Assembly: GCA_022704185.1 (NCBI GenBank)
Contig: JAKJGV010000008.1
Span: 1-41,161, forward strand
Length of the DNA stretch: 41,161 bases
Direction of reading: 5' to 3'
Source of the DNA: Verrucomicrobiota bacterium
Lineage (GTDB): Bacteria > Verrucomicrobiota > Kiritimatiellia > CAIQIC01 > JAGNIJ01
Positions 1-41,161 of this stretch are shown in pieces; within the stretch, counting starts at the first letter, position 1; every line of letters starts with the position of its first letter. The notes below the pieces were generated by a model. The model ran no database searches, was not told the DNA's origin, and saw only the letters and a list, made by a program, of their open reading frames with translations. A program made the position numbers and the translations under genes.

Positions 1-345
1 CAGCGCCCGGTTGGACAGGAACGCGAACACCAGCAGCCACGGCCTCAGCGGCAACCCGATCATGCAGATCGGAAACGTCAGGTACTCGTCCGCCACGACG
101 CAGTGCGGATCCTTTTGCGCAAACCGTTTCTCCGCGATGTCGCAGACAGGAATCGCCACCACCGCCAGCAACGCCGCCGTAATAATCTGTTCCGGAACCC
201 GCAGCGCGGAGTTCGTGAAATAGACGATCACGATCCCCAGCAGCGTCCCCACCGTGCCCGGCGCAAAGGGACTGAAGCCGAGCCCGAATCCGGTGGCGAT
301 CCAGACCGCAACCCGTCGGCCCCATGATTGGATTCTATTCGTCAC
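1..345 (-). CDS. pgpA: Phosphatidylglycerophosphatase A, partial (3' end outside window)
   Basis: Reading the minus strand from a GTG at 345 gives 115 codons open to the window edge. Residues 18-33 carry the PgpA signature (GFGLGFSPFAPGT), and about 65 residues later comes DPHCVVADEYLTFPI, which matches the acidic 'DE' motif of the family, followed by a hydrophobic stretch. PgpA dephosphorylates phosphatidylglycerophosphate to phosphatidylglycerol at the inner membrane. The GTG start lies 8 bases upstream of the stop of the preceding gene, with a purine-rich GGGAAGAA just before it, so it should be translated by coupling as the last visible gene of the pyrK-pyrD operon. A GTG start and the missing C-terminus are the only uncertainties; the family call is firm. 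Confidence 0.85.
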   Translation of the reverse strand, partial: MTNRIQSWGRRVAVWIATGFGLGFSPFAPGTVGTLLGIVIVYFTNSALRVPEQIITAALLAVVAIPVCDIAEKRFAQKDPHCVVADEYLTFPICMIGLPLRPWLLVFAFLSNRAL

Positions 346-1930
346 AAATTCTTCCCAACCGGAAATGCACCAGCACATCTTCGCTTCGCGGCTCCGCGCG
401 GATTGCGCACTGGCCCAACGGTTCCAGCGCGTCTATCCATGCCTTCACTTCGTTGAGGCGCTGGCGCTGCATCATCGTCTTCTGCGCGTCCTCCACGAGG
501 AGCTTCAGCGAGTAAGCGGAAATCGCCAGACGCAAAGTCTTCGCGCCGCGCACCACATCCGTCCACACATACAAAGGCGTAGCTGCAAACGCGGGATCGA
601 GTTCCCAGCAGGGACGCGCGCCGCCGCCCGTCTTCTGCCTGCGAACCAGGTTCGACAAGGCCTCGGCGTTGCTGGAAAGGAGCATCCAGTCTCCGACAAC
701 CGCGTAGGCCGGCTTCTCTTCGAGGGGAAGATTCGAGTACAGCGTTCCCGCCGTTCCTTCGAAAACCACGACGTCGCCGGCGCCGGCTTCCAGTCGATGA
801 GGGATCAGTCCCCAGCGATGCCGCGCGTTCAGGCGATCCAGGATGCGTTGCACTCGCGCCGGCACCGACGCGGGATTCTTCAGCGGAATTCCGAGCAATA
901 CCGACGGCACCCGGATGCCCTTCAGGCTGCCTCCGTAGTCCCCACCCAGCATCGCCAGCGCCACCACGTCCGCGCCCTGCTCGCTGATGAACTCCCGGGC
1001 CATGAGAAGCCATGCATCCACATTCTTCCCGCCGGACACCGTGTCGAGCCAGTCCGGGGAAACAAGCGCAAGCGCGATTGGCGTGTCTCCGAGCACGGCG
1101 GACAAGCCCTGCTGCCGCGAAACGTCCCAGCCTCCGGCAGCCACATCTTCATGACGTTCCCATCGCAGTTGTCCCACCAGCGTGGTGGGCGTCAGCGCGC
1201 TGAACTCGTACGCGAAGGCCTGCGCAGCGGGTGTGCGCCAACCCATCAGCGAAGCGGCGTCCAGCCAGCCCCGGTCCGGGGTTTCAGTGTCGTCACGCCA
1301 TGCCGCCTGCACGGGAAAACCGGGGCGTTCAAAGAGGGAGGGCCTGATCCCGTCGAACGTATCCAGCACATCGCGCATCGTCTCGTGTCGCCACGATATG
1401 CACCCGATCAACATGCCCTCCACCAGCGCGAGCGTCAGCGTGTTCTCCGAGGAAAGCATCCGGCTGTCCACGATCCAGTACGTGCGGCCGCGATGGGATG
1501 GCCCGCGCGTGAATCCTTCGATCCGGTGCCACCCCAGGTTCCAGCGCAACCGCTGGCTGCGGCCACCCAGCCAGCTTGCCAGCACCCACACCGGCTCGCG
1601 GTCCGGACCCATTGCGGGAATGTACGCCAGCGTCGTGTCCGTCGAAGCCAGCTTCTCGAACCACGCCCGTGCTTCCGGATCCTCCGCGAGATCCCGGAGC
1701 GCGGAAGGTTTCACTCCCGCCGACATGAACAGGCTCATCGCCAGCGGATTGCGGTAGATATCATCCCAGCGTTCCGCGAGTTTCCGGTGCTGCGTGACAA
1801 ACGCGGCTTCGGCCGGGATCGCTTTGAAGAGAAGGCCCGGCGCATAGGGCACGTGAAACAGCCACCAGATCCCGGCGGCCATCGCGGCGAGGAGCAGGAC
1901 CCAAAACCACAGGGATCGCCGGCGCATCAT
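335..1930 (-). CDS. Membrane-anchored protein of unknown function (531 aa)
   Basis: I do not recognise a characterised family. The protein begins with two arginine-rich residues and one strong hydrophobic segment (about residues 7-24), an N-terminal anchor or uncleaved signal, followed by about 500 mostly soluble residues predicted to lie outside the cytoplasm. There are no obvious catalytic motifs; the overall look (alternating aromatic/aliphatic strands, repeated 'VVGDWMLLSSNAEAL' type phrases) is similar to large DUF3352-like envelope proteins, but that is only an impression. Its ATG overlaps the pyrD stop in an ATGA arrangement, and its own stop overlaps the pgpA start, so all four genes are probably co-translated. 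The second codon is also ATG, so translation could start one codon later. Confidence 0.75.
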   Translation of the reverse strand: MMRRRSLWFWVLLLAAMAAGIWWLFHVPYAPGLLFKAIPAEAAFVTQHRKLAERWDDIYRNPLAMSLFMSAGVKPSALRDLAEDPEARAWFEKLASTDTTLAYIPAMGPDREPVWVLASWLGGRSQRLRWNLGWHRIEGFTRGPSHRGRTYWIVDSRMLSSENTLTLALVEGMLIGCISWRHETMRDVLDTFDGIRPSLFERPGFPVQAAWRDDTETPDRGWLDAASLMGWRTPAAQAFAYEFSALTPTTLVGQLRWERHEDVAAGGWDVSRQQGLSAVLGDTPIALALVSPDWLDTVSGGKNVDAWLLMAREFISEQGADVVALAMLGGDYGGSLKGIRVPSVLLGIPLKNPASVPARVQRILDRLNARHRWGLIPHRLEAGAGDVVVFEGTAGTLYSNLPLEEKPAYAVVGDWMLLSSNAEALSNLVRRQKTGGGARPCWELDPAFAATPLYVWTDVVRGAKTLRLAISAYSLKLLVEDAQKTMMQRQRLNEVKAWIDALEPLGQCAIRAEPRSEDVLVHFRLGRICDE

Positions 1931-2841
1931 GTCTGAAGACTCCCCACCAGGTCTCTGACGCTTGCGAGATTATGGCGCGCCAGGTATGAGCGGAGTCCCT
2001 CGACCACTTCGAGCGCGGTGGAGGGCTGCGTGAAGTTGGCCGTACCCACGGCGACCGCCGTCGCGCCCGCGATGATGAACTCCAGGGCGTCCGTGGCCGA
2101 GTAGATGCCGCCGATGCCGACCACGGGGATTCGCACCGCCCGAGCCGCATCCCACACCTGCTTGACCGCCACGGGCTTGATCGCGGGCCCCGAGAGCCCG
2201 CCGGTCTTGTTGCCCAGGATGGGGCGGCGCGTCTCCGCGTCAATCGCCATGGCCGGGAGGGTGTTGATCAGCGAGATCGCATCGGCGCCGCATGCCTCGG
2301 CGGCCTTGGCGAAGTCCGCGATGTGCGCGTGGTCGGGGGCAAGCTTGGGGATCATCGGCCGTTTCGTCTTCCGTCGCACCGCGGCCACGACCCGGCGGAA
2401 CATCTCGATGTTGCTGCTGAACATGCAGCTGCCTTCCTTGATATTCGGGCAGGACACGTTGATCTCCAGTCCCGCGATCCCGTCGGTGGCATCGAAGCGT
2501 TCGGCCACCTGCTCGTACTCTTCGATCGTGCGGCCCCATATATTCACGATTACCGGCGTGTCGAAGCGGCGCAGAAAAGGGACGTACTCGCGGATGAACC
2601 CGTCCACCCCGGGATTCTGCAATCCGATGGCGTTGATCAAGCCGCTGGCCGTTTCCACCGTGCGTGGCGGCGGATTGCCTTTGACCGGATGCAGGGAGAT
2701 GCCCTTCACCACGATCGCGCCGAGCGCATTCAGGTCGATCAGGTCGGCGTACTCCGGACCGTATCCGAAGGTTCCCGACGCCGTCATCACCGGGTTCTTC
2801 ATCCGGATGCCGCCAAGATCCACTGACATGTCAGGCTTCAC
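1927..2841 (-). CDS. pyrD: Dihydroorotate dehydrogenase B, catalytic subunit
   Basis: This 304-aa protein is the FMN-binding subunit of the class 1B enzyme that oxidises dihydroorotate to orotate in pyrimidine synthesis, passing electrons to PyrK. Visible family features are the N-terminal ASGTFGYG, the VVKG lysine near residue 46, the NVSCPN motif with the catalytic cysteine at 131 (class 1 enzymes use Cys, class 2 Ser), IPKLAPD near 165, INTLPAMAID near 192, and the phosphate-binding VGIGGI (241-246) and AVGTANF segments. Length is normal for the family. The start overlaps the pyrK stop by four bases and the stop overlaps the next ATG, which indicates tight translational coupling. The cytosolic pyrK-pyrD pair implies NAD-linked rather than quinone-linked orotate formation. 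Confidence 0.95.
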   Translation of the reverse strand: MKPDMSVDLGGIRMKNPVMTASGTFGYGPEYADLIDLNALGAIVVKGISLHPVKGNPPPRTVETASGLINAIGLQNPGVDGFIREYVPFLRRFDTPVIVNIWGRTIEEYEQVAERFDATDGIAGLEINVSCPNIKEGSCMFSSNIEMFRRVVAAVRRKTKRPMIPKLAPDHAHIADFAKAAEACGADAISLINTLPAMAIDAETRRPILGNKTGGLSGPAIKPVAVKQVWDAARAVRIPVVGIGGIYSATDALEFIIAGATAVAVGTANFTQPSTALEVVEGLRSYLARHNLASVRDLVGSLQT

Positions 2842-3680
2842 ATCTTCACCGGGGCATTTGGGGTTGAGGCTGGTTTCGAGTTCCCGGCTTCAACATCTTC
2901 ATCCCACACGATTTCCCGCGCCTCGAACACGGGGCCTTCCTTGCAGCAGCGTTTCCACTGCCAGGAGCCTTCTTCCTGCCGTATCTTCTGAACGCAGGTC
3001 AGGCAGGCTCCTACTCCGCAACCCATATTTCGATCCATCGAGAGCCACGCCTTCCAGCCGCCGCGGATGGCCCGCTCTCCAACGGCTTGAAGCATACCGT
3101 TCGGCCCGCAGGCGAAGAATTCCGGCGTTCGGTCCTTGCCTTCAGCGGACAGCCAGGCGTCGAGCGGCTCGGTGACCAGGCCTTTGTATCCCGATGTTCC
3201 ATCTTCCGTCGCGGTGTGAAGATCCCAGCCCAGGCCCGTGAATTCGTCCGCGCACAGGATATCCTGCGCGCTTCGTCCACCGAAGAAGGCCACCCCTTTC
3301 TGCGTCGCATTTCTTGCCAGCAAGTAGAGGGCCGCCATCCCGTAACCGCCGGCGACAAGCACAGGAACGTGTTCCGCGGCCGGCTCGGGGAATCCGTGGC
3401 CGAGCGGGCCGAGCAGGCTGATCGAGTCGCCCGGCTGGAGATGCGTCAGGGTCGCCGTGCCGCGCCCCACGTTCTTATAGAGAATCGAGAGCGAGGATCC
3501 TTCCGTCTTGTACACGCTGAAGGGACGGCGAAGCAGGGCCGTTTCGTAGTGGGGCACGCGGACGTGGACGAACTGTCCCGGCTGAACCGCGGGCGAGATT
3601 GCCGGCGCGGCGAGCTTGAGGAGGCGGTATCCGCCGCCGATCTCGCGGTGATCAAGCACTCTGGCTTCTTCGAGTTTCAT
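2838..3680 (-). CDS. pyrK: Dihydroorotate dehydrogenase B, electron-transfer subunit
   Basis: A 280-aa iron-sulfur flavoprotein that moves electrons from PyrD to NAD+. It shows the ferredoxin-reductase fold in order: an FAD-binding barrel with RRPFSVY, a GRGT.L motif, an NAD-binding half with VAGGYGMAALYLLA and FACGPNGML, and a C-terminal [2Fe-2S] cluster with C-x4-C-x2-C (MGCGVGACLTC) and a fourth cysteine in CCKEG. The frame stays open upstream to about 3803, but those 41 extra residues look random (Cys/Pro/Ser-rich) and family members begin at a sequence like MKLEEARVL, so I place the start at 3680. The stop overlaps pyrD in an ATGA junction. It is the first gene of the operon. Confidence 0.93.
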   Translation of the reverse strand: MKLEEARVLDHREIGGGYRLLKLAAPAISPAVQPGQFVHVRVPHYETALLRRPFSVYKTEGSSLSILYKNVGRGTATLTHLQPGDSISLLGPLGHGFPEPAAEHVPVLVAGGYGMAALYLLARNATQKGVAFFGGRSAQDILCADEFTGLGWDLHTATEDGTSGYKGLVTEPLDAWLSAEGKDRTPEFFACGPNGMLQAVGERAIRGGWKAWLSMDRNMGCGVGACLTCVQKIRQEEGSWQWKRCCKEGPVFEAREIVWDEDVEAGNSKPASTPNAPVKM

Positions 3681-3938
3681 GCCTTCGGAATTCAGGCAGC
3701 AGAGTGTGCTGGCTTTTGGCCGAAGCGTCAAATCCGAATCGGCGTTGTTGAATGGCGCAAGGCATGTCGTCCACGACCCGGGGGACCTTGTTTCCTTGCA
3801 CACAACTCTTCGGATATCGCCCCTCTTCCCCGGCTCTCTTTTTCAGCTCTGTTTGCCGGCTCCTCTTTTGTCAGTCCTCTTTGATGATCTCGTAAAGTGT
3901 CGGACCATACCGCGCGGCCTTCTCCCCGGACATCTCGG
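3681..3938. other. Intergenic segment upstream of pyrK
   Basis: No gene is supported here. The plus strand has a pyrimidine-rich tract at about 3817-3884, so a pyrK transcript starting upstream would carry a purine-rich leader. Within it GAGCCGG occurs twice in direct orientation on the minus strand. No convincing promoter pair or riboswitch was found. Confidence 0.5.
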
Positions 3939-4106
3939 CGCGCGAATCAGACGCTCGCGTCAGGCGTTCGCATCACGTGTTGGCATCAGGAGTTTGCGTC
4001 AGGCGTTCGCATCAGGGGTTCGCGTCAGGCGCTCGCATCAGGAATTCGCGCCATGAATTCGCCCAGGTGTTGGCATCAGGTGTTCGCATCACACGCTCGA
4101 ATCAGG
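3939..4106. repeat. Thirteen degenerate 13-bp tandem repeats
   Basis: From 3939 the sequence falls into consecutive 13-base units with consensus CGTTCGC(A/G)TCAGG. Thirteen units can be laid end to end; only the ninth of the last twelve is one base short. Positions 5-13 of the unit (CGCRTCAGG) are well conserved while the first two bases vary (cg, tg, ag, gg, aa). The array ends 42 bases before a 40-bp palindrome and 127 bases before the PaaX-like gene. A 13-bp period is neither codon-based nor a whole number of helical turns. There are no spacers, so it is not a CRISPR array. Confidence 0.9.
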
Positions 4107-4148
4107 CCCCTCCCTCACCACGTATCCATCCCTCATATCACTTTTCTA

Positions 4149-4188
4149 TGTGACGCTCACAGTTGCGGCCGCAACTGTGAACGTCACA
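4149..4188. promoter_or_regulatory. 40-bp near-perfect palindrome, probable operator
   Basis: The 40 bases read the same on both strands except for one mismatched pair. The outer arms are TGTGACGCTCACA and TGTGAACGTCACA, each itself a TGTGA-N3-TCACA inverted repeat, and they flank the core GTTGCGGCCGCAAC. The site lies 45 bases upstream of the chosen start of the PaaX-like gene. Such nested symmetry suits a dimer-of-dimers binding site. TGTGA/TCACA resembles CRP/FNR-family half sites, but the 3-base spacing is shorter than the CRP N6 spacing. An RNA hairpin role is possible; no T-run follows on either strand. Confidence 0.75.
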
Positions 4189-4233
4189 TTGTTATTGATC
4201 CTTTCACACCGTACCCGTATCTTCCGCCACTCC

Positions 4234-5049
4234 ATGAACAAACCTTCTTTCTTCTATCATCCGGATATTTCACCCACGGTCGCCGCCCGGCGTGCAGGCG
4301 AAATGCTGGTCGATCTTCTTGTTCTCTACGGCGGGCTGTTGACCCGGCAAAGATGCGCCTACACATGGCCGTTCCTGTTCAAGTCAAACCCCGCCTACCG
4401 ATCCGCCGTCTATCGACTGCACAAGGCGGGGGTTGTTACGCGTCGCTCCCACAAGGGTGGACCAAGAACGCTGCGGGTGTCGGAAGGCAAGATGACCGAT
4501 CCGGCGCTTCATCCCCAAAAACGGTGGAATGCGAAGTGGGATGGGATATGGCGTGTGCTTGTCTATGACATACCCGAGAAAGAACGCACCTTCCGGATCG
4601 GACTGTGCCGGTACCTTCACAAACTGCGGCTGGGTTGCCTGCAGCAAAGCGTCTGGGTCACGCCACGCGATATACGGCCCGAGTATGACGATCTGCTCAA
4701 GGCCCTGGATATCCAGTACGATTCCTACCTGTTCGATGCCCGCACTGTCCTCGGTCGCAAGGCCCAGGATATCGTCGGAGACGCATGGAACTTCCGCGAA
4801 ATACAGCGTCGCCAATCGTGGTTCGTGGAAAAGTGCTCGTCCCAAGTTCGCCGCATTCAATCGCAGGCATTGTCACAAAGGGAAATCGAACAGCTGGCGC
4901 GCGAGGAAGCGTTCTCCTACCTCTCCGTCATGGAAAAAGATCCCCTCCTGCCGCGCACGCTCTGGCCGAAAGGCTATCGGGGAGAGAGCGCGTACGAACA
5001 CCACTTGGCCTTTGTCGCCACAGTGAAGGAATGCCTGAGCCGCCTGTAA
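4234..5049 (+). CDS. PaaX-type regulator with Cas2-like central domain
   Basis: A 271-aa protein with the PaaX layout. Residues about 1-75 form a winged-helix-like region (AAYRLHKAG-type 'SAVYRLHKAGVV' helix, then a basic wing). Residues about 102-175 match the PaaX middle domain, which has the ferredoxin-like fold of Cas2: WRVLVYDIPE with the Cas2-position aspartate, then LGCLQQSVWVTP. The C-terminus has the DPLLPRTLWP phrase usual in PaaX relatives. PaaX itself represses phenylacetate catabolism, but no paa genes are nearby, so the ligand and targets are unknown. The frame is open from 4150, but that ATG lies inside the palindrome; 4234 gives the family-like N-terminus, though without a strong Shine-Dalgarno. 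It stands alone, convergent with thiL. Confidence 0.8.
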   Translation: MNKPSFFYHPDISPTVAARRAGEMLVDLLVLYGGLLTRQRCAYTWPFLFKSNPAYRSAVYRLHKAGVVTRRSHKGGPRTLRVSEGKMTDPALHPQKRWNAKWDGIWRVLVYDIPEKERTFRIGLCRYLHKLRLGCLQQSVWVTPRDIRPEYDDLLKALDIQYDSYLFDARTVLGRKAQDIVGDAWNFREIQRRQSWFVEKCSSQVRRIQSQALSQREIEQLAREEAFSYLSVMEKDPLLPRTLWPKGYRGESAYEHHLAFVATVKECLSRL

Positions 5050-5056
5050 TCGCGCC

Positions 5057-5995
5057 TCAGCGGGAACGGAAGTGCTCGTAGCCGTCCGCATCCAAATCCA
5101 GCCGGCGCTCGCACTGCAAAAGGGTCAATCGCCCCCTCTCCTCCGTCACGCGACCGATTTCGGTGCAGGGGAGCTTGAACCGTTTGCGCCAGGCATCGGC
5201 AAATGCGCCCGCTTGATCCGGCATCACACAAAACAGCAACTCGAAATCCTCTCCGTCATGCAACGCCCGAGCCAACGCGGAATCGCGACCCGTAAGCGAG
5301 CGGGCCGCGTCGGAGACAGGAATCGTTTCGCCCAGGATCTCCGCGCCCACATGGCTCTCTTCGATGATGTGGCGCAGATCGGCAATCAGCCCGTCGCTGA
5401 CATCAATCATCGCGGTCACGAACCCCGACTCTCCGAGCCAGCGCCCTTCCGCGACGCGCGGCTCGAAATCAAGATGCTTCCCCGCGAGACTCCCTCCGAG
5501 CGAGCCGGTCACGAAGATACGGTCTCCCGGCCGCGCACCCGAACGCCGCACCGCTTTTCCAGCCGCAACCCACCCCACCCCGAACACGTGCAACTCCAAT
5601 AAGGGCCCGCCCGCCGTGTCCCCCCCGACGATCCGAAGCCCATGCGCCCCGGCCAATCTCTGCGCGCCCAGATAGACGGATTCCAGTCGCTCCATCTCCG
5701 TTGACGCAGGGGCCACCACATCCACCAGCGCCCACGCGGGCACCCCCCCCATGGCGGCGAAATCGCTCAGCACGCGGCCGACCGCCTTGTGCCCGATGCG
5801 CAAGGGCTCCGTATCCGGCAGGAAGTGAATTCCCTCCACCACGGCATCCGAGGTCAGCAGGCCATCCCTGTCCCCGTCCATTGGAATCACCGCGGTGTCG
5901 TCACCGATTCCGACCACTCCCTCCGGCGGTTCGCCGAGCACCCGCGCGAGGCGACGGATCACCTCCCGCTCCCCGAGTTCCCGAAGCGTCGTCAT
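5057..5995 (-). CDS. thiL: Thiamine-monophosphate kinase
   Basis: A 312-aa enzyme that phosphorylates thiamine monophosphate to the active diphosphate with ATP. Family motifs in order: VGIGDDTAVI and SDAVVEGIHF (metal/ATP-binding acidic residues), SDFAAMGG, the GGDTAGG loop, MIDVSDGLIADL, and HDGEDFELLF near the C-terminus. The frame is open 27 codons further upstream, but that part is Arg-rich and overlaps mtnA; MTTLRELGER is the normal start. It is the last gene of a minus-strand run (glycosyltransferase, CPBP protease, mtnA, thiL) with gaps of 17-31 bases. Its stop lies 7 bases from the convergent PaaX-like gene. Confidence 0.93.
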   Translation of the reverse strand: MTTLRELGEREVIRRLARVLGEPPEGVVGIGDDTAVIPMDGDRDGLLTSDAVVEGIHFLPDTEPLRIGHKAVGRVLSDFAAMGGVPAWALVDVVAPASTEMERLESVYLGAQRLAGAHGLRIVGGDTAGGPLLELHVFGVGWVAAGKAVRRSGARPGDRIFVTGSLGGSLAGKHLDFEPRVAEGRWLGESGFVTAMIDVSDGLIADLRHIIEESHVGAEILGETIPVSDAARSLTGRDSALARALHDGEDFELLFCVMPDQAGAFADAWRKRFKLPCTEIGRVTEERGRLTLLQCERRLDLDADGYEHFRSR

Positions 5996-6012
5996 CCCTC
6001 TTGCCCTCCGAC

Positions 6013-7077
6013 TCACGAACCCACGATCCCGCGCAGCCCGTCCGCGAAAGGCGGCCGGACCACCCCTTTCTCGCACACGATCGCGGCGATCAGCTCCGCA
6101 GGCGTCACATCGAACGCGGGCGCATACACCTTGACGTCCAGCGGCGCCGTCAGCTTGCCGAAGCCGCAGATCACCTCGTTCGCGTCGCGATGCTCGATCG
6201 GGATTTCATCGCCCGACTTCCGCGCAAGATCGAACGTGCTGGTCGGCGCGAGTACGTAGAAAGGGATGTCGTGCGCGCGCGCCGCCAGCGCGAGCGAGTA
6301 CGTCCCGATCTTGTTTGCCGTATCGCCGTTCGCCGCGATGCGATCGGCGCCGACCATCACGCAGTCCACGCGGCCTTCCTTCATCACCTGCGCGGCGACG
6401 CTGTCGCAAATCAGCGTGACGTCAACCCCGTTCTCCAGGAGTTCCCAGGCCGTCAGCCGGGACCCCTGCAACAGGGGCCTCGTTTCATCCGCGAACACGC
6501 GGATATCCATCCCCCGCTCATGCGCGACATAAACGGGCGCCAGCGCCGTGCCATACTCGGCCGTCGCGAGCCCGCCCGCGTTGCAGTGGGTCAGCACCGT
6601 AAATCCGTCCTCCAGCAAGGCCACCCCGTGTTCGCCGATCGCGCGGCACATGCGCGCGTCCTCGTCGCGGATCGCGATCGCCTCCGACGCCAGCCGTTGC
6701 TTCAACTCCGCGGGTGACAACGCGGCCGATTGCGCAGCCACCCGCTTCATGCGCTCCAGCGCCCAGAAGAGATTGGCTGCGGTGGGGCGCGATGTCCCGA
6801 GGTAGTCGGCCGCCTCCTGGACCGCGTGAACGATGTCGCGGCTTTCATCGGCCGAAATCGCCTGGACCGCCGTCACGATCCCCATCGCTCCCGCGACGCC
6901 GATCGCCGGCGCGCCGCGAATGCGCAGCGCCTTGATGGCGGACCACACCTCGCGCACGTCCGCCGTTTCCATGTACACGAGTTCCTCGGGCAGCCGCGAC
7001 TGGTCAATCATCCTCACGCGCCCCGGGATCGGCTTCCCGGGCGTGTCGGGTTTCCACTCAATGGTTGTCAGATGCAT
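6013..7077 (-). CDS. mtnA: S-methyl-5-thioribose-1-phosphate isomerase
   Basis: A 354-aa enzyme of the methionine salvage pathway that isomerises 5-methylthioribose-1-phosphate to the ribulose form. Visible are RGAPAIG (54-60), the catalytic cysteine in THCNAGG (Cys165), ADETRPLLQGSRLTAWEL (196-213), the catalytic aspartate in MVGADRIAANGD (Asp245), and the C-terminal GDEIPIEHRDANEV. These separate true MtnA from eIF2B-like relatives. No other mtn genes are in the window; the link with the methionine/cysteine genes further along is by pathway only. It lies between the CPBP protease and thiL with short gaps, so it is probably in one transcript with them. Confidence 0.93.
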   Translation of the reverse strand: MHLTTIEWKPDTPGKPIPGRVRMIDQSRLPEELVYMETADVREVWSAIKALRIRGAPAIGVAGAMGIVTAVQAISADESRDIVHAVQEAADYLGTSRPTAANLFWALERMKRVAAQSAALSPAELKQRLASEAIAIRDEDARMCRAIGEHGVALLEDGFTVLTHCNAGGLATAEYGTALAPVYVAHERGMDIRVFADETRPLLQGSRLTAWELLENGVDVTLICDSVAAQVMKEGRVDCVMVGADRIAANGDTANKIGTYSLALAARAHDIPFYVLAPTSTFDLARKSGDEIPIEHRDANEVICGFGKLTAPLDVKVYAPAFDVTPAELIAAIVCEKGVVRPPFADGLRGIVGS

Positions 7078-7108
7078 GGGGACATCCTCTCGCGCACGTC
7101 ATCTCCTC

Positions 7109-8023
7109 TCAGCCGGACGGTCGAAGCACCGCAAGCAGAACCAGGTTCACCGTGTTGAACAGGCCGTGCATCACCACCGGCACCAACAGGGAGCCGGAAT
7201 AAATATACCCGATGCTGAACGCCACCGCGACGATGAACAGCGGCACGAGCGAGGGCACATGAAAGTGAATCGCGGCAAAAACCGCGGCCATGATCACCAC
7301 CGCACCGGTCACACCCCTTTGCCGGGCGAGCACCGGGAGCGCGATTCCCCGGAAGAGCACTTCCTCGAACAGCGGCGCCACCACCGCCGCAAGCAGGACC
7401 ATGTAAGCGCGGAGCCACAAGGAGCTTTCCGACGCGAACACCGTCACCACCTCCTGGGGCAGCGGCTCGTATCCGGCGGACCGCAGGCCGACCTGGTAGA
7501 GCATGGTGTAGAACCAGAGGAGCGGAAGCATCGCCAGGTAGAGCAGCACGGCCGTCCCCACCTGCCCGCCGATTCGACCGGAATCCAGTCCAAAGGTCTC
7601 GGACCAAGAAAGGCGCTGGCGCCGGAGAGACGCGACGACATACGCAAGTCCTGCCACATGAAACAGCAGGCTCTGAAGCACGACCCAGATCACGCCCAGC
7701 GATTCCGTATCGCCGCCCAACACGTGCTGCGCGAGCGAAACAAGGACGTAAAGCAGCGTCAGGAAGAGGAGCAGCCGCATCGCTTCGCCGGAACTCCACG
7801 GCCGTTGTTCCAGGCTCTGCACCCGCTCGCTCCAGCGGATCGGCCGGAAAAAGAAACGGATGGCCAGCGCGACGTTGACGACCAGCCCGATCACGATCAG
7901 CACCGCGTACGCCAGCCCGACGATCCACGCATGTTCCGGCAAGCCTTCCATGAAGGACCCGCCCGGCGCGGACGAAACCGCAACGGGAAATGGATGCATG
8001 ACGTGGCGAAAGAACTCGTTCAC
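7109..8023 (-). CDS. CPBP-family intramembrane metalloprotease
   Basis: A 304-aa polytopic membrane protein with the three CPBP/Abi motifs: EEVLFRG (Glu220, Glu221, Arg225), FAAIHFH (His253) and MHGLFN (His286, Asn290). About seven or eight hydrophobic segments are visible. Such proteins are Rce1-like proteases; in bacteria their substrates are mostly unknown and some give bacteriocin self-immunity. The start is GTG at 8023, and an ATG 8 codons inside (7999) is an alternative. It sits between the glycosyltransferase and mtnA in a tight minus-strand run. Family assignment is firm, substrate unknown. Confidence 0.88.
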   Translation of the reverse strand: MNEFFRHVMHPFPVAVSSAPGGSFMEGLPEHAWIVGLAYAVLIVIGLVVNVALAIRFFFRPIRWSERVQSLEQRPWSSGEAMRLLLFLTLLYVLVSLAQHVLGGDTESLGVIWVVLQSLLFHVAGLAYVVASLRRQRLSWSETFGLDSGRIGGQVGTAVLLYLAMLPLLWFYTMLYQVGLRSAGYEPLPQEVVTVFASESSLWLRAYMVLLAAVVAPLFEEVLFRGIALPVLARQRGVTGAVVIMAAVFAAIHFHVPSLVPLFIVAVAFSIGYIYSGSLLVPVVMHGLFNTVNLVLLAVLRPSG

Positions 8024-8047
8024 ATGTCAATCCTGCGTCGCAACCGG

Positions 8048-9043
8048 TCACCCGGCCGAGGCGGCCTGTTCCTTGATGACGTAGATCGGCTTGTTCTGGG
8101 ACTCGTGATAGGTCCGGATCTGCATTTCGGCCAGGAGCCCCATGCTGATGAACTGCGTGCCGAAGAAGATGAACATGAAAGCGCTCATGATCCAGAACGG
8201 CCGCTTCACCAGGTTGTCCGCGATATTGGGATGGCCCGTGAGCCGGAACAACAGGTTGCCGGCGATCATGACGACGAACATCAGCAGCCCGGGCATCATG
8301 AACAGCGCGCCGATCTTCCCGAACATCTGGATCGGCCCGGTGCTGTAGTGCAGAAGGAACTTGACGGTGAGCAGGTCCAGGATCACGCGAACCGTCCGCG
8401 ATATGCCGTACTTCGACCGCCCGAACCTCCGGGGATGGTGCGTGACCACCACCTCGTCAATACTGCCGCCGACCCAGCTCGCGAGCGCCGGGATGAAACG
8501 GTGCATCTCGCCGTAGAGCCGGACGTTCCGGATCACATCCCGCCGGTATACCTTCAACGTGCAGCCGTGATCGTGCAGGTTCACCCCGGTGATCTTGCTG
8601 ATCAGTTTGTTGGCCAGCATCGAGGGCAGCCGCCGGTTGATGAACGGATCCTTGCGATCCTTTCTCCAGCCGCTGACGACATCGTATCCCTGTTCCGCGC
8701 GCTCGAGCAGTTTCGGAATGTCCTTCGGGTCGTTCTGCAGGTCCGCATCCAGCGTCACGATGTACTCGCCGCGGGCATGATCGAACCCCGCGCTCATCGC
8801 CGCGGTCTGGCCGAAATTCCGGCGGAGGCGGATCACGCGGAGATGCGAAATCGCCTTCGTCAACGAGACCATCTTCTCCCAGGAGCCGTCCGTGCTTCCA
8901 TCGTCCACCAGGATGATTTCGTAGGACCAGCGCGTGCCTGAAAGCGCTTCCTGCAGCTGCCGGCAAAGAAGCTCGACGTTCTCCAACTCGTTGTAGATCG
9001 GCGCGACGACGGATACGTCCACGCCCGGCTTGGCATCATTCAT
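8048..9043 (-). CDS. Family 2 glycosyltransferase, polyprenyl-phosphate type
   Basis: A 331-aa enzyme like DPM1/GtrB/ArnC that moves a sugar from a nucleotide donor to polyprenyl phosphate. It shows VVAPIYNELENV, IILVDDGSTDGSWE, LRRNFGQTAAMSAGFDHA, the metal-binding TLDADLQNDP, and the catalytic-loop GWRKDRKDP segment, then two C-terminal membrane helices (about 235-260 and 272-297). The frame is open to 9169, but the first 42 residues would be encoded by an intergenic palindromic repeat; MNDAKPGVDVS at 9043 has a good GAGGTGG Shine-Dalgarno. It is the first gene of the minus-strand run ending in thiL, and is divergent from the acyltransferase fusion. Confidence 0.9.
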   Translation of the reverse strand: MNDAKPGVDVSVVAPIYNELENVELLCRQLQEALSGTRWSYEIILVDDGSTDGSWEKMVSLTKAISHLRVIRLRRNFGQTAAMSAGFDHARGEYIVTLDADLQNDPKDIPKLLERAEQGYDVVSGWRKDRKDPFINRRLPSMLANKLISKITGVNLHDHGCTLKVYRRDVIRNVRLYGEMHRFIPALASWVGGSIDEVVVTHHPRRFGRSKYGISRTVRVILDLLTVKFLLHYSTGPIQMFGKIGALFMMPGLLMFVVMIAGNLLFRLTGHPNIADNLVKRPFWIMSAFMFIFFGTQFISMGLLAEMQIRTYHESQNKPIYVIKEQAASAG

Positions 9044-9111
9044 GGCCACCTCAAGTCCGTCCATATTGGCGCAGCCCCGCCCGCAAAAGCAATTCTTTTG
9101 GCGCCGGCAAA

Positions 9112-9161
9112 GTTTCCAGTCATTGGAAACCTTCCGGCCGTTTTTTCCAATGATTGGAAAA
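9112..9161. repeat. Twin-palindrome element, copy A
   Basis: Two 19-bp palindromes, GTTTCCAGTCATTGGAAAC at 9112-9130 and TTTTCCAATGATTGGAAAA at 9143-9161, are separated by a 12-bp GC-rich spacer. Start-to-start distance is 31 bases, the same as in copies B (31672) and C (34357). It lies in the 289-bp gap between the divergent glycosyltransferase and acyltransferase-fusion genes. The rest of that gap (9162-9332) shows no gene. Confidence 0.85.
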
Positions 9162-9332
9162 CTTCTCATTTGCCCCAGCCCTTGCGGGCTTCACTACAAG
9201 CGTGCGAGACTTCTGCCCATTCGTCGCTTGCAGTCAGCGCCGCAAGGCGCGTTCGGACGGATAAAAAACCCGGTTGTGCGGCTCGACATGCGCCGCGCGA
9301 ATCCGCAGACTTGCCCGAGGAGGAGCACCGTT

Positions 9333-12300
9333 ATGAGCAATACACAGACCTCTCGCTTGTCTCCTTCGTTCGCGTGGCTCAACGTCACCCAGTTTCTCGG
9401 TGCGCTGAACGACAACATCTTCAAGCTGTTCGCCTCCTATTTCATCATCGCGCTGCGCGGCCCGGAATCCGCCGCGCGGGTCATGGGGATCAGCGGCGTG
9501 GTTTTCGTGCTGCCCTTCCTGCTCTTCTCCGCGGGCTCGGGTGTGCTCGCGGACCGGCACAGCAAGCGGGACATCATCGTGATCTCCAAGGCGCTGGAGA
9601 TCGGCGCCATGCTGCTCGGCATCGCGGCCTTCCTGATGCGGAGCGAGCTCGCCCTGTATGTCGTGATGTTCCTGATGTCGACCCAGAGCGCGCTGTTCGG
9701 GCCCTCGAAATACGGCATCGTGCCGGAGCTCGCGCCGCGGGAGCAGCTTTCGCGCGCGAACGGCCTCCTGGTCATGTTCACCTACCTCGCGATCATCCTC
9801 GGCACGGCGGCCGCGCCGTTCATCGGGGAGCTGGCCGGAAAAGACTACCGTCTCGCGCAGAACGCGTGCGTCGGGATCTCCGTGCTGGGATTCGCCGCAT
9901 CGCTCTTCATGCGCCGCACGCCCGCGGCCGGAACGCAGCGCAGGATCACCGCGCACTTCGTGCGCGACATCTGGCAGACGCTTCGCCGGATCCGCGGCGA
10001 TCACTACCTGCTGCTTGCCGTCTATGCCTCCGCTTATTTCACCCTGCTGGGCGCGTTCCTCCAGCTCAACATCATCCCGTACGGCATCCATCACCTCGGG
10101 CTGAGCCAGGAGAACAGCACGTACCTGTTCCTGTTCGGCGCCATCGGCATCGCGGCCGGCGCCGTCGCCGCAGGCAAGGTGTCGGGACGCAACATCGAGT
10201 TCGGCATCGTGCCCCTCGGCTCGCTGATCCTGACCGCGGCCATCCTGTCGTTGTGGCGCGTCGGGCCGGTCGCGCGGGCCATTCCAACCATGATAGTGGC
10301 CGGCCTCGGCGCGGGTCTGTTCATCGTCCCGCTGGACGCGTTCATCCAGTTCCGCGCGCCGCCGCAGGAACGGGGCGAAGTGCTTGCGGCGAGCGCTTTC
10401 CTCGGATGGATCGGCGCCATGCTGGCCGCGGCCCTCGTCCTCCTCCTGGGCGCCGCCGGCGTCACGCCGGCCACCGGGTTCCTCCTCATGGGCGCGCTGA
10501 CGCTGATCCTGACGATGGCCACAATGAAGGTGCTGCCCGATTTCCTCGTCCGCTTCATCGGGCTGCTGGTTACGCGGCTGGCGTACCGGATCCGGGTGCT
10601 CGGGGCCGAACACGTGCCGATGGAAGGCGGCGCGCTGCTGGTCTGCAACCACGCGTCCTGGGTGGACGCCCTCCTGCTCCAGGCCACCCAGCAACGGCGC
10701 ATCCGGTTCATCATGGACCGCGACATCTACAACACGCCGATGCTCACGCCGCTGTTCCGCCTCATGGGCGTGATCCCGATTTCGATGAGGGATTCGCCGA
10801 AGAAGATCGTGGCCTCGCTTCGCGACGCGCGGCGCGCGATGGACGAGGGATTCATGGTCTGCATCTTCGCCGAGGGCGCGATCACGCGCAGCGGCATGCC
10901 GATGGCATTCAAGTCGGGCTTCGAGCACATCGTGAAGGACAGCCCGTACCCGATCATCCCGGTCTACCTCGGCGGTGCCTGGGGCAGCATCTTCAGCTAC
11001 TACTTCGGCCGGCCGCTCAGCCACTGGCCCACGATGCTGCGATACCCCGTCACGGTGATTTTCGGCGCGCCGATGCCGGCCACGTCCGCCTCCGGCGAGG
11101 TGCGCGAAGCCGTGCTCGAGTTGTCCTGCTTGTACTACAACGACCGGAAGCCCTCGCGGCTCTCGATCGGCGAGACGTTCGTGCAGACCGCGCGTTCGAA
11201 CTGGCGGCGGCCCGCGGTGATGGATACCAGCGGGAGGAAGCTGATGTACGGCCACGCGCTCACCGGCGCGATCGCGCTCGCGGAATCGCTCGCGCCGAAC
11301 GTAGGCGACGCCCGCATGGTCGGGCTCCTGCTCCCGCCTTCCGTCGGCGGCGCGCTGGCCAATCTCGCGGTCATCCTGCTCGGCAAAGTGCCGGTGAATC
11401 TCAACTACACCGCGTCCGATGAATCGTTCCGCTCCGCCGTCGAGCAATGCGGAATCCGGACCGTCATCTCCTCGCGGCTGTTTCTCGAAAAGCTCGGGCG
11501 CTTCCAGGAACTGCCGGGGCTGCTGTTCCTCGAAGATGTTTCCCAGAAAATCACGGCGGCTGACAAACTCAGGGCCTGGCTCAAGGCCCTCCTGATCCCC
11601 CGCCGGATGCTTGCCCGGCCGCACGACTTCAAGGCCGATGACGTGGCGACCATTATCTTCTCATCGGGTTCGACGGGCACGCCGAAGGGTGTGATGCTGA
11701 GCCATCACAACATCCTGTCCAACGTGGAATCGGTCCGCGCCGTGTTCCGGTTCACGCCGACGGACAACATCTGCGCCGCGCTCCCGTTCTTTCACTCGTT
11801 CGGGTTCACCTGCTCGCTGTGGCTGCCGCTGCTGTGCGGATTCTCGGCCGCCTACCATCCGAACCCGCTCGATGGCGCGAAGATCGCGGAGGTCGTGCGC
11901 GAGAACCGCTCCACGCTTCTTTTCGCGACACCGACGTTCCTGCTGGCGTACCTGCGGCGCGCGAAACCCGAGGACTTCGCGTCGCTGCGCTACGTCATCG
12001 TCGGCGCGGAGAAGCTCAAGCCGCGCGTGGCCGACGCGTTCGAGGAACAGTTCGGCATCCGCCCGCTCGAAGGCTACGGCGCGACGGAACTCGCGCCGGT
12101 GGCGACGCTCAGCATCCCGGATGTCGAGATCCACGGCGTCCGGCAGGCCGGCGTTCGCCTCGGCAGCGTGGGCCATCCCCTGCCCGGCATCGCGGTCAAA
12201 ACCGTGGACCCGGAGACCGGCGAGCGGATTCCTCCCGGCAAGCCCGGGTTGATGCTCATCAAGGGGCCGAACGTCATGATCGGCTATCTCAACAACCCGG

Positions 12301-12719
12301 AGAAGACCACGGAGGTGCTGCGCGACGGATGGTACAACACCGGCGACATCGCGATCGTGGACAAGGACGGGTTCGTGACGATCACCGACCGCCTCTCGCG
12401 CTTCAGCAAGATCGGGGGCGAGATGGTGCCGCACATCGGCGTGGAGGAAGCCTATCACCGCGCGCTCGGGAAAACGGCCCAGGTGCTGGCCGTCGCCGCG
12501 GTGCCGGACGAGAAGAAAGGGGAGCGGCTCGTGGTCCTGTATACGCCCGAGGCCGGCGATGTTGAGCAGCTTCGCCAGATCATGCATGAGAGCGAATTGC
12601 CCAACCTCTGGAAGCCCGCCGTGGACGCCTACCACCCCATCGAAGCACTGCCCCTGCTCGGCAGCGGCAAACTCGACCTCAAGGGGCTGAAGGATATCGC
12701 GGGGAAGATGGCGGGATAG
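9333..12719 (+). CDS. aas: LplT-Aas fusion: lysophospholipid transporter, acyltransferase, acyl-ACP ligase
   Basis: A 1128-aa three-part protein. Residues about 1-415 are a major-facilitator domain with twelve hydrophobic segments, starting WLNVTQFLGALNDNIFK as in LplT. Residues about 430-620 are a PlsC acyltransferase with the catalytic NHASWVDALL (H-x4-D, near 440) and FAEGAITRSG. Residues about 640-1128 are an AMP-forming acyl ligase with SSGSTGTPKGVMLSHHN (near 776), GYGATE and YNTGDIA. In E. coli LplT and Aas are separate proteins whose lengths add up to about the same total; together they import and re-acylate lysophospholipid. The start is ATG 9333 behind a CGAGGAGG Shine-Dalgarno; the open frame upstream to 9030 runs through the palindromic repeat and is not believed. 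Confidence 0.93.
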   Translation: MSNTQTSRLSPSFAWLNVTQFLGALNDNIFKLFASYFIIALRGPESAARVMGISGVVFVLPFLLFSAGSGVLADRHSKRDIIVISKALEIGAMLLGIAAFLMRSELALYVVMFLMSTQSALFGPSKYGIVPELAPREQLSRANGLLVMFTYLAIILGTAAAPFIGELAGKDYRLAQNACVGISVLGFAASLFMRRTPAAGTQRRITAHFVRDIWQTLRRIRGDHYLLLAVYASAYFTLLGAFLQLNIIPYGIHHLGLSQENSTYLFLFGAIGIAAGAVAAGKVSGRNIEFGIVPLGSLILTAAILSLWRVGPVARAIPTMIVAGLGAGLFIVPLDAFIQFRAPPQERGEVLAASAFLGWIGAMLAAALVLLLGAAGVTPATGFLLMGALTLILTMATMKVLPDFLVRFIGLLVTRLAYRIRVLGAEHVPMEGGALLVCNHASWVDALLLQATQQRRIRFIMDRDIYNTPMLTPLFRLMGVIPISMRDSPKKIVASLRDARRAMDEGFMVCIFAEGAITRSGMPMAFKSGFEHIVKDSPYPIIPVYLGGAWGSIFSYYFGRPLSHWPTMLRYPVTVIFGAPMPATSASGEVREAVLELSCLYYNDRKPSRLSIGETFVQTARSNWRRPAVMDTSGRKLMYGHALTGAIALAESLAPNVGDARMVGLLLPPSVGGALANLAVILLGKVPVNLNYTASDESFRSAVEQCGIRTVISSRLFLEKLGRFQELPGLLFLEDVSQKITAADKLRAWLKALLIPRRMLARPHDFKADDVATIIFSSGSTGTPKGVMLSHHNILSNVESVRAVFRFTPTDNICAALPFFHSFGFTCSLWLPLLCGFSAAYHPNPLDGAKIAEVVRENRSTLLFATPTFLLAYLRRAKPEDFASLRYVIVGAEKLKPRVADAFEEQFGIRPLEGYGATELAPVATLSIPDVEIHGVRQAGVRLGSVGHPLPGIAVKTVDPETGERIPPGKPGLMLIKGPNVMIGYLNNPEKTTEVLRDGWYNTGDIAIVDKDGFVTITDRLSRFSKIGGEMVPHIGVEEAYHRALGKTAQVLAVAAVPDEKKGERLVVLYTPEAGDVEQLRQIMHESELPNLWKPAVDAYHPIEALPLLGSGKLDLKGLKDIAGKMAG

Positions 12720-12732
12720 GGTTCAGGTTTCA

Positions 12733-12755
12733 GGAAGATGTGCCGACGATCTTCC
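12733..12755. terminator. Hairpin after aas
   Basis: GGAAGAT and ATCTTCC form a 7-bp stem with a 9-base loop, starting 13 bases after the aas stop, and GGTTTC/GAAACC could extend it outward. The nearest T-run (CTTTTTCC) is about 30 bases further on, so intrinsic termination is plausible but not convincing. Confidence 0.35.
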
Positions 12756-12857
12756 CTGGCACCCGAAACCCGACACCTTCTTACCCCTTTTTCCCATTGC
12801 ATCTTGCCGCCTTCCGTGGCATGCGTGTTTCCGATGCCCGCAGCCGGAGGATGAAGC

Positions 12858-13364
12858 ATGAGCGCGTTTCGCGAGATTCAGCCGGAACAGATCGAGGACA
12901 ACCCCTTCAAGCTGATCGGCGGCGATTGGATGCTGATCACCGCCGGCGACACCGGCCGGTTCAACACGATGACCGCAAGCTGGGGCGGGCTCGGCGTGCT
13001 TTGGGACAAGTGCGTCGCGTTCTGCTTCGTCCGCCCTTCGCGTTACACGTTCGAGTTCATGGAAGACAATCGCTCGTATTCGCTTTCTTTTTTCGATGAA
13101 ACTTACCGGCGGGTTCTCGACTACTGCGGGTCCCACTCCGGCCGGCACGTGAACAAGATCGAGCGTTGCGGCATCACTCCCGTCGAAGGCAGCATCGGCG
13201 ACGTGTATTTCGAGGAGGCGCGCCTCGTGATCGAGTGCCGGAAGCTCTATGCGCAGGACCTCGATCCCTCCGCGTTTCTCGCCCAGACCCTGGTGGATAT
13301 CTACCCCGAGAAGGACTACCACCGCCTCTACATCGGCGAGATCGCGAAAGTGCTGGCGAAGTAG
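12858..13364 (+). CDS. Flavin reductase-like, FMN-binding split-barrel protein
   Basis: A 168-aa protein of the flavoredoxin/flavin-reductase family: NPFKLIGGDWMLITAG, NTMTASWGGLGVLW, then VRPSRYTFEFME and SLSFFDE, ending YIGEIAKVLAK. Relatives bind FMN and reduce flavins or serve as redox carriers; the partner here is unknown. The start follows a GGAGGATGAAGC Shine-Dalgarno region 138 bases after aas. The last 42 coding bases are partly repeated at 14531-14572, beyond the neighbouring DUF4325 gene. Confidence 0.85.
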   Translation: MSAFREIQPEQIEDNPFKLIGGDWMLITAGDTGRFNTMTASWGGLGVLWDKCVAFCFVRPSRYTFEFMEDNRSYSLSFFDETYRRVLDYCGSHSGRHVNKIERCGITPVEGSIGDVYFEEARLVIECRKLYAQDLDPSAFLAQTLVDIYPEKDYHRLYIGEIAKVLAK

Positions 13365-13381
13365 GAGCCTGTCGAAGCGGT

Positions 13382-13400
13382 TTGTCAATCTATTGTCAAT
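13382..13400. repeat. Downstream copy of the ATTGACAA double box
   Basis: TTGTCAATCTATTGTCAAT on the plus strand (ATTGACAATAGATTGACAA on the minus) matches the copy at 14449-14467 at 18 of 19 positions. The two octamers are 11 bases apart. Its last base is the first base of the stop codon of the DUF4325 gene, so the same box pair brackets that gene at both ends. Confidence 0.85.
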
Positions 13401-14431
13401 CATGCCTGCATATTATCGTCAACCACATGACGAATGACGGGCTCGATTGTTGGATTCAGGTGGAGTGTTCGAATAATGATTTCGGGATGCGCCCTCCCGA
13501 ACACCCTGAACACCTCATCTGCGAAACCTTGCCCCAAGGAAACCACTCCGCTGAAATCCAGATCTATTTCCTTGAACTTGTCCAGCCCCGCCAGCATCCG
13601 GCGCGCTTCAGACCTCGAAACATAGTCTCTCTGAAACATCTTCACCAGCACCCGCGTTTTCTCGAAACGATATCCATGCCGCTCCGGCGCAAATTCTGCA
13701 AACACGGCGCTCAGTTGTCGTTTTGATTTCCGGCTGATGGAAAACGAAACATCCGTTCCGTTCAGGAATCTCTTCTCCTCCACAAACACATCTCTCCTGG
13801 AATTGTCGTAGGACAACTGAATCGCATGCGAACGAAACGATATGATGTCCGCCGCTTTCGAAGTGAAGAATATCCCCTCCCCTGTATGCTTTTCGGGAAT
13901 GGTCGTCGTTTTTCCCTTCAAGAGTTCTCCCAAAGCATCCCGCTCGTCGGCCAGATGGAGCTGGGCTGCAATGGATCGGAAAAGCCCGACCCCGAAATCC
14001 CTGATGCGGAATACGCATTTATAGGGATCAACAGCGAAATCGATCTTGCACGTTGCGGACCTCGAATGATCAATCGCGTTGTTCAGCATTTCAGTGAATG
14101 CATACTGAACAATGTCGGCCACATTCTTCGCCATCTGCGCTTCCAGATTCATCAGAAGCGCGATCTCCTCGAACACCCGATCTTCCTGAAGTCCTTTAAG
14201 GGGACACTTCCTGCTGAAGCGCGATACAGGAGGCCGCCTTTTCTTCTGCGTGGATATCCGGTATGTGACCCCCTTCGTAACCCCCTCCTTCACAACCCGC
14301 CCTGAAGCAATCAGATCCTTCAGATGAACATTAAGGGCTTGGCGCGATATCTGGAGCCGTTTGAGCAGTTCCGCGCCCCGCACCTCGGGCGCCCCGGCCA
14401 GAATATCGAGGATCTGATCTCTTGTCTTCAT
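13400..14431 (-). CDS. HTH-GHKL ATPase-DUF4325 (STAS-like) regulator
   Basis: A 343-aa three-domain protein. Residues 1-60 are a winged helix with ELLKRLQISRQALNVHLKDL as the recognition region. Residues about 85-235 are a GHKL ATPase: N-box TEMLNNAIDHS (Glu114, Asn118), G1 RDFGVGLF (145-151) and G2 HTGEGIFFTSKA (182-193); no phosphoacceptor His domain is seen, so it is more like an anti-sigma kinase module than a sensor kinase. Residues about 255-340 match DUF4325, a STAS-like domain (IDLDFSGVVSLGQGFADEVF). Fusion of DNA-binding, kinase-like and STAS-like parts suggests a one-protein switch, which is inference. Base composition is visibly less GC-rich than its neighbours. Boxes at both ends point to autoregulation. 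Confidence 0.85.
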   Translation of the reverse strand: MKTRDQILDILAGAPEVRGAELLKRLQISRQALNVHLKDLIASGRVVKEGVTKGVTYRISTQKKRRPPVSRFSRKCPLKGLQEDRVFEEIALLMNLEAQMAKNVADIVQYAFTEMLNNAIDHSRSATCKIDFAVDPYKCVFRIRDFGVGLFRSIAAQLHLADERDALGELLKGKTTTIPEKHTGEGIFFTSKAADIISFRSHAIQLSYDNSRRDVFVEEKRFLNGTDVSFSISRKSKRQLSAVFAEFAPERHGYRFEKTRVLVKMFQRDYVSRSEARRMLAGLDKFKEIDLDFSGVVSLGQGFADEVFRVFGRAHPEIIIRTLHLNPTIEPVIRHVVDDNMQA

Positions 14432-14438
14432 GCGCCCA

Positions 14439-14490
14439 AAATACCGATTGTCAACCTATTGTCAATACGACTGTAATATTTTTGTCAATA
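14439..14490 (-). promoter_or_regulatory. Promoter with three ATTGACAA boxes
   Basis: On the minus strand TTGACA (14466-14461), a 16-base spacer and TATTTT (14444-14439) form a promoter ending 7 bases before the ATG, so the mRNA would be leaderless or nearly so. Three boxes (at 14449, 14460 and 14483 on the plus strand, spaced 11 and 23) lie in the spacer, over the -35 and upstream. A bound protein would block this promoter, and the gene's own HTH is the natural candidate. Confidence 0.7.
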
Positions 14491-14527
14491 TGTAGAGACG
14501 GGCCTCTAGCCGAAAAACAAGACCTTC

Positions 14528-14572
14528 CAATGCTTCTACATCGGCGAAATCGTCAAGGTGCTGGCGAAGTAA
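14528..14572 (+). pseudogene. 3' remnant of a flavin reductase gene
   Basis: The plus-strand frame reads FYIGEIVKVLAK followed by TAA, nearly the same as the YIGEIAKVLAK end of the intact flavin reductase at 12858-13364. Over the 42 bases ending just after the stop codon, 36 match by eye. Nothing upstream continues the reading frame as a flavin reductase, so this is a truncated paralogue or duplicated 3' end left beyond the DUF4325 gene. Confidence 0.7.
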
Positions 14573-14597
14573 GGGCCCTCTGCGGCGCCGAACGGCG

Positions 14598-15275
14598 TCA
14601 CCCGCGAACCAAGCGCCAGGCGAGCGGCATCATGACGATCAGGATGCGGATCCAGGTTTCCTTCCGCCGGAAATCCTCCGCGAGATAGAGCATCCGCGGG
14701 GCAAGATAGAACATCGCGAACGGGACCGTCATCAACACCACCAGCAGCGCGCTCATGAACCAGTTGCCCTGTCCCCGGCCCGCCGTGGTTTCGACAAAAA
14801 CACCGTCCCACCACACGAGGATCAGCACCATCGAAACGCACAGCGCCGCATCGGCCACCCCCTCCACCCGGCGAAGACGCGGGGGTTCGTCCGTGACCGC
14901 GTGACGCGGGGGCACCAACGAACGCACGGTGAAAAACGTCGGGAGCAGGCCGAGCGTGAACGTCAGCCACAGTCCCGGCGTTTCCGGGACCTCCAGCACG
15001 TCCATCGCAAACTGAAGGCAGGCGATGAACAGCCCGAGGTGCATGACGCCCAGCACGAGGAACAGGAGGTAGGCGCCGCCGGTCCATGACGGCTGCTGCA
15101 TCAAGCGAGCCTGCAGCGGCGTGCGTTTGAGCCAGGCTCCCACGACATGCAACCCCACCGCCGCAAACATCAGCCCGCCGAAAAGAGGATGGTAACCTTG
15201 CGTGTCGCGCACCAAGTCCACGAGGGGCGCGACCAGCAGCAGATTGGCAAGGAAAACCGCCGCGTCGAACATCAA
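14598..15275 (-). CDS. Polytopic membrane protein of unknown function (225 aa)
   Basis: I do not recognise the family. The protein has about six hydrophobic segments with short loops, including one acidic/basic loop near residues 125-145 (RHAVTDEPPRLRRVEG), and a basic C-terminus. Its ATG overlaps the stop of the XRE-type regulator in an ATGA junction, so the two are translated together and may act together. Confidence 0.7.
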   Translation of the reverse strand: MMFDAAVFLANLLLVAPLVDLVRDTQGYHPLFGGLMFAAVGLHVVGAWLKRTPLQARLMQQPSWTGGAYLLFLVLGVMHLGLFIACLQFAMDVLEVPETPGLWLTFTLGLLPTFFTVRSLVPPRHAVTDEPPRLRRVEGVADAALCVSMVLILVWWDGVFVETTAGRGQGNWFMSALLVVLMTVPFAMFYLAPRMLYLAEDFRRKETWIRILIVMMPLAWRLVRG

Positions 15276-15769
15276 TCCGCTTTCCCGCGCCCCCGAGGGC
15301 GGCCGCGTTTCTTCTGCGTCTTCGTGCCCGCAAGTTCCTCGACGAGCCGGCGCGCTTCACGCGCGCCGAGATCGCGCACGGCCAGGATGGATCGCTTCAC
15401 CCTTTCGCGCACGCGCAGGGGTCCCTGCTTGCTTTCCCACTGGTACACGGCCTGGCCCGTCACGCCGAGAAGCGCCGCGAATTCCGCCTGCGTCAGCCGC
15501 ATCTTCCGGCGCATGGAACGCATCCCCTTGGCGGTGATGCGCACCCGCTTGTCCTCAACCGGCAGCGTCGCCGCCACCTTCACCTGGCGGCCAACCTGTG
15601 AAACCGCGAAAGCGACATCCTTCTCGAGCCGGGCCAGCCTCTTTGCGAGCCCCGCCATCCGCTTCTTGAGAGCCACCGCGTCCTGCTTGACCGGGAGGAA
15701 GACCGCCTTGACCTCCTTGCGGGCCAAGCGCCGGATTTCTTCCTTCAAAATGGATGCAAGGTTCGGCAT
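15272..15769 (-). CDS. XRE-type HTH protein with coiled coil and basic tail
   Basis: A 165-aa DNA-binding protein. Residues about 5-55 are a Lys/Arg/Glu-rich helix (LKEEIRRLARKEV...LAKRLARLEKDV) likely to form a coiled coil. Residues about 85-120 are a Cro/XRE helix-turn-helix (KMRLTQAEFAALLGVTGQAVYQWES). The C-terminus ends KKRGRPRGRGK, which contains an AT-hook-like GRPRGR. The AAGGA Shine-Dalgarno directly touches the ATG at 15778 but sits 9 bases from the ATG at 15769, so the latter is chosen. Direct repeats TTCTAA-N6-TTCTAA just upstream (15782-15799) may be its own operator. The protein family is widespread in PVC and proteobacterial genomes with no defined role. Confidence 0.78.
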   Translation of the reverse strand: MPNLASILKEEIRRLARKEVKAVFLPVKQDAVALKKRMAGLAKRLARLEKDVAFAVSQVGRQVKVAATLPVEDKRVRITAKGMRSMRRKMRLTQAEFAALLGVTGQAVYQWESKQGPLRVRERVKRSILAVRDLGAREARRLVEELAGTKTQKKRGRPRGRGKAD

Positions 15770-15836
15770 TGAGAGCATTCCTTTCTAAGTATGATTCTAA
15801 CTTTGGGCTGCCACCCTAGTAAATCGCAGGACAGAG

Positions 15837-16574
15837 TCAAACGCAATCGCGCAGCCTTTCATGCGCGAGCGCGAGCAGGGCCACGCAAGCCGTATCCGCG
15901 CGCAGGGTGCGGCGTCCCATGCTCACCCGCGTGAAGCCGTGCGCCTTCAGCAGGTTCGTTTCGTATTCGGTCCACCCGCCTTCGGGGCCGACGGCGAGCA
16001 GGACGCGCCGCTCGCGGCCGGACACGGCATCGAGCATGGAAACATCGCCCCGCGCGTCAGCGGCAAGGCGAAGCGCATCAGGCGCGAGCCGATCGAGATC
16101 GTCTTCGACAAGAACTTTGAACTGCTTGTGAACGCTGACTTCCGGCAGGCGCGTATCCTGCGCCTGCTGGAGCCCCTCGACCAGCAACGGCCGGAAGAAG
16201 TCCGGATTCAGCACGTGCGTGTCGAAGTAATTTCGCTCCACTTTCCACGCGTTGGTCAGGATGATGCGGCCGACTCCCAACGCGGCGAGTTGGGCCCAGA
16301 GTCGCTTCATGACCTTCGGGCGGGGAAGCGCGAGCAGAAGATCAATCCGCGGACGCGGCGGGGCCTCGCCACCCAAACAGCATTGAATCTCAACTTGATC
16401 GCCGTCCACCCGAATTGCTTCCGCAACGCCAAGCGGACCGTCGAGAACGCCCACACGCAGCGAATCGCCGGGCTTCGCATGAAGCACGGTTCGGATGTGA
16501 AGCGCCCGGTGATCGCGCAACACGACGCGCGCGGCATCAACGACCTCGCCCGGTTCGAGAAGAATCAGATTCAT
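15837..16574 (-). CDS. rsmE: 16S rRNA m3U1498 methyltransferase
   Basis: A 245-aa SPOUT-class enzyme that methylates N3 of uridine 1498 in 16S rRNA. The N-terminal PUA-like part has RDHRALHIRTVLHAKPGD. The knotted SPOUT core shows LLLALPRPKVMKRLWAQLAALGV, the GPEGGWTEYE SAM-binding loop, and the C-terminal MGRRTLRADTACVALLA signature. Length is normal. No Shine-Dalgarno is evident before the ATG. It stands between the XRE regulator and the DUF3034 gene, all on the minus strand but with wider gaps. Confidence 0.93.
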   Translation of the reverse strand: MNLILLEPGEVVDAARVVLRDHRALHIRTVLHAKPGDSLRVGVLDGPLGVAEAIRVDGDQVEIQCCLGGEAPPRPRIDLLLALPRPKVMKRLWAQLAALGVGRIILTNAWKVERNYFDTHVLNPDFFRPLLVEGLQQAQDTRLPEVSVHKQFKVLVEDDLDRLAPDALRLAADARGDVSMLDAVSGRERRVLLAVGPEGGWTEYETNLLKAHGFTRVSMGRRTLRADTACVALLALAHERLRDCV

Positions 16575-16630
16575 TCACCGGCATAGTGAGGCAAAGCCCA
16601 CTGCGGATCAGGCTTTTTTTGCGGGCGCAA

Positions 16631-16656
16631 GCCGGGCGCGGAATTCCGCGCCCGGC
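16631..16656. other. Perfect 26-bp palindrome
   Basis: GCCGGGCGCGGAA is followed directly by its reverse complement, with no loop. It lies between rsmE and the 3' end of the DUF3034 gene. For a minus-strand transcript, A residues rather than T residues follow the stem, so it is not a standard intrinsic terminator for that gene, although the hairpin could protect the 3' end. Confidence 0.6.
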
Positions 16657-16672
16657 CGGCTCTTCCTTCCAC

Positions 16673-17521
16673 TCAAAACGCGTACTGAGCGCTCAACACC
16701 ACACCATCGCCAAGCCCGACCTCCGACGTGGATTCGTGATCCCCGCCGTTCACATAGGCCAGCACCAGCGTCAGGTTCGCGTCATAGAGCCAGGCGAGAT
16801 TCGCATTCCAGTGGTTTGCGTTCTCAAACGAATCGAACTTGGAGCCCTGCTCGAATTCCAGGCCCAGCGTGAGCTTGGAAGACAGGATCACATTCGCGTT
16901 CCCGAAGAGCGTCACGTCGCGTTCGTCATCGTAGCCGAAGACGCCGTTTACGTAACCCCTGGAGGAACGCAGACCGCCCGACAGGAGGACTGGAGCAGGC
17001 AGCGCGGTGATCAGCTTCGTCGCCACGCCATAGAAATCCACCGCGCTGTTATCCACTCCGTCTGCCACATCCGATGTTTGCTTGAATATCGCACCCGCAG
17101 CGATCGCGGGGACGAAGCTCTTGCCGCCGGCGTTCTCCGGCACGAGCAGGAGCTTTGTGCCCACGTTGTTCTTGTGGATATTCTTCCCATCCGGCGCGAT
17201 GACTTCGTGGCTGTACGAGAACTCCAACCGATCGAATACGCTGAAAGCAGCACCATGGCTGACCCAGTCCGCGTCAATGTCGCCGAGGTTCACATACCAG
17301 AACCCGAACTGGGGCTTGCTGATGAAGTCGGGTTTCCACGCCCACGCCTCGTCAGCCTGGCCCTTGTTCTGCCCCGCCACGTAAGCCAGCGGGTTGAAGG
17401 CAATGCCCCCCGCTCCCTCAATCGCGGTCAGCGGAACGCCCGCGTGCGCGTTTCCGCCGATCCATGCAATCAGGCTTGCGGCAATCACGATCCATTTTAC
17501 TGCGTTTAACTGCTTCTTCAT
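16673..17521 (-). CDS. DUF3034-family outer-membrane protein
   Basis: A 282-aa exported protein. Residues 1-27 are a classical signal peptide (MKKQLN, hydrophobic core, cleavage after AHA). The mature part opens GVPLTAIEGAGGIAFNPLAY, the hallmark of DUF3034, then runs as alternating amphipathic strands (GFWYVNLGDIDADW, LEFSYSHEVIA, VFGYDDERDVTLFGNANVI) and ends in Phe, as expected of a beta-barrel. Function of the family is not established. It is monocistronic: an intrinsic terminator for the upstream operon lies at 17567-17608 in the 208-bp gap before it. Confidence 0.83.
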   Translation of the reverse strand: MKKQLNAVKWIVIAASLIAWIGGNAHAGVPLTAIEGAGGIAFNPLAYVAGQNKGQADEAWAWKPDFISKPQFGFWYVNLGDIDADWVSHGAAFSVFDRLEFSYSHEVIAPDGKNIHKNNVGTKLLLVPENAGGKSFVPAIAAGAIFKQTSDVADGVDNSAVDFYGVATKLITALPAPVLLSGGLRSSRGYVNGVFGYDDERDVTLFGNANVILSSKLTLGLEFEQGSKFDSFENANHWNANLAWLYDANLTLVLAYVNGGDHESTSEVGLGDGVVLSAQYAF

Positions 17522-17566
17522 AACTAATGTGTCCTCATCTTGATTGTTTCTTTCATTGCTTGCTTG

Positions 17567-17608
17567 AAAAACAAAAACCCACTTTCACGAACCGCCCGGG
17601 AAAGTGGG
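17567..17608 (-). terminator. Intrinsic terminator of the metY-cbs-lyase operon
   Basis: On the minus strand CCCACTTTC (17608-17600) pairs with GAAAGTGGG (17586-17578) in a perfect 9-bp stem, followed immediately by TTTTTGTTTTT. It lies about 120 bases after the stop of the cystathionine lyase gene and 46 bases before the DUF3034 start. This is the clearest terminator in the window. Confidence 0.85.
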
Positions 17609-17729
17609 AAGCTGATCCAACCTGTATGATGCTTCATCTCAAGGCCAGACCCCTCCCCTGCCCCCGGGCCGACTACAGATGCACAGGGGTCTCGCAAATA
17701 CTTTGGTCCGCGGCCGTTTCATTTGATCC

Positions 17730-18872
17730 CTACCGCTCCCCGAGCGCGGCCTGGATATCCGCCTTCAAATCGTCCACATGCTCGATGCCGACGGAGAGCC
17801 GCAGCAGGTTGTCCTTGATGCCGCGCTTCGCGCGCTCGTCGGACGAAAAGGATGCGTGCGTCATCTTCGGCGGATAGCAGACCAGCGACTCCACGCCGCC
17901 CAGGCTCTCGGCAAGAACAAACACCTTGAGCTTTCCGACTGCCGCCTGCACGGCTTCATAACCGCCTTTCAGTTCCGCGCTGATCATCCCTCCGAATCCG
18001 CTCATCTGCCGTCGCGCGATATCGTGTCCGGGGTGCTCCGGCAACCCCGGGTAGTAAACGCGCTCGACGGACGGATGTTTCTGAAGAAACAACGCGAGAT
18101 CCTCCGCATTGCGGGAATGCCGCTCCATGCGGATCGCCAGGGTCTTCAAGCCGCGCAGCGCGAGCCAGCAATCCCACGGGCCCGGAACCGCCCCCGCGGC
18201 GTTCTGGTACATTTTGATCGCCGAGAAGGCTTCGTCGTCCGAAGTCACCACCGCGCCGCCGATCAGATCACTGTGTCCGCCGATGTACTTCGTCGTGCTG
18301 TGCACCACGATGTCCGCGCCCAGTTCGAGCGGCCGCTGAAGCGCCGGACTCGCGAACGTGTTGTCCACCACCAGCCGGATTCCGCGTCCCCGTACCGCCT
18401 CCGCAACAGCCCGGATATCCGCGACATGCAGCAGGGGATTCGTCGGCGTTTCGATCCAGATCAGTTTCGTGTTTTCGCGCACGGCGCCCGCGAATCGCGC
18501 GACGTCGCCCGTGTCTTCGTAGGTGGTGTCCACGCCCCAGCGCCGGAACACCTTCTCCAACAGGCGATAGGTTCCGCCGTAAAGATCGCTTCCGGCCAAC
18601 ACGTGATCGCCCGGCCCCAGCAGGTTCAATACCGCCGTGGTCGCCGCGACGCCGGACGCGAACGCGAGCCCATGCCTGCCGCTCTCGAGCGATGCGAGCG
18701 CCTGCTCGAGCGCCGCGCGCGTCGGATTGCCCGTCCGCGAATACTCGTACCCGCGCGGTTTTCCGATCGCATCCTGTTCATAGGTGGAGGTTTGATACAC
18801 CGGTGTCGTAACCGCGCCCGTCGCCGGATCCGTCGGCTGCCCGTCGTGAATGGCACGCGTTTCAAATTTCAT
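17730..18872 (-). CDS. Cystathionine gamma-lyase/synthase family PLP enzyme
   Basis: A 380-aa trans-sulfuration enzyme: ETRAIHDGQ at the start, YSRTGNPTR, SGVAATTAVLNLL, the PLP lysine in STTKYIGGHSD, and AESLGGVESLVCYPPKMTHAS near the end. Sequence alone does not separate gamma-lyase from gamma-synthase. The gene directly follows and overlaps cbs, so the likely job is cleavage of cystathionine to cysteine in reverse transsulfuration. The frame is open to 18929, but MKFETRAIH at 18872 has a GGAGA Shine-Dalgarno and a family-like N-terminus. It overlaps cbs by 11 bases. Confidence 0.9.
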   Translation of the reverse strand: MKFETRAIHDGQPTDPATGAVTTPVYQTSTYEQDAIGKPRGYEYSRTGNPTRAALEQALASLESGRHGLAFASGVAATTAVLNLLGPGDHVLAGSDLYGGTYRLLEKVFRRWGVDTTYEDTGDVARFAGAVRENTKLIWIETPTNPLLHVADIRAVAEAVRGRGIRLVVDNTFASPALQRPLELGADIVVHSTTKYIGGHSDLIGGAVVTSDDEAFSAIKMYQNAAGAVPGPWDCWLALRGLKTLAIRMERHSRNAEDLALFLQKHPSVERVYYPGLPEHPGHDIARRQMSGFGGMISAELKGGYEAVQAAVGKLKVFVLAESLGGVESLVCYPPKMTHASFSSDERAKRGIKDNLLRLSVGIEHVDDLKADIQAALGER

Positions 18873-20259
18873 ATGCGCTTCTCCAAAGCTGGTCCGACGA
18901 CCGGGCCTGCCGCCCCGTCCACGAAGCAATCAGGTCCGCCCGCGTGACAAAACCCACAGCCTGCCCCTCGCGCGTCACAATGATGCCCGGCACGGCGCCC
19001 AACAACACCCGGTATGCTTCCGACACATCCGTCTCCTCGTCCATGGACGGCAGCGGCTTTGCCATCACGGCCTGAATTTCCTGGTTCCGGATATCGAGCC
19101 CGTCGTGCAGAAGCTTCATCACCGTGGACTCGCTCAGGCTGCCGACCACATTCCCGTTCTCGATCACCGGGACCTGCGAGATGTTGTAGGCTTGCATCAG
19201 GTTGATCGCATCCACCAGTTTCTGGCGCGGGCGCACGCTCAACAATCCGCTGACGGACAACTTGCCCCGAATCACATCCCCGATCTTCAATGTCGCCTTC
19301 GACTGGTCTTCCCAGAAGCCGTTCTCCTGCATCCACGCATCGTTGTAGATCTTCGTGATGTAGTTCCTGCCCGTGTCGGGCAACAGCACCACGATGAAAT
19401 GCGGATGCGCCAGCCGCTGCGCAAACCGCAGCGCCGCAGCCACCGCTGTGCCGCACGATCCGCCGACCAGCAAGCCCTCTTCGCGCGCCAGGCGTCGCGC
19501 GGTATTGAACGACTCCTTGTCGCTCACGCGCACCATTTCGTCCACAAGCTGGCGGTTGAAGGTCTTCGGAATGAAGTCCTCCCCTATGCCCTCCACCTTG
19601 TAGGAACGAGGCGTGTCGCCCGAAAGAATGGACCCCTCCGGATCCGCCCCCACCACGATGAGGTTCTTGTTCTTTTCCTTGAGATACCGCGACACGCCGG
19701 AGATCGTGCCGCCGGTTCCCATGCCCGCCACGAAAACCTCGACTTGTCCGCCCGAATCTTCCCAGATCTCGGGACCCGTCGTGAGATAGTGAATGAGCGG
19801 GTTGTTCGGGTTCGCGAACTGGTTCGGCCGGAAAGCGCCGGGAATCTCGCGGGCCAGGCGATCGGCCACTCCGTTGTAGCTGTCCGGCGAATCCGGCGCA
19901 ACGCTCGTCGCCGTAATGACCACTTCCGCGCCGTACGCGCGCAGCAGGCTGATCTTGTCCTGGCTCATCTTGTCCGGCATGACCACGATGAGCCGATACC
20001 CCTTCACCGCCGCCGCCAGCGCGAGACCGACGCCCGTGTTGCCCGCCGTGGCCTCGACGATGGTGCCGCCGGGCTTGAGCAACCCCTCGCGCTCCGCGGC
20101 CTCGATCATCGCCAGGGCGATCCGGTCCTTGACGCTCCCACCCGGGTTCAGGAACTCGGCTTTGACATAGATGGGCGACTCGACGTCCGCCGCGATCCGG
20201 TTCAAACGGATCAGCGGCGTACGCCCGATGGCTTGCAGAACATTCCCGTACGACGACAT
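18862..20259 (-). CDS. cbs: Cystathionine beta-synthase with C-terminal CBS pair
   Basis: A 465-aa PLP enzyme that condenses homocysteine with serine to cystathionine. The catalytic half has IGRTPLIRLN, the PLP lysine in PGGSVKDRIA (near residue 44), EATAGNTGVGLA and GTGGTISGVSRYL. Residues about 340-450 hold two CBS modules (YNISQVPVIENGNVVGSLSE; VPGIIVTREGQAVGFVTRADL), the regulatory domain that binds SAM or adenylates in relatives. There is no N-terminal heme domain. The CBS domains separate it from CysK, which lies at 23903-24832. AGAGG stands 5 bases before the ATG; metY ends 26 bases upstream. Confidence 0.92.
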   Translation of the reverse strand: MSSYGNVLQAIGRTPLIRLNRIAADVESPIYVKAEFLNPGGSVKDRIALAMIEAAEREGLLKPGGTIVEATAGNTGVGLALAAAVKGYRLIVVMPDKMSQDKISLLRAYGAEVVITATSVAPDSPDSYNGVADRLAREIPGAFRPNQFANPNNPLIHYLTTGPEIWEDSGGQVEVFVAGMGTGGTISGVSRYLKEKNKNLIVVGADPEGSILSGDTPRSYKVEGIGEDFIPKTFNRQLVDEMVRVSDKESFNTARRLAREEGLLVGGSCGTAVAAALRFAQRLAHPHFIVVLLPDTGRNYITKIYNDAWMQENGFWEDQSKATLKIGDVIRGKLSVSGLLSVRPRQKLVDAINLMQAYNISQVPVIENGNVVGSLSESTVMKLLHDGLDIRNQEIQAVMAKPLPSMDEETDVSEAYRVLLGAVPGIIVTREGQAVGFVTRADLIASWTGRQARSSDQLWRSAYEI

Positions 20260-20285
20260 GACGCCTCTTCAAGCATGCGAGATGC

Positions 20286-21590
<1,305 letters not shown>

Positions 21591-21637
21591 TTATGTTCTT
21601 CGCTTCGCTCGGATTGTTGTCTTCCATTCAAACCCAC

Positions 21638-21721
21638 AAAAAAACCCTCGCGCCTTCCGGCCCGGGGGCTTGCCTGCTCTCGCTGCACGCGCTCAGCCAA
21701 GCCCACCTCCCGCCGGAAGGC
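21638..21721 (-). terminator. Candidate attenuator hairpin in metY leader
   Basis: On the minus strand GCCTTCCGGC (21721-21712) pairs with GCCGGAAGGC (21661-21652), and inside it GGGCTTG pairs with CAAGCCC. Seven bases (GCGAGGG) separate the stem from a run of seven T (21644-21638). The 5' arms of both stems lie inside the small Met/Cys-rich ORF, so a ribosome on that ORF would block folding. The 7-base gap before the T-run is longer than usual, so termination strength is uncertain. Confidence 0.65.
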
Positions 21722-21734
21722 AACACATGCACAT
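21693..21734 (-). CDS. Candidate leader peptide MCMCCLPAGGGLG for metY
   Basis: Thirteen codons, ATG TGC ATG TGT TGC and onward, ending TGA at 21693. Five of the first five residues are Met or Cys. AGGTG (21746-21742) stands 7 bases before the ATG, a proper Shine-Dalgarno distance. It lies between the predicted metY promoter and metY, overlapping the 5' arm of the hairpin. By analogy with trp/his-type attenuation and the Cys-rich leader peptides known in mycobacteria, stalling at Cys codons when charged tRNA-Cys is scarce would stop the hairpin forming and raise metY expression. The peptide itself probably has no other role. This is inference from sequence; no homologues could be checked. Confidence 0.6.
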   Translation of the reverse strand: MCMCCLPAGGGLG

Positions 21735-21816
21735 ACCACAACACCTGCACTTTTTCCTATTCACCTTCACAGGAACCACCCTTGCCATTACCCTATTATC
21801 TCTATCGTGTAAATGG

Positions 21817-21844
21817 ACTATAACACGGGAAAACGCGCTGTAAA
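21817..21844 (-). promoter_or_regulatory. metY operon promoter
   Basis: On the minus strand TTTACA (21844-21839), a 16-base spacer and TATAGT (21822-21817) make a sigma70-type promoter. Transcription would begin near 21810, giving a leader of about 230 bases that contains the small ORF and hairpin. Confidence 0.65.
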
Positions 21845-21875
21845 GCAGATTTGTGATCTTTTTTCGGCCCCCGCT

Positions 21876-22745
21876 TTATCGCGCCAAACCCTCGTTCAGG
21901 CTTCCCCTACGATATCCATCCAGATCCATCGCCACATACCTGAACCCGCAGCCGCGGACATGATCCGCGATGCGCTTTCGCATCTCGGGGTCCGCCGCCC
22001 TCGGGATTTCCGACGGGTCGAACTCCAGCCGCGCAATGTCGCCGTGCGCTCTCACCCGGCACGCAGCAAATCCCATGTCGCGCAAGCCGGCTTCCGCACG
22101 CTCGATCATCGCCAGCGTTTCGGCCGAGATGCCGATTCCATACGGCACGCGCGACGCGAGACACGCCGACGCCGGCTGATCCGCTGTCGGCAATTCCAGC
22201 CGCCGGGACGCCGCGCGTATGTCTTCCTTGGTGAACCCCAATTCCTGGAGAGGACTCCTCACGCCGCGCTCCTGCGCCGCGCGCGCACCCGGCCGGTAAT
22301 CGCCGACATCGTCCGCGTTCGCTCCATCCAAAACCACCGCAAGGCCTTCATCTTTCGCGAGATTTTCGAGCAGCCCGAACAACTCCGTTTTGCAATGATA
22401 ACAGCGATCCGGATCGTTCCGCGCGTAATCCGGGTTGTCCAATTCCTTCGCCTGGATCACGCGGTGCCGGATGCCGATTCCCGCAGCGAGCGCCTTTGCT
22501 TCTTCCAACGCGCGGCGCGGAATCGAAGGGGAATCCGCCGTCACCGCCAGCGCGCGGTGACCCAACACCTCGAAGGCCACGGCAGCCAGGTATGTGCTGT
22601 CCACCCCGCCGCTGAAAGCGACCAACACGGACCCCGCATCCTTCATCCACTGCCGAAGCCGCGCCGCTTTTTCCTCCACGACAATCCGAACTTCGGGGTT
22701 CGATGTTCGATGTTCAGCGTTCAATGCTCTCCGCCCCCAATCCAC
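21876..22745 (-). CDS. larE: LarE-like ATP-dependent sulfur transferase
   Basis: About 289 aa of the PP-loop LarE family. SGGVDST (45-51) is the ATP pyrophosphatase loop; NPDYARNDPDRCYHCKTELF (104-123) and PASACLASRVPYG (191-203) are LarE signatures, the latter with Cys195 at the position of the sacrificial cysteine of Lactobacillus LarE. LarE donates its own cysteine sulfur to the nickel-pincer nucleotide of lactate racemase, but larA, larB and larC are not in this window, so the target may differ. ATG 22745 overlaps mnmA by 25 bases and would encode a 7-bp micro-repeat as LNAEHRTSN; GTG 22679 is a plausible truer start. It follows mnmA directly, making a two-gene sulfur-transfer unit. Confidence 0.85.
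   Translation of the reverse strand: MDWGRRALNAEHRTSNPEVRIVVEEKAARLRQWMKDAGSVLVAFSGGVDSTYLAAVAFEVLGHRALAVTADSPSIPRRALEEAKALAAGIGIRHRVIQAKELDNPDYARNDPDRCYHCKTELFGLLENLAKDEGLAVVLDGANADDVGDYRPGARAAQERGVRSPLQELGFTKEDIRAASRRLELPTADQPASACLASRVPYGIGISAETLAMIERAEAGLRDMGFAACRVRAHGDIARLEFDPSEIPRAADPEMRKRIADHVRGCGFRYVAMDLDGYRRGSLNEGLAR
22698..22725. repeat. Four 7-bp micro-repeats at mnmA-larE junction
   Basis: GTTCGAT, GTTCGAT, GTTCAGC and GTTCAAT run end to end. They overlap the mnmA stop codon and the first codons of the larE frame if ATG 22745 is used. Related GTTCGATGTTCAG strings, read as 'FDVRCSMFDVQ' in one frame, are familiar intergenic repeats in PVC-type genomes; that recollection could not be checked here. 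Confidence 0.7.
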
Positions 22746-23797
22746 CCCCCGCCGAGCACCTCATCGCCATCGCAGAAGACGGCGGCCTGGCCGGGCGTCA
22801 CGGCGAACTGCGGCTGGTCGAATTCCACTTCGACCGAACTCCCCTCGCGCAGATGAACCACGCAGGGCGCGCCGGAATGGCGGTATCGCAGCCGCACGTT
22901 GAGGCGACTTTCGTCCGGCGGCGGCTTCCCGGCAACCCACGCGACCTGCCCCACCACGCACCGGGTCGTTGAAACCTCTTCGCGCGTGCCCACCACCACG
23001 ACATTGCTGTCGGCATGCACTTCCTTAACATAGAGACGATCGGCCGCCGACACGCCGATTCCTTCCCGCTGCCCGACGGTGAACCGGAAAAATCCCTCGT
23101 GGCTCCCGACCACCTTCCCCGACGAATCCACGACCGCCCCCTCCTTCTTCAGGTCGGGACGCCGACTCTCGATGAAAGGCGCATACCCATCTTCCTTCAC
23201 GAAGCAGAGATCCTGGCTTTCCGACTCCAGTGGCACGGGAAGGTTGTGAGTCTTTGCATATTCCGTTGCCTGCTCTTTCGTCCACCCGCCCAACGGGAAT
23301 ACGACGCGTCCCAGCTGCGCCTGGTCCAGGCGATGCAGGAAATAGGACTGGTCCTTCTTCGCGTCCACGCCGCGCAGAAGATGCCAGCCGTCGGGCCGAC
23401 GTTCGACGCGCGCGTAATGCCCGGTCGCGATATGCGTGCAACCCAACTCCAACGCGTCTCGAAGCAGGAGCCCGAACTTGATCACCTGGTTGCAGAGAAC
23501 GCAGGGAGAAGGCGTGCGTCCGCGCGCGTATTCCTCGACAAACGCGTCCACAATGCGCTCCCCGAAGAAATCCACGGCGTCGATCACGTAATGCTCGAAC
23601 CCGAGGAACTGCGCGATCTGCCGCGCGCGCATGGCATCCCCCAGCGAGCAGCAACGCGACCCTTCGGACCACAGGTGCGCGGTGAAGCCAACCACCTCGT
23701 GCCCCTGCTCCATAAGCAAGGCCGCGGCGACCGAGCTGTCCAGGCCGCCGCTCATGCCCACCGCGATGCGGAGGGGCTTGGAATCCGTGTGGCTCAT
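22721..23797 (-). CDS. mnmA: tRNA-specific 2-thiouridylase
   Basis: A 358-aa PP-loop enzyme that thiolates U34 of tRNA-Lys, -Glu and -Gln. GMSGGLDSS (14-22) is the ATP-binding loop; Cys102 in PCVLCN and Cys198 in SQDLCF are the nucleophile and persulfide-carrying cysteines. GHYAR and KDQSYFLHRL are also typical. The C-terminal barrel is present, so the protein is full length, ending in a Gly-rich tail. It heads a two-gene unit with the LarE-like protein, in a region devoted to sulfur metabolism. Confidence 0.93.
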   Translation of the reverse strand: MSHTDSKPLRIAVGMSGGLDSSVAAALLMEQGHEVVGFTAHLWSEGSRCCSLGDAMRARQIAQFLGFEHYVIDAVDFFGERIVDAFVEEYARGRTPSPCVLCNQVIKFGLLLRDALELGCTHIATGHYARVERRPDGWHLLRGVDAKKDQSYFLHRLDQAQLGRVVFPLGGWTKEQATEYAKTHNLPVPLESESQDLCFVKEDGYAPFIESRRPDLKKEGAVVDSSGKVVGSHEGFFRFTVGQREGIGVSAADRLYVKEVHADSNVVVVGTREEVSTTRCVVGQVAWVAGKPPPDESRLNVRLRYRHSGAPCVVHLREGSSVEVEFDQPQFAVTPGQAAVFCDGDEVLGGGWIGGGEH

Positions 23798-23837
23798 ACA
23801 GGAAACTTAGCGCAAAGACGCGAAGGGCGCAAAACAT

Positions 23838-23899
23838 CCCCTCACCCCACCCCTCTCCCATTGGGCGAGGGAGCAAGATAAGAGGACCGAGGTGAGGGG
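23838..23899. repeat. REP-like inverted repeat between mnmA and cysK
   Basis: CCCCTCACC at 23838-23846 faces GGTGAGGGG at 23891-23899, with an inner CCTCTCCC/GGGCGAGG pairing. It fills nearly all the gap after the cysK stop. Next to it, at 23811-23836, three 9-base units of the type GCGCAAAGA/CGCGAAGGG/CGCAAAAC form a second small repeat. Both look like dispersed intergenic repeats. Confidence 0.75.
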
Positions 23900-23902
23900 T
23901 TC

Positions 23903-24832
23903 TCACTCGACGAGATTTTTATACAATGGCGTTGAAAGGTAGCGCTCGCCGAAACTGCAGGCGATCGTCACGATGCGTTTGCCCTGAAGTTTGAACTGCT
24001 CAATCGCCTTGCGCACCGCGCATGCGTTCGCGCCGGTGCTGATGCCGGCGAAAATGCCTTCCTGCGCGAGGATGCGGCCCCATTCCATCGCCTCGTCGTT
24101 CGACACCGTGACGACCCCGTTGAGCAGGCTGGTATCGAGGTTCTTCGGGATGAACCCCGCGCCGATGCCCTGGATTTTGTGCGGACCCGGCTTGCCGCCG
24201 CTGATCACGGGCGACGTCTCCGGCTCGACCGCATAGGCTTGAAACGAGGGGTTCTTCTTCCGGATGAACCGCGTCACGCCGGTGATCGTCCCGCCGGTGC
24301 CGACCCCGGTCACGATGGCGTCAATCCGCCCTTCACAAGCCTCCCAGATTTCAGGTCCCGTTGTCGCCTCGTGAATCGCGGGGTTTGCCGGATTGTCAAA
24401 TTGCTGCGGCATCCATCCGTTCGGCGTTTCCGCAAGAATCTCCTGCGCCTTTTCGATCGCGCCCTTCATCCCCTTGTCGGCCGGTGTCAACACGAGCTGC
24501 GCGCCGAGCGCCTTGAGCATCGCCCGCCGTTCAACGCTCATGGATTCCGGCATCGTCAACAGAAGCTTGTACTTCCTCGCGGCGCAGACGAAAGCGAGCG
24601 CAATGCCCGTGTTGCCGCTGGTCGGCTCCACGATCAGCGTGTCCTGCTTGATGAGCCCTCGCTTCTCTCCATCGTCTATCATGGAAACCCCGATACGGTC
24701 CTTCACGCTGTTCATCGGGTTCATGGACTCCAGCTTCAGAAACACTTCCGCCACGCCCCCGCCGAAATGGTCGCCCAACTTCAAGACCGGCGTGCGTCCC
24801 ACGGTGTCAGTCACCTGTTTGAATGCCTTCAT
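23903..24832 (-). CDS. cysK: Cysteine synthase (O-acetylserine sulfhydrylase)
   Basis: A 309-aa PLP enzyme that makes cysteine from O-acetylserine and sulfide. Visible are VGRTPVLKL, the PLP lysine in MNSVKDRIG, EPTSGNTGIALAF, the phosphate-binding GVGTGGTITGV, and IQGIGAGFIP. It lacks CBS domains and is of normal length. The frame is open 12 codons upstream, but MKAFKQVTDTVGRTP at 24832 has a GAGGG Shine-Dalgarno 5 bases away. It is transcribed from its own promoter (24900-24928) and is not fused to the mnmA unit, from which the REP-like repeat separates it. Confidence 0.94.
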   Translation of the reverse strand: MKAFKQVTDTVGRTPVLKLGDHFGGGVAEVFLKLESMNPMNSVKDRIGVSMIDDGEKRGLIKQDTLIVEPTSGNTGIALAFVCAARKYKLLLTMPESMSVERRAMLKALGAQLVLTPADKGMKGAIEKAQEILAETPNGWMPQQFDNPANPAIHEATTGPEIWEACEGRIDAIVTGVGTGGTITGVTRFIRKKNPSFQAYAVEPETSPVISGGKPGPHKIQGIGAGFIPKNLDTSLLNGVVTVSNDEAMEWGRILAQEGIFAGISTGANACAVRKAIEQFKLQGKRIVTIACSFGERYLSTPLYKNLVE

Positions 24833-24899
24833 AAATCCCTCTTTTGAAACACGTTTTGCCGTTGCCACATAACATACGTATTATCAATCGGAATACTGT

Positions 24900-24928
24900 A
24901 CTATATGCTCCGTTCCGCTTTCTGTCAA
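24900..24928 (-). promoter_or_regulatory. cysK promoter
   Basis: TTGACA (24928-24923), a 17-base spacer and TATAGT (24905-24900) on the minus strand are close to the ideal sigma70 promoter. The first transcribed bases include ATTCCGATTGATAATACGTA, AT-rich and partly symmetrical around ATACGTAT, which could hold a repressor site, but I cannot assign one. Confidence 0.8.
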
Positions 24929-25058
24929 AACTTTAACACAACCGCGTCCGGCTTGGACGTCTTGTCACAATTGCCCCTTGAACGATCCGCCATCAAGCAT
25001 GTACAGTGCACACCCCGGTTGCAGCGGGCAATCGAAAACTGATGGAGGACGTGGTCTC

Positions 25059-26378
25059 ATGGCGGGCATCTTCAAGGCATACGATATACGGGGCATTTAC
25101 GGCGATACGCTGACCGACGATATCGCGTTCAGGATCGGACGCGCGTTCGCGACGTTTCTGAAATCCCGCAAGGTGGTCGTCGGCATGGATATGCGTCCTC
25201 ATTCCAAGCCGCTCTTCGACGCGCTGGCCCGCGGGCTGACCCTGCAAGGCGCCGACGTCATCAACATCGGGCTCTGCTCAACGCCGATGTCCTACTTCGC
25301 CAACGGGAAACTCGGCGCGGACGGAAGCATCATGATCACCGCGTCGCACAACCCCGGCGAGTGGAACGGCTTCAAGATATGCCGCGAAGGGGCCACGCCC
25401 ATCAGCGGCGCAACCGGCATCGCCGATATCGAGCAGCTGGTGAAAACCGGCCACTTCGCGCCGGCCGCCGCAAAACCCGGCACCGTCTCGACGTTCGACA
25501 TCATCCCCCAGTACGCGGCGCATATCCGGCAATTCGCGGATATCCGCCGGCCGCTGCGCGTGGCCGTGGATTTCGCCAACGCGATGGGCATCTACGAAGC
25601 CAAAGTCCTCGACGGACTCATCCGGATTGACCCGCTGTTCGACACGCTCGACGGTACGTTCCCCAATCACGAGGCCAACCCCTTGAAGCTCGATACGCTG
25701 GAACCGCTGCAAGAGAAGGTCCGCAAGGGCGGACACGATTTCGGCGTCGCCTTCGACGGCGACGCGGACCGCGCCGGGTTCGTGGACGAGCGCGGCGAGA
25801 TCATCCCGATGGACATCATCACCGCGCTGATCGCGGAGACGATCCTCCAGAAGGAGAAGGGCCCCGTGTTCTACGACCTGCGCAGCAGTTGGGCCGTGCG
25901 CGAAGTCATCGAGGAAGGCGGCGGGAAGCCGATGATGTCCCGCGTCGGCCATGCGTTCATCAAGAAGCAGATGCGCGAAGCCGGTGCCATCTTTGCCGGG
26001 GAACTCTCTGGCCATTATTACTTCCGTCAGAATTACTTCGCGGAAAGCTCGTCCCTGGCCGCGCTCATGATCGCAAATCTCGTCAGCCAGTCGGACAAGC
26101 CCCTGTCGGAACACGTCCGCCCAATCCAGCGGTATTTCGGCAGCGGCGAGATCAACTCCGAGGTCAAAAACGTCCAGGCGGTTTTCGACCACCTGAAGTC
26201 GAAGTACAAGGACGGCCGGATGATCGAGCTGGACGGCCTGAGCATCGAGTTCGACGACTGGTGGTTCAATGTCCGCCCGTCCAACACCGAACCGCTGGTG
26301 CGGCTCAACCTCGAAGCAAAGAATGCGCCTCTCATGCAGAAGAAGCGCGACGAGGTGCTGGCCGTCATTCGCGCGTAG
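25059..26378 (+). CDS. Phosphomannomutase/phosphoglucomutase
   Basis: A 439-aa alpha-D-phosphohexomutase like AlgC/ManB, interconverting sugar 1- and 6-phosphates for nucleotide-sugar supply to glycans. It shows FKAYDIRGIYG at the start, the phosphoserine loop TASHNPGEWNG (near residue 95), the metal loop FDGDADRAGF (near 234), the sugar-specificity loop GELSGHYYFR, and the phosphate-binding RPSNTEPLVRLNLEAK. The frame is open from 24978, but ATG 25059 has a GGAGG Shine-Dalgarno and the normal N-terminus. It is divergent from cysK. A GC-rich hairpin follows the stop. Confidence 0.93.
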   Translation: MAGIFKAYDIRGIYGDTLTDDIAFRIGRAFATFLKSRKVVVGMDMRPHSKPLFDALARGLTLQGADVINIGLCSTPMSYFANGKLGADGSIMITASHNPGEWNGFKICREGATPISGATGIADIEQLVKTGHFAPAAAKPGTVSTFDIIPQYAAHIRQFADIRRPLRVAVDFANAMGIYEAKVLDGLIRIDPLFDTLDGTFPNHEANPLKLDTLEPLQEKVRKGGHDFGVAFDGDADRAGFVDERGEIIPMDIITALIAETILQKEKGPVFYDLRSSWAVREVIEEGGGKPMMSRVGHAFIKKQMREAGAIFAGELSGHYYFRQNYFAESSSLAALMIANLVSQSDKPLSEHVRPIQRYFGSGEINSEVKNVQAVFDHLKSKYKDGRMIELDGLSIEFDDWWFNVRPSNTEPLVRLNLEAKNAPLMQKKRDEVLAVIRA

Positions 26379-26399
26379 CCGCCGCGGATACGCGGTGGC
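26378..26399 (+). terminator. Hairpin after the phosphohexomutase gene
   Basis: GCCGCCGCG and CGCGGTGGC form a 9-bp stem (one G-T pair) with a GATA loop, starting at the stop codon. The nearest T-run is at about 26416-26421, so this is a stem without an adjacent U-tract. Confidence 0.45.
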
Positions 26400-26422
26400 C
26401 ACACTGTTCACGGCCGTTTTTG

Positions 26423-26451
26423 TTGGAATTCCAGCAGACCTCTGCTATGTT
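26423..26451 (+). promoter_or_regulatory. tRNA-Cys promoter
   Basis: TTGGAA (26423-26428), a 17-base spacer and TATGTT (26446-26451) lie 22 bases upstream of the tRNA 5' end, placing the start point about 15 bases before the mature tRNA. Confidence 0.6.
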
Positions 26452-26473
26452 GCACGAGGAAGTCTCTTTTCAC

Positions 26474-26548
26474 GGCGCGGTAGCCAAGTGGTAAGGCACG
26501 GGTCTGCAAAACCTGTATTCACCGGTTCGATTCCGGTCCGCGCCTCCA
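26474..26548 (+). tRNA. tRNA-Cys (GCA)
   Basis: A full cloverleaf can be drawn: acceptor GGCGCGG/CCGCGCC, D arm with AGCC..GGTA, anticodon GCA at 26506-26508 in the loop CTGCAAA, T arm CCGGTTCGATTCCGG, discriminator T at 26545 as expected for Cys, and an encoded CCA at 26546-26548. It delivers cysteine and is a lone tRNA gene, lying about 1.6 kb from cysK. Confidence 0.97.
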
Positions 26549-26624
26549 CCCTCCATCGCTCTGCAAAGCGGAGCGATGGAGGGTGCCCTGCATAGCTCAA
26601 GCGCAGCGCAGCGCGACGCAGGGC
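26549..26624. repeat. Two back-to-back hairpins after tRNA-Cys
   Basis: CCCTCCATCGCTC (26549-26561) pairs perfectly with GAGCGATGGAGGG (26571-26583); immediately after, GCCCTGC (26585-26591) pairs with GCAGGGC (26618-26624). There is no T-run, so they resemble dispersed intergenic hairpins more than a terminator, but they could fold the tRNA precursor 3' end. Confidence 0.75.
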
Positions 26625-26668
26625 CGAAACACCCCTCCCCCCCACCCCCGATTTCCTAAAATAGGGGC

Positions 26669-26695
26669 TTGTCTACTTCGGCGGGCTGTTATAAC
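26669..26695 (+). promoter_or_regulatory. Possible gcvH promoter
   Basis: TTGTCT, a 15-base spacer and TATAAC lie 45 bases before the gcvH start. The -10 is good but the spacing is short, so this is tentative. Confidence 0.35.
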
Positions 26696-26739
26696 AGAAA
26701 CGGGAAATTGCCGTGAAAGAGCGGCACGAGGAGCATTTA

Positions 26740-27132
26740 ATGAACGTACCAAGGGAACTCCGCTACACGAAGACTCATGAATGGGTGAAGCTCGACGGCA
26801 ATATCGTGACCGTGGGCGTCACCGACTTCGCCCAGGAACAGCTTTCCGACCTGACCTACGTTGAACTCCCGGATGTGGACGACGAAGTCGCCGCGTCGGA
26901 CGAGATCGGCGTCGTCGAGTCCGTGAAGGCCGCGTCCGACGTGTATGCGCCCGTGGCCGGCGTCATCGTCGAGGTCAACCGCGACGTGCAGGAAACTCCC
27001 GAGATCGTGAACAGCGATCCGTACGGCGCCGGCTGGCTCTTCAAGATCCGCGCGTCGGACCCCGACGACGTGGACTCCCTTCTCGACGCCGATCAGTACG
27101 AAGAGCTGCTCCCCGAAGCGCCCGAGGAATAG
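26740..27132 (+). CDS. gcvH: Glycine cleavage system H protein
   Basis: A 130-aa lipoyl carrier that shuttles the aminomethyl group between the P, T and L proteins, or serves as a relay of lipoate. It shows TKTHEWVKLDGN, GVTDFAQEQLSDLTYVELP, and the lipoyl-lysine hairpin VVESVKAASDVYAP, with the C-terminal DPYGAGWLFKI. A GAGGAG Shine-Dalgarno is 7 bases before ATG 26740; the frame is open 9 codons further but without support. gcvT and gcvP are absent from the window. lipB, which attaches the octanoyl precursor to this protein, starts 40 bases downstream. Confidence 0.95.
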   Translation: MNVPRELRYTKTHEWVKLDGNIVTVGVTDFAQEQLSDLTYVELPDVDDEVAASDEIGVVESVKAASDVYAPVAGVIVEVNRDVQETPEIVNSDPYGAGWLFKIRASDPDDVDSLLDADQYEELLPEAPEE

Positions 27133-27171
27133 GCCGGGCATGCCTTCGATACGGAAGCGCCGCGTCCTGCC

Positions 27172-27879
27172 ATGAGCGCGTGGGCCATTCACTTCTCTCG
27201 TCCCGTGCCTTACGCCCGTGCGGTGCTGATCCAGGAACGCCTTCTCGAGTCCCGCGCCGCCGACCGCATCCCCGATACGATCCTGTTCCTCGAACACGAG
27301 CCCGTCATCACGCTCGGCCAGCGCGGCCGTACCCGGCATCTGGTCGCCACGCCCGACGAACTCGCGGCCCGCGGGATCGCCATCGTGAAAGCTTCCCGCG
27401 GCGGCGACGTGACGTATCACGGGCCCGGCCAGCTCGTGATCTATCCCATCCTCCGCCTCGGCGAACGGGAAGCCGACGCGCACAGCTATCTCCACAACCT
27501 CGAAGAGCTTGCCATCCGCACCGCGGCGGATTTCGAGGTCTCCGCCCGTCGGCGGAAAGGCATGAACGGCGCGTGGACCGACAAGGGGAAGATCGCCGCG
27601 ATCGGGTTCCGGTTGAAGCGCTGGATCACCATGCACGGCATGAGCTTCAACGTGTGCCCCGACCTCGAGCACTTCCGCCTGATCGTGCCGTGCGGGCTCA
27701 CGGGCGAAGCCGTATCCTCGCTTCGCGACATCCTCGGTCCCCGCGCGCCCGCGGTTGCAGCAGTCTATGACCGCATGGCCCGGAATTTCGAGACGATCTT
27801 CCATCGCCCGATGGACCGCTTCGAGGCGGATGGCCCGCTCCCCGAACTCCTGCGGCCCCTGCTCGATACCCGTTCGTAA
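27172..27879 (+). CDS. lipB: Octanoyl-[ACP]:protein N-octanoyltransferase
   Basis: A 235-aa enzyme that moves octanoate from acyl carrier protein to lipoyl-domain lysines, the first step of lipoate synthesis. Motifs: LFLEHEPVITLGQRG, the nearly invariant RGGDVTYHGPGQLVIYPI, the catalytic lysine segment DKGKIAAIGFRLKRWITMHG, and the catalytic cysteine in VPCGLTG. It follows gcvH at 40 bases, so substrate and modifying enzyme are probably co-expressed. LipA is not in the window. Confidence 0.94.
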   Translation: MSAWAIHFSRPVPYARAVLIQERLLESRAADRIPDTILFLEHEPVITLGQRGRTRHLVATPDELAARGIAIVKASRGGDVTYHGPGQLVIYPILRLGEREADAHSYLHNLEELAIRTAADFEVSARRRKGMNGAWTDKGKIAAIGFRLKRWITMHGMSFNVCPDLEHFRLIVPCGLTGEAVSSLRDILGPRAPAVAAVYDRMARNFETIFHRPMDRFEADGPLPELLRPLLDTRS

Positions 27880-27991
27880 AATCGGGCCCCGCCCACTGGA
27901 AATCCGGACTTGCCGTCCTATATTACCCTTCCGGGGCAAGACGCACCGGATGAAAACATAACCTGGTTGAAACGGAAGCGAGGGTAAGAAT

Positions 27992-28615
27992 ATGGCACAC
28001 GAACTACCGAAATTGTCTTACGCGTTCGACGCGCTCGAACCGCACATAGACGCCAAGACGATGGAAATCCATCACGGGAAACACCATGCCGCTTACGTCA
28101 ACAATCTTAACGCGGCCATCGAGAAACATCCCGAACTGGCGGGAAAGAGCCTGGACGAACTGATCGGCGATCTGTCCAAGGTTCCGGAAGATATTCGCAC
28201 CGCCGTCCGCAACAACGGCGGCGGACACTGGAATCACAGCCTCTTCTGGCAGTTGCTGACGCCCAAGAGCGCCGGCAAGCCGGTCGGCTCGCTGGCCAAG
28301 GCGATCGAGGCGTCCTTCGGCGGATTCGACTCCTTCAAGGAGCAGTTCGCCAAGGCCGCGGTCGGACGCTTCGGCTCCGGGTGGGCATGGCTGTCCGCGA
28401 AGAACGGCAAGCTCTGCATCTGTTCTTCGCCGAACCAGGACAATCCGCATATGACAGGCGTTTCGGAATGCCCGGGGCGCGTGGTGCTCGGACTCGATAT
28501 CTGGGAACACGCGTATTATCTGAAGTATCAGAATCGCCGGGCGGATTACATCGGCGCGTGGTGGAACGTGGTGAACTGGGAAAAGGCCGAAGCCCTGTAC
28601 GTGCAGGCGAAATAG
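27992..28615 (+). CDS. sodA: Superoxide dismutase, Mn/Fe family
   Basis: A 207-aa cytosolic enzyme converting superoxide to oxygen and peroxide. Metal ligands are seen in [23 protein letters not shown], and [22 protein letters not shown] before WNH and NQDNP later fit the Mn-type pattern (Gly77/Gln146 numbering) rather than the Fe-type Gln69, though metal use cannot be settled by sequence. There is no signal peptide. It has its own 112-bp upstream gap and a GCGAGGG Shine-Dalgarno region. Confidence 0.94.
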
Positions 28616-28693
28616 GCCGTCCCAATCATCCAGAATGTTCTTCGATTCGCGGCGCTCGCGTCGTAATATGCCTTCTTTCGGCGCGGGAAGGCC

Positions 28694-30361
28694 GTGAACA
28701 AGATCGCATTCTCCAGCTACGACGACTTCATCGCCCGGTGGAAGGTTTCGGTTCCTCCGGACTTCAATTTTGCGTTCGACGTGGTGGACCGCATCGCCGC
28801 GGAAGAGCCCCACCGCCCGGCCATGGTTCACGTGGACGACGCGAACCGCCGGCTCGACCTCGACATCCGATACTTCAGCCGGGAATCGTCCCGGCTCGCG
28901 GCCGGGCTCGCCGCCCACGGGTTGCGCAAGGGCGATCGCGTCATGCTGATTCTTTACCGCCGCGTCGCATTCTGGACCGCGGTGCTCGCGCTTCACAAGC
29001 TCGGCGCGGTCGCCATCCCCTCGCCGGCGATGCTGACGGAAAAGGACATCGAGTATCGTCTGAAAATGGCCGACGTGCGCGGGGTCATCGCCGACGAATC
29101 CGTACTCCGTCTCGTGGACGCCGCCCGCGCCGCGAGCCCGGAGTGCCGGGTCGCCGTGTCCATCGGCACGTCCGCAAAACAGCCGGGCTGGGTTGACTTC
29201 GAGCAGGTGTGTCGCGAGGGGGACGCGGGAGCCGCGCGGCTGGAGAAGACCAGCGGCGGAAGCGACCCTCTGTTCATCTTCTTCTCTTCCGGCACGACCG
29301 GCGCGCCGAAGATGATCCTGCATGATCACACGTACGCCCTGGCCCACCTCACCACCGCCCTCTACTGGCAGGATCTGCGGCCGGGCGACCTCCATCTCAC
29401 GATCGCGGATACCGGCTGGGCCAAGGCGGCATGGGGCAAGCTCTACGGCCAGTGGATGGCGGGCGCCGCCGTGTTCGTTTATGACTTCCGCGGCCGTTTC
29501 AACGCCACGCACATGCTCCAGCTCATGGCCGATCACAAGGTCACCACGTTCTGCGCGCCGCCCACGGTGTATCGCCTCATGCTCATGCACCATGACTTGC
29601 ACAAATTCGATCTGTCCGCGCTGCGCCACTGCACCAGCGCCGGCGAGTTGCTGAACCGCGACATATTCGACGGTTGGAAATCCGCGACCGGCATTTCGCT
29701 GTACGAGGGCTACGGGCAGACGGAAACCACTCTCCAGCTGGCCACTTTCCCGTTCATGCCGCTCAAGCCAGGCTCCATCGGCAAGCCGTGCCCCGGATGG
29801 GATGTGGTGCTGCTCGACGAAGACGGCCGGGAGGTCGCGCCGCACCAGGAGGGCGAAATCTGCATCCGGCTCAACGGGAAGCATCCGTTGGGCCTGTTCA
29901 ATGGATATCTCGCGGATGCCGACATGACCGCGCGCGTGATGCGAAACGGGCTCTACCGGACGGGCGACAAGGCGCACAGGGACGAGGACGGCTACCACTG
30001 GTTCCTTGGCCGCAACGACGACCTCATCAAGAGTTCCGGCTACCGGATCGGCCCCTTCGAGGTGGAAAGCGCATTGCTGACGCATCCGGCCGTTGCCGAA
30101 ACCGCCGTGACCGGCGTGCCCGATCCGGTGCGCGGGCAGATCGTGAAGGCCACGGTGGTTCTCAAGCCCGGATTCTCGCCTTCGGAGAAAATGATTCACG
30201 AGCTGCAGGATCACGTGAAGAGCATCACCGCGAGCTACAAGTATCCCCGCATCGTGGAGTTCGCCGCGGAACTGCCGAAAACCATCAGCGGGAAGATCCG
30301 CCGCGCCGAGATCCGCAATCGCGACCGCGCGCGCCACGCGGACAACGCCCCTACACCATGA
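28694..30361 (+). CDS. Acyl-CoA synthetase (AMP-forming), medium-chain type
   Basis: A 555-aa adenylate-forming ligase resembling the medium-chain acyl-CoA synthetase (ACSM/acetyl-CoA synthetase-like) branch. It shows the P-loop FFSSGTTGAPKMILHDH, TIADTGWAKAAWGKLYGQW, YEGYGQTET, the YRTGDKAHRDEDGY hinge, GRNDDLIKSSGYRIGPFEVE, and the catalytic C-terminal lysine in KTISGKIRR. Start is GTG 28694 with a GGGAAGG just upstream. The substrate, probably a fatty or aromatic acid, is not decidable. It converges on the LysE gene with an 11-base overlap at the stops. Confidence 0.88.
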   Translation: MNKIAFSSYDDFIARWKVSVPPDFNFAFDVVDRIAAEEPHRPAMVHVDDANRRLDLDIRYFSRESSRLAAGLAAHGLRKGDRVMLILYRRVAFWTAVLALHKLGAVAIPSPAMLTEKDIEYRLKMADVRGVIADESVLRLVDAARAASPECRVAVSIGTSAKQPGWVDFEQVCREGDAGAARLEKTSGGSDPLFIFFSSGTTGAPKMILHDHTYALAHLTTALYWQDLRPGDLHLTIADTGWAKAAWGKLYGQWMAGAAVFVYDFRGRFNATHMLQLMADHKVTTFCAPPTVYRLMLMHHDLHKFDLSALRHCTSAGELLNRDIFDGWKSATGISLYEGYGQTETTLQLATFPFMPLKPGSIGKPCPGWDVVLLDEDGREVAPHQEGEICIRLNGKHPLGLFNGYLADADMTARVMRNGLYRTGDKAHRDEDGYHWFLGRNDDLIKSSGYRIGPFEVESALLTHPAVAETAVTGVPDPVRGQIVKATVVLKPGFSPSEKMIHELQDHVKSITASYKYPRIVEFAAELPKTISGKIRRAEIRNRDRARHADNAPTP

Positions 30362-30998
30362 AGCGCGCAGCGCCGTCCGCGGCGAAGTAGGCCCCCAGGC
30401 CGACCAGCGCCAGCCCGCAAACCACCAGCATAAGCTGGTACAGCCACGCCGGACAGATGCGCCGGCCCGACGCGACCGCCGCCGCGACAAGACTGTACCA
30501 GGTGAGGTCGGAAAGAATGTGCCCCGAGTAGAAACTGGCCAGGCCCGCCATCCCGCTCTTCAACGCCAGGGCCGCGTAATTCAACCCGATCGTCGCCCAC
30601 CAAAGGGTCCAGTAGGGATTGGAAACCGATGTCAGAATGCCGGCGAGAACCGGACCGCGGATCGCCGTTTTCGGGTCCGCCTTCGCGCTCAACGCCTCGG
30701 CCGCGGCGCGCTTCGCGGTCAACGCCATCTGGGCCCCCATCAACACCAGCAAGCCCCCACCGCCCAAACCCAGCACGCCCAGCGTCGCGTTGCGAGTGAT
30801 GAATTCGCCGAGTCCCATCACGACCAGCGCCAGCACGCACAATTCGAGCATCGCGTGGCCCAGCACGATCAGGGGCCCCGCGCGGAACCCGCGCTTCATC
30901 ACCTCGCTGAGCGTCGCGGTCAACACCGGTCCAGGCATCATCGCGCCGGAAAAGCCGACAATGAACGCGCCGCCGAAGAGAAACAGCAACTGCCCCAT
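30351..30998 (-). CDS. LysE-family translocator
   Basis: A 215-aa inner-membrane protein with about six hydrophobic segments. FSGAMMPGPVLTATLSE at the N-terminus and GPLIVLGHAMLEL are the LysE/RhtB marks of amino-acid exporters, as are NPYWTLWW in the middle. The exported compound is unknown. The frame stays open into the HAD gene, but MGQLLFLFGG at 30998 is the sensible start; it shares one base with the HAD stop codon (TGATG), so the two are translationally coupled. Confidence 0.87.
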   Translation of the reverse strand: MGQLLFLFGGAFIVGFSGAMMPGPVLTATLSEVMKRGFRAGPLIVLGHAMLELCVLALVVMGLGEFITRNATLGVLGLGGGGLLVLMGAQMALTAKRAAAEALSAKADPKTAIRGPVLAGILTSVSNPYWTLWWATIGLNYAALALKSGMAGLASFYSGHILSDLTWYSLVAAAVASGRRICPAWLYQLMLVVCGLALVGLGAYFAADGAARFMV

Positions 30999-31672
30999 CA
31001 CGCCCCTCCACACCAGCGGATAAACACTTCCGGCGCGAACTCTGTGAAACCCCGGATGTAGTAATCCGCGTCCGGCAAGTCCCCTCGATCGTGCGTGGTC
31101 AGCACGCCGACCACGCGCATTCCCGCGTTTTTCGCCGCGCGCACTCCGGCGGTCGCATCCTCGAAGACCACGCAATCCCCGGGCGCGGCGCCCAGCCGCT
31201 CCGCCGCCTTGAGAAAGATATCCGGCGCGGGCTTGCCATGCACCACATCGTCGCCGGAAACGACCGCGGCAAAGAGGCCGTTCGCGCCGAGCACCTCCAT
31301 GCACGCTTCCACGTTGAGCCGTGGCGCGGAAGAGCCCACGGCCGCCGCCACCCCGAGCCTGTTCAACCCGCGCAGGAAATCGAGCACGCCCGGTTGCGAA
31401 TCAATGCCATGCTCCCGGGCCATATCGCGGAATATCTGTTCCTTCCGGAGGGTGATCCGCTCAATCTCGGCGGGTTCCTGCGTCCAGCGAAACAAGTCGG
31501 AAACCACCATCTGGCTTTTGAGTCCGAGGCTGCCCAGGCGTTGCGTATCGGGAAGATGCCGTCCTTCGAGTTCGGCCAGGCGCGTCCAGCTCAGGACATG
31601 CAGGCGGGACGAATCCACCACCACGCCATCCCAGTCGAAAATGGCTGCAGGCTGTTTCATCGGCTGAGGCAT
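30998..31672 (-). CDS. HAD-family phosphatase, beta-phosphoglucomutase-like
   Basis: A 224-aa soluble hydrolase of HAD subfamily IA. The nucleophile and acid/base aspartates are in FDWDGVVVDS, motif II is VGSSAP, the motif III lysine is in HGKPAPDIFLKAAERLG, and motif IV is VVFEDATAGVRAAKNAGM. Likely substrates are sugar phosphates or phosphoglycolate; sequence does not choose. The ATG at 31672 touches the twin-palindrome element copy B, and an ATG four codons inside is possible. Coupled to the LysE gene. Confidence 0.87.
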   Translation of the reverse strand: MPQPMKQPAAIFDWDGVVVDSSRLHVLSWTRLAELEGRHLPDTQRLGSLGLKSQMVVSDLFRWTQEPAEIERITLRKEQIFRDMAREHGIDSQPGVLDFLRGLNRLGVAAAVGSSAPRLNVEACMEVLGANGLFAAVVSGDDVVHGKPAPDIFLKAAERLGAAPGDCVVFEDATAGVRAAKNAGMRVVGVLTTHDRGDLPDADYYIRGFTEFAPEVFIRWCGGA

Positions 31673-31721
31673 TTTCCAAGGCTTGGAAAACGGCTCGCGC
31701 CGTTTTCCAATCCCTGGAAAC
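31672..31721. repeat. Twin-palindrome element, copy B
   Basis: TTTTCCAAGGCTTGGAAAA at 31672-31690 and TTTTCCAATCCCTGGAAAC at 31703-31721 flank a 12-bp GC-rich spacer, start-to-start 31 bases. It exactly fills the space between the tsf stop and the HAD start. In this copy GGAAAACGGC and GCCGTTTTCC can also pair across the spacer. Confidence 0.85.
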
Positions 31722-31723
31722 CG

Positions 31724-32572
31724 TCAGGACGCGATCTCTTCGCCGACCTGGTACCGCGCAAAGCGGCGAATGGTCAGCGCGTCGCCGATCTCCTTGCCCT
31801 TGGCGGCGAGCAGCTCGGTGACCGTCTGATCGGGGTCCTTCACGAAGCCCTGCTCCAGCAGGCAGATCTGCTGGAAGAACTTGTCAAGCTTGCCCGCGAC
31901 GATCTTCTCGATGATGTTGGCGGGTTTACCCTGCACCTGCTTCGCGTAGATTTCCTTTTCGCCCGTCAGCACTTTCTCGGGCACTTCGCTGCGGCTGAGG
32001 CAGTGCGGATTGCACGCCGCGATGTGCAGCGTCACGTCCTTGACGACTTCCCTGAACAGGTCGTTCTGCGCCGTCTCGGCCTTTCCGCAGCCGACTTCGA
32101 GCAACACGCCGACCTTGCCGCCGAGGTGGATGTAGCTCGCTATGATCCCGTTGCCCTGCACCTGGAAACGCGCGTGCCGGCGAATGATGATGTTCTCGCC
32201 GATCTCCTGGATCTTGGCGGTGACTTCATCCTTCATCGCCGCGCCGAGTTCGCCGTCCACCGTGCGGGCCTTCGCGACGACTTTCTTCAGGAACTCCTGG
32301 AAGATGGCGTTTCGCGCGACGAAGTCCGTCTCGCAATTGACCTCCACCATGACACCGGTCCGGCCGCCGTCGGTGATATCCGCCGCCACCTGACCGTCCT
32401 TCGCCGCGCGCGATGCCTTCTTGCCGGCCACCGCCAGCCCGCGCTCGCGCAGAATGCGAACGGCCTTTTCCTTGTCGCCGCCGGCCTCGACCAGCGCGCG
32501 CTTGCATTCCATCATGCCGACGTTCGTTTCCTCGCGCAGTTCTTTAACCAGTGCTGCTGATATCTCAACCAT
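31724..32572 (-). CDS. tsf: Translation elongation factor Ts
   Basis: A 282-aa guanine-nucleotide exchange factor for EF-Tu. ISAALVKELREETNVGMMECKRAL is the classical N-terminal UBA-like domain, followed by GDKEKAVRILRERG and the EVNCETDFVARN core motif. The start MVEIS at 32572 is preceded by GGAAGGAG; the seven extra codons upstream are not needed. It follows rpsB by 32 bases, the usual bacterial order. Confidence 0.96.
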   Translation of the reverse strand: MVEISAALVKELREETNVGMMECKRALVEAGGDKEKAVRILRERGLAVAGKKASRAAKDGQVAADITDGGRTGVMVEVNCETDFVARNAIFQEFLKKVVAKARTVDGELGAAMKDEVTAKIQEIGENIIIRRHARFQVQGNGIIASYIHLGGKVGVLLEVGCGKAETAQNDLFREVVKDVTLHIAACNPHCLSRSEVPEKVLTGEKEIYAKQVQGKPANIIEKIVAGKLDKFFQQICLLEQGFVKDPDQTVTELLAAKGKEIGDALTIRRFARYQVGEEIAS

Positions 32573-32604
32573 GACCCAGGCTCCTTCCTTCACTCTTCAA
32601 TAGA

Positions 32605-33546
32605 TTAAGCCGACGCGGCCGGCTGGTCCGGCGCGGCGGGCGGCTCTGCCGGCGCCGCGGCGGATTCGGGTTCCTTGGCCGGAGCGGCTTCCGCCTTCGA
32701 CTTGGCGATCGCTTCGGCGCGGGCCTTCTTGGCCTCGGCATCGCGAACCTTGCGCTCCTCTTCCGCGGCCTTGATCTTGGCCGCGCGCTCGGCGTCCTCG
32801 GCCATCTTGCGGCGCGCATCTTCCGCGGCCACCTTCGCGTATTCGTTCTGCGCCTGCTGGACGGTGGTGGAAACCGCGTCCACGATCAACCGGACCGCCC
32901 GGATCGCATCGTCGTTGCCGGGGATCGGGTAGTCAATCGGGTCCGGATCGCAGTTCGTGTCCACCATGGCGATAACCGGGATTTTGAGCCGGTTCGCTTC
33001 GGCCACCGCGATCGCTTCGCGCGTGATATCCACGACAAAGAGCGCTCCGGGGAGGTCGTCCATGTCCGCGATGCCTGACAGGTTGTACCGCATTTTCTCC
33101 AGCTCGCGCCGGATGCTCGCGATTTCCTTCTTGGGCAATTCGTTGATGGAGCCGTCCGATTCCATCTTCTCCAGCATGCGCATGCGGGCGACGCTCTGAC
33201 GAATCGTCTGGTTGTTCGTCAGCGTTCCGCCCAGCCAGCGGTTGACCACGCAGGGCATCTTCAGCCGCTCGGCGGCTTCGCGGATCGGCTGCTGCGCCTG
33301 CTTCTTGGTCCCCACGAAGAGGATCCGGCGGCCGCGCGAGACGGTCTCGTAAATGAAACGGCGCGCATCGAGCAGGGCGTTGAGGCTTTTCGCGAGATCG
33401 ATGATGTAGATCCCGTTGCGCTCGCCGAAGATGTAACGCTTCATCTTCGGATTCCAGCGCTTGGTCTGATGACCGAAATGCAGGCCTGACTCGATCAGGT
33501 CCTGGATGGACAGGTCCGAACGGACCACTTCTGCTGCACTAATCAC
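32605..33546 (-). CDS. rpsB: 30S ribosomal protein S2
   Basis: A 313-aa ribosomal protein. The first 235 or so residues are standard S2: LIESGLHFGHQTKRWNPKM, VNRWLGGTLTN, PGALFVVDITREAIAVAEA, IPVIAMVDTNCDPD. After it comes an Ala/Lys/Glu-rich helix-forming stretch and an Ala/Pro-rich tail of about 75 residues, longer than the usual E. coli protein (241 aa). Translation starts at GTG 33546, six bases after GGAGGA. It leads the rpsB-tsf operon. Confidence 0.96.
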   Translation of the reverse strand: MISAAEVVRSDLSIQDLIESGLHFGHQTKRWNPKMKRYIFGERNGIYIIDLAKSLNALLDARRFIYETVSRGRRILFVGTKKQAQQPIREAAERLKMPCVVNRWLGGTLTNNQTIRQSVARMRMLEKMESDGSINELPKKEIASIRRELEKMRYNLSGIADMDDLPGALFVVDITREAIAVAEANRLKIPVIAMVDTNCDPDPIDYPIPGNDDAIRAVRLIVDAVSTTVQQAQNEYAKVAAEDARRKMAEDAERAAKIKAAEEERKVRDAEAKKARAEAIAKSKAEAAPAKEPESAAAPAEPPAAPDQPAASA

Positions 33547-33678
33547 GGCTTCCTCCGTCTATTGTTCCGCCTGGGGCGGAAAATCCGCTTTGGCCCCGGC
33601 CGGAGGGGCCGGGACACTCGCTTCCGTCCCGCACACGCGGGACTGGCGCCTCGCCTTTTCAGGGGCAAAGCGGGGGCG

Positions 33679-33706
33679 ACTATAGCAGGCGAACCCCGGC
33701 ATGCAA
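33679..33706 (-). promoter_or_regulatory. rpsB-tsf promoter and structured leader
   Basis: TTGCAT (33706-33701), 16 bases, TATAGT (33684-33679) on the minus strand. The leader down to 33547 holds three hairpins, including GTCCCGC/GCGGGAC and GGCCCC/GGGGCC; an S2-type autoregulatory structure is possible but unproven. Confidence 0.6.
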
Positions 33707-33820
33707 GGAGAAAAGACGGGGAAAGGCCTCTGACCTGATCTCACGCTGAAACGGAATGCCGACGTCTTGATATCAACGGGTCCGCGCGGCCCTCGCCCTC
33801 GATCCGGGACCCAAAGGAGA

Positions 33821-34312
33821 TCAACGAAGAAGAAGACTCATCGCGATTTCGGGGCAGGTCAGGGGGTTGTCGTACTTGCTGCAGTTCAGGCAGCCCGTGT
33901 ACAGCTTGTGCATGATCTTCTCTTTCGAAATCTCGGCGAACCCGAATTTGCGGAAGAACTCCGGCGCAAAGGTCAGCACGATGATCTGTTCGGGATGCAG
34001 CACCTTCACCCGCTCGATCGCCGCCTCCACGAGCCCGCGACCCGCGCCAACCCCGCGCGCCGTCGCATCCACGGCCAGCGATTTGATCTCCACCGTGGGA
34101 TGAGCGGCATTGCCGATTTCCGGGAGGATCCCCCACGAGACGGTGCCGATAACCCGGCCGCCGGCTTCCGCCACCAGGAAACGGTCCACGTTCTGGATGA
34201 TGTCGCTCATCGAGCGCGGCACCAACTCCTGCGGATGCGCCCGGATCAGGTTGAAGATCGCCGAAGCATCCTCGAACCCCGCATTGCGAACCTTCCAGCT
34301 CTTATCGCTCAT
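33821..34312 (-). CDS. GNAT-family N-acetyltransferase
   Basis: A 163-aa acetyltransferase related to the ArgA-like/N-acetylglutamate synthase-type group. VEIKSLAVDATARGVGAGRGLVEAAIE holds the acetyl-CoA loop, and FAPEFFRKFGF is typical. The C-terminus has a cysteine cluster, CLNCSKYDNPLTC, found in this subgroup and possibly binding metal. The substrate is inferred (glutamate or a related amine), not shown. It is monocistronic and divergent from the methyltransferase gene, with element copy C between. Confidence 0.82.
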   Translation of the reverse strand: MSDKSWKVRNAGFEDASAIFNLIRAHPQELVPRSMSDIIQNVDRFLVAEAGGRVIGTVSWGILPEIGNAAHPTVEIKSLAVDATARGVGAGRGLVEAAIERVKVLHPEQIIVLTFAPEFFRKFGFAEISKEKIMHKLYTGCLNCSKYDNPLTCPEIAMSLLLR

Positions 34313-34356
34313 GGTGTGTCTCCAACTGCTCCGGCAGCATAACGTATTCCCCCGCC

Positions 34357-34406
34357 TTTTCCAATCATTGGAAAACGGCCGCCTTCTTTTTCCAATGTCT
34401 GGACAA
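34357..34406. repeat. Twin-palindrome element, copy C
   Basis: TTTTCCAATCATTGGAAAA at 34357-34375 and TTTTCCAATGTCTGGACAA at 34388-34406 flank a 12-bp GC-rich spacer, start-to-start 31 bases. It lies between the divergent GNAT and methyltransferase genes. The second palindrome is the most decayed of the six. Confidence 0.85.
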
Positions 34407-34422
34407 TCCCGCGCGCCGGTTT

Positions 34423-35163
34423 ATGCTGGATACCATGAGAAGGGAACCTGCCAGCCGCCGTCTTTTCAGCACCCTGCTTTTCGCCTGCATGCTTGGGGCC
34501 GGATGCTCCCGCGCGGGCGACGATTCAGGTCTCCGGGACTGGTCATCGGAGCACAGCAAAATGATAGCGACACTCAAAGCCTACGGGATCAAGGATCCCG
34601 AAGTTCTCCGGGCCATGGGAACCGTGCGCCGGCACGAGTACATCCCGGTGTCCCATCGTCACGCGGCGGACCCCTATGGCGATCATCCGTGCCCGATCGG
34701 CCACGGCCAAACGATATCCCAACCCTACATCGTCGCCTACATGACCGAACGCATCGCGCCGAAAAAGGGCGAGAAGATCCTGGAGATCGGAACCGGCTCC
34801 GGTTACCAGGCCGCGATCCTGGCCGAGCTGGGCGCGGACGTCTATACCATCGAGATTATACCCGAACTCGCCGATCACGCCCGCGACGTCCTCGCCGCCG
34901 AAGGCTATCAGCGTGTCCACGTATTGACCGGTGACGGTTATAAGGGCTGGCCCGAACACGCCCCGTTCGACGCCGTCATCGTGACGTGCGCCCCCGAGGA
35001 CATTCCCGCCGCGCTGGTCGAACAGCTCAAGGAGGGCGGACGGATGATCCTCCCTCTCGGCACAGGAATGCAACGTCTCGTGATTCTTCTTAAGAAAGAA
35101 GGGCGTGTGACCGTTGTGAACGATCTGCCGGTCCGTTTCGTCCCCATGGTGAAGGGTCGGTAA
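34423..35163 (+). CDS. pcm: Exported protein-L-isoaspartate O-methyltransferase
   Basis: A 246-aa repair methyltransferase that methylates isoaspartyl residues in damaged proteins using SAM. The core is clear: HEYIPVSHRHAADPYGDHPCPIGHGQTISQPYIVAYM, then the SAM motif LEIGTGSGYQAAILAEL and VIVTCAPEDIPAAL. Unusually it has an N-terminal signal (residues about 13-28, basic residues then LFSTLLFACMLGAGC), resembling a lipoprotein signal with Cys28 but with Gly at the -3 position. ATG 34435 is an alternative start that keeps the signal. It is ten bases from the L,D-transpeptidase gene, which also has such a signal. Confidence 0.9.
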   Translation: MLDTMRREPASRRLFSTLLFACMLGAGCSRAGDDSGLRDWSSEHSKMIATLKAYGIKDPEVLRAMGTVRRHEYIPVSHRHAADPYGDHPCPIGHGQTISQPYIVAYMTERIAPKKGEKILEIGTGSGYQAAILAELGADVYTIEIIPELADHARDVLAAEGYQRVHVLTGDGYKGWPEHAPFDAVIVTCAPEDIPAALVEQLKEGGRMILPLGTGMQRLVILLKKEGRVTVVNDLPVRFVPMVKGR

Positions 35164-35172
35164 CCACAGAAG

Positions 35173-36228
35173 ATGTCGATGCCCGGAAACAGTCTCGCTG
35201 TCGCGCTATGGTCCTGTGCCGCGCTAGCGCTCCTGGGCGGCGGGTGCGTTGCCCCGCATCCGGATCTCCCTCCCGCCCGCATAGGCACGGAAAGCCACCA
35301 TAGGCCCTCACCCCCGCCCCCACCGGTCCTCCCTCCTCGGGGCACCCCCGTAACGCAACAGGCGGCCGTGCTGCAACCGACATCCGGCGATATCGTGGCG
35401 CTGCAGGTCATGCTCGATCGCGCCAACCTCTCGCCCGGCGTGATGGACGGGACATTGGGGTCGCGAACCCGGACCGCTCTGCGCGCGTGGCAGCAACAGC
35501 GCGGAATGCCGGCAACGGGCGAGCCGGATGCGGACACGCTCAAGGCTGTCGCCGAGACAAGAGATGTGCTCGTCGCGTACACGGTTGCCGAGCAGGATCA
35601 CGAGGGCCTTGCCCCCGTTCCCTCGTCGTGGCTGGGTCGCTCGCAAGTATCACAGCTTGGCTACGAAACCGTGCTCGAGCGCATTGCAGAGGCGTATCAT
35701 TGTTCTCAGGCGCTGCTGCGCCGGCTGAATCCCGATTGCGCGTGGCCCAATCCGCCGCCGGGCACCGTTCTCACCGCACCCAACCCCCGTCCCTTCCGTT
35801 CCCCTCGCGCCGCAAGTCTCCACATCAGCCTGGGACAGAAAACCATCCGGGCATACGATGCCGAGGGACGTCTGATCGCCCTCTTCCCCTGCTCGATCGC
35901 CAAGGACCGCGAGAAAAGGCCGACGGGCGAGCTGAAGGTGATTTCGGCGGCGGAGAATCCCAACTACTACTTTGATCCGGCAGTCTTTCCCGAAGATCCG
36001 GAAGCTCAGACCCTCGGCAGGAAACTGGTGATCCCATCCGGCCCGAACAATCCGGTCGGCGTGGCGTGGATCAGCTTGAGTCTGCCCGGCTACGGCATTC
36101 ATGGTACGCCGCATCCGGAAGACATCGGGAAAACCGAATCGCACGGCTGCTTCCGCCTGGCCAACTGGAACGCGACGCGACTGCTGAAGATGATCTCTAT
36201 CGGCATCCCGGTGATAATCGAAGAATAA
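35173..36228 (+). CDS. L,D-transpeptidase with peptidoglycan-binding domain
   Basis: A 351-aa envelope enzyme. The N-terminus is a signal ending LLGGGC (Cys25), probably a lipoprotein with Gly at -3. Residues about 40-65 are a Pro-rich linker; about 70-120 form a PG_binding_1 domain (LQVMLDRANLSPGVMDGTLGSRTRTALRAWQQ); about 160-205 look LysM-like; about 215-351 are the YkuD catalytic domain with HGTP and the active-site SHGCFR (Cys near 326). It cross-links or anchors peptidoglycan via 3-3 bonds. It follows the isoaspartyl methyltransferase by 10 bases. Confidence 0.9.
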   Translation: MSMPGNSLAVALWSCAALALLGGGCVAPHPDLPPARIGTESHHRPSPPPPPVLPPRGTPVTQQAAVLQPTSGDIVALQVMLDRANLSPGVMDGTLGSRTRTALRAWQQQRGMPATGEPDADTLKAVAETRDVLVAYTVAEQDHEGLAPVPSSWLGRSQVSQLGYETVLERIAEAYHCSQALLRRLNPDCAWPNPPPGTVLTAPNPRPFRSPRAASLHISLGQKTIRAYDAEGRLIALFPCSIAKDREKRPTGELKVISAAENPNYYFDPAVFPEDPEAQTLGRKLVIPSGPNNPVGVAWISLSLPGYGIHGTPHPEDIGKTESHGCFRLANWNATRLLKMISIGIPVIIEE

Positions 36229-36257
36229 CGAAATCGCGTTACCACCGGCATTCAGAA

Positions 36258-36535
36258 CAGATAAAGTTGGATTGCAGCCGCAGCATGTCTTGAAACAGGC
36301 CCCCTGCGGGCTTGCCCGCAGGAGCCAAAGTTCGCAGGTTACGCGCTCAGCCGAAACCCACATGAGCCCGGAAGGAGCGAATAAGAGATGCCCTCCGCCT
36401 TTCGCTCCTTCTGGGCTCCGATTGTTTTTGGCCTTTTCATCATAGCTTAACGAACTTGGGTTCCTGCGGGGCAAGCCCGCAGGGGACCTCGCATGCCTGC
36501 GCAATCCTTGAGCGGCTGCACTATTGTTTAATCTG
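36258..36535. repeat. Large nested inverted-repeat element
   Basis: Three symmetric layers share one centre. Ends: CAGAT..TGCAGCCGC (36258-36281) against its inverse (36512-36535), 17 of 24 matching. Middle: a 37-38-bp arm starting GGCCCCCTGCGGGCTTGCCC (36298) against an inverted copy ending at 36488, each arm itself a hairpin. Centre: GAGCCCGGAAGGAGCGAA against its inverse with one mismatch and a loop of about 18. It fills most of the 415-bp gap between the transpeptidase and sdpR. No transposase and no clear target duplication; it could be a MITE-like element or a structured RNA. Confidence 0.75.
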
Positions 36536-36591
36536 CCATAGCCATCATAAAATATTCATAATCAGCGCTTTGCACATTCCCCGCCTTCGCG

Positions 36592-36638
36592 TTGACAAAG
36601 GCGCTCGGATCTTATATTTAGTTGATTAGCTAAATATA
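36592..36638 (+). promoter_or_regulatory. sdpR promoter with overlapping operator
   Basis: TTGACA at 36592-36597, then TATTTA at 36615-36620 (17-base spacer) or TATATT at 36613 (15). Over the -10 lies a perfect inverted repeat, TATATTTAG (36613-36621) and CTAAATATA (36630-36638), eight bases apart, ending 6 bases before the sdpR ATG. This is a textbook ArsR-type self-repression site. Confidence 0.8.
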
Positions 36639-36643
36639 GAACT

Positions 36644-36943
36644 ATGAGCAGTGTTTACAGAGCTTTGGCAGACCCGACCCGGCGGAAGATCCTTTCGCTG
36701 CTGCGGGAAAGAGACATGACCGCAGGAGAGCTCGCGGAGCATTTCGATGTCACCAAGCCCACGCTTTCAAGGCATTTCGCGGTGCTAAAGGAGGCCGACC
36801 TGATCCAGGGGGACAAGAAAGGAACGACCATCACTTACCGGCTGAACGTCTCCGTTCTCGAGGAGGCGTTGCTTGGCTTGATGGACGCATTCGGAATTCA
36901 GCAAGGAGGACCACATGAAAACCAGGAACCTTCCCGTAACTAG
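36644..36943 (+). CDS. sdpR: ArsR/SdpR-type repressor
   Basis: A 99-aa winged-helix repressor: RALADPTRRKILSLLRERDMTAGELAEHFDVTKPTLSRHFAVLKEADLI, then the basic wing GDKKGTTITYRLN. No metal-binding CxC motif is present, which fits SdpR rather than metal sensors. In Bacillus SdpR represses sdpRI until SdpI membrane signalling sequesters it. Here it overlaps the SdpI-like gene by 29 bases, the same pairing. A palindromic operator covers its promoter. Confidence 0.9.
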   Translation: MSSVYRALADPTRRKILSLLRERDMTAGELAEHFDVTKPTLSRHFAVLKEADLIQGDKKGTTITYRLNVSVLEEALLGLMDAFGIQQGGPHENQEPSRN

Positions 36944-37604
36944 GAGTGTCGTCCGATGGAGCGCGTCCATCATCCTTGTGATGCTGCTCTTTTCCGCATG
37001 GGCGTGGATGCGATTGCCCGAGGGCGCCCAAATGCCCGTTCACTGGAACGCCGCGGGTGAGATTGACCGGTATGGCAGCAAGTTCGAAGGACTCCTGCTG
37101 TTGCCCGTCATATCCAGCCTGATCGCCGTCACGCTGGCTTTCATCCCCCTGTTCGAGCCGCGCCAGGGCAACCTGCTGCGCTCGGCAAAACCCTACGTCA
37201 TTACCTGCGCGGCGACGTTGCTGTTCATGCTGTGCCTCCACGCGGCGATGATCTTGACCGCGCTCGGAAAGCCGGTCAGCGTCCCGCGCGCGATCTTCGC
37301 CGCAACCGGCGTCCTGTTCATCGTGATCGGGAACTTCTTCGGCAAGGTCCGCAGCAACTACTTCTTCGGCATACGCACGCCGTGGACGCTTTCGAGCGAA
37401 CTCTCGTGGAACAAAACTCACCGGCTGGGCGGCCGCCTTTTCATGCTGTTCGGATTGGTCGTCCTGTTGACCGGCCTGCTCGCTTCGGAACAAGCCGGCC
37501 TGACCGTGTTGCTCGGGGGACTCGTTCTCGTCACCATCGTCGTGTCGGTATACTCATACCAAGTCTGGAAATCCGACCCGGACAAGCGGCCGAAGGACGG
37601 TTGA
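36915..37604 (+). CDS. sdpI: SdpI-family membrane protein
   Basis: A 229-aa inner-membrane protein with about six hydrophobic segments. The N-terminal DUF1648 part has MPVHWNAAGEIDRYGSK; the SdpI part has IGNFFGKVRSNYFFGIRTPWTLSSELSWNKTHRLGGRLF. SdpI gives immunity to the SdpC toxin in Bacillus and acts as a receptor for SdpR; in distant bacteria the ligand is unknown and no toxin gene is nearby. The ATG follows an AAGGAGGA Shine-Dalgarno inside the sdpR 3' end, so translation is coupled. Confidence 0.9.
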   Translation: MKTRNLPVTRSVVRWSASIILVMLLFSAWAWMRLPEGAQMPVHWNAAGEIDRYGSKFEGLLLLPVISSLIAVTLAFIPLFEPRQGNLLRSAKPYVITCAATLLFMLCLHAAMILTALGKPVSVPRAIFAATGVLFIVIGNFFGKVRSNYFFGIRTPWTLSSELSWNKTHRLGGRLFMLFGLVVLLTGLLASEQAGLTVLLGGLVLVTIVVSVYSYQVWKSDPDKRPKDG

Positions 37605-37655
37605 CATCGCTGGTCCCAACGGATTTCGGACCTACGAGGCCAGAACCCGCCTTCC

Positions 37656-39764
37656 TCAACGCGTTTCCACGCGGAAAAAGCGCCCGTTACCCCCCACCTC
37701 CCCCGTGTAAACGTTCAGCGGAGGACGCGCGCGCATGACTTGATTCGATATCCACGGACCGCTTACAAGGTTCGTGGTCTGCATGAATATGTAACTTCTG
37801 CAGAAGTAACTTGTCCAAGCAACTTGCCTGCTTGCAAGAAGTTGTGACGCGAAGAAGACCTGGGTTTCGACAACCGGCAAATCCACTCCCGATTCCACCC
37901 GCTCCCACTCCACGACTCCCCGGCCCGACTCCTCGTTCATGGCCCCGACAAGCCAGAAGCTGTTCCGCATGGTTTCGCCCAAGTGATGCAATCCCTCCGC
38001 GGCTCCCATGTTTGTCAGCACGTTGAGGGGCGCGCCCGCGGCGTCACGCAGGATCAGGTTGTACTCTCCCCGCCCAAGACGAAAGCCGAGTTCCAACCCT
38101 CCCCCGGACAGGAGCGCCGACACATTGGCCACCGTACCGCTGAAAAGCATGCCTCCGTTCTCGTTCGGCTGGTTGGTCTTCGTGGTGAACACCAACGCCA
38201 TTTCGTCGCCATCCACATCGTACAATCCGTACAACACGCATGAATCGCGCGCAACCCATGCATTTTCGCTTGTTGATGAAAGCGAGATCACGGTGCGCAC
38301 GTCGAACCCGGAGCGCGCGACATCCACCGCGACGGTCTTGAGCAGCGCCGAGAAAACGAACCACGCATCGCGATTGTTCCAGTTCAGCGTGTCCGCGGTG
38401 ATGAAGCCCGCCGTCTGCCAGTCGCCATCCGGGCTCACCCGGAGCACGCCGCCCGTCTCCTCGATCACCGGCGCCCAGATGCCGTTCATCTCCCACGCGT
38501 TGCTGCGGATGCCGTCCTCGAAATCGTCCGCCAGATACACGCCGTCAAACGGAGTGAACCGAAAATCGCTCACCACCACCTCCAGCTGCTGCGTATCCAG
38601 CGGCGCATTGGTCATCAGGAGGTAGAAGTTCATGTAGACGATCTCGTTCGAGTGCACCGGCACATCCGCCCCGGCATAAGTCCACGTCGAAAACACCTCG
38701 TTCGTCCCCGAGGAGGAATCGCCATGCCCGACGTAACTCAGGAAACGAATGTCGCCCGGGGTCCAGAGAAACCGGTGCGTGGTTTCGACGACATCCTGGC
38801 TCATCGGCGCGCGATGCAAGTTGCCCGCGTGGTACCACGGTTGGATGGCGAACTGCAGGTTGCTGACCCCCATTCCGAGCGCGGTCCGGCTGAACTCGAA
38901 ATCAATCTCGTTCCAGATGTCATCCTTCGTGGCCTCGTAGGTGAACAATCCCAGCATGGTTCCCCGCTCGAGAAGGTCCACGCGTGATGCAAGCCGCCAC
39001 TCGTAAGTGCCGTAACCGTGCGAGATCTCGTTGTTCGCCATCGCGGAATGCCATTGGTCGTCAAGCAACCGGATGGCGAGATGCATTCTCCCATTCTCGT
39101 CCACCCAAACGCCATTCGTGGACCAGAGGTTCGGGCCGGGCGTCATCTCGTGTTCCTGCACCGCCCACCACTGATCCGCGAAACGCAGGCGATTCGTGAC
39201 GGTCGAGAGGCCGAACGCGGAATCGTCGAACCACGCCGCGCCGGAAGAGAAATCCGGCGGCTGCAGGAAATATGCCGTGAAACGGACCCATTCCGTATTG
39301 ACCGGCGCGGTGGAGCGGACTGAAAGCGGATGCCATGTGTTCAAAGCCTTGTTCGTGTCCATGCGCTCCGCGGAATAGACCGACCAGATCGGATTGCTTG
39401 CGCCATCGAGGAAGAGGATCGAAAGCTGCGCGCGGTTGCTCCCGGCAATCGGATCGTCCGCCCACGACGACACCCAGCCGCTGCCTTCCCAAGTCTGCCC
39501 CGGCTCCGCGGGAAAGACCTGTTCCACCGAGGAACCGTTCGGCACACCCGGAGGGCCCCAGTTGCCGAACATCTTGGTCGCGTACGATCCGCTGCGCGGA
39601 TGCCAGTCCAGACGTTGGACGTTGTTGAACGATTGCCAGCCCGCATTCGTCGTGCCGGAGCCGCTCTCGAAGCCGGGATTGGCGAGAAGGTTCGATACGA
39701 TCGCGGCCGGGCTCGAGATCGCAAACCACGCGACAAAAAGGAACATCAACCTAGCGCCACTCAT
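37656..39764 (-). CDS. Secreted GH16-like protein with carbohydrate-binding region
   Basis: A 702-aa exported protein. A signal peptide covers residues 1-22 or, if ATG 39746 is the start, 7-22. Residues about 25-185 are a CBM4/9-like beta-sandwich (LLANPGFESGSGTTNAGW). Residues about 195-405 resemble glycoside hydrolase 16: NEIDFEF (286-290 E-x-D-x-E) is the catalytic pattern, set in the usual strand after a LGLFTYEA segment. Residues about 410-625 look like a second sandwich (LamG-like), then a tail with TTNLVSGPW and GRFFRVE. It probably cuts or binds a beta-glucan, agar or carrageenan-type polysaccharide outside the cell. Its start overlaps hrpB by 14 bases. Confidence 0.75.
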   Translation of the reverse strand: MSGARLMFLFVAWFAISSPAAIVSNLLANPGFESGSGTTNAGWQSFNNVQRLDWHPRSGSYATKMFGNWGPPGVPNGSSVEQVFPAEPGQTWEGSGWVSSWADDPIAGSNRAQLSILFLDGASNPIWSVYSAERMDTNKALNTWHPLSVRSTAPVNTEWVRFTAYFLQPPDFSSGAAWFDDSAFGLSTVTNRLRFADQWWAVQEHEMTPGPNLWSTNGVWVDENGRMHLAIRLLDDQWHSAMANNEISHGYGTYEWRLASRVDLLERGTMLGLFTYEATKDDIWNEIDFEFSRTALGMGVSNLQFAIQPWYHAGNLHRAPMSQDVVETTHRFLWTPGDIRFLSYVGHGDSSSGTNEVFSTWTYAGADVPVHSNEIVYMNFYLLMTNAPLDTQQLEVVVSDFRFTPFDGVYLADDFEDGIRSNAWEMNGIWAPVIEETGGVLRVSPDGDWQTAGFITADTLNWNNRDAWFVFSALLKTVAVDVARSGFDVRTVISLSSTSENAWVARDSCVLYGLYDVDGDEMALVFTTKTNQPNENGGMLFSGTVANVSALLSGGGLELGFRLGRGEYNLILRDAAGAPLNVLTNMGAAEGLHHLGETMRNSFWLVGAMNEESGRGVVEWERVESGVDLPVVETQVFFASQLLASRQVAWTSYFCRSYIFMQTTNLVSGPWISNQVMRARPPLNVYTGEVGGNGRFFRVETR

Positions 39765-41160
39765 GTTTCGGATACTTCCTCTGCAGTTCCTGTTTCACCC
39801 GCGGATAATGCTCCTTCCAGAACCCTGCAAGATCCTGCGTGATCTGCACCGGCCGCTGATTCGGTCCGAGGATCTGCACGGTGACCGGCAAACGCCCCTT
39901 CGCGATCACCGGAGTCGTCTTCACATCGTACAAGTCCTGGATGCGCACCGCGATGGTCGCGAAGCCGTCCGGTCCGTACGCCACCTTGGCGCTGCGCCCA
40001 TTGGGCAGCGTAACGCGTTCCGGGGCAAGCTGTTCCACAAGAGCACGTTGCGCGCCGCCAAGCCACGATTTCACGGTGTTCATCACAGGCTTGTCCTTGA
40101 TCTCCTTATAGGACGTTGCGCCAAGGCACACCTGCTGGATCATTGCCTTCCGGTCTTCTTCCGTAATTCCGGGCAGCCCCAGGTCCGGGCAGTGCTTCGC
40201 GACGCAGTTCACTCTCTGCATCCACTGCTCCACCGCGTGATCCCAGCCCTTGAGCGTCAGATTCCCTTTCAGCACCTCATCCGCCAACAGCGCCGCCGCC
40301 GCGTCCGCCGGGGGTTCGGGAAGCGGCTTGCGCTCCAGCGCGAGATCGCGGAAGAGCACCTGGCGGTGAGCCAACACTCTTTTCGCCGATGACTCGTATT
40401 CCACTTCCACGTTCTCGCCGAAGCCCTCCGGGAACAGTTCCTTCAGCCATTCCGGCTTCACCGCCGTTACGAGCGTCAGAAGCACGTTGAGATCGCCGCC
40501 CCGCCCTTCGATCTCGTGCACCTCGGCCGCCACCACCAGCGGACTGCTCCGCACCGCGCTATCGCGCGCGATCTCGCCCTTGCGCCCGTGAACCAGGCGA
40601 CACCGCAGCGTGCCGGAGTCCAGCCGGCAGGCCAGTTGGTCAATGAACCCCGTCAGCACGCATTTCTGGACCGCCACATCGCCCGTCGCGCGATCCTCGA
40701 TCGGCAGCCCTTCGCGCTTCGCGATGTCGAGGAAGTAGCCGTAGAGCGGCCCCACCTGACGCGCGGATTGTGCGTGGATCCCCAGTCGCTTGCATTTCCC
40801 AAGGTCATACCGATTCCGGTCGGCATAGTTCCATGCGCGCATCAGGATGAAGAAGTCCGACTCCGTCTCGTCCCCCAGGAAGTCGTCGCGGTCGCCTTTC
40901 ACGTCGTGCCCTTGTCGCCGCAGCAGGAGGTTTCTCCCCTGCGTCAATGCCGCGATGAGTGCCACGGGCCGGACGCACCCGTATTCTCCCGCGGCGATCA
41001 GCATCCGAGCATACCGCGGATGAACCGGGAAGGAGAGCATACGCCGCCCCAACGCGGTGATGGCGCCCGTTTCCGCATGCAGCGCCCCCAGGTCACGGAG
41101 CAATGTTTCCGCCCGATCCAGCGACCGTTCGTCCGGCGGGTCCAGCCAGCGGAAGCGTTT
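39751..41160 (-). CDS. hrpB: ATP-dependent helicase HrpB, C-terminal part (5' end outside window)
   Basis: About 469 codons are open from the window edge to the stop at 39751. The sequence runs RWLDPPDERSLDRAETLLRDLGAL, LSFPVHPRYARMLIAAGEYGC, ALTQGRNLLLRR, and ends in the HrpB-specific domain: YGPDGFATIAVRIQDLYDVKTTPVIAKGRLPV, ILGPNQRPVQITQDLAGFWKEHYPRVKQEL. The DEAH helicase motifs lie outside the window. HrpB is a DEAH-box nucleic-acid helicase of uncertain cellular role. The gene is probably intact, since the visible end is normal. Confidence 0.92.
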   Translation of the reverse strand, partial: KRFRWLDPPDERSLDRAETLLRDLGALHAETGAITALGRRMLSFPVHPRYARMLIAAGEYGCVRPVALIAALTQGRNLLLRRQGHDVKGDRDDFLGDETESDFFILMRAWNYADRNRYDLGKCKRLGIHAQSARQVGPLYGYFLDIAKREGLPIEDRATGDVAVQKCVLTGFIDQLACRLDSGTLRCRLVHGRKGEIARDSAVRSSPLVVAAEVHEIEGRGGDLNVLLTLVTAVKPEWLKELFPEGFGENVEVEYESSAKRVLAHRQVLFRDLALERKPLPEPPADAAAALLADEVLKGNLTLKGWDHAVEQWMQRVNCVAKHCPDLGLPGITEEDRKAMIQQVCLGATSYKEIKDKPVMNTVKSWLGGAQRALVEQLAPERVTLPNGRSAKVAYGPDGFATIAVRIQDLYDVKTTPVIAKGRLPVTVQILGPNQRPVQITQDLAGFWKEHYPRVKQELQRKYPKHEWR

Positions 41161-41161
41161 G

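Follow-up and report, generated by a model that had tools for sequence, protein, structure and literature searches.

S-box/SAM riboswitches and T-boxes precede sulfur amino acid genes. Polycysteine short ORFs located before mycobacterial cys operons were reportedly described by Canestrari et al. in 2020. In mycobacteria such ORFs are leaderless and their action is described as translational (PMC9031893; PMC13236596; PMC9094748). A prediction from 2005 placed Cys leader peptides, but no terminators, upstream of cbs in Bifidobacterium and of cys operons in Mycobacterium and Propionibacterium; the same paper places trp leader-peptide attenuators in the trp operons of Corynebacterium and Streptomyces (PMC1262725). 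We found in the open-access literature no earlier description of a transcription-attenuation switch of this kind for cysteine, or in the bacterial group considered here. In this lineage, a complete terminator/antiterminator pair in a Cys leader would mean that the trp-type design also serves cysteine. The region described below is very likely to be a cysteine-responsive, ribosome-mediated transcription attenuator that follows the logic of trp and his.

The window, that is, the whole stretch of DNA analysed (41,161 nt), carries on its minus strand, in this order, cysK, mnmA, larE, a leader, metY, the genes for cystathionine beta-synthase and cystathionine gamma-synthase/lyase, a second leader and a DUF3034 gene. 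The genes that matter here are the following.

20286-21578, minus strand: metY, O-acetylhomoserine/O-acetylserine sulfhydrylase (PF01053; TIGR01326), first gene under leader copy 1, ATG at 21578
18862-20259, minus strand: cystathionine beta-synthase, cbs (TIGR01137)
17730-18929, minus strand: cystathionine gamma-synthase/lyase-type PLP enzyme (PF01053; NF005871)
16673-17521, minus strand: DUF3034 gene, of an uncharacterised family (PF11231), under leader copy 2
23903-24868, minus strand: cysK
26474-26548, plus strand: tRNA-Cys gene

The closest named relatives of MetY are MAGs of Lentisphaerae, Kiritimatiellae and Verrucomicrobia. The genes upstream of the leader (21876-24868, minus strand) are sulfur-linked too, namely larE (sulfur transferase), mnmA (tRNA 2-thiolation) and cysK. 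Between larE and metY, copy 1 of the leader consists of these features.

21817-21844, minus strand: sigma-70-like promoter (consensus scan and sequence), TTTACA 21844-21839, N16, TATAGT 21822-21817
21693-21788, minus strand: Cys-rich leader ORF copy 1 (sequence and chance test), MARVVPVKVNRKKCRCCGMCMCCLPAGGGLG, then stop
21712-21721, minus strand: arm 2, the 5' arm of the putative antiterminator, GCCTTCCGGC, within the leader ORF and immediately 3' of its last Cys codon
21652-21661, minus strand: arm 3, GCCGGAAGGC, partner of arm 2 or part of the terminator hairpin
21645-21668, minus strand: putative terminator hairpin 3:4, CCCCCGGGCC-GGAA-GGCGCGAGGG, -15.1 kcal/mol, flush with the U-run
21638-21644, minus strand: U-run T7, where attenuated transcripts are predicted to end (sequence and a covariance-model match at 21638-21752)

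The promoter is the only sigma-70-like match of the consensus scan in 21570-21880, agreeing at 10 of 12 positions where shuffled sequences are expected to give 0.3 matches. Read from the ATG at 21788, the leader has 31 amino acids, including 7 Cys, and ends at the TGA at 21695-21693; an in-frame GTG at 21770 is an alternative start, giving 25 amino acids with the same 7 Cys, and the shortest frame, from the ATG at 21734 to that TGA, reads MCMCCLPAGGGLG. The start codon and the ribosome-binding site are uncertain. With regard to the leaderless character of the mycobacterial polycysteine ORFs, the ATG at 21788 lies about 20 nt downstream of the presumed RNA start near 21810. The promoter, the ORF MCMCCLPAGGGLG, arm GCCTTCCGGC, T7 and metY, all listed in a first-pass annotation of this DNA, were each found on the minus strand as stated there; its 13-codon ORF is present but forms just the 3' end of the longer frame that starts at ATG 21788 or GTG 21770.

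Six Cys fall within 10 codons of copy 1, a density reached in 2 of 20,000 first-order Markov simulations of the intergenic stretch, and among the window's 1,505 stop-to-stop segments no comparable Cys-dense segment was found besides copy 1. The Cys clustering exceeds chance, and for the leader RNA the folding energy is -58.5 kcal/mol (z = -3.8). By eye, a motif of the type GATAG.AATA.TAGGGTA was seen at or just past the promoter (21790-21812, minus strand), and again upstream in L005, L013, L117, L122, L215 and L221, before metY, DUF3034 or the leader. A gene for an Rrf2-family regulator (PF02082) often lies near this motif, which may be an operator adding a second layer of control.

Two mutually exclusive stems can form in the leader RNA. 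No hairpin of the leader is more stable than the 10-bp stem GCCTTCCGGC/GCCGGAAGGC, which ends 7 nt short of the U-run. The weaker 3:4 stem, which shares the 3' arm GCCGGAAGGC with the 2:3 stem, abuts T7 exactly. The best reading of the modelled structures is that the former is the antiterminator and the stem at 21668-21645 the terminator. Of all the members' terminators, that of copy 1 is the weakest, having one bulge and one mismatch (z -0.7), and it was not picked up by a consensus terminator scan. A second copy is located in the same run of genes.

17639-17722, minus strand: Cys-containing leader ORF copy 2, MKRPRTKVFARPLCICSRPGGRGGVWP, then stop
17573-17608, minus strand: copy 2 terminator, CCCACTTTC...GAAAGTGGG (17608-17578), followed by T5 (17577-17573)

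Here arm 3, CCCGGGC, can also pair with arm 2, GCCCGGG, inside the ORF.

In the proposed attenuator, the leading ribosome would translate the Cys-rich leader with RNA polymerase travelling in front of it. A shortage of charged tRNA-Cys would make the ribosome stall in the Cys cluster, leaving arm 2 free to pair with arm 3 once the latter has been transcribed; with 2:3 paired the terminator could not form, so transcription would run on into metY, cbs and the lyase gene. With ample cysteine the ribosome would run through to the stop codon, which lies close to where arm 2 ends, and mask this arm; arm 3 would join the 3:4 hairpin beside the U-run, and transcription would stop near 21638. The second copy would gate the DUF3034 gene. 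We infer that transcripts end at the U-run, that charged tRNA-Cys acts as the signal, and in which direction the genes respond. In this model the leader probably lets the bacterium turn on sulfur-amino-acid genes when cysteine is short.

A ribosome footprint model gives for copy 1 a terminator probability of 0-0.09 with the ribosome on any Cys codon; once it has reached the stop codon, the value is 0.75. Switching occurs in this model, for some Cys codons at least, in the two window copies, G005, G081, G063 and G303. In the remaining 7 of the 13 clear members the equilibrium structure still contains the terminator for most stall positions; they would need ordered folding, with 2:3 formed before arm 4 is made.

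Homologous leaders were found in genomes of one class, judging from named relatives Kiritimatiellia: 13 clear members, two of them in the window, and two weaker ones. All 13 have a Cys-containing ORF, a 2:3 stem and a 3:4 stem abutting a U-run, with spacing alike (21-33 nt from the Pro codon to the stop, 48-63 nt from the stop to the U-run). The leaders of G086 (L035; ...MGCCMCSVPGRRRLSMPIA, then stop) and G005 (L034; ...GMCCSSPGRGGLFMRVM, then stop), whose MetY proteins are 87-88% identical, share the same two-stem plan. A covariance model built from these two leaders alone with loops masked (R1) matched window copy 2 at 17681-17569, between the lyase gene and DUF3034, and one copy before DUF3034 in G081. 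A look upstream of DUF3034 that was blind to the motif gave, for the closest homologues, Cys-rich ORFs with terminators, each ORF ending in a stop, in G063 (DGCCCCKSPERWAMRYC), G058 (MLMCCCCMAQDPEGGAAR), G128 (AMCMCMCACARPGGGAMRTC), G126 (AMCLCVCTCARPEGGVVRIC), G057 (LCCTCARPCPEGGTMRYC) and G303 (GMCCCARHCPEGGPMRYC), and again G081 and window copy 2. A model using sequence alone (R2) brought in another copy in G057 (AMRGCCRGCSRPEGGATRYC, then stop) and G153 (MAMCCCRCTCPEGGAMKRC, then stop), the latter before a DcaP-like porin.

A third model (R3), built without any sequence of the window, G005 or G303, recovers copy 1 at exactly 21638-21752 (31.7 bits, E 9.5e-7), copy 2 at 17571-17698 (25.6 bits, E 3.9e-5), G005 and G303, and is not blind as to region because its alignment was made once the window copies were already recognised. 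It adds a copy before an HPr-like gene in G103 (L230; 50.8 bits), counted as weaker since it has two Cys only. The other weaker member, G027 (L010), has an ORF that by eye ends ...DRCGGLRMCPAGGFLRCG and a stop, 17.0 bits with R3 and no clear U-run. In a sample of 388 genomes of the phylum, all convincing R3 matches fall within the class. G075 (L162), with a Cys ORF and no U-run, was not counted. Weak R2/R3 matches with no Cys ORF and terminator beside related genes were dropped (L192, L195, L197-L200, L202, L203, L205, L222, L232, L234-L240, L244), and the weak R1 matches L149-L153 were assessed by R3 rescoring alone. In the nearest genomes of the same family the whole leader is absent, and a short promoter region only precedes metY; the element is therefore patchily distributed, and we propose that it has often been lost, or has moved.

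Window copy 2 and G005 have just two Cys codons before arm 2. In G128, G126, both G057 copies and G303 the leader ends with a Cys codon right before TGA (MRYC, MRTC or VRIC, then stop), this terminal codon falling inside a short hairpin (CTGTTGA...AACAG) that caps the antiterminator (columns 69-88 of the nine-sequence alignment, A8).

A8 was used for the stem tests. Of the terminator's cells 92.8% are paired, where sliding gives no more than 48%, and 6 cells differ on both sides of the stem (0 of 500 shuffles). For the antiterminator the paired share is 70.8% (no more than 43% after sliding), and 18 cells differ on both sides (1 of 500 shuffles). These figures are tilted towards the structures, because the shuffles ignore relatedness and a single member sequence was the source of the drawn structures. 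Arm 2 pairs better with its own arm 3 than with an arm 3 from another member (mean -32.3 versus -27.3 kcal/mol, permutation p ~1e-4). In the comparison of related leaders proposed in the first-pass annotation, the small ORF, its Cys codons, both stems and the U-run are kept in homologues, along with base changes on both sides of the stems.

Control by the leader peptide might instead be translational or Rho-dependent, with hairpins that are incidental, in line with reports or proposals on the cysteine leaders of mycobacteria. The Cys leader peptides of Mycobacterium lack terminators (PMC1262725), the mycobacterial leaders are described as translational controls (PMC9031893; PMC13236596), and G027 and G075 carry a Cys ORF with no clear U-run terminator. 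Against this, a stem flush with the U-run occurs at like spacing in 13/13 clear members, both the terminator and the antiterminator show two-sided base changes, and the U-run is located upstream of the next gene's ribosome-binding site and separate from it; we regard such control as unlikely.

The first-pass annotation had taken the strong hairpin for the terminator, prevented by a ribosome stalled on Cys codons. This hairpin is indeed the most stable of the leader, but it ends 7 nt before the U-run, and its equivalents in G086 and G005 end 20 and 13 nt before it, with a second stem touching the U-run. Moreover, a ribosome at the stop codon would also block the 5' arm of the strong hairpin, so that ample cysteine would not restore it. 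This version is very improbable. Since a second stem that shares its 3' arm touches the U-run, the strong hairpin reads better as the 2:3 antiterminator, and stalling at the Cys codons would permit it, not block it; the 7-base gap, named as a weak point at the time, is explained by the stem at 21668-21645 lying flush with T7. The proposal of a Cys, possibly Cys/Met, leader-peptide attenuator on metY is strongly supported by the homologous leaders, its switching step being the part that had to change.

A ligand-binding riboswitch or a protein-binding RNA element, with the small ORF incidental, would fit the nucleotide conservation around CCGGAAGGAGG...CTATGCGG and the U-run terminator. Rfam models, those of SAM riboswitches and T-boxes included, gave no match in the window, and at a permissive threshold the nine member loci gave a group II intron domain only. 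Besides, across the nine members the ORF frame holds 37 Cys codons and the remaining two frames 13 and 5, TGT and TGC are both used, and conservation lies mostly in the pairing arms and the adjoining codons, all of which leaves such an element very little chance of being the explanation. The intron domain match, below threshold, was observed near the attenuator of G126 (L160, 2802-2978; RF02005, 36.8 bits, gathering score 49). In NCBIfam no family covers these leader peptides, and a marginal ferredoxin-type match to the Cys run (E 0.007) was rejected as composition. Chance assembly of a Cys-rich open frame and GC-rich hairpins in GC-rich intergenic DNA, for which the lack of the element in the nearest relatives and the imperfect window terminator might speak, is the least credible account, contradicted already by the homologues, by the chance tests that Cys clustering and fold both pass, and by an independent model that finds the element at the same place in the window and also, in many genomes, upstream of genes related in function.

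The predicted targets of the attenuator are metY, DUF3034(-metY) operons, the DcaP-like porin and the HPr-like gene. Control of metY is predicted, as in the first-pass annotation, whose metY-cbs-lyase regulon would be too narrow, with copy 2 located 3' of the lyase gene and before DUF3034. In several genomes (G057, G058, G063, G081, G126, G137 and G173, including L154, L216, L219 and L220) DUF3034 is encoded just upstream of metY in the same orientation, except that in G058 metY is on the same contig and not adjacent. This arrangement suggests a role of DUF3034 in sulfur or homocysteine metabolism. An HPr-like small protein is encoded after DUF3034-metY in G126 (L219, 1131-1475, minus strand), and the HPr-like gene of G103 (L230) is directly 3' of its attenuator. 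Met accounts for 13 of the 90 codons of nine members, against the 37 Cys, and in many members the Met codons are mixed among the Cys codons, so that sensing of both amino acids is possible; some of them may be alternative starts. We are somewhat inclined to see here an undescribed cysteine-specific attenuator with an intrinsic terminator, apparently confined to the class, with a regulon of metY, DUF3034-metY, the DcaP-like porin and the HPr-like gene, DUF3034 being a candidate sulfur-acquisition protein and the Met codons perhaps adding a second sulfur amino acid. The alignment of members can seed a covariance model for annotation, and an uncharacterised family, DUF3034, would become linked to cysteine or sulfur supply.

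As with S-box/SAM riboswitches and T-boxes, transcription attenuation is proposed here before methionine and cysteine genes; unlike them, the element matches no Rfam model and would sense by translation of Cys codons. It shares with the actinobacterial Cys leaders a Cys-codon-rich short ORF before cysteine genes and cysteine as the presumed signal, but it differs in conserving two alternative stems and an intrinsic terminator (the latter in 13/13 clear members), where those leaders have no conserved hairpins or terminators. Its layout resembles that of the trp, his and leu attenuators of Proteobacteria, which have runs of regulatory codons in a small ORF, an antiterminator overlapping the terminator and a U-run, and are placed before biosynthesis genes of the same amino acid. 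Correspondingly, clustered Cys codons lie between the promoter and metY, an intrinsic terminator, imperfect in copy 1, lies between the ORF and the first gene, the antiterminator is mutually exclusive with it and shows two-sided base changes, and metY, cbs and the cystathionine enzymes belong to the pathway of the amino acid presumably sensed. The differences from those attenuators are the Cys codons, the Kiritimatiellia-type class, targets that include the DUF3034 family and a porin, and the lack of sequence kinship to known attenuators in Rfam and NCBIfam. With no Rfam or NCBIfam family, and with earlier Cys leaders being without terminators, we take the element to be a new form of leader-peptide transcription attenuation.
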